Source of the DNA: Clostridia bacterium
GTDB taxonomy: Bacteria; Bacillota; Clostridia; Christensenellales; Aristaeellaceae
Assembly (NCBI GenBank): GCA_017552535.1
Contig: JAFZPV010000050.1
Coordinates: 1 to 52,386 of the forward strand
Direction of reading: 5' to 3'
Length of the DNA: 52,386 nt
The notes under the pieces were generated by a model. It did not search any database. It was not told where the DNA came from and saw only the letters and a program-made list of their open reading frames with translations. Positions 1 to 52,386 of this stretch are shown here, piece by piece (the first letter of the stretch is position 1; each line of letters opens with the position of its first letter). Made by a program: the position numbers and the translations under genes.

Positions 1-2013
1 ATCCGCGCGGTGTTCCGCAGCTGGGACAACGAGCGCGCAAACGTCTACCGCATGGATCACGACATTCCTTACAGCTGGGGCACGGCGGTCAACGTGATGC
101 CCATGGTGTTCGGCAACCTGAACAACAATTCCGGCACCGGCGTCGCCTTCACCCGCGATCCCGCCACCGGTGAAAACAAGGTCATGGGCGAGTTCCTGGT
201 GAACGCCCAGGGCGAAGACGTGGTGGCCGGCGTGCGCACCCCCATGCCCATCTCCGAAATGGCTGAGAAGTTCCCGGATGCCTACGCCGATTTCGTGCGC
301 GTATGCGACATTCTGGAAAAGCATTACCGCGATATGCAGGATATGGAGTTCACCGTGGAGAACGGCAAGCTCTACATGCTGCAGTGCCGCAACGGCAAGC
401 GCACCGCTCCCGCCGCCCTCAAGATCGCCTGCGACCTGGTGGACGAAGGCATGAGGACTGAGGAAGAAGCGGTCGCCATGATCGATCCCAGAAACCTGGA
501 TACCCTTCTGCATCCCCAGTTCGATCCCGCTATTCTCAAGAAGAGCGAAGCCATCGGCAAGGGCCTCGGCGCTTCTCCCGGTGCCGCCTGCGGAAAGATC
601 GTTTTTACCGCCGAAGACGCCGAAGCGTGGGCAGCCAGGGGCGAAAAGGTCGTGCTGGTCCGCCTGGAGACCTCTCCCGAAGACATCACCGGCATGAAGA
701 GCGCTCAGGGCATCCTCACCGTGCGCGGCGGCATGACCAGCCACGCGGCAGTCGTCGCCAGAGGCATGGGCAAGTGCTGCGTGTCCGGCTGCGGCGACAT
801 CGCGATGGATGAAGAGAACAAGCAATTCACGCTCGCCGGCAAGACCTTCAAAGAGGGCGACTGCATCTCCATCGACGGCAGCAACGGCAACATCTACGAC
901 GGCATCATCCCCACCGTTGACGCCACCATCGCCGGCGAATTCGGCAGGATCATGGCATGGGCCGATAAGTTCCGCCGCCTGAAGGTGCGTACCAACGCGG
1001 ACACTCCCGCCGACGCGAAAAAAGCCAGGGAACTGGGCGCCGAAGGCATCGGCCTTTGCCGCACCGAGCATATGTTCTTTGAGGAAGAGCGCATCGCCGC
1101 GTTCCGCGAGATGATCTGCTCCGACACCAAAGAAGGCCGCGAAAAGGCTTTGGACAAGATCCTCCCCTACCAGCAGAGCGACTTCGAGAAGCTGTATGAG
1201 GCGCTGGAAGGCTACCCGGTCTGCATCCGCTTCCTCGATCCTCCGCTGCATGAGTTCGTTCCCACCGATGACGACGACATCAACCGTCTGGCCGTGGCTC
1301 AGGGCAAGACCGTCGAGGAGATCCGCAATCTCATCGACTCCCTGCACGAGTTCAACCCCATGATGGGCCACCGCGGCTGCCGTCTGGCCGTGACCTATCC
1401 CGAGATCGCCGCCATGCAGACCAAAGCCGTGATCCGCGCCGCCCTGAAAGTGAAGAAAGCGCATCCCGACTGGACCATCAAGCCTGAGATCATGATCCCG
1501 CTGGTCAGCGAAATCAAGGAACTCAAGTACGTGAAGGATACCGTCGTAAAGACCGCCGACGCCGAGATCGCCGCTTCCGGCGAAGCTCTCGAATACGAAG
1601 TGGGCACGATGATCGAGATCCCGCGCGCCGCGCTGACCGCCGACGAGATCGCCAAGGAAGCTGATTTCTTCTGCTTCGGCACCAACGACCTGACCCAGAT
1701 GACTTTCGGCTTCAGCCGCGACGACGCCGGCAAGTTCCTGGATGCCTATTACGACGCCAAGATCCTGGAGAGCGATCCCTTCGCCCGCCTCGACCAGACC
1801 GGCGTGGGCAAGCTGATGGAGATGGCCATCAAGCTGGGCCGTCCCGTGAACCCCAAGCTGCACATCGGCATCTGCGGCGAGCACGGCGGAGATCCTTCCA
1901 GCGTAGAGTTCTGCCACAAGATCGGCCTGGACTACGTGAGCTGCTCTCCCTTCCGCGTGCCGATCGCGCGCCTTGCTGCCGCGCAGGCCGCCATCGCCGA
2001 AGCCAAGAAATAA
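1..2013 (+). CDS. ppdK: Pyruvate, phosphate dikinase, C-terminal 670 residues (5' end outside window)
   Basis: PPDK interconverts pyruvate, ATP and phosphate with PEP, AMP and pyrophosphate. In anaerobes it often serves a PPi-linked glycolysis. The frame is open from base 1, so the N-terminal roughly 200 residues lie upstream. Visible parts are the end of the ATP-grasp domain (FTRDPATGENKVMGEF), the phosphohistidine swivelling domain with GGMTSHAAVVARG (catalytic His codon at 742-744), and the PEP/pyruvate TIM barrel (GLCRTEHMF, RFLDPPLHEF, GTNDLTQMTFGFSRDD). The C-terminal GICGEHGGDP carries the conserved catalytic Cys (codon 1873-1875). All key residues of this part are intact. A strong hairpin terminator follows and the next gene is convergent, so this is the last gene of its transcript. 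Identification is secure; only the upstream context is unknown. Confidence 0.97.
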   Translation: MRAVFRSWDNERANVYRMDHDIPYSWGTAVNVMPMVFGNLNNNSGTGVAFTRDPATGENKVMGEFLVNAQGEDVVAGVRTPMPISEMAEKFPDAYADFVRVCDILEKHYRDMQDMEFTVENGKLYMLQCRNGKRTAPAALKIACDLVDEGMRTEEEAVAMIDPRNLDTLLHPQFDPAILKKSEAIGKGLGASPGAACGKIVFTAEDAEAWAARGEKVVLVRLETSPEDITGMKSAQGILTVRGGMTSHAAVVARGMGKCCVSGCGDIAMDEENKQFTLAGKTFKEGDCISIDGSNGNIYDGIIPTVDATIAGEFGRIMAWADKFRRLKVRTNADTPADAKKARELGAEGIGLCRTEHMFFEEERIAAFREMICSDTKEGREKALDKILPYQQSDFEKLYEALEGYPVCIRFLDPPLHEFVPTDDDDINRLAVAQGKTVEEIRNLIDSLHEFNPMMGHRGCRLAVTYPEIAAMQTKAVIRAALKVKKAHPDWTIKPEIMIPLVSEIKELKYVKDTVVKTADAEIAASGEALEYEVGTMIEIPRAALTADEIAKEADFFCFGTNDLTQMTFGFSRDDAGKFLDAYYDAKILESDPFARLDQTGVGKLMEMAIKLGRPVNPKLHIGICGEHGGDPSSVEFCHKIGLDYVSCSPFRVPIARLAAAQAAIAEAKK

Positions 2014-2035
2014 TCCATTCTGAAATCTCATATAA

Positions 2036-2074
2036 AACACCGCGAGCGGTTTCGAACCGTTCGCGGTGTTCTTT
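2036..2074. terminator. Intrinsic terminator after ppdK
   Basis: A 16-bp stem (2036-2051 with 2055-2070, one G-T wobble) closes a TCG loop and is followed by CTTTT. It lies between the convergent ppdK and the Gfo/Idh gene. The A-rich stretch before the stem is short, so it is strongest for the plus strand but may serve both. Confidence 0.85.
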
Positions 2075-2105
2075 TGTCGGTGATGCACCGGTTTATGGGC
2101 TTATG

Positions 2106-2936
2106 TTATTTGTGAATGCCGATCCATTCTCCCGGGCGCTTCTGCCCTTCCACGCCGGCCCCTCTGACCGCCATGATGCGCAGGGTCTCCTCGTGCGGTA
2201 CCGCGCCTTCCCCGGTCAGGAAGAAATGCGCCAGGTTTTTGATAAAGCCTCCGAAGTAATCGGACTTTACGGTGATCACGCGGTTTTCGTTTCCTGTGTT
2301 CAGGCTCATCATGAAGGGAGCGTTTGAATCAAAGCCCGTGGCGCTGGCGCATCTGCCGTCCTCAAAGGCGATCAGAAGCGTATACGAATCCTTGCCCGGC
2401 ACGAAGCAGACCTTTTGGGGCGCGGAATCCATCAGCATCATGATGGGCTCCAGCTGGTGGATGGCATAGGTCTCAAATTTGTACGGGCCCCAGGACGCCA
2501 GGGCGCCTACATCTGTAATGCCTGCATATTCCGTGGCAAATCTGAGCGCTGAAGTGGAATAGCAGGGCGTATGGCTTTCCTCTGCGATATCGAAGATGCG
2601 CTTTGCGGTCTCATAATCAGGGGCAAAGGTTTTGTCCACATAAACGCGCTTGCCGGTGCGCAGGGGCAGCTGGCACAAAACTTCGTGCATCTCGCAGTTG
2701 TCGGGAGACAGCACCACAATGGCGTCGCTCTTTTCGCAAACCTCCTCGATGGAGGCGGCCCTTGGAATATTCATGTCGGCGCACCACTTGTCCGTGGTCC
2801 TGCCGCCGATGGGACTGTCGATGTGGCCGTAAGCAAGAGTCACATTCATCTTGCCGCCGGTCGCCTCGCTAAGAAGACGCGGATAATTATTGGCGTGCCA
2901 TTCGTCCAGATAATAATCGATGAATCCGATGTTCAT
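2106..2936 (-). CDS. Short Gfo/Idh/MocA-family oxidoreductase (276 aa) with atypical nucleotide-binding start
   Basis: This is a sugar-oxidoreductase-like protein of the Gfo/Idh/MocA superfamily, second gene of a two-gene minus operon. It starts 7 bp after the stop of its upstream neighbour. The usual GxGxxG dinucleotide loop is absent: the first strand reads MNIGFIDYYLDEWHANNYP. The EKP motif of the family is replaced by VDKTF, retaining the Lys (about residue 101). The rest resembles the Rossmann part (SDAIVVLSPDN) and a shortened C-terminal alpha/beta domain with HQLEP. At 276 residues it is well below the 330-390 usual in the family. It may bind a nucleotide in a different way or act as a partner of the full-length enzyme encoded next to it. 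The superfamily call is moderately sure and the substrate is unknown. Confidence 0.7.
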   Translation of the reverse strand: MNIGFIDYYLDEWHANNYPRLLSEATGGKMNVTLAYGHIDSPIGGRTTDKWCADMNIPRAASIEEVCEKSDAIVVLSPDNCEMHEVLCQLPLRTGKRVYVDKTFAPDYETAKRIFDIAEESHTPCYSTSALRFATEYAGITDVGALASWGPYKFETYAIHQLEPIMMLMDSAPQKVCFVPGKDSYTLLIAFEDGRCASATGFDSNAPFMMSLNTGNENRVITVKSDYFGGFIKNLAHFFLTGEGAVPHEETLRIMAVRGAGVEGQKRPGEWIGIHK

Positions 2937-2943
2937 ACGCGCC

Positions 2944-3996
2944 TCACAGCTTTATCTCTTTATGCTTGTTGCTGGAATCGTATATCGCATGCAGGATCTG
3001 CTGGCTCTTGATCACGGTCTCGATGCTGGAGGGCAGCTTTTCGCGGGTCTCAACGTCCTTTACGAAGGCATCGATCTCGTTGCGGAAATGATCGCGGGTC
3101 TTGATCTCGGGCGTATACTTGACCAGCGCGCCGCCTTCGGTGGTGTAAAACTCAAATGTGGAGCCGTAGCTCAAGCGGATGCCGCCCTTGTCGCCCATAA
3201 AGTCGATGTACATTTCCTGCTGGTCGATGTTCTGCGCCCAGGCGCCGTTGAAGGTGATCACGGGGCCCTCGGTGCGGATCATACCGGTTACGGAATCGTC
3301 CACGTCGTAGGTGCCGTTCAAGTCCTTGGTGTCCTCCGCCCACATACGGCGGTATACATATTTATCCATCGGCGTTCCCAGCTTGCAGAACGCTTCACCC
3401 GTCACGGTGAGGGGTTTGGGATCGGAGCAGCAGTACATCACGATGTCCATGAAGTGCACGCCCCAGTCAATCAGCGCGCCGCCGCCGGCGATGGCCTTCG
3501 TAGTGAACGCGCCGCCCAGACCCGGGATGCTCCTGTGGGCGCGGAAGCTGACATATACGTGATACACTTCGCCGAGCTTGCCTTCGTCGATGTACTTTTT
3601 GATCAGGTTCACATAGTCGTTGAAGCGGTTCACTACGCCGATGTTCAGGATGCGTCCGGTCTCCAGGTGTACATTCAGCATCTCCAGCGCTTCCTTATAG
3701 GTGCGAGCGGAGGGCTTTTCGCAAAGCACGTCCTTGCCGGCGCGCATCGCGTCTATGGAGATTCTGGGATGCATTTTGTTGGGCGTGCAGACGCTAACAG
3801 CCTGCACTTCGGGATCGGCCAGAACGTCGTGATAGTCCTTTACCGCGATGCCGCAGCCGTATTTCTCCACGCAGGCCTGTGCTTTTTCGGGAATGATGTC
3901 GCAGAAGTATTTGATCTCCGCGTCGGGGTTCGCCATATAGGCAGGGATGTGAGCGGAATTGGCGATGGTTCCGCAGCCGATGATGCCGACCTTCAT
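2944..3996 (-). CDS. Gfo/Idh/MocA-family NAD(P)-dependent oxidoreductase (350 aa)
   Basis: Family members oxidise or reduce sugars, inositols or related polyols with NAD(P). The chosen start (ATG at 3994-3996) follows AGGAGGAT at a good distance and puts the dinucleotide loop GIIGCGTIANSAH at residues 4-16. A longer reading to 4038 would add residues unlike the family. EKP is present (LCEKPSARTYKEA), as is the D-x-G-x-H-x-x-D catalytic signature (ALIDWGVHFMD). Length is normal. It is the first gene of the minus operon with the short homologue, and it diverges from an ABC sugar importer across a 371-bp control region. The likely role is processing the sugar or sugar acid that the importer brings in. 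Substrate cannot be read from sequence. Confidence 0.9.
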   Translation of the reverse strand: MKVGIIGCGTIANSAHIPAYMANPDAEIKYFCDIIPEKAQACVEKYGCGIAVKDYHDVLADPEVQAVSVCTPNKMHPRISIDAMRAGKDVLCEKPSARTYKEALEMLNVHLETGRILNIGVVNRFNDYVNLIKKYIDEGKLGEVYHVYVSFRAHRSIPGLGGAFTTKAIAGGGALIDWGVHFMDIVMYCCSDPKPLTVTGEAFCKLGTPMDKYVYRRMWAEDTKDLNGTYDVDDSVTGMIRTEGPVITFNGAWAQNIDQQEMYIDFMGDKGGIRLSYGSTFEFYTTEGGALVKYTPEIKTRDHFRNEIDAFVKDVETREKLPSSIETVIKSQQILHAIYDSSNKHKEIKL

Positions 3997-4028
3997 GGTA
4001 AGATCCTCCTGTATGATGATGCGGGCAT

Positions 4029-4057
4029 ATTGTCCCACAGGGAAAGGCGATATTCAA
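4029..4057 (-). promoter_or_regulatory. Candidate sigma-A promoter for the two oxidoreductase genes
   Basis: On the minus strand TTGAAT (4052-4057) and GACAAT (4029-4034) are 17 bp apart, giving a predicted start near 4022, just before the AGGAGGAT ribosome site. The rest of the 3997-4367 gap is AT-rich and holds no gene that I can support. Confidence 0.5.
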
Positions 4058-4236
4058 GTATCCGAAAGTAAATTTTGCGTCCCCCATGCGTACCGGACAC
4101 CGCCATACCATTTATAATATCATGTTCAGGAGTTTTTGTTCAAAGAATCCGTATCTCATCAAGCTTTCGTTCAGTTGACTCTTCTCACCTGAATTGTTGA
4201 TGAAAAGTTAAATTTAACAGTAATATGTATCTTATG

Positions 4237-4266
4237 TTGAAATGTGACCCCATTTCATGGTAAAAT
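4237..4266 (+). promoter_or_regulatory. Promoter of the ABC sugar-import operon with overlapping palindrome
   Basis: TTGAAA (4237-4242) and TAAAAT (4261-4266) are 18 bp apart. A palindrome, TGAAATG (4238-4244) with CATTTCA (4251-4257), overlaps the -35 and the spacer, where a repressor would block polymerase. The start would be near 4273, leaving a leader of about 95 nt before the permease gene. Confidence 0.55.
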
Positions 4267-4367
4267 TAAGCAGATATACAGATACGTTTCTCTTTTCATT
4301 CAACATAACATCATCATATACAGAAGACTCGGTTCGAACAGAATTCATTTGGAAAGGACGGAATGGA

Positions 4368-5363
4368 ATGAACAAAGCCGAAACCAATAAGCCGAAGGTC
4401 GTCAAGCCGAAGAAAGGCGACAACGGCGGCAGCACAGGCTCTTCGTTCGACAACGTCGAGCTGTTCCTGCTGCATCTGCCCACCACCATCTGGTACATCG
4501 TATTCTGCTACGCGCCCATATTCGGCATCATCATCGCCTTCAAGAACTTCACCGTCGCGCCCGGCAGGAACTTCCTGTATAGCCTGTTCATCAACAGCCC
4601 GTTCACCGGCCTGCAGAACTTCCGTTTCCTGTTCAACTCCAGTTTCTTCAGTACGATGATACGCAACACGCTGGTGTACAACATCATATTCATCATCCTG
4701 GGCGTCATCATCCCGGTGACCCTAGCCATCATGATCAACCAATTGTACAGCAAGCGCCTGGCAAAGGTTTGCCAGACCATGATGTTCCTGCCCCACTTCC
4801 TGAGCTGGGTCGTCATCGGTTACTTTGTGTACGCTTTCCTCGCTACTGACGCCGGCCTGTTCAACCGCGTTTTCGTGGCTCTGGGCGTTGGCGAACCCAA
4901 GCACGACTGGTACGGCGACGTGCCTTTCTGGCGCTGGTTCCTGGTGTTCCTCAATCAGTGGAAGGGCATGGGCTACGGCATGGTGGTATACCTTGCCTCC
5001 ATCAGCGGCATCGACGGAGAACTCTACGAAGCCGCGCTGATCGACGGCGCCAGCAAGTGGAAGCAGACCCGCTACATCACCATCCCGCTGCTTAGGCCCA
5101 TCATGTCCATCATGCTGATCCTGGCCATCGGCTCCATTTTCCGCAGCGATTTCGGCCTGTTCTATCAGGCCACCCGCGACTCAGGCCGTCTGACCTCCCT
5201 AACGGAGACTATTGACGTGCACGTGTTCAAAGCGCTGCTGGTGGTACCCAACATCAACATCTCCTCTTCCACATCGCTGCTCCAAAGCGTTTGCGGCTGC
5301 ATCATGATCGTTCTTTCCAACGTTGCCGTAAAACGCATCGACCCCGATGCCGGCCTGTTCTAA
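4368..5363 (+). CDS. ABC transporter permease, LplB type (331 aa)
   Basis: This is an inner-membrane subunit of a CUT1-type carbohydrate importer. The start at 4368 is preceded by GGAAAGGA and gives a Lys-rich cytoplasmic N-terminus, followed by about six hydrophobic segments beginning at WYIVFCYAPIFGIIIAF. The cytoplasmic EAA loop that docks on the ATPase is clear (EAALIDGASKWKQTRYITIP from residue 221). A longer reading from 4257 would begin between the -35 and -10 of the promoter and is rejected. The next gene encodes the partner permease 24 bp downstream and the solute-binding protein follows. No ATPase gene is in the operon, which is common for this family because one MsmK/UgpC-type ATPase can serve many importers. 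LplB/YtcP systems usually import oligosaccharides; the ligand is not determinable here. Confidence 0.93.
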   Translation: MNKAETNKPKVVKPKKGDNGGSTGSSFDNVELFLLHLPTTIWYIVFCYAPIFGIIIAFKNFTVAPGRNFLYSLFINSPFTGLQNFRFLFNSSFFSTMIRNTLVYNIIFIILGVIIPVTLAIMINQLYSKRLAKVCQTMMFLPHFLSWVVIGYFVYAFLATDAGLFNRVFVALGVGEPKHDWYGDVPFWRWFLVFLNQWKGMGYGMVVYLASISGIDGELYEAALIDGASKWKQTRYITIPLLRPIMSIMLILAIGSIFRSDFGLFYQATRDSGRLTSLTETIDVHVFKALLVVPNINISSSTSLLQSVCGCIMIVLSNVAVKRIDPDAGLF

Positions 5364-5387
5364 ACCGGAAGAAAGGAGAGTATCAAG

Positions 5388-6338
5388 ATGTCTGTAACAA
5401 GCAAGACAGTAGCTACCCGCAAAACGAAGCATGTAGACGCGGTACTGAAATACACTCGGGTGTCTCCGGCTTCCAACGTAGCTTTCAGTGCAATATTCAT
5501 CATTCTGGCATTGCTGTGCTTCCTTCCCGCGCTGCTGGTAGCCATCGTGTCACTTTCCAGTGAGCACAGCGTTGTGACCAAGGGTTATTCCTACATTCCC
5601 ATGTCCTGGAGCGTGGCGAGCTATGCCTATCTGCTCAAGCAGGGCTCGTACATCGGCCACGCGTTCATCAATTCCCTGGGCGTCACCGTGGTCGGCACGG
5701 TGATCGGTCTGGTGCTTTGCTCCACGATGGGCTATGCACTGAGCCGTCCCAACTACCGCTTAAGGGGATTCTTCACCTGGTTCATCTTTATCCCCATGCT
5801 GTTCAGCGGCGGCCTTGTGGCAAGCTACATGATCAACGCGCAGGTGCTGGGCCTGAAGAACACGTACTGGGCGCTTATCCTGCCGATCTGCTGCTCCAGC
5901 TTCTACATCATCATCATGCGCACATTCTTCCAGACATCAGTGCCCGATGCCATCATCGAATCTGCCAAGATCGACGGCGCGCGCCAGATCAGGATCTTCC
6001 TGCAGATCGTGCTGCCTATCTCCCTGCCTGCCATCGCCACCATTGGCCTGTTCTACACCTTCGCCTACTGGAACGACTGGATGATGGCCAAATACTATCT
6101 GGACAGCAACCACCAGACCCTGTTCCCCATGCAGTACGTGCTGATCTCTCTGGAAAACAACATCGACTTCCTGACGCGCAACCCGCAGGCTACCGCCCCC
6201 GGCGAAAGCAACAACCTGCCCAGCGAGACCGTGCGTATGGCCATGGTCATCGTGAGCGTTCTGCCCATCGCCTGCTCGTACCCCTTCTTCCAGAGGTACT
6301 TTATCAGCGGTCTTACCATCGGCGCTGTGAAGGGCTAA
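5388..6338 (+). CDS. ABC transporter permease, YtcP type (316 aa)
   Basis: Second permease of the carbohydrate importer. GAAAGGAGAG precedes the ATG at 5388. After a basic N-terminal tail there are six predicted membrane segments; the first is FSAIFIILALLCFLPALLVA. The EAA-like loop reads ESAKIDGARQIRIFLQIVLP from residue 191, the typical YtcP/AraQ form in which EAA becomes ESA. It follows the LplB-like permease by 24 bp and precedes the solute-binding protein by 55 bp. The three genes form one transcription unit with a possible stabilising hairpin before the third. Heterodimer formation with the preceding permease is inferred from family knowledge. Confidence 0.93.
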   Translation: MSVTSKTVATRKTKHVDAVLKYTRVSPASNVAFSAIFIILALLCFLPALLVAIVSLSSEHSVVTKGYSYIPMSWSVASYAYLLKQGSYIGHAFINSLGVTVVGTVIGLVLCSTMGYALSRPNYRLRGFFTWFIFIPMLFSGGLVASYMINAQVLGLKNTYWALILPICCSSFYIIIMRTFFQTSVPDAIIESAKIDGARQIRIFLQIVLPISLPAIATIGLFYTFAYWNDWMMAKYYLDSNHQTLFPMQYVLISLENNIDFLTRNPQATAPGESNNLPSETVRMAMVIVSVLPIACSYPFFQRYFISGLTIGAVKG

Positions 6339-6345
6339 ACTGATT

Positions 6346-6365
6346 TAAACGGCATATACCGTTTA
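6346..6365 (+). other. Small hairpin between permease and solute-binding-protein genes
   Basis: Perfect 7-bp arms TAAACGG (6346-6352) and CCGTTTA (6359-6365) surround CATATA. There is no T-run, so it is not a terminator. Hairpins at this place in importer operons often protect the downstream solute-binding-protein mRNA; that role is inferred. Confidence 0.4.
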
Positions 6366-6393
6366 GATATATCTTACATAGGAGGAAACCTCA

Positions 6394-7872
6394 ATGAAGA
6401 AACTCGTTACTCTGGTTTTGGCATTGGCTCTGGTACTTGGCTGCTTCAACATCGCAAGCGCCGAGACCGACGTCACCAAGATCACCTGGGCAATGGGCTG
6501 CGGCTCCACCGCTCCTGTTGACAACGCGAAGTTCCTCGAGTGGTACAACCAGTACCTGGCCGAGAAGATCGGCGTAGAGCTCGACATGCAGTACTTCACC
6601 AACGATCAGCTGCAGCTTGCCATCAACGCCGGCGAACTCTTCGACATCTACTTCACCTGCTCCTGGTACAACAACACCAACCAGTGCATCTCCAAGGGCC
6701 TGTTCCTTGGTCTGAGCCAGGATTACATCAAGGAAGTAGCCCCCGGCCTGTATGACGCCATGTCCAAGGACGTTTGGGATCTGGCTGAGAGCGCCGACGG
6801 CCTCATCTACGCCATCCCCAACAAGAAGGACTACGCCGCTGAGAACTTCATCACCTACCCCGCCGACAAGGCCACTGAGCTGGGCTATGAGATCCCCGCG
6901 AAGATCGAAGCCTGGAGCGATCTGACCGATTTCCTCGTGGATTGGAAAGAGACCCTCGCTGACGGCGAATATCCCGTTCTGGTTGGCGGCAACCCCGCCG
7001 GCATGGAATCTTCCTTCGACTTCATCGACCGCACCGCGATGATCGGCTGCATCTACGGCACCACCGAAGTCGTCAGCGTGTTCGAGGATGAGGAAGTCAT
7101 GGAGCGCTATCGCACCATGTATGACTGGATGCAGAAGGGCCTCGTCAATCCCGACGCCGCTCAGCTGGCCGAAAGCGCCATCGATTCTTCCAAGCCCCAC
7201 ATCGGCTTTGCCCAGGCTTGGGACTCCTACGACGGCTACACCATCTCCAACGGCTACACCACCTGGATGACCCGCTATGCCGGTCCCATGCTGTCCGTTG
7301 ACTCCGTACAGGGCTCCATGAACGCCGTGTCCGCTGCGCTCGCCAACGACGAAGACAAGCTGGACAAGGTCCTGGCTCTGTTCGAGCTGCTGCACACCGA
7401 CAAGTACGCCGCTGACTGCCTGCGCTACGGCATCGAAGGCGTACACTGGAACTACATCACCGAAGGCCCCTGCGCCGGCGCCGTGCTCCGCACTCAGGAA
7501 GGCTCCGACAACTACAGCTGCTGGGCGTTCGCGCAGCCGATGTACTTCTTCACCAGCCTGCCCGTAAGCGCGGCTCAGGTTGAAGCCGGCATCGCTCCCG
7601 CTTTCGATCAGTATGAGATCTACTACGGCGTCGTTGCCGATGAAGCTGTTCCGTCCGCCATGGGTTCCTTCAAGTGGGATTCCTCTGCGTTCACCGACCA
7701 GCTGGCTGAGATCAGCGCCATCAAGGAAAGCTACTACACCAGCTTCGCCTCCGGCACTGTGCTGATCGACGACATCTATGACGAGTTCATCGAGAAGATG
7801 AATGCCGCCGGCCTGCAGGATATGATCGAAGACGCGCAGCGTCAGCTCGACGAGTATCTGGCCAACAACTGA
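6394..7872 (+). CDS. Extracellular solute-binding protein of the sugar importer (492 aa)
   Basis: This is the substrate-capturing subunit for the two permeases upstream. AGGAGG sits just before the ATG. A clear signal peptide covers residues 1-23 (MKKLVTLVLALALVLGCFNI, then ASA). Two readings are possible: signal-peptidase-I cleavage after ASA, or lipidation at Cys17 (VLGC, an imperfect lipobox). The two SH3b proteins in this window have signal peptides of the same style, which favours the first. The mature part resembles the YtcQ/LipO-like group of family-1 binding proteins, rich in Trp, Tyr and Asp (for example YFTCSWYNNTNQC), as expected for oligosaccharide binding. A perfect terminator closes the operon. 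Ligand identity is unknown. Confidence 0.9.
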   Translation: MKKLVTLVLALALVLGCFNIASAETDVTKITWAMGCGSTAPVDNAKFLEWYNQYLAEKIGVELDMQYFTNDQLQLAINAGELFDIYFTCSWYNNTNQCISKGLFLGLSQDYIKEVAPGLYDAMSKDVWDLAESADGLIYAIPNKKDYAAENFITYPADKATELGYEIPAKIEAWSDLTDFLVDWKETLADGEYPVLVGGNPAGMESSFDFIDRTAMIGCIYGTTEVVSVFEDEEVMERYRTMYDWMQKGLVNPDAAQLAESAIDSSKPHIGFAQAWDSYDGYTISNGYTTWMTRYAGPMLSVDSVQGSMNAVSAALANDEDKLDKVLALFELLHTDKYAADCLRYGIEGVHWNYITEGPCAGAVLRTQEGSDNYSCWAFAQPMYFFTSLPVSAAQVEAGIAPAFDQYEIYYGVVADEAVPSAMGSFKWDSSAFTDQLAEISAIKESYYTSFASGTVLIDDIYDEFIEKMNAAGLQDMIEDAQRQLDEYLANN

Positions 7873-7893
7873 TAACGTTTTAAAACGCTGTCG

Positions 7894-7922
7894 CCCCTTC
7901 CCGGAAACGGGAAGGGGTTTTT
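7894..7922 (+). terminator. Terminator of the sugar-import operon
   Basis: A perfect 10-bp stem CCCCTTCCCG/CGGGAAGGGG with a GAAA tetraloop is followed by TTTTT. It is a textbook intrinsic terminator and separates the importer from the downstream salvage cluster. Confidence 0.95.
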
Positions 7923-7937
7923 CAAAGGTGATGCTAT

Positions 7938-8930
7938 ATGATGATACGTACATTTGCGCCAAACGATTATCCCATGCTTGAACGCGTATGGAACGAATGC
8001 GTTTCAAACGGAGACGTTTTGTACAGACCTCTGTGTGAAAAGTACTTCCGCGATAAGTTCCTTTCCGATAGCACGTACGACGCTTCTCTCCTGCTGGTGG
8101 CGGAAGAAAACGGCGAAGTGATCGGTTTCATATCCGGCAGCCGGAAGAAGGCTTTTCTCGCCGGTGAGAACGACGAGAACACACCAGGCTTCATCAACAC
8201 CCTCATGGTGCGTCCCGCCTGCCGCTCGCACGGAGCGGGCAGCATGTTGGTATCAGGACTGGAAGATGCCTTCCGGCGTCTCGGAAAGAAGAATTTGGAG
8301 GTTTCCAGCCTGAGTCCCATGGATCTGGACTGGCGCATACCCGGCACACCCGAACACGAGCATAACAACATGCCGGGCATGGACGAAGGCTCGCTGGCAT
8401 ACGGTTTTCTTAAGAAGCGCAGCTACGTTCCCCGCGTTCACGAAGTAGCCATGTACCTCAATCTTGCGGATTACCGCAAAACTGACGAAATCGAGAATAA
8501 GCGCAGTGAGCTTGCCGCGCAGGGCATAAAGGCCGGGCTGTACGATCCGAAGGAAAACTGCGAGTGGGACGGAATGTGCGACCGCGTAGGCAGCGAATAC
8601 TGGCGCAAGGTGCTCCGGGACGAGCTCGCTTCCCCGTCGCCGCGGCCCATCCTGGCCGCAAGGACGCAGGGACATATCGTAGGCTTCACTGGGCCTGTCG
8701 ACGTTCAACCCAACGGCCGCGGCTGGTTTACCGGCATCTGCACCGATCCGCTGTATGAAAAGCGCGGTATCGCCACGGTGCTGTTCAACGACCTGATGAA
8801 CGAGTTTATAGAGGTCGGAGCAAAATACTCCTCGCTGTTTACAGGCACAGAAAACCATGCCCAGCGGCTGTATCTCAGGACCGGTTTCCGTCCGGCCCGC
8901 ACGTTTGCCTTCATGAGAAAGGAGCTTTGA
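7938..8930 (+). CDS. Double-domain GNAT N-acetyltransferase (330 aa)
   Basis: The protein holds two GNAT folds in tandem. Domain 1 (about residues 1-155) contains VEENGEVIGFISG-like strands and an acetyl-CoA loop around VRPACRSHGAGSMLVSGLE. Domain 2 (about 180-330) contains ICTDPLYEKRGIATVLFN, the better preserved Q/RxxGxG/A motif. This layout resembles mycothiol-synthase-type proteins, where one domain is often structural. It stops 1 bp before the deacetylase-like gene, so the two are translationally coupled. Together with the deacetylase and NamZ it suggests acetyl or acyl exchange on amino-sugar products. The acceptor is unknown. AAAGGTG precedes the chosen ATG. Confidence 0.85.
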   Translation: MMIRTFAPNDYPMLERVWNECVSNGDVLYRPLCEKYFRDKFLSDSTYDASLLLVAEENGEVIGFISGSRKKAFLAGENDENTPGFINTLMVRPACRSHGAGSMLVSGLEDAFRRLGKKNLEVSSLSPMDLDWRIPGTPEHEHNNMPGMDEGSLAYGFLKKRSYVPRVHEVAMYLNLADYRKTDEIENKRSELAAQGIKAGLYDPKENCEWDGMCDRVGSEYWRKVLRDELASPSPRPILAARTQGHIVGFTGPVDVQPNGRGWFTGICTDPLYEKRGIATVLFNDLMNEFIEVGAKYSSLFTGTENHAQRLYLRTGFRPARTFAFMRKEL

Positions 8931-8931
8931 T

Positions 8932-9618
8932 ATGAAGACAGTCATGGCGGTAGGCGCGCACACCGGCGACGCGCAGCTCACAAGCGGCATGCTGCTGAGC
9001 CGGTACGCTTCTGAAGGCCACCGCATCGTCACCCTGGACCTTACGGCAGGCGAGCGCGGCTGTCCGCAGGGCATGACGCAGCAGGAATTTCGCGAGATGA
9101 ACGTGGAATCCGCAAGAAAGTTCGCTTCCGAGCTGGGCGGCGAAAGCGTGGTGCTGGACATTCCGGATGGCGAGCTGGAATACAGCCAGGAACTTGCAGT
9201 AAGGATCGGCGATATCATGCGCAAATATCAGGTTGAGGTCGTCCTGTATCATTGGAAAAACTCCATGCACAAGGACCACATCGCCGCCAGCCGCCTCACC
9301 ACAGACGCCATCTTTTTTGCATCGCTGCCCACGTTTGAACGCCCTCTTCCCCCTGCAAAGATCAGGCGATGGTTATATGCCGAAAACTGGGAAGACAGCG
9401 AAGGCTTCGTTCCCTATGCGTATTTTGACGTGAGCAAAAGCTTTGAGACCTGGAAACACGCAGTGAAGAACCTCTACCTTACAGAGCACAGCCGGGACTT
9501 CCGTTATCTGCAGTACTATGAAGGGCTTGCCCGCATGCGGGGCGCGCTGATCAAAGCGGAATACGCCACCGCCTTTGGCACAGACGATTACGCAAAACGC
9601 ATCCTGCCGGAGATATAA
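8932..9618 (+). CDS. PIG-L/LmbE-type deacetylase-like protein with altered catalytic motif (228 aa)
   Basis: PIG-L enzymes remove N-acetyl groups from GlcNAc-type substrates using zinc bound by His-Asp-His. Here the usual PHPDDE near the N-terminus is AHTGDA (residues 9-14). The His and second Asp (zinc ligands) remain, but the first Asp, the general base in characterised members such as MshB, is Gly12. The third ligand motif is present as MHKDHIAAS (His116). The fold is otherwise normal in length and order (DLTAGERG, NVESARKFASEL). It lies 1 bp after the double GNAT and 2 bp before namZ. Either the subfamily uses another base, or the protein binds rather than deacetylates. The family call is firm; activity is uncertain. 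Confidence 0.85.
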   Translation: MKTVMAVGAHTGDAQLTSGMLLSRYASEGHRIVTLDLTAGERGCPQGMTQQEFREMNVESARKFASELGGESVVLDIPDGELEYSQELAVRIGDIMRKYQVEVVLYHWKNSMHKDHIAASRLTTDAIFFASLPTFERPLPPAKIRRWLYAENWEDSEGFVPYAYFDVSKSFETWKHAVKNLYLTEHSRDFRYLQYYEGLARMRGALIKAEYATAFGTDDYAKRILPEI

Positions 9619-9620
9619 AG

Positions 9621-10739
9621 ATGATACGAACAGGACTTGACAATCTGAGCACCGTGAAAGGGATTCTGAAGGGCACACGCCTGGGTCTAATGACCAATCC
9701 GACCGGTGTGGACGCCTCGATGCGCTCTTCCATCGACATCCTTAATGAAGGCTTCCATTTAAGCGCTCTGCTGGCCTGCGAACACGGCGTTCGCGGAAGC
9801 GTTCCTGCCGGCGAGCATATCGGCAGCTTCCGGGACGAAAAGACCGGCGTTACCGTTTATTCCTGCTTCGGCGCGAGCACCCATTTGAGCCAGGATATGC
9901 TGGACGACTTCGACGTTTTCGTATACGACATTCAGGATGCCGGAGCACGATTCTACACCTTTATCTACTCGCTTTCCGACGCCATGGAGGACTGCGCCCG
10001 GGCAGGCAAGCCCGTGGTCGTGCTGGACAGGCCGAATCCCCTGGGCGGGTTGACAGTACAGGGAACGCTTCTTGACGAAGAAGTGTCTTCTTTCGTAGGA
10101 CGCTATGCCATTCCCACGCGATACGGCCTGACCGTGGGAGAATATGCAAGATGGGTAAAAGCGTATCTGAAGCTGGGGCTCGACCTGCATGTGGTACCTA
10201 TGACCGGATGGAAGCGTTCCATGCGTTTTGAGGATACGGGGCTCAAATTCGTACCCCCGTCGCCGAATCTGAGCACCCTGCACGCTGCGCGCGTATACCC
10301 CGGCACCTGCATTTTCGAGGGCTGCAACATTTCGGAAGGCCGGGGCACGGCGCTGCCCTTTGAGCTCATCGGCGCGCCGTTTCTGGATGCCGAAAAGCTC
10401 GCCTTACGCATGAACAGCCTTGGGCTCGAAGGCTTCTACTTCCGTGAAGCGTATTTTACGCCCGCCTGTTCCAAGCACGCCGGGCAGCAGTGCGCTGGCG
10501 TGCAGATCTATGTGACCGATGACCTTAAAACGGACGCCCCGCTGATGGGCCTTATGCTGATGGACGAGATCCGCGCCATGAGCGGCGATAAGTTTGAATG
10601 GACATCCAGTATCGACCGGCTTGTTGGAACGAAGGACTACCGGGAAGGCAGGGCAAGCGGAAAAGAGCTGATCGAGCAGAACAGGCTGCCCATTCAGGAA
10701 TGGCAGCGGCAAAGCGAGGAGTTCTGGCTGTATACCTGA
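9621..10739 (+). CDS. namZ: DUF1343 / NamZ-type exo-beta-N-acetylmuramidase (372 aa)
   Basis: Bacillus YbbC (NamZ, GH171) releases MurNAc from the non-reducing end of peptidoglycan glycan chains. Family marks seen are GLMTNPTGVD (22-31), the conserved acidic CEHGVRG (Glu54), VYDIQDAGARFYTFIYS, VLDRPNPLGG and GCNISEGRGTALPFE. Length matches the family. There is no signal peptide, so unlike secreted NamZ it would act inside the cell or be released by another route. It is the third gene of a tight plus operon and faces the AmiE-like and MurQ-like genes. In Bacillus subtilis ybbC/namZ, amiE and murQ lie in one cluster, which supports a shared salvage role here. Confidence 0.9.
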   Translation: MIRTGLDNLSTVKGILKGTRLGLMTNPTGVDASMRSSIDILNEGFHLSALLACEHGVRGSVPAGEHIGSFRDEKTGVTVYSCFGASTHLSQDMLDDFDVFVYDIQDAGARFYTFIYSLSDAMEDCARAGKPVVVLDRPNPLGGLTVQGTLLDEEVSSFVGRYAIPTRYGLTVGEYARWVKAYLKLGLDLHVVPMTGWKRSMRFEDTGLKFVPPSPNLSTLHAARVYPGTCIFEGCNISEGRGTALPFELIGAPFLDAEKLALRMNSLGLEGFYFREAYFTPACSKHAGQQCAGVQIYVTDDLKTDAPLMGLMLMDEIRAMSGDKFEWTSSIDRLVGTKDYREGRASGKELIEQNRLPIQEWQRQSEEFWLYT

Positions 10740-10765
10740 AAATGCCATCCGGAAAACCGCATAAA

Positions 10766-10808
10766 CAAGGCCCACGCCGTTCCAGTTCGGCGTGAGCCCT
10801 GTTCTTTT
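10766..10808. terminator. Hairpin terminator between convergent salvage genes
   Basis: A 14-bp stem with two mismatches (10766-10779 with 10788-10801) is followed by TTCTTTT on the plus strand. On the minus strand the tract is TTGTTTAT, weaker. It probably ends both converging transcripts. Confidence 0.65.
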
Positions 10809-10823
10809 ATGATCTGTTTTCTT

Positions 10824-12599
10824 TTATGATTCCGCGTCCGGGTCTACGCCCAGGCGTTTCAGCGTTTCCACCACGTAGCTTTCGCGGTATTCCTGATCTT
10901 TGGGACGGCCCAGGTAGCTCTTGAAAAACTCCTCACAGGCCTGCTCGTAACTGATATGGGCAAGCTCCGCGATGATGCGCGTAGAGCGGTCGATCAGTTT
11001 TTTATTTGTGGGCAGTACCTGGATCATCCAGTTGCTCCACACGCGGCCCATTTTGGCCATGGTCGCCGTAGAAAGCAGGTTGAAAGCAAGCTTGACCATG
11101 ATATGCGGCATCAGCTCCATCAACGTATGCGGAAGGCTGACCGGAATGCGCAGTTCGTTTTCATCCAGCTTAGATTCTGGAATGTCGCCCATCCTCAGCA
11201 CAAGCCCGCCGTCAAATTTGCCGATGTTTCTGTCAAACCATTCTTTGCAGCCGTCCTTCACACTCTTGCCGTCGATGTCTACCAGCACCAGGCGGGCGGG
11301 ATGCTGGCTGTAGCGGGTAGCGTCGTCAGACCAGCCCAGGTCGTAGTAGGAGAGTTCTTCCGAACCCACCTTGGGCGGATTGTCCACGATGCTTTGCGCG
11401 GCCTTCATGCGGATGTAGTCTTCCTTCGTCCAGTCCAGACCCTTGATCGGGCGGCGTATGATGTGCTGCCACGCGATGGAAGACGGATACAGAGGATCTT
11501 TGGCGTATGCCCAGGAAAGCAGGCTCGTATGGTCGTCTGTGCGCCTGAAAGGCGGCAGCGTGAACGTGGGCTGGCGTTCGGTGGTGTCGGTAAGGATATC
11601 CTGCAGGTAATCGTGGGTGATGTAGGTGATCAGGCCGCCGGCGGTGTAGGTATCAGCTTCGTATTCCACGGCCTTTGCCATGTTTTTCAGCGCTTCGCCT
11701 TCACAGAGCTGGCGCACGCAGGACGTGAACTGTTTGCTGTACTCTTCCGCTTCCAGCGCCTTGGAGCCGACCGCGGCGAGCTCGTCCGCGCTCAGGTTGT
11801 CCTTGAGCCAGCCCCAGGCAGCGATCTCCAGCGCCGCGCCGGCTGCCAGCAGCTCGATGGTCGTGACCTGCATGCGGGTGGAACCTGCCACCGCCATGTT
11901 GCCCGCAAAAAGCGGGATGAAGGTGATGTTCTCGTGTGCAAAGACCTTGCGGGCGCGCTCAAGGTGCTCGCAGAGGATCTCCTTGGGATTGCAGTAGAAA
12001 TAGTACGTGGATATGCCCATATCGTCCGCCTGAATGGCACTGCCGACGGTGCTGGAGCTTAAGCCGCATTCGGCGAGTACAACCACCACGTCGCCGGGCG
12101 TGACGCCGGAATCCACGGTCTGCTGCGCACCGAAGGTCATATAGTCCTCAAAGTTTTCCACTGAGCGAACACAGGCGCGGTCACCGCCGGTCATAAAGCT
12201 GTTGGTTCGTTCCGCCATATCGGCAAACTGCTTCGCCCGAAGCGGCAGCTTCTGGATAAGGCTGTGCCAGAAAAGCCTCCAGGTGGAATCCAGCTGCAGC
12301 GCCATGCGTCCGGACGCGCCCACGGAAGAGAACACCACCAGCCGTTTTTCGTCCATGCAGCGGCGGATGTCCTTTACCAAAGCGTCAAATTCCGGGCTCT
12401 TAAAGCACTTCGCCGAAACTTCGGGGATATAGGTGTCCGCGGCCAGGATCGTTTTGATGCCTTCCGCCGTATCTTTTTTGATCTTCGAAGAAAGGCCGCG
12501 GGTGAGCGGGTTGGACTGCTCCGTCGGGATCGCGCCCAGGTGGAACTGTTTTTCATTATCGATGAAATCGCGGGCTGCCGCTTTGTAATCAAGCATCAT
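10824..12599 (-). CDS. MurQ/GKRP-like protein with two SIS domains (591 aa)
   Basis: MurQ etherases split MurNAc-6-phosphate into GlcNAc-6-phosphate and D-lactate. The N-terminal half carries the MurQ signatures: a phosphosugar loop SSVGASGRMAL, the acidic TGGDRACVRSVENFEDY, and AGSTRMQVTTIELLAAGAAL. A further roughly 300 residues form a second module, as in the glucokinase regulatory protein, which is built from two SIS domains and has a similar length of about 600. Ordinary MurQ has about 300 residues. GGGAGG precedes the ATG at 12599. The gene follows the beta-lactamase-like gene by 10 bp. It could be a true etherase, a sugar-phosphate sensor, or an isomerase; context favours MurNAc-6P metabolism. 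Confidence 0.75.
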   Translation of the reverse strand: MMLDYKAAARDFIDNEKQFHLGAIPTEQSNPLTRGLSSKIKKDTAEGIKTILAADTYIPEVSAKCFKSPEFDALVKDIRRCMDEKRLVVFSSVGASGRMALQLDSTWRLFWHSLIQKLPLRAKQFADMAERTNSFMTGGDRACVRSVENFEDYMTFGAQQTVDSGVTPGDVVVVLAECGLSSSTVGSAIQADDMGISTYYFYCNPKEILCEHLERARKVFAHENITFIPLFAGNMAVAGSTRMQVTTIELLAAGAALEIAAWGWLKDNLSADELAAVGSKALEAEEYSKQFTSCVRQLCEGEALKNMAKAVEYEADTYTAGGLITYITHDYLQDILTDTTERQPTFTLPPFRRTDDHTSLLSWAYAKDPLYPSSIAWQHIIRRPIKGLDWTKEDYIRMKAAQSIVDNPPKVGSEELSYYDLGWSDDATRYSQHPARLVLVDIDGKSVKDGCKEWFDRNIGKFDGGLVLRMGDIPESKLDENELRIPVSLPHTLMELMPHIMVKLAFNLLSTATMAKMGRVWSNWMIQVLPTNKKLIDRSTRIIAELAHISYEQACEEFFKSYLGRPKDQEYRESYVVETLKRLGVDPDAES

Positions 12600-12609
12600 G
12601 GTTTCCTCC

Positions 12610-13653
12610 CTATTGATTGTTTTTGCTGAAGGCCGCATACAGAGCGTTATGCAGCCTACGCCTGAAGGGGAACAGCTTTAGATTTTCGCGAGTGGGATGC
12701 ACCCGGTTGGATAAGAGGATCACGTAGAATCCTGTGGTGGGGTCCACGGCGACGGACGTGCCCGTAAAGCCGGTATGCCCAAAGGAGCAGTCCGGGAACA
12801 GGTCGCCCATATAGTTGTATTCCGTACCCGCCATGTGGAAGCCCAGTCCCCTGTGCACGTCAAAGCCCGGCGTATAGTTGACGGTCGCCTTTTTCATGAG
12901 CGCGGGCGAAAGGAAGCCGTCTCCGTTTTTGGACAGCATGGTGCAGAAGCGTATCATGTCCTCGATGTTTGAAAATACGCCCGCGTTGGCGGAGACGCCC
13001 CGCAGGAAACGTGCGTTTTCATCGTGAACCACACCCTGCCATGCGCGCCCCGTGGCAGCGTCGATCTCCGTGGCGGCGATATTGTCCCCCTGTGGATTGT
13101 ATGAGGTATCGTACATCGAAAGAGGCTCGAACACGCGCTTTCTGGCAAGGGTGTCCAAGCCCTCGCCATAGAGCTTTTCAAGCAGTTTCCCAAGAACGAT
13201 GTAACCCATGCAGCTGTAGTTCGGGGCCTCGCCCACCTTGCAAACGAGCCTGGAATCCAGGATCGCCCTCAGCGCGTCTTCCGGTTTTTCGACGGTTTTG
13301 TCCAGGCGGAAGGAAGGTTCAAAGCCTGCCGTATGGGTCATCAGGCGGAAGACGGTGATTTCCTTTTTGTCTTCCGGTACGCCGTCAAACCACATATCCA
13401 GCGTATCCCACAGCGTGAGCTTTCCACTTTCGATGGCCTGAAATGCCAGCATGGTAGGCGAAAGCACCTTTGTGAGCGACGCCATATCGTAACGAGTGCG
13501 CGAGTTCACTGCGTCCTGGCCGTCTGCGATTTTTCCCACACAGGAAATTGCATAGACCTCATCGCCGCGTCCGCACGCCGCCGCGGCTCCCGGAAAACAG
13601 CCTTCCCGAAGCCCGGTCTCCAGCAGAGAATCAAGCAGTTTTTTCATAGTCAT
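12610..13653 (-). CDS. Serine hydrolase of the class C beta-lactamase / AmiE family (347 aa)
   Basis: Family members hydrolyse amides or esters of cell-wall peptides, D-amino-acid derivatives or esters. The nucleophile motif is SLTK (Ser59 to Lys62), followed by a Y-x-N equivalent that reads YSC in PNYSCMGY (Asn replaced by Cys) and the third box GHTGFTG. There is no signal peptide, so it is cytoplasmic. Bacillus AmiE, which strips the peptide from MurNAc-peptides in the MurNAc recycling cluster, is in this family, and the downstream gene is MurQ-like. The start at 13653 uses GGAG 7 bp upstream. A second ATG at 13647 could be a leaderless start because a promoter ends just before it. Substrate is inferred from context only. 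Confidence 0.8.
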   Translation of the reverse strand: MTMKKLLDSLLETGLREGCFPGAAAACGRGDEVYAISCVGKIADGQDAVNSRTRYDMASLTKVLSPTMLAFQAIESGKLTLWDTLDMWFDGVPEDKKEITVFRLMTHTAGFEPSFRLDKTVEKPEDALRAILDSRLVCKVGEAPNYSCMGYIVLGKLLEKLYGEGLDTLARKRVFEPLSMYDTSYNPQGDNIAATEIDAATGRAWQGVVHDENARFLRGVSANAGVFSNIEDMIRFCTMLSKNGDGFLSPALMKKATVNYTPGFDVHRGLGFHMAGTEYNYMGDLFPDCSFGHTGFTGTSVAVDPTTGFYVILLSNRVHPTRENLKLFPFRRRLHNALYAAFSKNNQ

Positions 13654-13654
13654 T

Positions 13655-13682
13655 ATTCTACTCCGAACGCGGCAAAAGTCAA
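13655..13682 (-). promoter_or_regulatory. Candidate promoter placing transcription start at the hydrolase start codon
   Basis: On the minus strand TTGACT (13677-13682) and TAGAAT (13655-13660) are 16 bp apart. The expected start near 13647-13648 coincides with the second ATG of the serine hydrolase, so the mRNA would be leaderless if this promoter is used. Confidence 0.45.
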
Positions 13683-13753
13683 GGTGCATGTGCCCAAAAC
13701 GCTGTTTTCACCGGCGCAGCGCAAAAGAAATTTCACATTTCTTTCATAAAGCC

Positions 13754-13782
13754 TTGCAATGCGCAATTGATTTATGTATAAT
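13754..13782 (+). promoter_or_regulatory. Strong sigma-A promoter of the structured RNA
   Basis: TTGCAA (13754-13759) and a consensus TATAAT (13777-13782) are separated by exactly 17 bp. The predicted start near 13789 coincides with the first base of the RNA closing stem. Confidence 0.85.
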
Positions 13783-13788
13783 ACTATA

Positions 13789-14005
13789 GACTGCGCAGTT
13801 TGGGTCTGTGGTTGAAAGTCGAAGCCAGTCGCAGGCGAAACGATCCACGTAACCCGGACAAAGTTCCGGCGAGCATGGTGCGGCTTAGAAGTAAGTCCGG
13901 CCGGTAAAACCGAGAGGACCAGTAGTGGGGAGCGCTTCCGCTTATGAGCGAACGTCCCAGCCGGCGAGTGTGGGGTCAAAGACCAGGTCAGCCGATTGCG
14001 CGGTC
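13789..14005 (+). ncRNA. Structured noncoding RNA of about 217 nt, tentatively raiA-type
   Basis: No reading frame explains this stretch. Its ends pair: GACTGCGCA (13789-13797) with TGCGCGGTC (13997-14005), nine pairs with one wobble. Inside are further helices, such as GTGG/CCAC (13808-13811 with 13845-13848), the hairpin CCGGACAAAGTTCCGG (13854-13869), CGGT-AAA-ACCG, CGCT/AGCG and GGTC-AAA-GACC. Purine-rich single-stranded blocks (GAAAGTCGAAGCC, GGCGAAACGAT) lie between them. A strong promoter starts it at the closing stem and no terminator separates it from the zinc-ribbon gene 27 nt downstream. Size, closed multibranch shape and host group recall the raiA motif of Firmicutes and Actinobacteria. 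That identity is from memory and unverified; it does not fit RNase P, tmRNA, SRP, 6S or a T-box. Confidence 0.7.
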
Positions 14006-14031
14006 GATCATTAATTTGGGGGTAATTTTCC

Positions 14032-14313
14032 ATGTTCGAGGACAAGACTCTGGTATGCAAGGACTGCGGTAAGGAATTCGTCTTCACTGCCGGCGAGCAG
14101 GCGTTCTACGCCGAAAAGGGTTTCCAGAATGAGCCCACCCGCTGCAAGGAGTGCCGCGACGCCCGCAAGCGTGCCCGCAACAACTCCACCGGCGAGCGCG
14201 AAATGTACGAGACCACCTGCGCCCAGTGCGGCAAGCCCACCCGCGTGCCGTTCATTCCGAAATCCGACCGTCCCATCTACTGCAGTGAGTGCTACGCAGC
14301 CATGCGCCAGTAA
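14032..14313 (+). CDS. Small protein with two zinc ribbons (93 aa)
   Basis: The N-terminal ribbon has CKDCG (residues 9-13) and CKEC (38-41) around the sequence EFVFTAGEQAFYAEKG, as in the zf-trcl 'probable zinc-binding' domain. The second ribbon has CAQCG and YCSEC around the TRVPFIPKSDRP segment, as in the CxxC_CxxC_SSSS-like family often annotated just 'zinc-ribbon domain-containing protein'. All eight Cys are present. The domains bind zinc and probably nucleic acid or a protein partner; no enzyme function is suggested. It follows the structured RNA directly, with GGGGGT as ribosome site, so the RNA may be its leader or be processed from the same transcript. A bidirectional terminator follows. 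Confidence 0.88.
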   Translation: MFEDKTLVCKDCGKEFVFTAGEQAFYAEKGFQNEPTRCKECRDARKRARNNSTGEREMYETTCAQCGKPTRVPFIPKSDRPIYCSECYAAMRQ

Positions 14314-14341
14314 GTATACAGCTACAGCAGCCATTACCGAC

Positions 14342-14379
14342 AAAACAGCAGCCCCGCGTTCTCACGGGGCTGCCGTTTT
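14342..14379. terminator. Bidirectional terminator between zinc-ribbon gene and aspS
   Basis: GCAGCCCCG (14348-14356) pairs with CGGGGCTGC (14365-14373), flanked by AAAAC and GTTTTGTTTT. The symmetric A- and T-tracts allow termination from both convergent genes. Confidence 0.9.
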
Positions 14380-14388
14380 GTTTTATGT

Positions 14389-16158
14389 TTATTCCTTGTC
14401 TTCCACCACGCGGATGTGCAGTTCTTCCAGCTGCTTGTCGAGCACCTGGGAAGGAGCGCCCATCATCACGTCCTGAGCGTTTTTGTTCATCGGGAAGGTG
14501 ATCACCTCGCGGATGCTGTCCTCGCCCGCCAGGAGCATCACCATGCGGTCCACACCGGGAGCGATGCCGGCATGCGGCGGGGCGCCGTAGCAGAAGGCGT
14601 TGTACATGGCGGGGAACTTGCTCTTCACGTCCTCTTCTCCGAGGCGCACCATTTCGAACGCTTTGATCATGATCTCCGGATCATGGTTTCTTACAGCGCC
14701 GGAAGACAGCTCCACGCCGTTGCACACCAGGTCGTACTGGTCCGCGATGATGCTGAGGGGATCGATCTCTCCCCTTTCGGCCTTCTTCAATACTTCCAGG
14801 CCGCCGATCGGCATGCTGAAAGGATTGTGGCAGAATTCCAGTTCGCCGCTCTCCTCGCCGATCTCGTACATCGGGAAGTCCACGATCCAGCAGAACTCAT
14901 AGCGTTCCTTATCCATATGGCCTTCGCAGGCGGCGCCGAAGAACTTGATCATCACGCCGGCAAGCTTTACCGCCAGGTCTCCCGCCGAAACGACCACCAG
15001 GGTGTTCGGTGCAAGAGAAATGTGCTTTGCAAGCTCCTCTTCTTTTCCGGCAAGGAATTTCGCGATGCCGCCGGCCAGATGACCGTCCGCGTCCGTCTTG
15101 AACCAGTAGCCCTTTGCGCCCGCCTGCACTTCACAGTCGGTAAGGACTTTTTCGATCTGCTTGCGCGTAAGCGTGCAGTTGGTGATGTCGATGGCCTTCA
15201 CGGTCTTTTGGTGAAGGGCTTCCATCTCGCAGTCCGTAAACAGGTCGCTTATGTCCTTGCAGGTCAGGTCGATGCGAAGGTCCGGTTTATCCGAGCCGTA
15301 AGTCGCAAGGGCGTCAAGGTATTTGATCCTGCGAAAAGGCGCTTTGGAGGCCACCGAGTATTTGCCGTACTTTGCAAAGATGGGCGGCAGCACGTCTTCC
15401 AGGATCGCAAATACGTCTTCCTTGCCGGCAAAGGACATTTCCATATCCAGCTGATAGAATTCGCCGGGCGAGCGGTCGCCGCGGGCGTCCTCGTCGCGGA
15501 AGCAGGGCGCAATCTGGAAATAGCGGTCAAAACCGGATGCCATGAGCAGCTGCTTGAACTGCTGCGGTGCCTGCGGCAGAGCATAGAACTGTCCGGGATG
15601 CTTGCGTGCGGGCACCAGATAGTCTCTGGCGCCTTCCGGAGACGAGGCGGTGAGGATGGGCGTGGTGATCTCCATGAACCCGTGCTCCGTCATCGCGCTT
15701 CTGAGGGCCGACACCACGTTGCACCTGAGGATGATATTCTTCTTGACATCGGGATTGCGCAGGTCCAGATAGCGGTATTTGAGGCGCTGGGTCTCGTCCG
15801 CTTCCCGGCTGCGGTTGATCTCGAAGGGCAGGCTGTTGTAACGGCAGCGTCCGAGGATCTCCAGCATATCCGGCACAACCTCGATGTCGCCCGTGGGCAG
15901 CTTGGGATTCTTGTTGGAGCGCTCGCGCACGGTGCCTTCCACTGAGATGGTGGTCTCTTTGTTTTCCGCCGCGATCCTGCGCAGAAGCTCTTCGTCTTCC
16001 ACCACCAGCTGTGTGGTGCCGTAAAAGTCACGCAGCACGACGAAGGCCAGGTTCGCACCCACCTCGCGCACGTTCTCCATCCAGCCCACCAGTTTTACGC
16101 GCTTGCCGCAGTCTTCCATGCGCAGCTCATTGCAGTTATGCGTCCGCATCTGCATCAT
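14389..16158 (-). CDS. aspS: Aspartyl-tRNA synthetase (589 aa)
   Basis: Charges tRNA-Asp with aspartate. It is a class II synthetase of the long bacterial type. The N-terminal OB-fold anticodon-binding domain (about 1-110: VKLVGWMENVREVGANLAFVVLRD) precedes the catalytic core with motif 2, CFRDEDARGDRSPGEFYQLD, and motif 3, GIAPGVDRMVMLLAGED. Between them is the bacterial GAD insertion (about 290-420). Length is normal. AAAGGAAG precedes the first of two adjacent ATG codons. Expression is controlled by an aspartate T-box leader with specifier GAC immediately upstream. Whether it is strictly Asp-specific or also charges tRNA-Asn cannot be told by eye. Confidence 0.97.
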   Translation of the reverse strand: MMQMRTHNCNELRMEDCGKRVKLVGWMENVREVGANLAFVVLRDFYGTTQLVVEDEELLRRIAAENKETTISVEGTVRERSNKNPKLPTGDIEVVPDMLEILGRCRYNSLPFEINRSREADETQRLKYRYLDLRNPDVKKNIILRCNVVSALRSAMTEHGFMEITTPILTASSPEGARDYLVPARKHPGQFYALPQAPQQFKQLLMASGFDRYFQIAPCFRDEDARGDRSPGEFYQLDMEMSFAGKEDVFAILEDVLPPIFAKYGKYSVASKAPFRRIKYLDALATYGSDKPDLRIDLTCKDISDLFTDCEMEALHQKTVKAIDITNCTLTRKQIEKVLTDCEVQAGAKGYWFKTDADGHLAGGIAKFLAGKEEELAKHISLAPNTLVVVSAGDLAVKLAGVMIKFFGAACEGHMDKERYEFCWIVDFPMYEIGEESGELEFCHNPFSMPIGGLEVLKKAERGEIDPLSIIADQYDLVCNGVELSSGAVRNHDPEIMIKAFEMVRLGEEDVKSKFPAMYNAFCYGAPPHAGIAPGVDRMVMLLAGEDSIREVITFPMNKNAQDVMMGAPSQVLDKQLEELHIRVVEDKE

Positions 16159-16405
16159 ATACGTTCTTCCTTTCGTACATATTATACAGAAAACGCTTTC
16201 ATCCCTGTTTTGGGACGAAAGCGTTTTATCACACGTTTCGTGGTGCCACCCAAATTCGGCCATAAAGCCCTTTTGCCCCTTCCGGCGGGGCCGTGCCGCT
16301 GAAGCTCAGGGGCTGTCTTCGCCTTGCCTTGCGTTGCGCGCTTTCAGCCGGGACGCGCTCTCTGTAAACGCAGCATCAAGGATACTGCTGCTCCCTCATC
16401 GCTTC
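16159..16405 (-). promoter_or_regulatory. T-box riboswitch, aspartate-specific (aspS leader)
   Basis: On the minus strand the leader begins GATGAGGGAGCAGCAGTA (stem I 5' side), continues with CAGAGAGCGC and GGCTGAAAGCGCGC, then the specifier loop GAAGACAGCCCC with codon GAC (16315-16317, complement) for Asp. The T-box proper, ATTTGGGTGGCACCACG, is at about 16239-16256. A terminator hairpin follows. Uncharged tRNA-Asp would pair with GAC and with the bulge, favour the antiterminator and switch aspS on. Confidence 0.93.
16190..16228 (-). terminator. T-box terminator (attenuator) before aspS
   Basis: The arms 16190-16205 and 16212-16227 form a 16-bp stem (one wobble), ending in GCGTTTT then CTGT on the minus strand. 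It is mutually exclusive with the T-box antiterminator just upstream. Confidence 0.88.
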
Positions 16406-16411
16406 AACCGT

Positions 16412-16440
16412 ATTATACTGAATCGTCACGTCAAATGCAA
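16412..16440 (-). promoter_or_regulatory. Promoter of the aspS T-box transcript
   Basis: On the minus strand TTGCAT (16435-16440) and TATAAT (16412-16417) are 17 bp apart. The start falls near 16405, just before the T-box stem I. Confidence 0.8.
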
Positions 16441-16452
16441 ATTAAGTTTGCT

Positions 16453-17406
16453 TTACTTTTGCAGAAGATGCACAGCAAAGCCGCAGATCTCGTCCTTCAT
16501 GTATACGGCGTTCATTTTGCCTTCCGCGTTCAGAAGCGGCTCATCGAACGCAAAGCCCATATACTCCAGATGCCATTTGGCGCGGGAGATGTCGTTGGTG
16601 GAAACCGCGATATGTCCGAGGCGGCCGGGCTTTTTGCCCTTGCACAGCTCGAACTGGTCGCCTACCATGAAGGCGCCCGTGCTCTCGGCGATGGGAAGGT
16701 CCATGATCGTCGAAAGCAGTTTGGCGCCGGCAGACGCTTCTGAAGCATTTTCGTTGTTGATGCCGATATGCTGAAGCTTAAGGCCCAGCATCGCCTTGAC
16801 AGCGCGCTTCGTGGCCTGGGTAATGGCGCCCCACTCCTTCGCCTTCACGGCATCGGAAGGCACCATCCAGCTGCCGCCCACGGCCTTTACGCGGGGCAGC
16901 GCCAGATAATCCAGCATGTTGTTTTCGTTGATCCCGCCCGTAGGCGCATAATACATGTTCACATAGGGACCGCTGAGCGCCTTTAGGAACTTTACGCCGC
17001 CAAGGGACTCCGCCGGGAAGATCTTGACAAGATTCAGGCCAAATTCAAGCGCGGCCTCCACTTCGCCGGGGCTGGAGCAGCCGGGAATGATCGGTATGGA
17101 ATTCTCAACACAGTAGCCCACCACCTTGGGGTTGAAGCCGGGCGAAAGGATGTAGGCAGCGCCCGCTTCCACGGCCTGCTTCACCTGGTCAACGGTCAGC
17201 ACGGTTCCCGCGCCCAGCAGGCACTCGGGGATGTTCTTCTTTACGAGCGCAATGGCCTCCGCAGCTGCGGCTGTGCGGAAGGTGATCTCCGCCACGGGCA
17301 GGCCGCCCGCCAGGATCGCTTTACACAGGGGCACCGCGTCTTCGGCGTGATCCACCTTGATGATGGGTACCAGACCGGCAAGGGAAAGCTTTTCCAGAAT
17401 GTCCAT
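16453..17406 (-). CDS. eda: KDPG/KHG aldolase fused to a VOC-like C-terminal domain (317 aa)
   Basis: Residues 1-210 are a complete Eda-type aldolase, which cleaves 2-keto-3-deoxy-6-phosphogluconate to pyruvate and glyceraldehyde-3-phosphate. Glu40 (VAEITFRT) and the Schiff-base Lys128 (VKIFPAES) are present. Residues 220-317 form a second domain resembling vicinal-oxygen-chelate/glyoxalase folds (LQHIGINNEN, GHIAVSTNDISRAKWHLEYMGF, GFAVHLLQ). Ordinary Eda ends near residue 210. The extension could bind a metal or sense a metabolite. AAAGGAG precedes the ATG. It is the last gene of the operon with the aldo/keto reductase and the two-component pair; together they suggest sugar-acid metabolism. 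Confidence 0.88.
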   Translation of the reverse strand: MDILEKLSLAGLVPIIKVDHAEDAVPLCKAILAGGLPVAEITFRTAAAAEAIALVKKNIPECLLGAGTVLTVDQVKQAVEAGAAYILSPGFNPKVVGYCVENSIPIIPGCSSPGEVEAALEFGLNLVKIFPAESLGGVKFLKALSGPYVNMYYAPTGGINENNMLDYLALPRVKAVGGSWMVPSDAVKAKEWGAITQATKRAVKAMLGLKLQHIGINNENASEASAGAKLLSTIMDLPIAESTGAFMVGDQFELCKGKKPGRLGHIAVSTNDISRAKWHLEYMGFAFDEPLLNAEGKMNAVYMKDEICGFAVHLLQK

Positions 17407-17417
17407 AACTGTCTCCT

Positions 17418-18554
17418 TTATTTTGTGCAGTTTGCGACTGCTTCTTTATCGATGGTCTCCAGCCAATCGCGTATGGAGATATGCTGCGGGCAGGCGGATT
17501 CGCAGGCGCCGCACTTTGCGCATTTTGCAGCCATGCGCTCCTTCATGTAGCGCTCGTAGAAAGGCGCGAAGTTATCGAACACCGCAGCGTTGTCGTAACC
17601 TCGGAAGATATCCGGGATGCGGATCTCCTGCGGGCAGGGCTGGCAGTATTCACAGCCCGTGCATCCTACGCGCACGCGGGCTTCGTACGCGCTTCTCACA
17701 TCTTTGAACAGCTGCTTCTCTTCTTCGGTCGCGCAGCCGGGATCAGCCTCGGCAAAAATACGCAGGTTGTCCTTCACCTGTTCGTAAGCGCTCATGCCGG
17801 AAAGAATGGTAACGACCTCGGGCCGGTCGTACAGATAGCGGAAAGCCCATTCCGCTTCGCTGCGCTTTACGGGCATGGCAGCGTACAGGTCTTTTACCGT
17901 CTGCGGCACGTTTCTCGTAAGCGCGCCGCCCCGCAGCGGCTCCATGATGACGATGCCGATGCCCTTGCCGGCGGCGTACTCGATGCCCTTCATGGTGGCC
18001 TGATGGTTTTCGTCCAGGATGTTCATCTGCACCTGGGCCAGTTTCCAGGGATAGCTGTCGATCACGCGGCGGAATATCTCCGCGTTATCGTGGAAGGAAA
18101 AACCGGGATAGCGGATCTTGCCCTTCTTTTGCATATCGTCCATGAAGTCGAGCAGGCCGAGCCTGACCACCTGGTCAAACCTTTCGCCGTTCACCGCGTG
18201 GGCCAGGTAAAAGTCCACATGGTCCACACGGAGCTTTTTAAGCTGCTCGTCCAGAAGCGCTTCCATATCTTCGGTTTTTTCCACCTTCCAAAGCGGAAGC
18301 TTCGTGGTGAGGGTCACCTTTTCACGGTAGCCGTCCTGAAGGGCTTCGCCCACAAGGCGCTCGCTGTCGCCGCCGTGGTAGCCGTAAGCAGTATCCACAT
18401 AGGTAACCCCTTCGTCGATCGCCGTGCGGATCAGGCGTATGGCCTCCGGCCTGTCGATAGGATTGCCTTCTTCATTTTTGACAGGCAGACGCATGCATCC
18501 AAAACCGAGTCTGGAGGCTGTGATATCCGTGCCGGGGAAGTTTGCGTATTTCAT
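17418..18554 (-). CDS. Aldo/keto reductase with C-terminal 2x[4Fe-4S] domain (378 aa)
   Basis: The N-terminal roughly 280 residues form an aldo/keto reductase barrel (RLGFGCMRLP; DTAYGYHGGDSE with catalytic Asp/Tyr; LTTKLP with Lys; HAVN with His). The C-terminus adds a ferredoxin-like segment with CTGCEYCQPCP and CAKCGACESACP, giving two cluster sites. This architecture is common in anaerobes, annotated only as aldo/keto reductase; electrons may pass between NAD(P)H and ferredoxin. It overlaps the histidine kinase stop by 4 bp (ATGA) and precedes the aldolase gene by 11 bp. Substrate unknown. Confidence 0.93.
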   Translation of the reverse strand: MKYANFPGTDITASRLGFGCMRLPVKNEEGNPIDRPEAIRLIRTAIDEGVTYVDTAYGYHGGDSERLVGEALQDGYREKVTLTTKLPLWKVEKTEDMEALLDEQLKKLRVDHVDFYLAHAVNGERFDQVVRLGLLDFMDDMQKKGKIRYPGFSFHDNAEIFRRVIDSYPWKLAQVQMNILDENHQATMKGIEYAAGKGIGIVIMEPLRGGALTRNVPQTVKDLYAAMPVKRSEAEWAFRYLYDRPEVVTILSGMSAYEQVKDNLRIFAEADPGCATEEEKQLFKDVRSAYEARVRVGCTGCEYCQPCPQEIRIPDIFRGYDNAAVFDNFAPFYERYMKERMAAKCAKCGACESACPQHISIRDWLETIDKEAVANCTK

Positions 18555-20335
18555 GTTTCGTCCTCCGCGTTCAATAAAGCGTCATCACGCTCCTCCTCAG
18601 GCGCTTTAGGGAGCGTGACCAGAAATTCAGTGCCTTCGCCGTATTTGGAATGCACTTCGATATATCCGTCCATCGTGTTCACGATGTGCTTGCATATGGC
18701 AAGCCCGAGTCCCGTGCCGCCCATCTCGCGGGAGCGGCCTTTGTCTACCCGGTAGAAGCGTTCAAACAGCCGGCTCAGGTTTTCTTCCTTGATGCCGATG
18801 CCGGTATCTGCCACCAGCATATATATGTTGGCCTGGTCCTGGGTTACGGTGACCGTTACGGTTCCTCCGATCTTGTTGTATTTGATACCGTTTTCCACAA
18901 GGTTCAGAACAAGCTGATGCACCCGGTCCCGGTTGCCCATGATCCAGGCAGGGATAGCAGAATTGTTTACTACGATCTCCACCTGCTTGTTCTCTGCCTG
19001 CGGAGTGAGCACTCTTTGTACCATGCCGATGATATCCATGAGATTGAGCCGTTTGATCTCCACGCTGTCCGTGCCGGATTCCAGCTTTGTAATGGAGAGG
19101 ATGTCGTTGATCAGGCGGGTGAGCCGCTCCGCTTCCATCATCATGATGTCCAGAAAGCGCCGCGCAGTCTGTGGATTGTCAACAGCGCCGGCCTGCAAGG
19201 TCTCGATAAAGCCCTTGATGGAGGTAAGCGGCGTCTTCATTTCGTGAGAAACATTGGCGGCAAAATCGGTACGGATCTGCTCGAGCTTGTGTATCTCCGT
19301 GATGTCTTCGATCACCACCAGCGCGCCGGTAGTCTTACCGGCAGATGACATGGTGGAAGTATACAGCCTGATCGGACGTACGGCGCCGCTCTCGGTGCGT
19401 CCTTCCGTTTCAGCGGTCAGTACGCTGGAGGAGCCGCTTTCGATGGCTTCAGTCACCTGCTTTTCCAGTTCCTCGTTGTCAAACACTTCCCGCAGAGAAC
19501 GTCCTTCCGCGTCCTTGATGTCCCTGCCGAAGAGCTTTCCGGCGTTGGTGGTGATAAACGTAATCGTGAGGTTCGTATCCGCCGTCACGATGCCGGTATG
19601 CATCTGATTGAGCATCTGCCCCACCACGCGGTTTCGGCGCACCTGCCTGAAGACGCGGTCCTGCACGCGCGCAAGAGTCTGATTGTACTGCGCGGTGTAT
19701 TTGGGAGAAAAACCCTTTACATTCGTGATGCGGCTGGAGAAACGGCCTTCGGTGAAATCCTCCAGCACGTTCATGAGCTCGTGGACCAGGCGGTCGTAGC
19801 GGCCCACATGATTATAGATAATGAAGAATTGCAAAAGCAGCGTCGCGATCAGTACGGGCGTAAGCACAACAGCGCCTTTGCCGGCAATGGCGCTGACGCT
19901 GGCGGCGTTTTTGGCATACGTGATGATGCTGCCGTCATCCAGGCGGCAGGCGGCGAATATGCGGCTTGCATTCTGATATCCAGTTAAGCCCGCGACAAGC
20001 ACCTCCGACGCAGTGGTGTTTTTTATCAGCATGCGGAGGTGGTCTTCCTGTATATCAAAAGGAAAGTCTTTGTATACGACCGTTCCGTCTTCCGCGATAT
20101 AGGCGGTGAGCAGACCTGCGATGTCTTCTCTTTCGGAGAGCACCGTCAGATAGTCTTCTCTATCCATAAATGCCGCACTGTCAAGCGTTTCCTTGGACAG
20201 GCGGCATGTTACCCTGAGTTCTTCCCGGATCAGGTCGTTCTGTACGTTTCGGGAGGAAACGACGAATGAAACGAGAAGCAGGACGAATACCAGAAGATTC
20301 AGAAGGGTCGCCATGACAGCGACCCTTAATCTCAT
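18551..20335 (-). CDS. Sensor histidine kinase, PhoR/WalK type (594 aa)
   Basis: Membrane sensor for the response regulator encoded just upstream. Order of parts: membrane helix 1 (about 8-27), an extracytoplasmic PAS-like sensor (about 28-160), membrane helix 2 (about 160-180), HAMP-like linker, PAS domain (about 235-340), HisKA with SHEMKTPLTS (His364), and the ATPase with NLVENGIKY, DTGIGI, FERFYRVDKG and GGTGLGLAI. All boxes are intact. Start and stop overlap its neighbours by 4 bp, so the operon is tightly coupled. The PhoR-like layout suggests a phosphate or envelope signal, but the co-operonic aldo/keto reductase and aldolase are unusual partners. Confidence 0.95.
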   Translation of the reverse strand: MRLRVAVMATLLNLLVFVLLLVSFVVSSRNVQNDLIREELRVTCRLSKETLDSAAFMDREDYLTVLSEREDIAGLLTAYIAEDGTVVYKDFPFDIQEDHLRMLIKNTTASEVLVAGLTGYQNASRIFAACRLDDGSIITYAKNAASVSAIAGKGAVVLTPVLIATLLLQFFIIYNHVGRYDRLVHELMNVLEDFTEGRFSSRITNVKGFSPKYTAQYNQTLARVQDRVFRQVRRNRVVGQMLNQMHTGIVTADTNLTITFITTNAGKLFGRDIKDAEGRSLREVFDNEELEKQVTEAIESGSSSVLTAETEGRTESGAVRPIRLYTSTMSSAGKTTGALVVIEDITEIHKLEQIRTDFAANVSHEMKTPLTSIKGFIETLQAGAVDNPQTARRFLDIMMMEAERLTRLINDILSITKLESGTDSVEIKRLNLMDIIGMVQRVLTPQAENKQVEIVVNNSAIPAWIMGNRDRVHQLVLNLVENGIKYNKIGGTVTVTVTQDQANIYMLVADTGIGIKEENLSRLFERFYRVDKGRSREMGGTGLGLAICKHIVNTMDGYIEVHSKYGEGTEFLVTLPKAPEEERDDALLNAEDET

Positions 20336-21036
20336 ATGCGGTTCTCCTGACGGTCGTTGAACTTGTATCCCACGCCGCGGATGGTCTCGATGTAGTGGGC
20401 GTCGTCGCCCAGCTTCTGGCGGATGTGACGGATGTGTACGTCCACCGTGCGGGTCTCGCCGTAGAACTCGTAGCCCCAGATGCGGTCAAGCAGGAAATCT
20501 CTGGTGAGCACCTTGCCGCGGGACATCACCAGGAGCTTGAGAAGCTCGAATTCCTTGAGCGTGAGGGAAAGCTTTTCACCGTTGCGGAAAGCTTCGTAGT
20601 TGCCCACGTCGATGGTGAGGCCGCCCACATGCAGGATGCCTTCTTCATCGTTCTGAGGAGTGGAGCGCCTGAGCAGCGCCTTTACACGGGCGATCAGCTC
20701 ACGCACGGAGAAAGGCTTTGTGATATAGTCGTCCGCGCCGAGCTCCAGGCCCAGGATCTTGTCTACCTCATCACCTTTGGCAGTGAGCATGATAATGGGG
20801 ATATCCGCTGTGGTGAGCTGGCTCTTGAGCCTTCTGCACACTTCCATTCCGTCGATGCCGGGCAGCATGATGTCAAGCAGCACCAGAGAGGGACGCTCGT
20901 GAGCGCAGACCACAAGGGCGTCTTCGCCGGTGGATGCCGTGACTACCCGATAACCGGATGCTTCCAGGTTGAACGAGAGCAGGTCGAGAATATGATTCTC
21001 ATCATCAACAGCGAGTATCAGTTCGTTGTTTGCCAT
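20332..21036 (-). CDS. OmpR/PhoB-family response regulator (234 aa)
   Basis: Receiver domain (1-120) with acidic DDE at 11-13, phospho-acceptor Asp55 in LVLLDIMLPG, switch Thr in IMLTAKG and Lys in DYITKPF. A C-terminal winged helix of OmpR type follows (LTLKEFELLKLLVMSRGKVL, VDVHIRHIRQKLGDD, IRGVGYKF). AGGGG supports the second of two nearby ATG codons (21034-21036) because the first leaves only two bases of spacing. It is the first gene of the operon, overlaps the kinase by 3-4 bp, and is transcribed from a promoter containing an inverted repeat that could be its own binding site. Confidence 0.95.
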   Translation of the reverse strand: MANNELILAVDDENHILDLLSFNLEASGYRVVTASTGEDALVVCAHERPSLVLLDIMLPGIDGMEVCRRLKSQLTTADIPIIMLTAKGDEVDKILGLELGADDYITKPFSVRELIARVKALLRRSTPQNDEEGILHVGGLTIDVGNYEAFRNGEKLSLTLKEFELLKLLVMSRGKVLTRDFLLDRIWGYEFYGETRTVDVHIRHIRQKLGDDAHYIETIRGVGYKFNDRQENRI

Positions 21037-21117
21037 TTGCATATCCCCTTTTCTTGAGTAGTCGTTTCATTCAGGATACGTGAATATATGTTTTTAGTTA
21101 CATATAGACCTGAATAT

Positions 21118-21146
21118 ATTATACACCGAATGTTCGGGTTGTGCAA
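21118..21146 (-). promoter_or_regulatory. Promoter of the two-component/aldolase operon with spacer palindrome
   Basis: On the minus strand TTGCAC (21141-21146) and TATAAT (21118-21123) are 17 bp apart. Within the spacer the inverted repeat CCGAA-TG-TTCGG (21126-21137) could be an operator. Confidence 0.75.
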
Positions 21147-21257
21147 GTGTTTTGCGTAAATTTGTTAACCAAATCAATAAAAAAGAAGCGGTATATAAAA
21201 TATTGCCGCCCGGAAGTATATTCTGTAATAAATCCGAAATAATTTTGAAGCATTCTA

Positions 21258-21286
21258 TTGACTAATGCTCGTTTTTGCTGTATAAT
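21258..21286 (+). promoter_or_regulatory. Promoter of the orphan membrane-protein gene
   Basis: TTGACT (21258-21263) and TATAAT (21281-21286) are 17 bp apart; the start would be near 21293, with a leader of about 37 nt. Confidence 0.85.
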
Positions 21287-21329
21287 GCCCTTACCATACC
21301 GAAACAGCGAAACAACAGGAGGTCTGTTT

Positions 21330-22097
21330 ATGAAGGTTCTACGCGTCATCAAGGTCATCATTCTTATCGCGGCGATCATCGCTTTGCTTGTTCCCTGTGC
21401 GGGCAAGTTCTTCATTATGCGGGATGCCTGCAAATATCAGGATCAGGGTCTTACCCCCGACGAAGTACATTCCGAGCTGGACAACTACGATTTTGCCGTT
21501 CGCGACCTGTTCTCCGCAAAGGCTGAAGGCGAAGGCGAAGGTGAAGCTCAGGAAAATCAGGATACGCCTGCTGCCCAGCCTGAAGCGACGGCCGCTCCCG
21601 CTCCGGTCGACGAACCCCAGGACGAGCCTGCTGACGACGGCGAGTATTCCCTTGCCAATCACAACAACATCATTATCGGTCTCATGAAGGCTGCCAACGC
21701 CAAGACCGAGCTCAAGTTCATGAGCGATTTCGATTTCGGCGAGAACACCGACCTGGCCTTCCGTGACGGACGCTTCACCGTGAACACCTGGGTCATGATC
21801 GCGTTCTGCGGTTTTGTTCTGTTCTTCCTGCTGCACCTGATCAGCAAAAAGCACAAGACCCTCTGGGGCCTTCTCCTGATGCTCTTCGGTTTCCTGATCT
21901 TCGTGTGCCTGTTCGCGGCCGGATACATCCTTGCCAACCTCGACATCGCCACCTGCAAGGACGTGAGCACCTGGAGGCTGTACACTGTAGGCTGCGTAGG
22001 CCTGGCCGGCTTCATCTTCGGTCTGGGCTGGATGCGCTGCGGCGCGCGCCAGATGCGCTGCCACTGGCTCAAGAAGCGCAGGAGCAAGAAAGCCTGA
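21330..22097 (+). CDS. Membrane protein of unknown function with acidic Ala/Pro/Glu linker (255 aa)
   Basis: I do not recognise a family. One membrane helix (about 4-27) is followed by an extracytoplasmic stretch of about 130 residues that includes a low-complexity, acidic Ala/Pro/Gln-rich segment (about 67-110). Three more helices come near residues 152-170, 180-205 and 215-240. The tail is basic (CHWKKR-type). The start at 21330 follows AGGAGG and lies downstream of a promoter whose -35 and -10 would otherwise be inside the coding region. It is monocistronic, with a hairpin after it. The linker may reach through the cell wall. Confidence 0.8.
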   Translation: MKVLRVIKVIILIAAIIALLVPCAGKFFIMRDACKYQDQGLTPDEVHSELDNYDFAVRDLFSAKAEGEGEGEAQENQDTPAAQPEATAAPAPVDEPQDEPADDGEYSLANHNNIIIGLMKAANAKTELKFMSDFDFGENTDLAFRDGRFTVNTWVMIAFCGFVLFFLLHLISKKHKTLWGLLLMLFGFLIFVCLFAAGYILANLDIATCKDVSTWRLYTVGCVGLAGFIFGLGWMRCGARQMRCHWLKKRRSKKA

Positions 22098-22115
22098 GGA
22101 CATCCATTTCGTTGC

Positions 22116-22148
22116 ATCAAGGCCACCGGTTCAGCCGGTGGCCTTGAT
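22116..22148 (+). terminator. Hairpin after the orphan membrane-protein gene
   Basis: A perfect 14-bp stem (22116-22129 with 22135-22148) with a TTCAG loop follows the gene. The T-run is poor, and the -35 of the next promoter begins at its last base. Confidence 0.6.
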
Positions 22149-22176
22149 TGACTTTCGCCCCTTTACCTGTTATAAT
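22148..22176 (+). promoter_or_regulatory. Promoter of the mannosidase-GTPase-RecD2 operon
   Basis: TTGACT (22148-22153) and TATAAT (22171-22176) are 17 bp apart, with a start near 22183 and a short leader to the mannosidase ATG. The -35 touches the preceding hairpin. Confidence 0.85.
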
Positions 22177-22205
22177 CTTTTCAAATTCTTTCGGGGAGGC
22201 GCGGC

Positions 22206-25200
22206 ATGACTTTTGAAAAATACGTTGAGCGGACGCTCGGAAAGATCGAAAACACCCTTGAGCTTTACGGCAGGCATATCTTCCGGCCATTGTTTTCTGT
22301 CGATACCGTTCTTGGCATGGAAACGCAAGAGCATCTGCGCCTTCCCCCTCCGGATGCCGACATGGCGCCTATCGCCCCGGGCACGGCTTGGGGAAAGGAA
22401 TACGGCAACCTCTGGCTCAAATGCCGTCTGAACGTTCCCGAAGCAGCGGACGGACGCATTCTTTGCGCGCTGTGCAAAAGCGACGCCGTGGAGATCCTGT
22501 GTTTTAAAGACGGCAAACCCGCCGGCATCATCAACTCCAAAAACCGCTTTATCGGCGGCAATCACTCCGTTATGTTCGTTTCTCCCCGCGCCTGTGCAGG
22601 AGCTGAAATCGAGCTCGCGTTCGAATGCTACTCGGGCCATACCTGCCTGGGCACGCAGCCTGTGGAGAATTACGACGCGGACGAAGATACCGTAAACGAA
22701 GCGGCTTTCCGCCACGTATACAGCGGCATTGACATCTGCGTGATGAACGAGACCGTACGCGACGCCGTGTTCGACATGGCTACCGCCGTACAGCTTGCAA
22801 GGCTCCCCGCGGACAACTATGCCTCGCAAAAAGCCTACCGCTGCCTGGTGGACGCCCTCCCCCATATCATCCAGGACCAGCGCGGCGTAAGCGAGGAAGA
22901 GATCGTTTCCTCAGCCGAGAAGATCATTGAGATCCTTGCTCCCGTCCTCAAAAAGACCCACGCAGACGCTTCGCGCGGCATGATCGGCGTGACCGGTCAT
23001 TCCCACATGGACACCGCGTGGCTCTGGCCCGTGAGCGAGACCATACGCAAGTGCGCCCGCACCTATTCTCAGGCGCTGACCCTCATGGACATGTACCCGG
23101 ACTATACCTTTATCCAGTCCTCCGCCCTGCATCTGGACTGGATGCGCCGCTACTATCCCGATATCTTCGAAGGCATCCGTCGTCGCGTGAAGGAGGGCCG
23201 GTACGAGCCCAACGGCGGCGTATGGGTGGAGTGTGACTGCAACATCACAGGCGGCGAAGCCATGGCGCGCCAGTTTCTGTACGGCCAGCGCTTTACGCGC
23301 AAATACCTGGATTATACCTCCGACTGCTTCTGGCTGCCGGATACCTTCGGCTATAACGCGGCCATCCCGCAGATCATGCTTTTGAGCGGCGTGAAATACT
23401 TCTACACCACCAAGCTCAGCTGGAACGACTTAAACCGTTTCCCGGCAGGCACCTTCGTGTGGAAAGGCATCGACGGAAGCGAGGTCCTGTGCCACTTGAA
23501 CGCCACCCACTCCGTGCCCGATCCCAAGACCATCACCGGCAATTACGCAAACGTGACCGACCGTCGCACCGAGCCCATGCGCTTTGCCGCTTACGGTTTC
23601 GGAGACGGCGGCGGCGGCCCTACCTACGGCATGCTGGAGTACCTCAAGCGCGTAACCGATCTGGAAGGTCTGCCTGTGGTAAAGAGCTGCTCCGCAAGCC
23701 GCTTCATGCAGGAGACGGAAAAGAACCGCGCCTCCCTGCCCGTATGCGACGGAGAACTGTATCTGGAGCTGCACCGCGGCACGCTCACCAAGATGCACGA
23801 CGTCAAAAAGAACAACCGCCTGGCAGAGATCGCCCTGCACGATTACGAGCTTCTGAGCGTGCTGAGCGGCAAAAACGACAACGAACAGCGGGGCGAATAC
23901 TGGAAGATCCTGCTCAAAAACCAGTTCCACGATATCCTGCCCGGCACCTGCATCCCGAAGGTGTACGAAGAAGAGGTCCCCGAGATGCAGCGGCTGCTCA
24001 AGGACATAAAAAGCAGCATGGAGCTTTTGGCCGGGGAGATGGGCGCAAAAGAGAATGCCGGCGTATCCGTTTTCAATCCCCTCTCCTTCGACCGCAGCGA
24101 TCCCGTGGTGCTGGATGGTTCCTTCTGCGCGGGCGGCTATGCATCACAGACCTATCAGGATATCGAGGGTGAAACGAAAACAGCGGTCGCAGCACCTGTG
24201 GCGGCTATGAGCGCGCTGACCCTTACGAGAGGGGAACCTGCTGGCCAAAGCCTTGAGATGCCTTTCCGCGCCGGTGAGATATCCAATAACGGCTTTGAGG
24301 TCGAAACGCCCTTCTACACCGCCCGCTTTGACGCAGACGGTCATATCGTTTTCCTCACGGACAAACGCGTTGGCCGCACCATCCTCCCGGCAAACAGCAA
24401 AGCAAACCTTTCTTCTCTTTACTTCGGCGAGGAAATGTCCGCCGCCTGGGACAACTGGGATATCGACAACGATGCATTTGAAAAGCTTCTGCCCGTTTCC
24501 AGAGCAGACAGCGTCTCTTACGCAAGCGTCGGTACGGTCGAGCTGCGCCTGCGCGCCGAATACCGCTTCGGTCGCTCTTCGTCCGCGGTGGTGGATACCG
24601 TTTTCTACGCATCTTCTCCCCGCATCGACTTTGAGGTACGCGTAAACTGGCAGGAGCGGCACGGACTGCTCAAAGCCGTGTTCAGTACCGACATACGCTC
24701 GCCCTTCGTGAAGAACGAGATCCAGTTCGGCCACATCGACCGGCCCACCACCCGCAACAATTCCATAGAGGAAGCCAAGTTTGAAGTGTGCAATCAGAAG
24801 TGGTCGGACCTGAGCGAAACGCATTACGGCATCGCGCTTCTGAACGACTGCAAATACGGCATGTCCGCGCTGGGTGGAGAGATGGCTCTCACCTTGATGA
24901 AGGGCGGCTCCAGGCCCGACCCCAAAACGGATATTGGCGTGCATACGATGCGCTATGCGCTTCTGCCTCACCTTGGCGCTTTCAGCGCAGAAAACGTGGT
25001 GCGGCCCGCCTACGAATTCAACTGCCTGCACCGCTTGTTCGCGGGCGGTTTGACCGTGCCGTGCCTGTTTGAGATCTCTGATCCCGGCATCATCTGCGAA
25101 GCGGCAAAGCCCGCGGAAGACATCGAAGGCGCCTTCGTGCTGCGTCTGTACGAATGCGAGCGCAACCATACCAGCACCGTACTGCGCCTGTACGGCTGCA

Positions 25201-25322
25201 AAAAAGCTTCGCTGGTAAATATTCTTGAAGAGACCATCTGCCCCATCGAGCTCAACGAAAACGGCGAATGCCGCCTGGACTTCCACCCCTTCGAGGTCAA
25301 GACGGTGCTGGCGGAAAGGTAG
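22206..25322 (+). CDS. GH38 alpha-mannosidase (1038 aa)
   Basis: Cytoplasmic retaining alpha-mannosidase that trims terminal alpha-mannose from glycans taken up by the cell. There is no signal peptide. The catalytic domain (about 255-530) contains GHSHMDTAWLWP with zinc ligands His267 and Asp269, and ECDCNITGGE with the probable nucleophile Asp344; WLPDTFGYNAAIPQI follows. The C-terminal beta domains fill the rest. Length and order match MAN2C1-type enzymes. GGGGAGG precedes the ATG. It begins an operon; the GTPase gene starts 9 bp after its stop. The metabolic link to the downstream translation and DNA genes is not obvious. Confidence 0.95.
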   Translation: MTFEKYVERTLGKIENTLELYGRHIFRPLFSVDTVLGMETQEHLRLPPPDADMAPIAPGTAWGKEYGNLWLKCRLNVPEAADGRILCALCKSDAVEILCFKDGKPAGIINSKNRFIGGNHSVMFVSPRACAGAEIELAFECYSGHTCLGTQPVENYDADEDTVNEAAFRHVYSGIDICVMNETVRDAVFDMATAVQLARLPADNYASQKAYRCLVDALPHIIQDQRGVSEEEIVSSAEKIIEILAPVLKKTHADASRGMIGVTGHSHMDTAWLWPVSETIRKCARTYSQALTLMDMYPDYTFIQSSALHLDWMRRYYPDIFEGIRRRVKEGRYEPNGGVWVECDCNITGGEAMARQFLYGQRFTRKYLDYTSDCFWLPDTFGYNAAIPQIMLLSGVKYFYTTKLSWNDLNRFPAGTFVWKGIDGSEVLCHLNATHSVPDPKTITGNYANVTDRRTEPMRFAAYGFGDGGGGPTYGMLEYLKRVTDLEGLPVVKSCSASRFMQETEKNRASLPVCDGELYLELHRGTLTKMHDVKKNNRLAEIALHDYELLSVLSGKNDNEQRGEYWKILLKNQFHDILPGTCIPKVYEEEVPEMQRLLKDIKSSMELLAGEMGAKENAGVSVFNPLSFDRSDPVVLDGSFCAGGYASQTYQDIEGETKTAVAAPVAAMSALTLTRGEPAGQSLEMPFRAGEISNNGFEVETPFYTARFDADGHIVFLTDKRVGRTILPANSKANLSSLYFGEEMSAAWDNWDIDNDAFEKLLPVSRADSVSYASVGTVELRLRAEYRFGRSSSAVVDTVFYASSPRIDFEVRVNWQERHGLLKAVFSTDIRSPFVKNEIQFGHIDRPTTRNNSIEEAKFEVCNQKWSDLSETHYGIALLNDCKYGMSALGGEMALTLMKGGSRPDPKTDIGVHTMRYALLPHLGAFSAENVVRPAYEFNCLHRLFAGGLTVPCLFEISDPGIICEAAKPAEDIEGAFVLRLYECERNHTSTVLRLYGCKKASLVNILEETICPIELNENGECRLDFHPFEVKTVLAER

Positions 25323-25331
25323 ACCGTTTTC

Positions 25332-27944
25332 ATGGCGCGAAACATCGTTCTTGGCATACTGGCTCACGTGGACGCCGGAAAGACCACGCTCACGGAATCC
25401 GTGCTGCTCAAAAGCGGCGCGATCCGCAAAGCCGGACGCGTGGATCACCGCGATACCTTTCTGGACACCGACGTTCAGGAAAGGGAGCGCGGCATCACCA
25501 TTTACGCCAAAAACGCCATGTTCTCCTGGAAGGATACCCCATTCACCCTGATCGACACGCCGGGCCACAGCGATCTTGCCGGAGAGGCGGAACGGGTCCT
25601 TTCCGTGCTGGACGCCGCAGTCCTCCTGGTGAGCGCTCCGGACGGCGTGCAGGGACACACGCTGACGCTTTGGCGGCTTTTGGAAAGCTACCGCGTGCCC
25701 ACCTTCATTTTTATTAACAAGATGGACATGCCGGGCACAGACAAAGCTCAGGTGATGCGCGAGATCAAGCGCCGCTTGAGCCCGCTGGCTGCCGAAGCAA
25801 ACACCGAAGACTTTACCGAGACCGCTGCCATGGTGAGCGACGAAGCGACTAGAGCGTACCTGGAAAGCGGCTTCCTTCCGGAAGAAGCGGTGCAGCAGGC
25901 CTTTGCGCAGCGTCTTTTGTACCCCTGCGTTTTCGGCTCGGCCCTCAGGCACGAAGGAGTGGATGCTTTGCTGGACACCGTATCCCGCTGCGCCTGTTCC
26001 CAGGCCGCGGACGGCGATTTCTCCGCCCGCATCTATAAGATCGCCCGGGATAAAAACGGCGAAAAGCTCGCCTTTCTGAAGGTTACAGGCGGAGAACTTC
26101 GAGTGCGCACGCCCATTCGCCGCCATGTTTCGAGCAGGGATGAAGGCGTCGAAGAAAAGGTTTCATCCATCCGCTTCTATTCCGGCGAAAAGTATACTGT
26201 TGCCGACCTGGCGCCCGCCGGAAGCATATGCGCCGTAACGGGGCTGAAAAGCGCATTGGCGGGCGACGTGCTGGGCGCGGAAGAACAGGTAAAGCGGCCC
26301 GTTCTGGAACCCGTTTTCACCTACCGTGCGCTGCCGGCCGAAGGGATCGATCCACACACTGCGCTGTCCGCTTTCCGCACGCTGGAGGAAGAAGATCCCC
26401 TGCTTCGGGTCAGGTGGAACGAAGCGCTGTCGGAGATACGCGTCCAGGTGATGGGCGACGTTTCGCTGGAGATCCTGACCCGCGTGCTTCACGACCGTTT
26501 CGGCCTCGAAATACGTTTTGATACCGGCAGTATCCTGTATAAAGAGACCGTCACCGCACCCGTGAACGGATATGGCCATTACGAGCCCCTGAGGCATTAT
26601 GCCGAGGTGCATCTCAGGATAGAACCCGTACCCCGCGGCAGCGGCATACGGGTGAAGAGCGAAGTGCCTGTGGACGAGCTTGCCCTGAACTGGCAGCGGC
26701 TCATCTTTACGCACCTGACGGAAAAACAGCACAGGGGCGTGCTGACAGGTTCTTTTCTTACAGACGTCACTTTCGTGCTCACGGCGGGACGGGCGCATCT
26801 TAAGCATACGGAAGGCGGAGATTTCCGCCAGGCCACTTACCGGGCAGTCCGCCAGGGGCTGATGAACGCGCAGAGCGTCCTGCTGGAGCCCTGGTACAGG
26901 ATGAAGATCTCCCTCCCCGACACCTGTGCCGGACGCGCCATGAGCGATATTGACCGCATGGGCGGAAGGTTCGATCCGCCCGAATCCGCAGGCGGAGAAA
27001 CAGCTCTTATAGCCTATGCCCCGGTCAGAAAAGCCGCCGGATACCAAAGGGAGCTGAACGCGTATTCCAGGGGTCTCGGCAGGATGAGCCTGGAAGTGAG
27101 CGGATACGAGCCCTGCCCCGATCAGGACGCGATCGTTTCTTCCATCGGATACGATCCCGAAAGGGACCCAGACGAGTCCGCCGATTCCGTATTCTGCTCC
27201 CACGGCGCAGGTACGCTGGTTTCCTGGCGCGAGGCGCCAAGGCATATGCACATCCCCATCGAGCGGGAGCGCACCGAAGAAACGCCTGTGCCGAAAACGC
27301 GCGGGCGCTCCTCGGATACGGACGAAGCGCTGATGGAGATCTTCGAACGCACCTACGGAAAGATCTCTCCCCGAAGCTTTGAGACACGCAAGCCGCCCGC
27401 CAGGCCCGTTTCCTCCGAGGTGAAAGTGATCGATATCCCCAAACGTCCCGAATATCTGCTGGTAGACGGCTACAACGTGATACACGCCTGGCAGGAGCTT
27501 GAAAAGGCAGCCTCCGGCGATCTCGACCTTTCACGCCGCATGCTCAGCGACATACTGGACAATTACGCCGCCACCCGGGACGTGCACGTGATACTGGTGT
27601 TTGACGCGTATAAGGTGCACCGCGGTCAGGGCAGCTCAGAAACATACGGCAATATCGAGATCGTATATACCCGGGAAGCCCAGACCGCCGACAGCTATAT
27701 CGAAAAGCTGGCCCACGAGCTTTCGAGCTTGAACCGTGTGCGCGTGGCGACCTCGGACGGGCTGGAACAGCTCATCATTCTGGGAGGCGGCGCGCTGCGC
27801 ATGTCCGCCGCGGAACTGAAAAATGAGATAGACGCCTCCAACACAGAACTAAGGCGCATCCTGGAGCGTCTCAATCTCGGTCGGAAAGGCGTCAGTGTGG
27901 AGGGTGCGCTGGCGGACGCCGTCAGAAAGCTCGGTCAGCAATGA
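25332..27944 (+). CDS. Tet(M)/EF-G-like translational GTPase fused to a Rae1/YacP-type NYN nuclease domain (870 aa)
   Basis: Residues 1-650 match ribosomal-protection/EF-G GTPases: G1 AHVDAGKTT (11-19), RGIT (54-57), DTPGHS with catalytic His79, NKMD (129-132), then domains II-V. The domain-IV tip reads TEGGDFRQATYR where Tet(M) has VSTPADFR, so drug displacement is doubtful. After a charged linker (about 650-700), residues 703-870 match YacP/Rae1: LLVDGYNVIHAW, VFDAYKV, TADSYIEKLA, ATSDGLEQ and GGGALRMSAAEL. The four acidic residues are present (Asp712, Asp758, Asp787, Asp809). Bacillus Rae1 is known to cut mRNA in the ribosomal A site, where EF-G-like GTPases also bind, so the fusion suggests a GTPase-delivered ribosome-dependent endonuclease. 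ATGA overlap with the next gene. Domain calls are firm, the mechanism is inferred. Confidence 0.92.
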   Translation: MARNIVLGILAHVDAGKTTLTESVLLKSGAIRKAGRVDHRDTFLDTDVQERERGITIYAKNAMFSWKDTPFTLIDTPGHSDLAGEAERVLSVLDAAVLLVSAPDGVQGHTLTLWRLLESYRVPTFIFINKMDMPGTDKAQVMREIKRRLSPLAAEANTEDFTETAAMVSDEATRAYLESGFLPEEAVQQAFAQRLLYPCVFGSALRHEGVDALLDTVSRCACSQAADGDFSARIYKIARDKNGEKLAFLKVTGGELRVRTPIRRHVSSRDEGVEEKVSSIRFYSGEKYTVADLAPAGSICAVTGLKSALAGDVLGAEEQVKRPVLEPVFTYRALPAEGIDPHTALSAFRTLEEEDPLLRVRWNEALSEIRVQVMGDVSLEILTRVLHDRFGLEIRFDTGSILYKETVTAPVNGYGHYEPLRHYAEVHLRIEPVPRGSGIRVKSEVPVDELALNWQRLIFTHLTEKQHRGVLTGSFLTDVTFVLTAGRAHLKHTEGGDFRQATYRAVRQGLMNAQSVLLEPWYRMKISLPDTCAGRAMSDIDRMGGRFDPPESAGGETALIAYAPVRKAAGYQRELNAYSRGLGRMSLEVSGYEPCPDQDAIVSSIGYDPERDPDESADSVFCSHGAGTLVSWREAPRHMHIPIERERTEETPVPKTRGRSSDTDEALMEIFERTYGKISPRSFETRKPPARPVSSEVKVIDIPKRPEYLLVDGYNVIHAWQELEKAASGDLDLSRRMLSDILDNYAATRDVHVILVFDAYKVHRGQGSSETYGNIEIVYTREAQTADSYIEKLAHELSSLNRVRVATSDGLEQLIILGGGALRMSAAELKNEIDASNTELRRILERLNLGRKGVSVEGALADAVRKLGQQ

Positions 27945-28282
27945 AAAAGATACTTCTTTTGCTTTTGGGTCAGCTGGCGCTGTTTTACGTATTGTATCTG
28001 GCCGCGTATCTGATGCGTCCCGTTCCGGCCGTGTTCGGTCTGCTGATGTGGGCCGTACTGCCGGCAGCCGGGGCCGTGAGCACATTTTTCACGGTCGCGC
28101 GGGGCGTAAATCCTTACTCCGCATGGGTATTGCCCCCCATTGCCCAGATCCTGGCTTCTGTAACTGCCACAGGCGGACACGCTCCCGCCCTCGGGCACGC
28201 CCTCGTTTTGTGCTTATTCTGTGTACTGGGCGCCGCAGCCTCCGACACCCGTGATAAAAAGTACCGAAGGAAAAAGAAATGA
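27941..28282 (+). CDS. Small membrane protein of unknown function (113 aa)
   Basis: It has three to four hydrophobic segments (about 4-25, 30-50, 62-78 and 85-100) and a very basic tail ending YRRKKK, so the C-terminus is probably cytoplasmic. No family recognised. It overlaps the stop of the GTPase-nuclease by 4 bp and is itself overlapped by the next gene by 4 bp (ATGA both times), so its synthesis is coupled to both. It could anchor or regulate the neighbouring sigma-like membrane protein; this is only a guess from position. Confidence 0.75.
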   Translation: MKKILLLLLGQLALFYVLYLAAYLMRPVPAVFGLLMWAVLPAAGAVSTFFTVARGVNPYSAWVLPPIAQILASVTATGGHAPALGHALVLCLFCVLGAAASDTRDKKYRRKKK

Positions 28283-28995
28283 CGAAAGCTTACGCTTCCC
28301 AGGCAGCCGCCTGCATGAAAGACTGGCGGCCGCTTTATAATGAAATGTATACCCTTTGCCTCGCTGTGACCGGCTCTCAGCGATACGCCCGCGAGGCGCT
28401 TGCCGAAGCGATGATCCGGCAGCCGGAAAAGCCTTCCCGCCGTAAGACGCTAAACGACTGCCGCGAGGCTTCCCTGCGGTATGCCCTGGAATCTGCGGGC
28501 GACGCGGCAGACTGTCTTTCCTCCGCGCCGGGTGTAGGTACCCAAAGCAGCCAGGTGCGCAGATGCGCGTTTTTACATTACGGCTGTCAGCTCACGGTCG
28601 GTCAGATCGCAAAGGTGCTGAGAGTCAAACGAAGTTCGGTACGCCCGATGCTGAAAAGCGCTCTGGCCTCCCTGCAGGCAGGAAATGCCGAAAAGCGGGC
28701 CCACACGCTGAAAAAGCTCTGCGCTGCCGAACTGCGGCTGGGAGCTGACGCGCCGGACGAAGAGACCTTCCGGTATGCGCTGGAAAAAAGGCTGCGCCTG
28801 AAGAGCGAAGCGGAAGAAGTAGTCAGCGGCGGCGGCGGAAAAAGGCTTTTCAGCTGGCTGGCGGCAGTGGTTACACTGGCGTTCATCTGCTTTGCGATAT
28901 GGCTTGGTTCGCTGGTGCTCAATTACTATCACGAAAAACGGATGGAAGACAGACAGCCGGAGAATATTCATGTTGAAGTACAGTGGAATCGTTGA
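28279..28995 (+). CDS. Sigma-factor-like protein with C-terminal membrane anchor (238 aa)
   Basis: The N-terminal part resembles a degraded ECF sigma factor: a region-2-like helix pair (YNEMYTLCLAVTGSQRYARE, residues 15-34) and a region-4-like helix-turn-helix (LTVGQIAKVLRVKRSSVRPM, about 110-130). A conserved-looking tail (about 140-180) leads to a single membrane helix near 194-213 (WLAAVVTLAFICFAIWL), then a short outside segment. Sigma-like DNA-binding fused to a membrane helix suggests a membrane-tethered regulator, or a fused sigma/anti-sigma. The conserved core-binding part of region 2 is weak, so it may not be a working sigma factor. It overlaps the start of recD2 by 26 bp. Confidence 0.6.
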   Translation: MTKAYASQAAACMKDWRPLYNEMYTLCLAVTGSQRYAREALAEAMIRQPEKPSRRKTLNDCREASLRYALESAGDAADCLSSAPGVGTQSSQVRRCAFLHYGCQLTVGQIAKVLRVKRSSVRPMLKSALASLQAGNAEKRAHTLKKLCAAELRLGADAPDEETFRYALEKRLRLKSEAEEVVSGGGGKRLFSWLAAVVTLAFICFAIWLGSLVLNYYHEKRMEDRQPENIHVEVQWNR

Positions 28996-31147
28996 AAGCG
29001 TCATCTTCCGCAACGAGGATAACGGCTACAGCGTTTTATCGGTAAAGCCGGACGACGGGCGCAGCTTTACCGCGGTGGGCACGATCCTCTTCGCGGACCA
29101 GGGCGACCGCCTGTCTCTCGAAGGCGAGTGGACGGAGCACAGCGCCTACGGCAGCCAGTTCAAGGTGGCTTCCTTCAGCTTCTGCGCGCCGGAAGGCCGG
29201 GATGCGCTGGAAAAATACCTGGCCTCCGGCCTGATCAAAGGCATCGGGGACAAGATGGCTCACGAGATCGTAAGGCACTTTGGCACGGACACCCTCTCGG
29301 TACTGGACACCCACCCGGAACGTTTGCTGGAAGTGAACGGCATCGGGAAAAAGAAAGCCTCCGGCATCATCGCTTCCTACACGGAACGCCGGGACGCCCA
29401 GAACGCGATCATGTACTTTTTGTCCATCGGCATTTCGCCCGGCATCGCCGGCAGGATATACGCGCAGTACAAGGCGGACGCCATACTGGTAGCAAAGCTT
29501 GACCCTTACCGGCTGGCTGACGAGATACGCGGCATCGGCTTCCGGATAGCCGACCGGATCGCGCTTTCCCAGGGCTACGCCTTGAACGACGAAAGGCGCC
29601 TGTCCAGCGGCGTGAAATACGTGCTGGAAGAAGCCATGAACAACGAAGGCCACACCTGCCTTCCGGAAAGCGAGCTGCTCATTCAGGCCGGCCAGATACT
29701 CGAAGCGGACAGCGAAGACGTTTTACGTGCCGTGAGCGCCATGATCCTCAAAAACGAACTGGTGTGTGACCGGCTGAACGACGACGATTTTATCTTTTTG
29801 AAGCGCGCGTACGAATGCGAGGCCGACATCGCGCTGCGCCTGAAATACCTGCTCATAAATGGAGCGAGCTCCGGCAGTGAAAGCATACAGGTCCCGGAGG
29901 CGCTTTCGGACGGTACTGTGCTGTCTGAAGCTCAGAAAGACGCGCTGCGGGTGGCGCTCGGGCATCCCGTAAGCGTGATCACGGGCGGCCCGGGCACAGG
30001 AAAGACCACCCTGATCCGGGGGCTGATCGACCTGGTACCCTCCCTGTCCTCCGTAGCGCTCACTGCCCCCACCGGGCGGGCCGCCAAGCGCATGAGCGAA
30101 GCCACGGGCCGGGAAGCGCTCACGATACACCGTCTGCTGGAATACGGCCAGCAGGGTTCCGAGGGCTTTGCCAGGAACGAGGACAAGCCGCTGAAGGCTT
30201 CAGTGGTGATCGTGGACGAGATGTCCATGGTGGATATCTTTCTGATGCGCGCACTGCTCAAAGCGCTCAGGCCCGGCTCGCGCCTGGTGATGGTGGGCGA
30301 CAGCGACCAGCTGCCTTCCGTAGGCGCCGGCAACGTGCTCAAGGACATGATCCAAAGCGGCAAGGTGCCGCTTGTAAAGCTGAGCGAAGTGTTCCGCCAG
30401 TCCGCCCAAAGCGAGATCGTCATGAACGCGCACCGCATCAACCGAGGCGAGATGCCCGTGATGAACGGCAAGGGCAGCGATTTCTTTATTGAAAAGGCAG
30501 AGACCGCTTCCGTCGCCGCCCAGGGCGCCGTGGAGCTGGTGATGAAGCGCCTGCCCGCCTACAAGGGCTTTGACGCGCTCAAAGACATCCAGGTGATGGC
30601 GCCCATGAAAAAGGGCGACGCGGGCGTAAACGCCCTCAACTTTCTGCTTCAGCGCAGCCTGAACCCGCCTGGAAACAGGCCGTTCGTCAAGCGCGGCGAG
30701 ACCTGCTTTTACAGAGGCGACAAGGTGATGCAGACCCGCAACGATTATTCCATCGGCTGGACCCGCGCAAACGAAGAAGGCGAAGGCGTGTTCAACGGAG
30801 ATATCGGCTATGTCACCCAGATCGATCCACAGGAAGCCAGGCTTTCGGTATGCTTTGAAGACGGTCGGCTCGCCGTATATGAAAAGGATATGCTGGAGGA
30901 CCTGGAGCTTGCCTACTGCATGTCCGTTCATAAGAGCCAGGGCAGCGAATTTCCCTGCGTGGTGCTGCCTTTGATCAGCGGGCCTCCCCTGCTGATGACG
31001 CGCAATCTGCTTTACACCGCGGTCACCCGCGCGCGCCGGCTCGTGGTGATCATCGGGCGCCCCGGCTGCGTTAGGCAGATGGTGTTGAACGACCATACCC
31101 AGGCGCGCTATTCCAGCCTGTGCGAGCGCCTGAAACGCGCTTTGTAA
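28970..31147 (+). CDS. recD2: RecD2-type DNA helicase (725 aa)
   Basis: 5'-3' helicase of the RecD2/YrrC group, active without RecBC and involved in DNA repair and replication restart. The start MLKYSGIVESVIF is the typical RecD2 beginning and follows CGGAG; a longer reading from 28892 runs through the previous gene. An OB-like N-terminus and helix-hairpin-helix pairs (GLIKGIGDKMAHE, LLEVNGIGKKKASG) precede the helicase core with Walker A GGPGTGKTT (339-347), Walker B VIVDEMSMVD, GDSDQLPSVGAG, the SH3 insertion and the C-terminal VHKSQGSEFP and YTAVTRAR. All motifs intact. ComFC follows after 2 bp. Confidence 0.96.
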   Translation: MLKYSGIVESVIFRNEDNGYSVLSVKPDDGRSFTAVGTILFADQGDRLSLEGEWTEHSAYGSQFKVASFSFCAPEGRDALEKYLASGLIKGIGDKMAHEIVRHFGTDTLSVLDTHPERLLEVNGIGKKKASGIIASYTERRDAQNAIMYFLSIGISPGIAGRIYAQYKADAILVAKLDPYRLADEIRGIGFRIADRIALSQGYALNDERRLSSGVKYVLEEAMNNEGHTCLPESELLIQAGQILEADSEDVLRAVSAMILKNELVCDRLNDDDFIFLKRAYECEADIALRLKYLLINGASSGSESIQVPEALSDGTVLSEAQKDALRVALGHPVSVITGGPGTGKTTLIRGLIDLVPSLSSVALTAPTGRAAKRMSEATGREALTIHRLLEYGQQGSEGFARNEDKPLKASVVIVDEMSMVDIFLMRALLKALRPGSRLVMVGDSDQLPSVGAGNVLKDMIQSGKVPLVKLSEVFRQSAQSEIVMNAHRINRGEMPVMNGKGSDFFIEKAETASVAAQGAVELVMKRLPAYKGFDALKDIQVMAPMKKGDAGVNALNFLLQRSLNPPGNRPFVKRGETCFYRGDKVMQTRNDYSIGWTRANEEGEGVFNGDIGYVTQIDPQEARLSVCFEDGRLAVYEKDMLEDLELAYCMSVHKSQGSEFPCVVLPLISGPPLLMTRNLLYTAVTRARRLVVIIGRPGCVRQMVLNDHTQARYSSLCERLKRAL

Positions 31148-31149
31148 GC

Positions 31150-31938
31150 ATGAAAACGGGACTGATAGAATTCCTGTTTGCCCCGCGGGCAAACTGCCTC
31201 GGCTGCGGAAGTCTGCTGGGCGCGGACAAGGGGCTGTTCTGCGCCGAATGCTTTGCGGCGCTTGAACCTCTCTATACGCAAAACGCTTCGGAAAGCCGGA
31301 TCTGCCGCCATTGCGGCGAGGTGATGGCCGGCCCGCGCTGCCCGAACTGCCACAGGACCAAGGCGGGAACGCTCAAGGCCGTCTCAGCATACGATTATGA
31401 AGAACCGGTGCGCAGCCTTGTGCACAGCTTCAAATTTCGCGGCGCATGGCGCGCATCCAGATGGATGGCGGAGGAGATGGCAAAAGCCCTTTCTGCATCG
31501 GACGAATGTACAGCGGACGTGATCGTGCCCGTTCCCCTGCATAAGCTCAGGAAGCTGGAAAGAGGCTACAACCAGTCCGAAAAGCTGGCAAGCGCGCTTT
31601 CCGCCATCATCGGCATACCCGTAGAGAACGCGCTTAAGCGCGTGAAGTACACAAAGCAGCAGGCTCTGCTTTCCCAAGACGCCCGCCGCCGTTCCCTGCA
31701 AGGTGCTTTCGCCGCAGTGCGTCCGCTTGACGGCGCGCGCGTCATGCTGGTGGACGACGTTCGCACCACAGGCACCACCATAGTCAGATGCGCGGACGCG
31801 CTGTTCGAAGCCGGCGCGCAGGACGTGATCGCGGTGACCTTTGCCTCTGCCCTCTTGACTGTGCCGTCCTTCAAAAAGTATTCACCCGACAAGGGCATAA
31901 AGCTGGAAAAGCCGCCAAAGGAAACAGACGATTTTTAG
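31150..31938 (+). CDS. comFC: ComFC-type phosphoribosyltransferase-like protein (262 aa)
   Basis: ComFC assists uptake of single-stranded DNA in competence. The N-terminal zinc finger has CLGCGS, CAECF, CRHCGE and CPNC; the C-terminal PRTase domain has the PRPP loop VMLVDDVRTTGTT and ERGYNQSEKLA. The ATG at 31150 lacks its own Shine-Dalgarno but is 2 bp after recD2, so translation is coupled; a GTG at 31120 inside recD2 is less likely. No ComFA is nearby. In many Clostridia comFC sits after recD2, so this order is normal. Whether the host is competent is not known. Confidence 0.93.
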   Translation: MKTGLIEFLFAPRANCLGCGSLLGADKGLFCAECFAALEPLYTQNASESRICRHCGEVMAGPRCPNCHRTKAGTLKAVSAYDYEEPVRSLVHSFKFRGAWRASRWMAEEMAKALSASDECTADVIVPVPLHKLRKLERGYNQSEKLASALSAIIGIPVENALKRVKYTKQQALLSQDARRRSLQGAFAAVRPLDGARVMLVDDVRTTGTTIVRCADALFEAGAQDVIAVTFASALLTVPSFKKYSPDKGIKLEKPPKETDDF

Positions 31939-32069
31939 GTTTTGCGCGAGCAAAACGATGAAGCTCAGAAAAAGCGCCATCGCGGCATCAATGCCCGAAT
32001 GTCGTCAGAATCGTCTTCGGCGCACATCAGGCAATAATACAAACAGCACTTTGGACACAGAACAAGCCC
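31939..32069. other. Intergenic gap after comFC
   Basis: Between comFC and the tRNA terminator I see no gene, promoter or convincing terminator. The comFC transcript may run into the antisense of tRNA-Leu. Confidence 0.5.
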
Positions 32070-32108
32070 AAAAACAGCGGAAAAGGCCGCTCCAGCAGCC
32101 TTTTCCGC
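32070..32108 (-). terminator. Terminator of tRNA-Leu
   Basis: GCGGAAAAGGC (minus strand, 32098-32108) pairs with GCCTTTTCCGC (32077-32087), then TGTTTTT. Perfect 11-bp stem downstream of the tRNA. Confidence 0.9.
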
Positions 32109-32121
32109 AATAAATCAGAAA

Positions 32122-32203
32122 TGCGGGTAACAGGACTTGAACCTGCACGCCTTGCGGTAAAGGAACCTAAATCCTTCGCGTCTGCCAATTCCGCCATACC
32201 CGC
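32122..32203 (-). tRNA. tRNA-Leu (anticodon UAG)
   Basis: A type II cloverleaf on the minus strand: acceptor GCGGGTA pairs with TACCCGC plus discriminator A; the D-arm has GGCGGAATTGGCAGACGC. The anticodon stem GAAGGA/TCCTT encloses TTTAGGT, giving anticodon TAG for CUN leucine codons; a long variable arm precedes GGTTCAAGTCC (T-arm). The 3' CCA is not encoded. It has its own promoter and terminator and is a single gene. Confidence 0.96.
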
Positions 32204-32215
32204 ACAACGCAATTC

Positions 32216-32244
32216 ATTTTATCCGCGCCGGCAGGTTTTGTCAA
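32216..32244 (-). promoter_or_regulatory. Promoter of tRNA-Leu
   Basis: On the minus strand a consensus TTGACA (32239-32244) and TAAAAT (32216-32221) are separated by 17 bp, 13 bp upstream of the mature tRNA 5' end. Confidence 0.88.
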
Positions 32245-32282
32245 TAGCGGCTGGGCGCAACAGGGATTTTAACGGGGTATAT

Positions 32283-33029
32283 ATGCACAGACAGATATAT
32301 TACGCGGTGACGGATTCCACCAACGAGCGCCTGAAGGCGCTGGCAGACGAAGCCGAAAACGGGCTTGTTGCCGTTGCGGGCGAACAGACCGCCGGCAAAG
32401 GACGCATAGGACGGAAATGGCAAAGCCAGCCCGGGCAGGGCGCCTGGTTTTCCGTGCTGCTGAAGGACGAACGCCTGAATGCACAAAATGTGCCGGGCGT
32501 GGTGTTCGTTTGTGCGCTAGCGGCAGCCAGGAGCCTGAACCGGCTCTGCCAGGAAAGCGGCTTTGCGATCAAGTGGCCCAACGACATCGTGCACGGCGGG
32601 AAGAAGATATGCGGCATCCTGTGCGAAAGCGGCATGAGCGGGGATACGCTTCAATATGCCGTTGCGGGGATCGGCATCAACCTGAAGGCTGAGTCTTTCG
32701 GCAGCGAACTTCCCTGGGCCGCATCGGTCAGGAGCGAAACGGGCTTCGATCTGGACGCCGACGCCGTAATAGGTGCATTTCTGAACGAATTTGACATCGC
32801 CATGGAACAAATGTATAATTACAGACTAAGCGGGATACTTGACCGCATCCGTCCCCTCTCCGCCACGCTGGGCCGTATGGTGCGCGCGGAAAACGGCGAA
32901 AACTCTTTCACAGGCACGGCGGAAGATTTCGGCCCGGACGGTTCGCTCATCATAAGGGATTTGGACGGCATACAACACACCGTGCACGCAGGTGACGTGA
33001 GCGTGCGGGGCGTGATGGGATATGTATAA
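32283..33029 (+). CDS. birA: Biotin-[acetyl-CoA-carboxylase] ligase, no repressor domain (248 aa)
   Basis: Makes biotinyl-AMP and transfers biotin to the carrier domain of carboxylases. The catalytic domain starts at once (YYAVTDSTNERLKAL) with the nucleotide loop GKGRIGRKW (about 40-48), the KWPNDIVHGGKKICGIL lysine region and the C-terminal SH3-like cap (RMVRAENGENSFTGTAEDF). The usual N-terminal helix-turn-helix is absent, so it is a monofunctional (group I) ligase that cannot repress biotin genes. The chosen ATG at 32283 follows GGGG; a longer reading would run antisense through the tRNA. It is 15 bp ahead of the protease gene. Confidence 0.93.
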   Translation: MHRQIYYAVTDSTNERLKALADEAENGLVAVAGEQTAGKGRIGRKWQSQPGQGAWFSVLLKDERLNAQNVPGVVFVCALAAARSLNRLCQESGFAIKWPNDIVHGGKKICGILCESGMSGDTLQYAVAGIGINLKAESFGSELPWAASVRSETGFDLDADAVIGAFLNEFDIAMEQMYNYRLSGILDRIRPLSATLGRMVRAENGENSFTGTAEDFGPDGSLIIRDLDGIQHTVHAGDVSVRGVMGYV

Positions 33030-33044
33030 CACAGGAGGAACGGC

Positions 33045-34274
33045 ATGAACTATAAAACACTGGCTCTTATACTGCTTGCGCTGATACAGGCGTACAAGCT
33101 CACCCTTCTGGCGGTAAAGCGGAAGTCTTTTTCCAACCCCATTCCCGATAACGTAAAGGACATCTACGACGAAGAGGAGTTTCAGAAGTGGCGCATGTAT
33201 TCTGCAGAAAAATCCCACTGGGAACTGTGGCAGACACTCACATCCTTCGTGATCACCTTCCTGCTCATCCTCACGGACGCGTTCAGCGCGTTTTCAAAAC
33301 TGTTCGGCACGAACATCTACTGGTGCTCCCTGGGCGTAACGCTTTTGACCGTGATCACGGACACCGTGACCGGCTGCGTTTTCGGCTACGTGGACAGCAT
33401 GATCGTGGAGCAGAAATACGGTTTCAACAAGACCACGAAGGCCACCTTCATCGCAGACCAGGTCAAGGGCCTGGTGATCAGCCTGATTTTGTCCCTCGGC
33501 CTGACCGCGCTTTTGGCGACCTTCCATCTCTGGCTTGGAAAACTGATGCCGGTGGTATTCGCGGCAGCGCTGTTCCTGTTCATACTGTTCATCACATTCC
33601 TGTATCCCTTTTTCAGCAGGATCTTTAATAAATTCACGCCCCTGGAAGACGGCGAGCTCAAGGACAAGCTCACCGGGCTTTTGGAGAAAAACGGCTATCG
33701 CGTGCGCGCTATCCAGGTGATGGACGCGTCCCGCCGTTCCAGCAAGTCCAACGCGTATTTCACGGGTTTTGGCAAGACCAAGACCATCGTGTTGTTCGAT
33801 ACCCTCGTAGATTCCTCCACACCGGACGAGATCTGCGCCGTCTTCGCCCACGAGATGGGCCACGGCATTCACAAGGACACGCTGAAAAACCAGGCGCTGA
33901 GCCTTCTGAACGTCTGCCTGATCGCCCTGTGCGCGTATCTTACAGTGAGCTGTGCCGAACTGTATAAGCCCTTCGGCTTTGACAGCGTCAATTACGGCTT
34001 CGCCATGGTGCTGGTGGGAGAGATCGAGCTGGCGATCATTTCTCCGCTGCTGGGGCTGTTTTCTGCCTGGCACTCCCGCAGGGCGGAATTCCGGGCCGAC
34101 CGGCAGGCCGTTGTGGAAGGCTACGGTAAAGACCTGATCAGCGCGCTCAAGACGCTGGCCAGAGAGAACTTCTCCCACCTGGCGCCCTCTCCCCTGATCG
34201 TAAAGCTGGAGTATTCCCATCCCCCGCTGTCCGAGCGTATCAAAGCGATCGAAGAGGGAATGAAACAGAATTAA
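33045..34274 (+). CDS. M48 family membrane metalloprotease, Ste24/CAAX type (409 aa)
   Basis: Zinc protease embedded in the membrane. Several hydrophobic helices (about 1-20, 65-90, 95-120, 143-170, 180-205) precede the zinc motif HEMGH (269-273), with the third ligand in the EFRADRQAVVEG segment; two more helices follow (about 284-300 and 318-345). The pattern matches Ste24-like rather than the shorter HtpX proteins. It probably degrades or processes membrane proteins under stress. GGAGG precedes the ATG. It ends the birA transcript at a hairpin terminator. Confidence 0.93.
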   Translation: MNYKTLALILLALIQAYKLTLLAVKRKSFSNPIPDNVKDIYDEEEFQKWRMYSAEKSHWELWQTLTSFVITFLLILTDAFSAFSKLFGTNIYWCSLGVTLLTVITDTVTGCVFGYVDSMIVEQKYGFNKTTKATFIADQVKGLVISLILSLGLTALLATFHLWLGKLMPVVFAAALFLFILFITFLYPFFSRIFNKFTPLEDGELKDKLTGLLEKNGYRVRAIQVMDASRRSSKSNAYFTGFGKTKTIVLFDTLVDSSTPDEICAVFAHEMGHGIHKDTLKNQALSLLNVCLIALCAYLTVSCAELYKPFGFDSVNYGFAMVLVGEIELAIISPLLGLFSAWHSRRAEFRADRQAVVEGYGKDLISALKTLARENFSHLAPSPLIVKLEYSHPPLSERIKAIEEGMKQN

Positions 34275-34301
34275 TCTTGGCAGTAATCATCCATGCACAT
34301 C

Positions 34302-34342
34302 GGAGGAGGCGCTTTGCAAGGAGGCGCCTCCTCCCAGGTTTT
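34302..34342 (+). terminator. Terminator after the M48 protease gene
   Basis: GGAGGAGGCGC (34302-34312) pairs with GCGCCTCCTCC (34324-34334) across an 11-nt loop, followed by CAGGTTTTG. Confidence 0.8.
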
Positions 34343-34373
34343 GTTGAGCATATACAGCGTATACCTGTGCAGA

Positions 34374-34402
34374 TTGACCATTTCGGGCAGGGATGGTATA
34401 AT
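34374..34402 (+). promoter_or_regulatory. Promoter of the triple-GNAT operon
   Basis: TTGACC (34374-34379) and TATAAT (34397-34402) are 17 bp apart; start near 34409. Confidence 0.82.
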
Positions 34403-34465
34403 TCAGGCAAAAACTGGTTCAGCGCAAATACGTGATCATGCAATCAGAGTGAAAAGGAGCTTGGT

Positions 34466-35011
34466 ATGAATCATTCAGGCACACGGCGTCTTGAGACCGA
34501 AAGGCTGGTACTGAGAAGGCTGACCGCGTCGGATGCCGATAAGGTTTTCAAAAACTGGGCATCCGATCCGGAGGTGACCCGCTTCCTCACCTGGCCGACT
34601 CACACGAATGTGGAAGACACAAAGCATATCATCGGCACCTGGCTCCCGCTTTATGAGAAGAAAGATTACTATCATTGGGCGATCACGCTGAAGGAAAACG
34701 GTGAGCCTATCGGCACCATACACGGCCTTGCCAACGACGATCTTGAGTCGGTGCAGATCGGCTACTGCCTCGGCAGAGCCTGGTGGAACCGGGGCATCAT
34801 GTCCGAAGCCGCCAGAGCGGTCGTCGATTTTTTCTTTGACGAAGTCGGCGCATTCAGCGTCTGCTCTTACCACGACCCGAACAATCCGCATTCCGGCATG
34901 GTGATGAAGCACTGCGGCATGAAATACGAGGGCACCAGGCGGGCTGCCGACCGCAACAATACCGGAAGATGCGACGCCAGCTGGTATTCCATTTTGCGTA
35001 CAGAGCGCTGA
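34466..35011 (+). CDS. GNAT N-acetyltransferase, RimJ/RimL-like (181 aa)
   Basis: Starts with the typical TRRLETERLVLRRLTASDA and has the acetyl-CoA motif around IGYCLGRAWWNRGIMSEAA (about 98-116), then NPHSGMVMKHCGMKYEGT. It transfers an acetyl group to an amino group, in relatives the N-terminus of ribosomal proteins or small amines. AAAAGGAG precedes the ATG. First of three adjacent GNAT genes, 12 bp before the second. Substrate not determinable. Confidence 0.92.
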   Translation: MNHSGTRRLETERLVLRRLTASDADKVFKNWASDPEVTRFLTWPTHTNVEDTKHIIGTWLPLYEKKDYYHWAITLKENGEPIGTIHGLANDDLESVQIGYCLGRAWWNRGIMSEAARAVVDFFFDEVGAFSVCSYHDPNNPHSGMVMKHCGMKYEGTRRAADRNNTGRCDASWYSILRTER

Positions 35012-35023
35012 TGAGGATTTGAA

Positions 35024-35557
35024 ATGGAGAACATACTGGAAACAAAGCGCCTGATCATACGCTGTTTCAGGGATGAAGACGCGCAGGCGCTGTACGAAAA
35101 CCACATGGACAGCGAAGTCAGAAAGTGGTTTCCCAACGAGTGTTACGCCGATTGGGAAGAGGCGCTGGAGGCGATCCGGTTTTTTGCCGGCAGCGCGGAA
35201 AGAGGGCAACTGCCTTTTGTTCTTGGCGCGGAACTGAAACAGACAGGAGAATTGATCGGCGATGCCGGTTTGAGCGAAGTGGAAGGAAGGCCGGGCGAAA
35301 CGGAGGTCGGCTACTGCATCGGGCAGAAGTATCGCCAAAATGGCTATGCCGCTGAGCTGCTGGAAGCAATGTCCGTTATCGCGGCGTCCCGCTTTGGCAT
35401 ACGGGAGATCTTCGGGCGCGTCGTGCACGGAAACAAAGCCTCCGAAAAGGTGCTCCTGAAGAACGGTTTTCAGTTCATACAAGAAGAATTCGGCGCAGAG
35501 GACGATCCCTGCGGCAACGGGATGCGGGTATACAGCAAAACGATCCTGAAGGGCTGA
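35024..35557 (+). CDS. GNAT N-acetyltransferase, RimJ/RimL-like (177 aa)
   Basis: Begins ETKRLIIRCFRDEDAQALYE and contains VGYCIGQKYRQNGYAAELLE (acetyl-CoA loop, about 95-114) and the terminal beta-strand block GNKASEKVLLKNGFQFI. Relation to the preceding protein is visible but distant, so recent duplication is not shown. GAGG precedes the ATG. Part of the three-gene acetyltransferase run. Confidence 0.92.
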   Translation: MENILETKRLIIRCFRDEDAQALYENHMDSEVRKWFPNECYADWEEALEAIRFFAGSAERGQLPFVLGAELKQTGELIGDAGLSEVEGRPGETEVGYCIGQKYRQNGYAAELLEAMSVIAASRFGIREIFGRVVHGNKASEKVLLKNGFQFIQEEFGAEDDPCGNGMRVYSKTILKG

Positions 35558-35601
35558 CGGACGCAGTCAAAAAAGAGTGGAAATGGGATGCTGCCGGAGA
35601 T

Positions 35602-36084
35602 ATGGAGATTTTACTTGAACAGCTGACGCACGAAAACTATCGTGACGCATTAAAGATAGACCGGGCGGACATCCCGGAAGCGTGGGTGGATACCGCGTCC
35701 TCCCTAATGGAAGTGAGCGATTATGGCAAAGAACACCATCTGATCGGGCACACTTTTCTTGCGCGCATCGGCGAAAAGCCCGTCGGGCTGATCATGATCG
35801 GCGAAGCGCTTCCCTGGGATACAGACCCCGACGAAATGAAGGGCAGCCCCTTCTACCGTATCATGGGCTTTGCGGTGGACAGGGCATACAGAAGCAAAGG
35901 CATCGGCGGGGAGATCCTGGAAAAAGCGGTCTCGCAGGTGTATGCTGAATTCGGAAAGCGTCCGCTCGCACTTGGCGTTCACAGGGACAACCTGCGGGCC
36001 GGCAGATTTTATGAACGCCACGGGTTTCGGCGGACGGGCGTTTACGAAGGCAATGACGAATACTATTTGAGGATCGTGGACTGA
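35602..36084 (+). CDS. GNAT N-acetyltransferase (160 aa)
   Basis: A different GNAT branch from the two before it, with FAVDRAYRSKGIGGEILEKA (motif A, about 92-111) and HRDNLRAGRFYERHGFRRTG. It lacks the RLETERL opening. The start at 35602 has GGAG only two bases away, so initiation may depend on coupling or a weak GTG/ATG nearby; no better in-frame start was found. Ends near the convergent alaX-like gene; no clear terminator in the 65-bp gap. Confidence 0.88.
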   Translation: MEILLEQLTHENYRDALKIDRADIPEAWVDTASSLMEVSDYGKEHHLIGHTFLARIGEKPVGLIMIGEALPWDTDPDEMKGSPFYRIMGFAVDRAYRSKGIGGEILEKAVSQVYAEFGKRPLALGVHRDNLRAGRFYERHGFRRTGVYEGNDEYYLRIVD

Positions 36085-36149
36085 TACGGCGATGCGGGAC
36101 GGAGCCGTACCGAACTTAGTACCCTGCATTTCGTTCCTGTACTTTTTCT

Positions 36150-37355
36150 TTATTGATCCAGACTTTGCCTGAGCGTTTCTTCTGCCCAGTCAAGCGCGCT
36201 TTCGTCCGGCACGGAGCCCCGGGCAAAGTCCGGCCTGCCGCCGCCCTTGCCGCCGAACCGGCGGGCGCAGGCCTGCAGCAGTTTGCCCATATCGCCAGCG
36301 GCGTCCTGAGACCTGGCGAAAAGAAGCAGTGTCCCCTGCTCCTGGCGGCTGCCAAGCAGGGCATATGCGCCGGGGCGCGACGATACGCAGTTGGCGGCTT
36401 CCAGAAGCGCGTCAGTGCCGAGGCCGTCGAAAAGGCGTTTTACGATGGCCGTGCCTTCCGAGGCCGTTTTCAGGTCGCCTTCCACCAGTTCCATCGCGCG
36501 CCTGGCTTTTTCTTTTTCCATCCTGTACTGGGCGTCCTTCAGCTTTTTGACTGTTTCCTCTGCGGCCTGGGAAAGGTTTTCCTGCGGCACGGAGAAGATC
36601 GCAGACAGGCTCTTTATTGTGTCCATACAAGAAGCAAACAGCCGGTTGGCCCTTTTGCCGCAGACGAAGGTGAGGCGCAGCTTTCCCTTGCTCGGCCTTG
36701 CGTCTGTGAGCTTGAACAGTCCGATCTGCCCCGCGCTGGAAGGATGTGTTCCCCCGCAGGCGCAGAACTCATCGTCGCCGATCTGCACCACGCGCACGTG
36801 TTCTTTGACCGTCGGCGGCTTTCTGAGAGGCAGGGCGGCCAGTTCCTCGCTTTCCGGGAACCAGCAGCGTATGGGCAGGTCCGCCTGGATGCGCGCGTTT
36901 ACTTCATCCTCCAGAAAGCGCAGCTCGTCGCCGGAAAGGCGCGTGGCCCCGCCGGGCAGCTCCACGTCGATGGAGGAATCCGCGTGCCCCAGATGCAGGC
37001 CGATGGTATGGCCGCCAAAGGATCTGTGCAGGCAGCCGGCAAGGATATGCTCCCCAGCGTGCTGCTGCATATGGTCAAAGCGCCGTTCCCAGTCGATCTG
37101 CCCGGTCACCGTCTGGCCGGGGCACAACGTGCCTTTTACCCGGTGGGCTACGTCTCCGGAATCGTCGACGAAAACATCGAGTATCTCGAGGTCTCCGAGT
37201 GTGCCCGTGTCGAACGGCTGTCCGCCGCTGGTAGGGTAAAAGGCGCTTTCCTCCAGATATACGATGCTTTCCGTGTCACTTTGGGGAATACAGGAGACCA
37301 CGCGGCTTTCAAACCACGTAAGATAAGGATCGCTGTAATACAGTCTGTTCGTCAC
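36150..37355 (-). CDS. AlaX-type alanyl-tRNA editing protein with DHHA1 domain (401 aa)
   Basis: Trans-editing enzyme that hydrolyses mischarged Ser- or Gly-tRNA-Ala. The N-terminal AlaRS-like barrel (AFYPTSGGQPFDTG), the zinc motifs QQHAGEHIL (HxxxH) and CACGGTHPSSAGQIG (CxxxH), and the C-terminal DHHA1 domain with the RFGGKGGGRPDFARG tail are all present, as in the long AlaX-L form. The chosen start is GTG at 37353-37355, which puts VTNRLYYSDPYL at the N-terminus as in relatives and follows AAGGCGG. A TTG at 37415 would add 20 unrelated residues. No aminoacylation domain, so it is not AlaRS. Confidence 0.9.
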   Translation of the reverse strand: MTNRLYYSDPYLTWFESRVVSCIPQSDTESIVYLEESAFYPTSGGQPFDTGTLGDLEILDVFVDDSGDVAHRVKGTLCPGQTVTGQIDWERRFDHMQQHAGEHILAGCLHRSFGGHTIGLHLGHADSSIDVELPGGATRLSGDELRFLEDEVNARIQADLPIRCWFPESEELAALPLRKPPTVKEHVRVVQIGDDEFCACGGTHPSSAGQIGLFKLTDARPSKGKLRLTFVCGKRANRLFASCMDTIKSLSAIFSVPQENLSQAAEETVKKLKDAQYRMEKEKARRAMELVEGDLKTASEGTAIVKRLFDGLGTDALLEAANCVSSRPGAYALLGSRQEQGTLLLFARSQDAAGDMGKLLQACARRFGGKGGGRPDFARGSVPDESALDWAEETLRQSLDQ

Positions 37356-37457
37356 GTTGCGCGCCGCCTTTTTTATGTTTTTCTTTATGATACACGGTTT
37401 TCTCTCCCCTGGCAACCATGCCGCGGTTTTCTTAACCGTAACATATCCAAATCGGTC

Positions 37458-37486
37458 TTGCCTGCCGCGGACAATTGGATTATAAT
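37458..37486 (+). promoter_or_regulatory. Promoter of the VanW-DegV-DUF1846 operon
   Basis: TTGCCT (37458-37463) and TATAAT (37481-37486) are 17 bp apart, start near 37493. The 37356-37533 gap otherwise shows no gene. Confidence 0.75.
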
Positions 37487-37533
37487 AGATTATTAGAATA
37501 GGATATTATGTATTTCCATAAACAGGAGTATTC

Positions 37534-38937
37534 ATGGCAACCAGAACACAGAAGATCAGACCCGGCAGCATCGTGTCCAATCCGCTTTTTGCTGTGGCTG
37601 CGGTGGCGCTGCTGGTGATACTGGTGATCGTATGCATCCGTTCCTGCGGGCCGGTATCCCGGTATTACTGCCAGGGCGTATATATCAACGGCGTGGACAT
37701 GTCACCCTATACGAAAGACGAAGGCGCGCGCATGCTGGAAAGCTGGGCGTCTTCCCTGCTGAACAAAAAATACACCTTCACTTTTGAAGACCGCATCTGG
37801 ACCTTTGTGCCCACGGATATCGACGCGTCCTACAATACGTCCGACGTGCTGCGCAGGGCATGGAACCTGGGCCACAGCGGCAGCGCTTCCGATCAGTCCA
37901 AAGTACAGCAGTCGCTGCGCATCGAGCCGCAGCTGCTTTGGGTGCAATTGAGCTACAGCGAAAAAAAGCTGGACGCCTTCATCAAGGATATTTACGACAG
38001 CGTATATATACAGCCTTTGGATGCCGAGATCGTCCTGACGGCCACAAAGCCCGTGATCGTATCGGAATCCCACGACGGACGCGAACTGGATGAAGAAAGC
38101 TTCCGCAATACGCTTTTGGATCTGATGCACAGCGGCAGTGACACCACGGTGTTCCAGCTGCCCGTGGAAAACAAGATCCCCGCCGTATCCTCGGACGAAG
38201 CGGAAAACGGCCTGCAGCTGATCGTGACCTATTCCACGAGTCTCACCAACTCCTCCACCGCGCGCTGCGGAAACGTCCGCTTGGCCCTGAGCAACTTTAA
38301 CGGTTTCGCGGTGCAGCCCGGCGAAACGGTGAGCTTTAACGAGATCGTGGGCGAAAGAAGCCTGATCCGGGGCTACGTAGAGGGCACGGTATACTACAGT
38401 TCCTCCGTTACTACCGGCATCGGCGGCGGCGTCTGCCAGGCCTCCAGCACGCTGTACGGCGCGCTCATGTACGCCGGAATGGATACGGTGGAGCGCAACC
38501 ACCACTCCCTGGTGGTGGATTACTGCGCCGCCAGCATGGACGCCGCGGTGAGCGAGGACGCTTCCCAGGACTTCGTATTCGTGAACAACACCGATTACGA
38601 CATATACATCTACACCAACGTCATCAACAAGGAAAGCGCTACCGTATACATCTACGGCAACCGTCCCGAATACCGAATCGATCTGATCTCCACGATCATA
38701 CAGAACAATATCAAGAATCCCGCCATCGACATTCAGAAAGACAAGACCGGGGAGATCGCCTACTACACCACACAGCGCGTGCTGGTGAAGGAAGGCAAAC
38801 TTGGCCGCCGTTCCAAGCTGGAACGCGTATATTACGACTGGGACACCGGTGTGGAAGTCAAGCGCGAGACCCTCAGCGAGGACTACTACTCCGGTGAACG
38901 CGATATCTACTATGTCGGCACACATCTGCCGGAATAA
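37534..38937 (+). CDS. VanW-family membrane-anchored protein (467 aa)
   Basis: A basic start leads into one membrane helix (about 17-36, PLFAVAAVALLVILVIVCI), so the rest is outside the cell. A PG_binding_4-like region (about 50-200) is followed by the VanW domain (about 225-370) with STSLTNSSTARCGN, LSNFNGFAVQPGETVSFNE, the GIGGGVCQASSTLYGALMYAG block and ERNHHS. The Cys in GGGVCQ recalls an L,D-transpeptidase-like fold. A G5-like end (KTGEIAYYTTQRVLVKEGK) closes it. The name comes from vancomycin clusters but the family is common in Clostridia without them; the role is cell-wall related and not defined. Confidence 0.93.
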   Translation: MATRTQKIRPGSIVSNPLFAVAAVALLVILVIVCIRSCGPVSRYYCQGVYINGVDMSPYTKDEGARMLESWASSLLNKKYTFTFEDRIWTFVPTDIDASYNTSDVLRRAWNLGHSGSASDQSKVQQSLRIEPQLLWVQLSYSEKKLDAFIKDIYDSVYIQPLDAEIVLTATKPVIVSESHDGRELDEESFRNTLLDLMHSGSDTTVFQLPVENKIPAVSSDEAENGLQLIVTYSTSLTNSSTARCGNVRLALSNFNGFAVQPGETVSFNEIVGERSLIRGYVEGTVYYSSSVTTGIGGGVCQASSTLYGALMYAGMDTVERNHHSLVVDYCAASMDAAVSEDASQDFVFVNNTDYDIYIYTNVINKESATVYIYGNRPEYRIDLISTIIQNNIKNPAIDIQKDKTGEIAYYTTQRVLVKEGKLGRRSKLERVYYDWDTGVEVKRETLSEDYYSGERDIYYVGTHLPE

Positions 38938-38949
38938 GCGGAGGATTTT

Positions 38950-39801
38950 ATGGCAAAAGTCATCGTTACCTGCGATTCCACCTGCGATCTCGACCAGGCT
39001 TCCGTCGATAAGTACCACATTATCGTCTGTCCCCTGTACGTTTATACGGGGCAGGAGGAGCACCGCGACGGCATTGACATCAAGGCGCCCCAGGTTTTTG
39101 AATATGTAAGCCGTACGGGCATCCTTCCCCGAACGGCTGCCTGCACCAGCGAAGACTACACGAAATTCTGGCAGCCCCATCTGGACGAAGGCTGCGAGAT
39201 CGTGCATATCAATATTTCCGCAGAGTTTTCGAGCTGCTATCAGAACGCTGTTCTTGCCGCGCAGGAACTGGGGCATGTATACCCCATAGATTCCAGGAAT
39301 CTTTCCAGCGGCAGCGGTCTTCTGGCACTGGAAGCTGCCGAGCTTGCCCAGGCAGGCAAGAGCGCGAAAGAAATATTCGATTATCTTGAAACGAAAAAGC
39401 TTCGCCTGAACGTGAGCTTTGTCATCGACACGCTGGAATACCTGGCCAAAGGCGGGCGCTGCTCTGCCCTGGTTTCGCTGGCGTCCAGCCTGCTGAAGAT
39501 CAAGCCCTGCATCGAAGTGATCGGCGGCAAGATGGGCGTTGGCAAAAAGTACCGCGGCAAGCTCGCCGCCGTGATCAACCAGTACGTGCATGAGCGTCTG
39601 AAGGCCGCCGGCGACGTGGAGACGAAGCGCATCTTCATCACGGATTCCGGCGTGACGGACGACATCGTGGAAGACGTGCGCAAGGCGATCCTGGAGGAAG
39701 CGCCGTTTGCGGAGATCATCCACTCCAACGCCGGCTGCACCGTTTCAAGCCACTGCGGTCCCAACACGCTGGGCATACTGTTCTTCGAAGCCGAAAAGTA
39801 A
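38950..39801 (+). CDS. DegV family fatty-acid-binding protein (283 aa)
   Basis: Members bind a long-chain fatty acid and, as FakB, present it to the FakA kinase for phosphorylation. The sequence starts KVIVTCDSTCDLDQA and has the lid PRTAACTSEDYTKFW (PxTSxPS-like), NISAEFSSCYQNA, VYPIDSRNLSSGSGLLALEA and KPCIEVIGGKMGVGKKYRG. Normal length. No FakA is in this window. It follows vanW by 12 bp and precedes the DUF1846 gene by 12 bp, so the three are co-transcribed. Confidence 0.95.
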   Translation: MAKVIVTCDSTCDLDQASVDKYHIIVCPLYVYTGQEEHRDGIDIKAPQVFEYVSRTGILPRTAACTSEDYTKFWQPHLDEGCEIVHINISAEFSSCYQNAVLAAQELGHVYPIDSRNLSSGSGLLALEAAELAQAGKSAKEIFDYLETKKLRLNVSFVIDTLEYLAKGGRCSALVSLASSLLKIKPCIEVIGGKMGVGKKYRGKLAAVINQYVHERLKAAGDVETKRIFITDSGVTDDIVEDVRKAILEEAPFAEIIHSNAGCTVSSHCGPNTLGILFFEAEK

Positions 39802-39813
39802 AGGAGAGGCACC

Positions 39814-41295
39814 ATGCGCATAGGCTTTGACAACGAGAAGTACATCCGCATCCAGTCCGAACGCATCCAGAAGCGCATCGCCGAATTCGGCGGCAAGCTC
39901 TATCTGGAATTCGGCGGCAAGCTTTTCGACGACTATCACGCTTCCCGTGTGCTGCCGGGTTTCGAGCCGGACAGCAAGATCCGAATGCTCAAGTCTTTCG
40001 GGGGCGACGTGGAGATCATTCTGGCGATCTGCGCCAGCGACATCGAAAAGAACAAACAGCGCGGCGACCTGGGCATCTCCTACGACGACGATGCGCTGCG
40101 CCTGATGGACGTGTTCCGCTCCATGGGCTTTTACGTGGGCGGCGTGGTGATCACGCAGTATGCCAATCAGCCAAGTGCCGACAACTTCCGCAAAAAACTC
40201 ACTGCACTGGGCATCCGTTCCTATCTCCACTATCCCATCAAAGGGTATCCGCACGCGGTAAGCGACATCGTATGCGAAAGCGGTTACGGCCGAAACGAAT
40301 ACATCGAGACCACGCGCCCGCTGGTGGTGGTCACCGCTCCCGGCCCCGGCAGCGGCAAAATGGCCACGTGCTTAAGCCAGCTGTATCACGATTTCAAGCG
40401 GGGCATTTCTTCCGGTTACGCCAAATTCGAGACTTTCCCGGTATGGAGCCTGCCGCTCAACCATCCCGTGAACCAGGCGTACGAGGCCGCCACCGCCGAC
40501 TTGAATGACGTGAACATGATCGACCCCTATCACCTGGAAGCCTACGGCGTGACGGCGGTTAACTACAACCGCGACGTGGAGATCTTCCCGGTTATGCGCA
40601 CCATGTTTGAAAAGCTGCTTGGTCACTGTCCCTACGCCTCCCCCACCGACATGGGCGTGAACATGATCAAGGACTGCATCGTGGACGACGAAGCGTGCCG
40701 CATCGCGTCCAACCGCGAGATCCTGCGCCGCTATTATGCCGCTCAGGTGGAAGCAAAGCGCGCCGGCATGGAGACCGATGCACTGCGCAAGCTGGAGCTC
40801 ATCGTGAAGCGCGCCGGTATCACTTCCGACATCATCCCCGCCATCGGCGCCTCGCTTCTGCGCGAAAAGACCACGGGCGCGCCCGCTGCCGCCGTCGAAC
40901 TGCAGGACGGCCGAGTGGTGACCGGCAAGACCTCTTCCCTGTTGGGCGCCGCCGCTGCCATGATGCTCAACGCACTTAAGGAGCTTGCCGGAATACCCGA
41001 TTCCCTCAAGCTGATCCCGCCGGAAGTGATCGAGCCCATCACCGAAATGAAGATCAACAACCTGGGTCACCGCAATCCCCGCCTGCATACGGACGAAGTG
41101 CTGGTGGCGCTGTGCGTTTCCGCCGTTACGAATCCCGCGGCGGCGCTTGCGCAGAAGCAGCTGGACAAGTTGCGAGGCTGTGACGTGCATTTTTCCGTGA
41201 TCCCGTCTTCCGTGGACGAAAAGATCTTCAAGCGCCTGGGCATGAACGTGAGCTGTGAGCCCAGATACGAAATTTCAAAGCTGTACCACAAATAA
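39814..41295 (+). CDS. DUF1846 domain-containing protein (493 aa)
   Basis: A full-length DUF1846 protein, a family of unknown function found in Firmicutes and other fermenters. It begins MRIGFDNEKYIRIQSERIQKR-like, the standard DUF1846 opening, and carries TAPGPGSGKMATCLSQLYHDF, FPVWSLPLNHPVNQAYEAAT and a Ala-rich middle part (TGAPAAAVELQDGRVVTGKTSS). The GPGSGK segment resembles a nucleotide-binding loop. No membrane helix or signal peptide. Last gene of the operon, closed by a bidirectional terminator. Confidence 0.95.
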   Translation: MRIGFDNEKYIRIQSERIQKRIAEFGGKLYLEFGGKLFDDYHASRVLPGFEPDSKIRMLKSFGGDVEIILAICASDIEKNKQRGDLGISYDDDALRLMDVFRSMGFYVGGVVITQYANQPSADNFRKKLTALGIRSYLHYPIKGYPHAVSDIVCESGYGRNEYIETTRPLVVVTAPGPGSGKMATCLSQLYHDFKRGISSGYAKFETFPVWSLPLNHPVNQAYEAATADLNDVNMIDPYHLEAYGVTAVNYNRDVEIFPVMRTMFEKLLGHCPYASPTDMGVNMIKDCIVDDEACRIASNREILRRYYAAQVEAKRAGMETDALRKLELIVKRAGITSDIIPAIGASLLREKTTGAPAAAVELQDGRVVTGKTSSLLGAAAAMMLNALKELAGIPDSLKLIPPEVIEPITEMKINNLGHRNPRLHTDEVLVALCVSAVTNPAAALAQKQLDKLRGCDVHFSVIPSSVDEKIFKRLGMNVSCEPRYEISKLYHK

Positions 41296-41314
41296 GTATA
41301 CCATCATAAATTTT

Positions 41315-41347
41315 CCCCGGCTGTGAAAACGCAGCCGGGGATGTTTT
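41315..41347. terminator. Bidirectional terminator between DUF1846 and URO-D genes
   Basis: CCCCGGCTG (41315-41323) pairs with CAGCCGGGG (41332-41340), followed by ATGTTTT on plus and AAAATTT on minus. The minus gene's stop codon overlaps the T-run. Confidence 0.85.
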
Positions 41348-42461
41348 AGAACGCCATGCGGATGTGGCCGGACGGTTCTGCGGGAGGAAGGCCGAGAAGC
41401 TCCCGGCCCAGACGCACGTAATAGCGATAGTTTTCGATCGGCACGCCGTTGGGGATGCGGTGGTCCAGCGCAAACACCGTGCCGCCGCCCAGAAGCGGAG
41501 CGCTCATCTTGTATTCCAGTTCCCGCCTTACGTCTTCTTTCGTGCCCCGGAGGGCGAACTTGTCGACGCCGCCCTTGAAGGCGAGGCGCGTGCCGTACTT
41601 TTGCCTGAGCTTTACGATGTCCATGCCCGCCTTTGGCTCGGCGGGATACATGCAGTTGATCCCCGCGTCCAGAAACGCGTCGATCACCGCCTCCATGTTA
41701 CCGTCCGAATCCTGGCTGAACAGGCGGGCTCCGCCCTGTCTGGCGGCTTCCCATACGCGGCGGTAATACGGCGCGATGAAACGCTTTACCAGGTTCGGCC
41801 CGATCATGGGACCGGAAATGCCCGCCATGTCTTCGTGCACGCACAAAACGTCCACGGGCAACTTCTCCATCACCCTCTCCAGGCCCTTAACGCACATATC
41901 GCCCAGCACTCTGAGCATATCGTCCAGCATTTCCGGCTCGTCGTAGTAGGCGCAGCACAGGTTTTCTTCTCCCATGAGGTTGCGGGGCTCGTCGAAGCCG
42001 CCCGGCATCCAGAGCATAACGAGGGCGCCTTCGTCCCGCTGCTTTTTGACCTCTTCCAGCCGCTTCATATCCACGCGGCTATCGTCAAAGGCGTACCAGG
42101 AACGCACCCTGTCCCAGTCGTCAGGCGTCTCGACCGGATAGGAAAACGGGAGCGCGATGGTGGCACACTTTTTGCTGAGGCGGGTCTTCCGGCCCATCGT
42201 GTCGATGGCTACGGTCTCCGTTTCCGTGTCGGACAGCACCCGCGCTTCGATGCCGGTATGGGCGCTGATGTCAAAAGACGCTCCCGCGTATTTGACCGCG
42301 TCCCAGCCGAAAGCATTCAAGCTGATCTCGTCAGGGGAAGCACCCTGCGAGCGCCATTCCTCATCCAAGCCGATCAGCGGGCCAAAGAGCTCGGTGAACA
42401 TCTCCCTGGGCGAACCCTGAAACGTCATGTGGCTCAGATATTCTTCCCGTGTCCAGAGCAT
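41346..42461 (-). CDS. Uroporphyrinogen-decarboxylase-family protein, MtaA/CmuA-like (371 aa)
   Basis: URO-D barrel with MLWMPGGFDEPRNLMG, LCVHEDMAGISGPMIGPNLVKRF, RLFSQDSDGNMEAVIDAFLD and the KGGVDKFAL segment (RYGTRLAFKGG-type). In anaerobes such proteins are often methyl-corrinoid:carrier methyltransferases or of unknown role rather than heme enzymes; no heme genes are nearby. GGAGG precedes the ATG. No corrinoid protein or MtaB partner is in the window, so the substrate is open. It is transcribed alone and divergent to an SH3b gene over 73 bp. Confidence 0.85.
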   Translation of the reverse strand: MLWTREEYLSHMTFQGSPREMFTELFGPLIGLDEEWRSQGASPDEISLNAFGWDAVKYAGASFDISAHTGIEARVLSDTETETVAIDTMGRKTRLSKKCATIALPFSYPVETPDDWDRVRSWYAFDDSRVDMKRLEEVKKQRDEGALVMLWMPGGFDEPRNLMGEENLCCAYYDEPEMLDDMLRVLGDMCVKGLERVMEKLPVDVLCVHEDMAGISGPMIGPNLVKRFIAPYYRRVWEAARQGGARLFSQDSDGNMEAVIDAFLDAGINCMYPAEPKAGMDIVKLRQKYGTRLAFKGGVDKFALRGTKEDVRRELEYKMSAPLLGGGTVFALDHRIPNGVPIENYRYYVRLGRELLGLPPAEPSGHIRMAF

Positions 42462-42534
42462 ATTTTCCTCCTGTGCCGGAACAATTTGATATCCTGTGCG
42501 TCTGTATGGCAGAAACCTTAAAGGAGGCTCCCGT

Positions 42535-43518
42535 ATGAAAAAGACTTTGAGCTTCGTATTATTGATAATTCTTCTTGTCTGCTTTGCCGCCCCGGCGTTT
42601 GCCGAGCAGTACGCCTATGTCAAAACCCCCACCAAGGACGGCACCGTATATGTGCGTTCTGTGGCCGGTGCAGGCAAGCCCATCGTAGGCGTTGCCAATA
42701 ACGGCGACACTCTGCTCATCCTCAAAAAGGGAAATACCTGGCACAAAGTGCGCGTGATCCGCACAGGCACGGAAGGATACATGTACGGTGCGTACATCCA
42801 GTTTATTTCCTCGTCGTCCGACTGGTCGGGCGGATCGTCCTCCGGTTCGTCATCGGGTTCCTCTTATTACTACTCTGACACTTACGTCCCCGATGCCTCT
42901 GTGAGCGATACGGACACCGTTGTGAACAAATACGGCACCGTCAGTTCGTCCGACGGCTACGCGAACCTGCGCTGGGGTCCGGGCACCAGTTTCGGCGTGA
43001 TCACCCGGGAATACAACGGCACCAGGCTCTGGGTGCTGGAGCAGAACGGCGTATGGTACCGCTGCGCGGACAACAGCGGCCGCGTGGGATACGTGAACCG
43101 CAAGCTTCTGACCATCGGCTCCACCGTTTCCAACAGCTCCGGGCGCAGCGGCGTGGTGCGCTCCTCCGACGGTTACGCTTCCATCCGCACCGGTCCGTCC
43201 ACATCCTATCCCCAATTGTACACCTTAAGCGTCGGCCAGTCAATCACCGCCTACACTTCTTCCGGAGACTGGCTTAGGGTGACGCTGCCGGACAGCTGGT
43301 CGGACGCCTACATATACCGGGGACTGCTCCGCTTTTATTCCAGGGCAAGGACCACCGGCAACGTGAACCTGCGCACCGGCCCCGGCACTTCCTATTCCAA
43401 GGTGGGCGTGGTCACCAACGGCACTGCCGTGACTCTATTGGCGACGGACGGTTCCTTCTGCCGCGTTGACACCGGCTACGCCATCGCCTACCTTAGCAAA
43501 AAATACCTGAATTACTGA
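42535..43518 (+). CDS. Secreted SH3b-repeat protein (327 aa)
   Basis: The chosen ATG follows AAAGGAGG; residues 1-23 are a signal peptide ending PAFA. The mature protein is four SH3b repeats: about 24-90, 135-200, 205-270 and 272-327. The first is separated by a Ser/Gly/Tyr-rich linker (about 100-130). Repeats 2-4 show the G-x-x-N/S-x-R-x-G-P-x-T/S-x-Y pattern (ANLRWGPGTSFG, ASIRTGPSTSYP, VNLRTGPGTSYS). SH3b domains bind cell-wall peptide or sugars. No enzyme domain, so it is probably a wall-binding or scaffolding protein. A second protein of the same make-up lies at 47276. Confidence 0.92.
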   Translation: MKKTLSFVLLIILLVCFAAPAFAEQYAYVKTPTKDGTVYVRSVAGAGKPIVGVANNGDTLLILKKGNTWHKVRVIRTGTEGYMYGAYIQFISSSSDWSGGSSSGSSSGSSYYYSDTYVPDASVSDTDTVVNKYGTVSSSDGYANLRWGPGTSFGVITREYNGTRLWVLEQNGVWYRCADNSGRVGYVNRKLLTIGSTVSNSSGRSGVVRSSDGYASIRTGPSTSYPQLYTLSVGQSITAYTSSGDWLRVTLPDSWSDAYIYRGLLRFYSRARTTGNVNLRTGPGTSYSKVGVVTNGTAVTLLATDGSFCRVDTGYAIAYLSKKYLNY

Positions 43519-43535
43519 TTATTTTCCCGGAGGCT

Positions 43536-43564
43536 TTGACTTTTCCTCAAGCAGATGATACAAT
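43536..43564 (+). promoter_or_regulatory. Promoter of the oxidoreductase-sialidase-like operon
   Basis: TTGACT (43536-43541) and TACAAT (43559-43564) are 17 bp apart, start near 43571, which falls inside the adjoining palindrome. Confidence 0.8.
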
Positions 43565-43566
43565 AT

Positions 43567-43595
43567 CAGCCGTAAACAGCCGCTGTTTACGGCTG
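43567..43595 (+). promoter_or_regulatory. Long perfect palindrome over the transcription start (operator candidate)
   Basis: Arms CAGCCGTAAACAG (43567-43579) and CTGTTTACGGCTG (43583-43595) match perfectly around CCG. The position right after the -10 is that of a classic repressor operator. If it functions as RNA instead, the 13-bp stem would be at the very 5' end of the transcript. No T-run follows, so it is not a terminator. Confidence 0.7.
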
Positions 43596-43619
43596 AATCA
43601 TTTTCGGGAGGATACGATC

Positions 43620-44783
43620 ATGGGCGATACCGTATTGAGCCAGTTTACCCAGGCATTCGACGAAGAGAAAAAGATCAGCGGGCGGAAGCTGAAGGTCGGC
43701 ATCATCGGCTGCGGCTGGATCGCCGAAGCGCACGCCGAGAGTTATAAGGAAATGGACGACGTGGAGATCGTCGCCGCGGCAGACCTGATCCCCGGCAAAG
43801 CGGAAGCGTTCTGCGCGCGCTACGGTTTTGAGGGCGTACACTTTTATCCCAGCCACAAGGAAATGCTGGACAGCGAGAAGCTGGACGCCGTGAGCGTTTG
43901 CACCTACAACGCCCAGCACGCCGCCCCCACCATCTATGCGTTGGATCACGGTGTGAACGTGCTTTTGGAGAAGCCCTTCACCGTAACGCTGGATGAAGCC
44001 GTTGAAGTATGCCGTGCCGAGAAGAGAAGCGGCAAGCTTCTGTCCATCGGCTTCCAGCCCCGCTGCGACGTGAATATGCAGATGATCAAAAAGATCGTTG
44101 AATCCGGCGCGCTGGGCAAGGTGTACTATATCCAGACCGGCGGCGGACGCAGGCGCGGCATCCCCAACAGCACCTTCATCGAAAAAGGCACTGCCGGCAT
44201 CGGCGCCCTGGGCGACATAGGCTGCTATTCGCTGGACATGGTTTTGAACGCGGTGGGCTATCCCAAGCCCCTCACGGTATCCGGCTATAAGAGCGCGTAT
44301 TTCGGCACCAATCCCGAATACGCCACGCCCGACCGCTTCCATACTGCGGAAGAGAACGCCGCCCGTTTCGGCGTTGACGATTTTGCTGCCGGCTTCATCC
44401 GCCTGGAAAACGACATCATCCTGGACTTCCGCATCTCCTGGGCCATGCACATGGACACTCCCGGCGACACCATCATCCTGGGCACCAAAGCCGGCCTTCG
44501 CATTCCCTCCACGGATTGCTGGAACGGTTCCGTGGGCGGCGAGATGACCCTGTACCACGACCTGGCCGGCGTGCGCATGGAAGAGAAGATCCCGATCCTG
44601 AAGGACAAGAGCGGCCACGGCCTGTTCTACAAGAAGATCCGCGGCTTCCTGGACGCCATCATCGACGGAACGCCCGCGCCAGTACCCTCTTCCCAGATCC
44701 TGTACAACCAGGCCATCATCGACGGCATCTGCAAGAGCGCCGAGCTCGGACACGAGATCGAGATCCGCATCCCGGAGATCTGA
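43620..44783 (+). CDS. Gfo/Idh/MocA-family oxidoreductase (387 aa)
   Basis: Full-length NAD(P)-dependent sugar oxidoreductase. The ATG at 43620 follows GGGAGG; a longer reading from 43536 would start in the promoter. The dinucleotide loop is GIIGCGWIAEAHAES (about 27-41), EKP is in LLEKPFTVTLDEA and the D-x-G-x-x-x-x-D block reads GDIGCYSLD with Tyr in place of the usual His. Length is typical. A sialidase-like gene follows after 116 bp. Together with the operator they form an inducible sugar-catabolic unit of unknown substrate. Confidence 0.92.
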   Translation: MGDTVLSQFTQAFDEEKKISGRKLKVGIIGCGWIAEAHAESYKEMDDVEIVAAADLIPGKAEAFCARYGFEGVHFYPSHKEMLDSEKLDAVSVCTYNAQHAAPTIYALDHGVNVLLEKPFTVTLDEAVEVCRAEKRSGKLLSIGFQPRCDVNMQMIKKIVESGALGKVYYIQTGGGRRRGIPNSTFIEKGTAGIGALGDIGCYSLDMVLNAVGYPKPLTVSGYKSAYFGTNPEYATPDRFHTAEENAARFGVDDFAAGFIRLENDIILDFRISWAMHMDTPGDTIILGTKAGLRIPSTDCWNGSVGGEMTLYHDLAGVRMEEKIPILKDKSGHGLFYKKIRGFLDAIIDGTPAPVPSSQILYNQAIIDGICKSAELGHEIEIRIPEI

Positions 44784-44805
44784 GGCTCTGAAAACATCCC
44801 ATTTA

Positions 44806-44840
44806 TTCGTCCCCTGCTTTCCCCGAAAACAGGGGACGAA
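44806..44840 (+). other. Intercistronic hairpin
   Basis: TTCGTCCCCTG (44806-44816) pairs perfectly with CAGGGGACGAA (44830-44840). No T-run follows, so it may be a processing or stability element between the oxidoreductase and the next gene. Confidence 0.5.
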
Positions 44841-44899
44841 CCATACATGGAGAGTTCAGTTCCGCTGTAAAAGACCCATGAAATTGAGGAGATATCACC

Positions 44900-45958
44900 A
44901 TGAACTATCGCCTGGTACCGGAAGATATCCCAAATGAAGGCACCCTGTTTGTGGATCACAGCCTGAAAAACCGGAGCGGGCATCTGAGCCATGCGCTTAC
45001 GGAATACAAAAAGGGCTGCGTGTTCGCCCTGTGGTCAAACTGCTCCGGCAAGCGCAACCGGTGGGCGCCGGGCCACAACGGCTTCGGATGGCTGGAGTAC
45101 GCCACCTCCGAAGACATGGGCGATACCTGGTCTGAGCCAAAGGTGCTTTCGTATTCCTGGGACAGTTTTCTGAACGAGCCTTTCACGGTGTCCTGTGAGA
45201 AAGCCGTGTCTCCCTGGGAAAACCGGATCGTCCTTCTGTGCATACGCAACGAGAACCCCAACGGCTGGGAACCCTATCTGGAACCCGTGGTGCTGATCAG
45301 TGACGACGCGGGCGAAAGCTGGTCGGAGCCGAAGCAGCTGTGTCCCTTCAAGGGCCGCGTATACGACGCCATGATGATCGACGGGGACATCTATGTGCTA
45401 ATGCTCGCAAACGACGATTTCGCCACCTCCAAACCGGAGCACCGATATCAGATCTATGTTAGCCGCGACGGAGGCGAAAGCTTCCAGCTGCTCAGCGAGC
45501 TGCCCGGCGAATACCTGCACCACGCTTACGGGTCCATGGAGCGTCTGCCGGACGGACGCCTGATATGCTATACTTATAACGAGCAGGACGAATTCAACCT
45601 GGATTGCTGGATCAGCCGCGATATGGGCCTTACCTGGCCCGAACGTCTGAAGAGCTTTTGCAAAAGGCGCATCCGCAACCCGCAGGTAGCCAGGGTGAAA
45701 GGCGGATATATCCTGCACGGGCGGTCGGGCTGCGTGGACGCGTCCCTTCCCATGCAGTTCGTGCTGTACACGAGCACTGACGGCATCCATTGGGATGACG
45801 GCACTGTGCTTTGCGACAAACACGGCAACGCGGCGTATTATTCCAACAATCTCGTAATGACGAGAGATGACGGTACGCAGCGGGTGCTGATCCAGGCAAG
45901 CGTTAGTTATGATAAGGGCAAAGTGAACATCAACCACTGGATCATGGAATTCGAGTGA
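44900..45958 (+). CDS. BNR-repeat / sialidase-superfamily protein, cytoplasmic (352 aa)
   Basis: A six-bladed propeller of the sialidase superfamily. Asp-boxes (S-x-D-x-G-x-T-W) are seen as SEDMGDTWSE, SDDAGESWSE, SRDGGESFQ and SRDMGLTWPE, at roughly 70-residue intervals. There is no signal peptide. The conserved sialidase Arg triad could not be assigned with confidence, so sialic-acid hydrolysis is not claimed; relatives include many uncharacterised glycosidases in sugar-utilisation loci. GAGGAG precedes the ATG. It follows the oxidoreductase gene. Confidence 0.85.
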   Translation: MNYRLVPEDIPNEGTLFVDHSLKNRSGHLSHALTEYKKGCVFALWSNCSGKRNRWAPGHNGFGWLEYATSEDMGDTWSEPKVLSYSWDSFLNEPFTVSCEKAVSPWENRIVLLCIRNENPNGWEPYLEPVVLISDDAGESWSEPKQLCPFKGRVYDAMMIDGDIYVLMLANDDFATSKPEHRYQIYVSRDGGESFQLLSELPGEYLHHAYGSMERLPDGRLICYTYNEQDEFNLDCWISRDMGLTWPERLKSFCKRRIRNPQVARVKGGYILHGRSGCVDASLPMQFVLYTSTDGIHWDDGTVLCDKHGNAAYYSNNLVMTRDDGTQRVLIQASVSYDKGKVNINHWIMEFE

Positions 45959-46041
45959 TCCTTGAAGGCTGTGCCAGGTGCAGTCTACGCACATCAGGCG
46001 TTCACACGGCATAAACATTTTCCGGGGATATCAAATCGGTA

Positions 46042-46070
46042 TTAACATGCGGTTCAAAATATGGTATAAT
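46042..46070 (+). promoter_or_regulatory. Promoter of the membrane protein/SH3b/deoC operon
   Basis: TTAACA (46042-46047) and TATAAT (46065-46070) are 17 bp apart. Start near 46077. Confidence 0.8.
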
Positions 46071-46101
46071 ACGCATATCATTAACTTCAAAGGATGGTTT
46101 C

Positions 46102-47247
46102 ATGGCTTCCTTCAGCAAAAGATCGGCTTCCGCCCTGTTCAAAAAGAACGACGACGCCCTGCCGTTTTTCTCGATCCACCCCAAAACAAAGATCGGCGCG
46201 ATCCTGCGCATCCTCTTCTGCGCGTTCATGGTGCTGGCGATCGTAATAACCCTCGTGGCCAATTCCACCGGCATCACCCCCGCCAAGTACTGGGACTGGT
46301 TCCTTCTGGTATATCTGGTGCCGGCCCTGATCGTGCTTGCGCTGATCGTGGTGGCGCTGTTCAAGCGTTTGAAGACGCCCGCAGGCCGCATCCTTGTGGG
46401 CATCCTCGCCGGCTTTGTACTGATGTTGGCCATTTCGCTGACATCTACCATGATGGCGCTTTCGCCCCTGATGAACGTGGCCAGCGTCGGCACGAGTGCA
46501 CCCTCGCCGGATATCCGCCTGCGGTTTGACAACGGCGAATACAAACAGAATATCGTCTTGATGCGCATGTACGCGATACCGGACGAGTATATAACCGGCG
46601 AAAGCAAAGACGCCTCCGGCGAAAACGAAAGGCTGTACCCGCTCAGGCACAGCGCTTACCTGTTCAGCGCCGTAGGCGCGGACGGAGAAGCCTGCCGGGC
46701 GGAAGGCGAGATCCTTGTCCGTGCGGACGCGAAATATGAAATCAAGCTGGACTGGCCGGACGAAAACACCGCCCGCTTCTATCCCGAAGCCGAGCCGGCT
46801 GGCGCAGCGGAGGGCGAGATCGTCATCCGCTTTGCAGGTGAGGGCGTTGCAGCCGCAGACGCAGGCGGAAAGTTCGTGCGCACTTTCACCAATAGCCTGG
46901 GCACCCACAGTGTGAGCCTGTATCAGAAGGACAGCTATACGGTGGAATACGTAAACGTATACAATCTGTCGCAGGATGCCCTGAAGCGCATCTATATCGC
47001 CTATCCTTCCATTGGCTTCCAGCTGCTGAAGATGAAAACAAGGGTGGAAGGCCAGATCACCGTGGAGCCTTACGGGTCACTTGAACCCATCAACATTCAG
47101 GATATGGGCAACCGCGTACTGCGCATCTTCCCGGGCGAAGGCAGCTACGGCGCTTCCGGCGAGATCGTGATCTATCTGGATGAACAGGTCGAACTGAACC
47201 GGGAAAAGGCCGACGGTGCGGAACAAAATGAAAACGATGAAGTCTAA
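46102..47247 (+). CDS. Membrane protein with large extracytoplasmic domain, unknown function (381 aa)
   Basis: No family recognised. A short basic cytoplasmic start is followed by three membrane helices (about 31-53, 64-87, 95-118), then about 260 residues that would be outside, rich in beta-strand patterns (IRLRFDNGEYKQNIVLMRMY, ATVYIYG-like alternation) and ending in an acidic tail. AAAGGATGG lies upstream of the ATG. It heads an operon with a secreted SH3b protein 28 bp downstream and deoC. A wall or surface role is suggested by the SH3b neighbour only. Confidence 0.8.
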   Translation: MASFSKRSASALFKKNDDALPFFSIHPKTKIGAILRILFCAFMVLAIVITLVANSTGITPAKYWDWFLLVYLVPALIVLALIVVALFKRLKTPAGRILVGILAGFVLMLAISLTSTMMALSPLMNVASVGTSAPSPDIRLRFDNGEYKQNIVLMRMYAIPDEYITGESKDASGENERLYPLRHSAYLFSAVGADGEACRAEGEILVRADAKYEIKLDWPDENTARFYPEAEPAGAAEGEIVIRFAGEGVAAADAGGKFVRTFTNSLGTHSVSLYQKDSYTVEYVNVYNLSQDALKRIYIAYPSIGFQLLKMKTRVEGQITVEPYGSLEPINIQDMGNRVLRIFPGEGSYGASGEIVIYLDEQVELNREKADGAEQNENDEV

Positions 47248-47275
47248 AAGATAAACAAATCAGGAGGCGAATCCA

Positions 47276-48205
47276 ATGAAAAGACTTATCTGCGCGCTGA
47301 TTTCCCTGATGCTCGTTCTTTCCTGCTTCGCCGCGGCAGAGAGTGCCATTTTGCCTGTGGTGTACGGCAAGGTCACTTCTTCCAACGGCGCCGCGTCACC
47401 CCTGTACCAGCTGCCCAACGATCAGCGTCCCGTGATCAAGAGCGTACCGAACGGCGCGGCGATCCAGCTGCTGTTTGAAGGCACGGTCTGGCACAAGATC
47501 CAGGTAACGAACACCGGCGACGTGGGCTGGATGAAAGCAGGCGAGATCACCATCACCACCCGCGGCCGCTCCGCCCTCACCTACGGTGCCAGTGTGACAA
47601 GCGCCAAGACCATCAAATCATCCGACGGGTTTGCCGCCCTTCGCTGGGGACCGGGTCTGGAGTATGACGCGATGGATCAGCTGCCCGCCGGACTGTACTG
47701 CTGGGTTTATGAGCGCGTAGGCGACTGGTCCCGCGTGCTTCTGGAAGACGGACGCATCGGCTACGTGCACAGCACGCTTTTGCAGAACGCATCCAAGATA
47801 ACCACCTGGCCTGAAGGCATAAAGGGCTATGTGCAGGTGTCCGGCAACGCCGCCAACTATCGCTCCGACGCCAACTACTCCTCCAAAGTGCTGGGCACAC
47901 TGGCGAGCGGCCATATCGTGGATATCCTGGGCGAGAAGAACAGCTTCTTCTACTTCTACAGCGAATCCCTCAACAAGTACGGTTACATTTCCATCGACAT
48001 CATGAGTCCGGAAGGTCTGAACCGCGTAGCGTACCTGGCGCCTCTGTACTACGATCATCCGTACAATTACAATGCGGATGTGCTTTGGGAGCTGAATGCC
48101 GGCCAGGTCGTGAAGGTGCTGGCAAACGACGGTTACGTTAGCCGCGTGCAGTACGACAACGTGATCGGATACATCGACAACAACGACCTTGTGATCCACC
48201 ATTAG
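47276..48205 (+). CDS. Secreted SH3b-repeat protein (309 aa)
   Basis: Signal peptide at residues 1-22 (MKRLICALISLMLVLSCFAA, then AES). Four SH3b-like units follow at about 28-95, 110-175, 182-245 and the weaker 248-309. The second has the canonical AALRWGPGLEYD core and the first a TPLYQLP-type variant. No catalytic domain. CAGGAGG precedes the ATG. It resembles the protein at 42535 in build and signal-peptide style, pointing to a small family of wall-binding proteins. deoC follows after 9 bp. Confidence 0.9.
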   Translation: MKRLICALISLMLVLSCFAAAESAILPVVYGKVTSSNGAASPLYQLPNDQRPVIKSVPNGAAIQLLFEGTVWHKIQVTNTGDVGWMKAGEITITTRGRSALTYGASVTSAKTIKSSDGFAALRWGPGLEYDAMDQLPAGLYCWVYERVGDWSRVLLEDGRIGYVHSTLLQNASKITTWPEGIKGYVQVSGNAANYRSDANYSSKVLGTLASGHIVDILGEKNSFFYFYSESLNKYGYISIDIMSPEGLNRVAYLAPLYYDHPYNYNADVLWELNAGQVVKVLANDGYVSRVQYDNVIGYIDNNDLVIHH

Positions 48206-48214
48206 GAGGAAGCC

Positions 48215-48874
48215 ATGAAACCGATCGAGAGCTATATCGACAACACCCTTTTAAAGCCTGACGCCACGCCCGAGCAGATCAGAAAGATCTGCGCCGAATC
48301 TGCTGAACTGAAATGCGCCAGCGTGTGCGTGAACCCTTCTTATGTTCCACTGGTCAGCGAATGCCTGAAAGGCTCCGGCGTGAAGACCTGCACGGTGATC
48401 GGCTTCCCTCTCGGCATGAATGACAGCGCCATAAAAGCAGCCGAAGCGAAGCTTGCCGCCCAGCAGGGCGCTGACGAACTGGACATGGTGATCAACGTTG
48501 GCCGCCTCAAGGCAGGCGAATACGATTACGTCCAGGCGGATATCGAAGCTGTGGTTAAAGCCGTGCCCGGTAAGCTCGTAAAGGTCATCATCGAGACCTT
48601 CCTGCTGACGGACGAAGAAAAGGTCAAGGCCTGCGAACTTGCCAAAGCAGCGGGTGCGCACTATGTGAAGACCTGCACGGGCTTCTCCGGCGGCGGCGCA
48701 AACGTGCATGACATCGCACTCATGCGCGCGACTGTTGGACCCGATATGGGCGTGAAAGCCTCCGGCGGCGTGCGCGACTACGAGAGCGCAAAAGCGCTGA
48801 TCGAAGCGGGCGCCAGCCGCATCGGCGCCTCCAGCGGCAAAAAGATCGTAGAAGGCGCTTTAGCCGCAAAGTAA
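48215..48874 (+). CDS. deoC: Deoxyribose-phosphate aldolase (219 aa)
   Basis: Cleaves 2-deoxyribose-5-phosphate to glyceraldehyde-3-phosphate and acetaldehyde in deoxynucleoside breakdown. Asp90 (ELDMVINVG), the Schiff-base Lys152 (YVKTCTGF) and Lys181 ([10 protein letters not shown]) form the known active site. Length is standard. AGGAGG precedes the ATG. It ends the operon behind two genes with no obvious link to nucleosides; no other deo genes are in the window. Confidence 0.97.
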
Positions 48875-48892
48875 TCACAGCAAACAAGTTTC

Positions 48893-48965
48893 CGGCAGCC
48901 AAATCGGCTGCCGAATTATTCATTCTGAATACAGCAAACCCGCCGCGCTTGCGCACGGCGGGTTT
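48893..48965. terminator. Two hairpins between convergent deoC and hydrogenase genes
   Basis: CGGCAGCC/GGCTGCCG (48893-48900 with 48906-48913) is followed by AATTATT and probably serves deoC. AAACCCGCCG/CGGCGGGTTT (48936-48945 with 48956-48965) has T-tracts on either side and probably serves the hydrogenase operon. Confidence 0.75.
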
Positions 48966-48978
48966 CGTTAGAGTTTTA

Positions 48979-50751
48979 TCAGTCCTCGTATACCTTACGG
49001 GCAGTATAATGGGTATGCAGCAGCTCGTGAGCCTTGTGGCTGTTGGGCTTGCCGAAATACTCGTCATACAGCTTAAGGACGGCGGGAAGCTCGTGAGACT
49101 TGCGCAGAGGCTTGGCGAGATCTTCGTCATAGAGCGCCTTGGCGCGCAGGCCTTTGACATCCACGTCTTCGCGTACGATGGGAGAAACGATGGGCTGGCC
49201 GCCGCCGTTTACGCATCCGCCGGGGCAGGCCATGATCTCGATGAAGGTGTAGCTCTTTTCGCCAGCCTTCACCGCGTCCAGCAGCCTGGCTGCCGCGCCG
49301 GTGGAGGAAGCGACCGCTACCTTGACCTCGAGGCCTTTCAGATTGTAGGAAGCTTCCTTCACGCCCTCGAACCCGCGAACGTCCATGAACTCGAGCTTTT
49401 CGAGCTTGTCGCCGGTGATGGCTTCGTAGGCGGTGCGCAGAGCGGCTTCCATAACGCCGCCGGTCACGCCGAAAATGACGGCCGCGCCGGTGGACTCGCC
49501 CAGCATCTCGTCGAAGTCTTCGTCCGGCAGAGCGGCGAAATTGATGCCGGCCATCTTGATCATGCGGGCCAGCTCACGGGTGGTGATCACGATGTCCACG
49601 TCGCTCATGCCGTCGTGGCCCATTTCGGGGCGCTTGCACTCATACTTCTTGGCGGTGCAGGGCATGACGGAAACGGTGACGATGTCGTGGGGATCGATGC
49701 CGTTCTTCTCGGCAAAGTAGCTCTTGATGACCGCGCCTTCCATCTGATGGGGGCTCTTGCAGGTGGACAGGTTCGGGATGAAGTCAGGATAGTAGGTCTC
49801 GCAGAACTTGATCCAGCCGGGAGAACAGGAAGTGATCATGGGCAGAACGCCGCCGTTCTGAACGCGGGCGATCAGCTCGTTGGCTTCTTCCATGATGGTG
49901 AGGTCGGCGCCGAAATCGGTATCAAACACCTTGTTGAAGCCCAGCCTTCTGAGAGCCGCCGCCATCTTGCCGGTGACGGAGGTGCCCATGGGAATGCCGA
50001 ATTCCTCACCCAGCGCGGCGCGCACGGCGGGAGCGGGCTGCACGACCACGTACTTCTTGGGGTCGGCGAGGGCAGCGAAGACTTCCTTGGTGTCGTCCTT
50101 TTCGGTAAGGGCGCCGGTGGGACACACGGCGATGCACTGGCCGCAGTTGACGCAGCCGGTCTCAGCCAAGCCCAGGTTCCAGGCGGGCAGGATCTGGGTT
50201 TTGAAACCGCGGGCCACGGGGCCGATAACGCCCACATGCTGCACCTTTTCGCATACCGCGACGCAGCGGCGGCACAGCACGCACTTGGCGTTGTTGCGCA
50301 CGATGGAAAGGGAGCTGTTGTCCTGCGTGGTCTCAGTCATCGCGCCGGCAAAGCGGTTTTCGTCTTCCACACCGTACTCGCGGCACAGGGCCTGGAGTTC
50401 GCAGTTGGTGGAGCGCACGCAGCTCAGGCACTTCTTGTCGTGGTTGGACAGAAGCAGCTCCAGGTTCACGCGGCGGGCTTTGCGGATGGCGGGAGTATTG
50501 GTTTTGACTTCGGCATATTCGCCCGTTTCACGGTTGCGGGGCAGGCTCTCCACGGGATATACGCAGGCGGCCTGCAGGGCGCGTCCGCCGGCTTCCACAA
50601 CGCACATGCGGCAGGCGCCGATCTCGTTGATATCCTTCATGTAGCACAGGGTGGGGATCTTTATGCCCGCCTGCTTCGCCGCCTGAAGGATCGTGGTTCC
50701 GGCCGGTACGGTTACGGGAACGCCATCAATTTTGAAAGAAATCATATTCAT
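48979..50751 (-). CDS. hydA: [FeFe] hydrogenase catalytic subunit, HydA-type (590 aa)
   Basis: Group A hydrogenase that makes or uses H2 with an H-cluster. The N-terminal [2Fe-2S] (PTLCYMKDINEIGACRMCVV), a His-Cys3 cluster (HDKKCLSCVRSTNCELQ) and two [4Fe-4S] clusters (CVLCRRCVAVCEK, CVNCGQCIAVCPTG) lead to the H-cluster motifs L1 TSCSPGW (Cys309), L2 MPCTAKKYE (Cys365) and L3 MACPGGCVNGGGQP (Cys509, Cys513). All ligands are present. With the NuoF-like HydB upstream this looks like the electron-bifurcating NADH/ferredoxin-dependent type. AGGAGG precedes the ATG. Last gene of the operon. Confidence 0.97.
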   Translation of the reverse strand: MNMISFKIDGVPVTVPAGTTILQAAKQAGIKIPTLCYMKDINEIGACRMCVVEAGGRALQAACVYPVESLPRNRETGEYAEVKTNTPAIRKARRVNLELLLSNHDKKCLSCVRSTNCELQALCREYGVEDENRFAGAMTETTQDNSSLSIVRNNAKCVLCRRCVAVCEKVQHVGVIGPVARGFKTQILPAWNLGLAETGCVNCGQCIAVCPTGALTEKDDTKEVFAALADPKKYVVVQPAPAVRAALGEEFGIPMGTSVTGKMAAALRRLGFNKVFDTDFGADLTIMEEANELIARVQNGGVLPMITSCSPGWIKFCETYYPDFIPNLSTCKSPHQMEGAVIKSYFAEKNGIDPHDIVTVSVMPCTAKKYECKRPEMGHDGMSDVDIVITTRELARMIKMAGINFAALPDEDFDEMLGESTGAAVIFGVTGGVMEAALRTAYEAITGDKLEKLEFMDVRGFEGVKEASYNLKGLEVKVAVASSTGAAARLLDAVKAGEKSYTFIEIMACPGGCVNGGGQPIVSPIVREDVDVKGLRAKALYDEDLAKPLRKSHELPAVLKLYDEYFGKPNSHKAHELLHTHYTARKVYED

Positions 50752-50769
50752 CTGGCTTTCCTCCTATAC

Positions 50770-52386
50770 TTACTTCTTGGAGATCGCGCCGAACTTGCAC
50801 GTATCCATGCAGACGCCGCACTTGATGCACTTGGAAGGATCGATGGAGTGAGGCTGTTTCACGCTGCCGCTGATGGCGCCCGCGGGGCACTTTCTGGCGC
50901 AGGCGGTGCAGCCCTTGCACTTCTCGGGATCGATCACGTACTTCATCAGGTTCTTGCAGACGCCAGCCGGGCAGCGCTTCTCGTAGATGTGCGCTTCGTA
51001 CTCGGAACGGAACTGCTTGATGGTGCTCAGCACCGGGTTGGGAGCGGTCTGGCCCAGGCCGCACAGGGCGCTGGCTTTGATGCTGGAAGCCAGGTCTTCG
51101 AGGCGCTCGATGTCGCCGTCTTCGCCCTTGCCTTCGCAGATTCGGTTGAGGATATCCAGCATCCTGCGGGTGCCTACACGGCAGGGAGTGCACTTGCCGC
51201 AGCTCTCATCCACGGTGAAGTCCAGGCAGTAGCGGGCGATATCCACCATGCAGTTGTCCTCGTCCATGACGATCATGCCGCCGGAACCCATCATGGAGCC
51301 CGCAGCGATCAGGGTGTCATAGTCGATGGGCGTATCCAGCATGGAGGCGGGCAGGCAGCCACCGGAGGGACCGCCGGTCTGCACGGCCTTGAAGGCCTTG
51401 CCGTTGGGGCAGCCGCCGCCAATGTCGTAGATGATCTCTCTGAGCGTGGTGCCCATGGGGATCTCAACCAGGCCGGAGTTGCTGATCTTGCCGCCAAGGG
51501 CGAAGATCTTGGTGCCGCTGGAACCGGGAGTGCCCATGGATTTGAACCAGTCAGCGCCCTTCAGGATGATCTGGGCGATGTTGGCGTAAGTTTCAACGTT
51601 GTTGAGGATGGAGGGCTTCTGGAACAGGCCCTTTACCGCCGGGAACGGAGGACGGGGACGCGGCTCGCCGCGCTTGCCTTCGATGGAGTTCATCAGAGCG
51701 GTCTCCTCGCCGCACACGAACGCGCCGGCGCCCAGGCGGATGTGGATATCGAAGTTGAAGCCGGTGCCGAAGATGTTTTCGCCAAGCAGTCCGTACTCAT
51801 GAGCCTGCTCGATGGCGATCTCAAGGCGCTTGACGGCGATGGGATACTCAGCACGCACGTAGATGTAGCCTTCGTCGGAGCCGATGCAGTAGCCCGCGAT
51901 GGCCATGGCTTCCAGCACGCAGTGGGGATCGCCTTCCAGAACGCTTCTGTCCATGAAAGCGCCGGGGTCGCCCTCGTCAGCGTTGCAGCAGACGTACTTT
52001 TTGCCGGTGGAGCCCATGGCGAACTTCCATTTGAGGCCCGTGGGGAAGCCGGCACCGCCGCGGCCGCGCAGACTGGAGGCCAGGATCTCTTCCTGCACCT
52101 GCTGGGGAGTCATCTCGGTAAGCACCTTCGCCAGGGCCTTGTAGCCATCAAAGGCGATGTACTCGTCGATGTTCTCAGGATCGATAACGCCGCAGTTGCG
52201 CAGAACCACGCGCTTCTGCTTCTGATAGAAGTTGATCTCGTCCAGGGGCTTGATGTCCTTGGCGGCTTCTTCGGCATCCCTGTACAGAAGACGGGTGACG
52301 ACGCGGCCTTTGATGAGATGCTCGGAAACGATCTCGTCGACGTCTTCGAGCTTCACATGGCTGTAGAACGCGCCTTCGGGATATAC
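50770..52386 (-). CDS. hydB: HydB/NuoF-type NADH- and FMN-binding subunit, 5' end outside window
   Basis: The frame is open to the window edge ([20 protein letters not shown], a standard inner segment), so the apparent start at 52356 is a Val codon, not the beginning. Visible are the NADH/FMN domain ([49 protein letters not shown]), the SLBB domain, the cluster-binding [16 protein letters not shown] and a C-terminal 2[4Fe-4S] ferredoxin ([24 protein letters not shown]). The ferredoxin tail is typical of bifurcating HydB. It lies 18 bp before hydA. A HydC/NuoE-like gene is expected just outside. Confidence 0.95.

Follow-up and report, generated by a model that had tools for sequence, protein, structure and literature searches.

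The gene at positions 25332 to 27944 (+ strand) of the window, which is the whole analysed DNA stretch of 52,386 nucleotides from a member of the Clostridia, encoded an EF-G/Tet-like GTPase followed by a Rae1-type NYN nuclease domain. It is read here, at a probability put at roughly 0.55, as a resident translation factor that took over the job of free Rae1, the GTP-driven body delivering or supporting a Rae1-type mRNA endonuclease. The architecture has been known since 2015; the functional evidence (signs that the free gene was replaced, the unfused form, and the tip loop) is new. If the reading is true, a widespread clostridial "tetracycline resistance" gene would be a translation-linked mRNA decay factor, resistance counts drawn from such names would be inflated since the gene would be misnamed, and a handle on how Rae1 reaches the ribosome would be gained.

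Architecture and setting of the fused gene

The ORF 25332..27944 was complete, with an ATG start and a stop within its coordinates, and encoded 870 aa. Pfam assignments were made at curated cut-offs, and all of the following domains (each on the + strand) scored above them: (i) G domain, residues 5–220 (25344..25991; GTP_EFTU, 6e-50); (ii) domain II, residues 230–314 (26019..26273; EF-G_D2); (iii) domain III, residues 326–396 (26307..26519; EFG_III); (iv) domain IV, residues 400–514 (26529..26873; EFG_IV), carrying the clade-specific loop I GHYEPLRHYAEVHL; (v) domain V, residues 516–598 (26877..27125; EFG_C); and (vi) NYN/YacP (Rae1-type) nuclease domain, residues 709–847 (27456..27872; NYN_YacP, 1e-45), with 156.2 bits vs. 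a curated cut-off of 24.6. Alignments, also on the + strand, further delimited the domain IV tip loop III GRAHLKHTEGGDFR at residues 486–499 (26787..26828), with Lys491 opposite Pro509 of Tet(M), and a clade-specific tail ...SVFCSHGAGTLVSW...MH... at residues 607–641 (27150..27254), found in fused and unfused proteins. A variable linker at residues 642–708 (27255..27455, + strand) was recognized from the length variation in 31 proteins, in which 98–169 residues separated aligned positions 605 and 708, and the C-terminal stretch at residues 848–870 (27873..27941, + strand) lay where free Rae1 has its basic tail.

The EF-G-like five-domain body of Tet(M)/(O)-type proteins was present. The G domain displayed the motifs AHVDAGKTT, RGIT, DTPGH (with His79), and NKMD, their columns being invariant or nearly so among the fused relatives aligned. 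In comparisons with solved structures, the whole protein came closest to Tet(O)/Tet(M) (4v6v, 3j9y), followed by EF-G, and the NYN part alone matched Bacillus subtilis YacP/Rae1 (5mq8/5mq9) at 9e-24, the runner-up having an E value of 0.048. The order of an EF-G/Tet-like GTPase and then a Rae1-type NYN domain, both intact, was thus confirmed as the sequence-only reading had it; the GTPase carried its G motifs as claimed there, but the extent of residues 1–650 given to it needed correction, homology stopping at residue 598 and the conserved tail running to about residue 641.

For conservation, 30 further fused loci were selected for a long frame, giving 31 proteins once the window protein was added. 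The G motifs, the acidic NYN residues, and the two domain IV loops were conserved across all 31, the loops reading GH(Y/F)EPLRHYAEVHL and KHTEGGDFR(Q/E)ATYRAVRQGL with few changes. The acidic residues D712, D758, D787, and D809 of the NYN active site, picked out beforehand as a complete set, were identical in 31/31 fused proteins and kept in 44/44 fused and 52/52 free rows of the NYN alignment (the 52 free rows representing 51 distinct genes); loss of the catalytic Asp residues across homologues was looked for in these rows, and the residues were kept. The tail after domain V followed the pattern SVFCxHGAGxxVxWxxVxxYMH, common to fused and unfused clade members and lacking in the rows of Tet(M), Tet(O), OtrA-like, and EF-G proteins set against them. 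An assembly accident, a chance frame, or a frameshift was ruled out by the 30 fused loci from other genomes, with a single frame and near full-length alignment. Among 80 named genome loci, 77 had a frame of >780 aa; of the remaining three, one was truncated by a contig end and two were unfused.

The upstream neighbour was an alpha-mannosidase gene (GH38) ending 9 nt before the start of the fusion gene; downstream, a small ORF of 113 aa overlapped the fusion-gene stop by 4 nt, and beyond it lay first an ORF that weakly matched sigma-70 region 4 and then a RecD2 helicase gene. As to other candidates, two large ORFs lay opposite 25332..27944 and had no Pfam match, an operon partner was rejected since the most widely shared neighbour family occurred in at most 14 of 108 fused loci, so that local gene order is not the clue, and an anti-phage defence protein was rejected since no PADLOC model matched (0 families).

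Distribution and history of the GTPase clade

The survey drew on 151 genomes from the order, 393 from the class, and a wider phylum set. PF05991 was present in 33/151 order genomes and in at least 250/393 class genomes. Genomes were scored with profile A1, made of the GTPase part of fused proteins: 24 order genomes scored >640 bits, the next score being 471, and these 24 were divided into seven with the fused and 17 with the unfused form. In the class, where three GTPase candidates were scored per genome and clade members may be missed, the fused form occurred in at least 135/393 genomes (G000 included) and the unfused form in at least 26, and 230 genomes had no clade GTPase among the matches listed.

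Several assignments underlie the class counts. A frame of ≥800 aa was found in 129 of the 135 fused genomes, and the other six (G192, G218, G299, G314, G373, and G429), in which it was short or split in the assembly, were counted as fused although they fell below that length or were split. Two genomes were set aside: G290, with a partial GTPase match, and G326, in which a 451-aa NYN frame with no GTPase match was probably a fused gene broken by a contig end. G505 was moved from the unfused genomes to those with no clade GTPase because its protein (L203) lay outside the clade and did not have the tail, which brought the unfused count from 27 to 26. Ten genomes with matches weaker than 1e-165 were counted as being without the clade GTPase. 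A deeper match in the phylum set (G841, 624 bits) was left out of the phylum count.

Carriers of the fused form included Ruminococcus flavefaciens FD-1, Intestinimonas butyriciproducens, Anaerovorax odorimutans, and Holdemania massiliensis, and a Collinsella sp. had the unfused GTPase plus a free YacP in the same genome. The fused GTPase–NYN gene is common in the class and is distributed like a resident gene. Plasmid records contained a fused relative from Agathobacter rectalis (RefSeq) and an unfused relative from Ligilactobacillus salivarius, each named tetracycline resistance protein.

Three trees were built without redundant or partial loci: a quick tree of 113 GTPases (44 fused), a careful tree of 47 GTPases (20 fused), and an NYN tree of 96 rows. 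All 44 fused GTPases fell into one clade of the quick tree (SH-aLRT 100), as did 20/20 in the careful tree (100/99), and Tet(M), Tet(O), and others stood apart in both trees. The fused clade also contained five unfused GTPases (L105, L107, L220, L277, and L300), and the remaining unfused GTPases lay outside it. As suggested by the quick tree, the NYN domain may have been lost secondarily in these five, but a fused-only clade was not rejected in the careful tree (p-AU 0.057); no free YacP was found in the genome of L277. In the NYN tree, 42/44 fused NYN domains grouped together (support 91) along with one free gene (that of G349); the place of the L199 and L200 NYN domains, on a long branch, was unsure. 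The free NYN gene of G349 was not beside rlmB and lay inside the fused group with modest support, and it is likely a domain freed by fission. A single fusion event would be the simplest reading of these trees.

Relation to the free rae1/yacP gene

The fusion seems to stand in for the usual free Rae1 gene. A single YacP match was found in 130/135 fused class genomes, among the matches listed; of the five with an extra match, only G419 had an intact second, free copy, G499 carrying a broken yacP remnant just after rlmB and G265, G316, and G348 giving weak half-domain matches. The retention of both fused and free forms in G419 is counted against the main reading.

Gene order at the usual site of the free gene gave a second line of evidence. 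In B. subtilis, rae1 is described as co-transcribed with yacO, an RlmB homologue (PMC6613710). Free yacP lay directly after rlmB in 46 of the 51 distinct genes fetched, and a SigH match lay just downstream on the same strand in 43/51. At the rlmB site of 21 fused genomes, (i) SigH was the next gene in ten, including the window's own genome, where the rlmB match ended 28 nt from its start; (ii) yacP and then a sigma factor followed in G419, and the remnant and then a sigma factor in G499; and (iii) a different gene, or no same-strand ORF of ≥75 aa within about 1.5 kb, followed in the other nine, so that the empty slot was readable in about half. The window fusion gene did not occupy the rlmB–sigH position typical of free yacP, and no rlmB match was found in any of the 30 fused loci of 5–13 kb. 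With rlmB directly before SigH and one YacP per genome, it seems that genomes carrying the fusion have lost free rae1 from its former position.

B. subtilis Rae1/YacP (5mq8/5mq9) is likewise an NYN protein carrying the four acidic residues and, like the fused domain, mostly occurs once per genome; it differed in being free, of about 170–180 aa, beside rlmB (PMC6613710), and without a GTPase. Free Rae1 relatives further differed from the fusion in their basic tail: the mean C-terminal tail charge was +3.8 in free Rae1 (52 rows) and –0.5 in fused proteins (44 rows). Fused tails without the mean basic charge are as expected if the GTPase supplies docking, and since the fused rows are one clade, this contrast reflects one event and not 44. 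The tail of the window protein itself was mildly basic (+2), which is counted against the main reading.

Unfused clade members had the same domain IV loops and tail and ended soon after the tail. Across all samples, a separate YacP was found in 41/49 genomes with the unfused clade GTPase: 17/17 in the order, 20/26 in the class, and 4/6 in the phylum set, the six phylum genomes being assigned by score, outside the trees, and the YacP of G501 and G463 being counted by match. YacP occurred in 9/127 order and 93/230 class genomes without the clade GTPase (among the matches listed), which gave Fisher p values for co-occurrence of 6e-16 in the order and 4e-4 in the class, with shared descent ignored. 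The eight unfused genomes with no convincing YacP were G174, G177, G202, G215, G320, G423, G820, and G863; a search for a hidden YacP at E≤1 gave none in G174, G177, G202, G423, and G863, and the weak matches in the other three were rejected by eye as site-specific recombinase-like (G215) or DNA polymerase I-like (G320 and G820). The GTPase can thus exist without the nuclease, and the link is not strict. B. subtilis Rae1 is not known to need such a GTPase partner; together with the YacP in 93/230 class genomes above, this means that the GTPase is not required.

Candidate function and competing readings

The signs that free Rae1 was replaced make mRNA decay linked to translation a better fit than tetracycline resistance. 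The ribosomal A site is the presumed point of entry for domain IV of such factors as well as for Rae1, so that domain IV and the NYN domain would compete for it, and the simple model of the sequence-only reading, in which GTP is used to place the nuclease, needs sequential action. In the preferred reading, the GTP-bound EF-G-like body would dock at the factor site of paused or stalled ribosomes with a vacant A site, and domain IV, with a tip different from that of tetracycline-protection proteins, would probe the decoding region; upon GTP hydrolysis domain IV would be withdrawn, and the NYN domain on its linker of about 100 residues could then cut the mRNA at or close to the now empty A site, so that the message would begin to decay. 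Ribosome binding and the order of these events are inferred, and the mRNA target is carried over by analogy from B. subtilis Rae1.

A broader possibility, less likely than not, is that Rae1 has, across many Bacillota, a so far unrecognised partner in the unfused GTPase, the two forming a two-part, GTP-driven, on-ribosome mRNA cutter whose parts would have been joined once in clostridia, with the old rlmB–sigH rae1 being lost afterwards and B. subtilis Rae1 representing a GTPase-independent form.

The rival that survives best, albeit an unlikely one, reverses the order: the NYN domain would first cut the mRNA in the A site, like free Rae1, and only afterwards would the GTPase clear or reset the ribosome, the fusion coupling the two steps with no aiming involved. 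This order avoids the A-site clash and fits both the class genomes with YacP where no clade GTPase was found (93/230) and the unfused genomes with the GTPase and no YacP (8/49). It also draws on the likeness to EF-G, which the fusion shared in domain order, G motifs, and a histidine at the tip-loop position: His489 of the window protein was kept and aligned with the EF-G tip-loop histidine, which has a role in EF-G, the position being a tyrosine in Tet(M). However, the splitting or translocation activity invoked is putative, the domain IV loops were unlike those of EF-G, and the EF-G cut-offs were missed, the equivalog TIGR00484 giving 261.5 bits vs. a cut-off of 659.

More improbable is protection against tetracycline or another A-site drug, with the nuclease as an add-on. 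It has been proposed in print: Atkinson 2015 (BMC Genomics 16:78, PMC4342817) described a Tet–NYN fusion in ten Clostridiales and suggested RNase-based resistance. Those fusions were like the present one in having a Tet-like GTPase, a C-terminal YacP-like NYN domain, and clostridial hosts; they differed in being reported from ten species and classed as Tet proteins that might act in resistance, and the accessible text of that paper made no link to Rae1, to the free gene being replaced, or to unfused proteins sharing these loops. The fusion had thus been described before. The remark in the sequence-only reading on the lack of an experimental study agreed with the open-licence literature searched, in which no such study was found, nor any paper tying the fusion to Rae1 replacement, although key Rae1 papers outside it may mention the fusion.

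Drug protection also has in its favour that Tet(O)/Tet(M) were the nearest solved relatives, with the EF-G-like five-domain GTPase in common at about 30% identity over 97–98% of the GTPase part, and that a RefSeq record calls a fused relative a tetracycline resistance protein. Against it, the window protein scored 390.5 bits with the NCBIfam tet_protect equivalog, missing the 775-bit cut-off, and the fusion differed from Tet(M)/Tet(O) in its separate clade, its loop I, the SVFC...MH tail, the added NYN domain, and a tip without Pro509. At this tip, T493-E-G-G-D-F-R499 read as the sequence-only reading gave it, but the telling change was the adjacent loss of Ser508-Pro509-Val510 of Tet(M), which stood opposite Leu490-Lys491-His492 of the window protein in the alignment; over 74 rows, His492 was invariant and Lys491 nearly so. 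Pro509 of Tet(M) is the residue reported to overlap tetracycline (PMC7456112; PMC8161019). The 108 fused loci had no conserved gene neighbourhood, and presence in at least 135/393 class genomes was resident-like. The tip loop, the missed cut-off, the separate clade, and the resident distribution weaken the published resistance proposal, and the view taken from the sequence alone, that this is not a tetracycline resistance protein, is supported by the distinct clade, the score far under the cut-off, and the signs of free Rae1 replacement.

Least probable is a role in turnover or damage response in which the NYN domain would cleave rRNA or tRNA at the ribosome instead of mRNA. For it, a part in rRNA/tRNA maturation has been suggested for NYN domains (as quoted in PMC4342817), and sequence alone gives no substrate; against it, the domain appears to have taken the place of free Rae1, for which the B. 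subtilis targets reported (PMC10632193 and PMC11780869) are mRNAs or other transcripts, S1025 among them.

Fused and free forms occurred in different genera within the same families, which makes the role of the GTPase testable by exchange.

Free NYN domains and genomes without a convincing YacP

A free NYN gene encoding 173 aa (locus L095, 3787-4308, genome G349) was placed within the group of fused NYN domains, and it was not adjacent to rlmB; G349 also carried a separate unfused GTPase, and the L095 NYN looks like a domain freed again from the fusion. G499 harbored the fused gene and, directly after rlmB (contig G499:C56), what is left of a free yacP, a broken remnant. The unfused GTPase was present and a convincing YacP absent in G174, G177, G202, G215, G320, G423, G820, and G863.

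ORFs downstream of the fusion gene

The fusion gene was followed by a small hydrophobic 113-aa ORF (window 27941-28282), the start of which overlapped the fusion-gene stop by 4 nt and which had no Pfam match, and then by a 238-aa ORF (window 28279-28995) located ahead of the RecD2 helicase gene and displaying a weak, below-cut-off match to sigma-70 region 4 (E 0.0012).

Second Tet-like GTPase and database names

The genome of the window contained, outside the window, another Tet-like GTPase (L174; G000:C33:10049-11860), whose tip loop reads HHLIHTHPLDF and whose tail is VDPLDSAKYILAARSAL; it scored 444 bits against tet_protect and, like the fused protein of the window, fell below the 775-bit cut-off. 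The L174 GTPase belonged to a different clade from that of the fusion-gene GTPase.

Two clade members, L219 (NZ_CP143948.1; fused) and L220 (NZ_CP116813.1; unfused), were named 'TetM/TetW/TetO/TetS family tetracycline resistance ribosomal protection protein' in their records, which is likely an over-annotation. The unfused member of L. salivarius was plasmid-borne and adjoined rpsN (S14).
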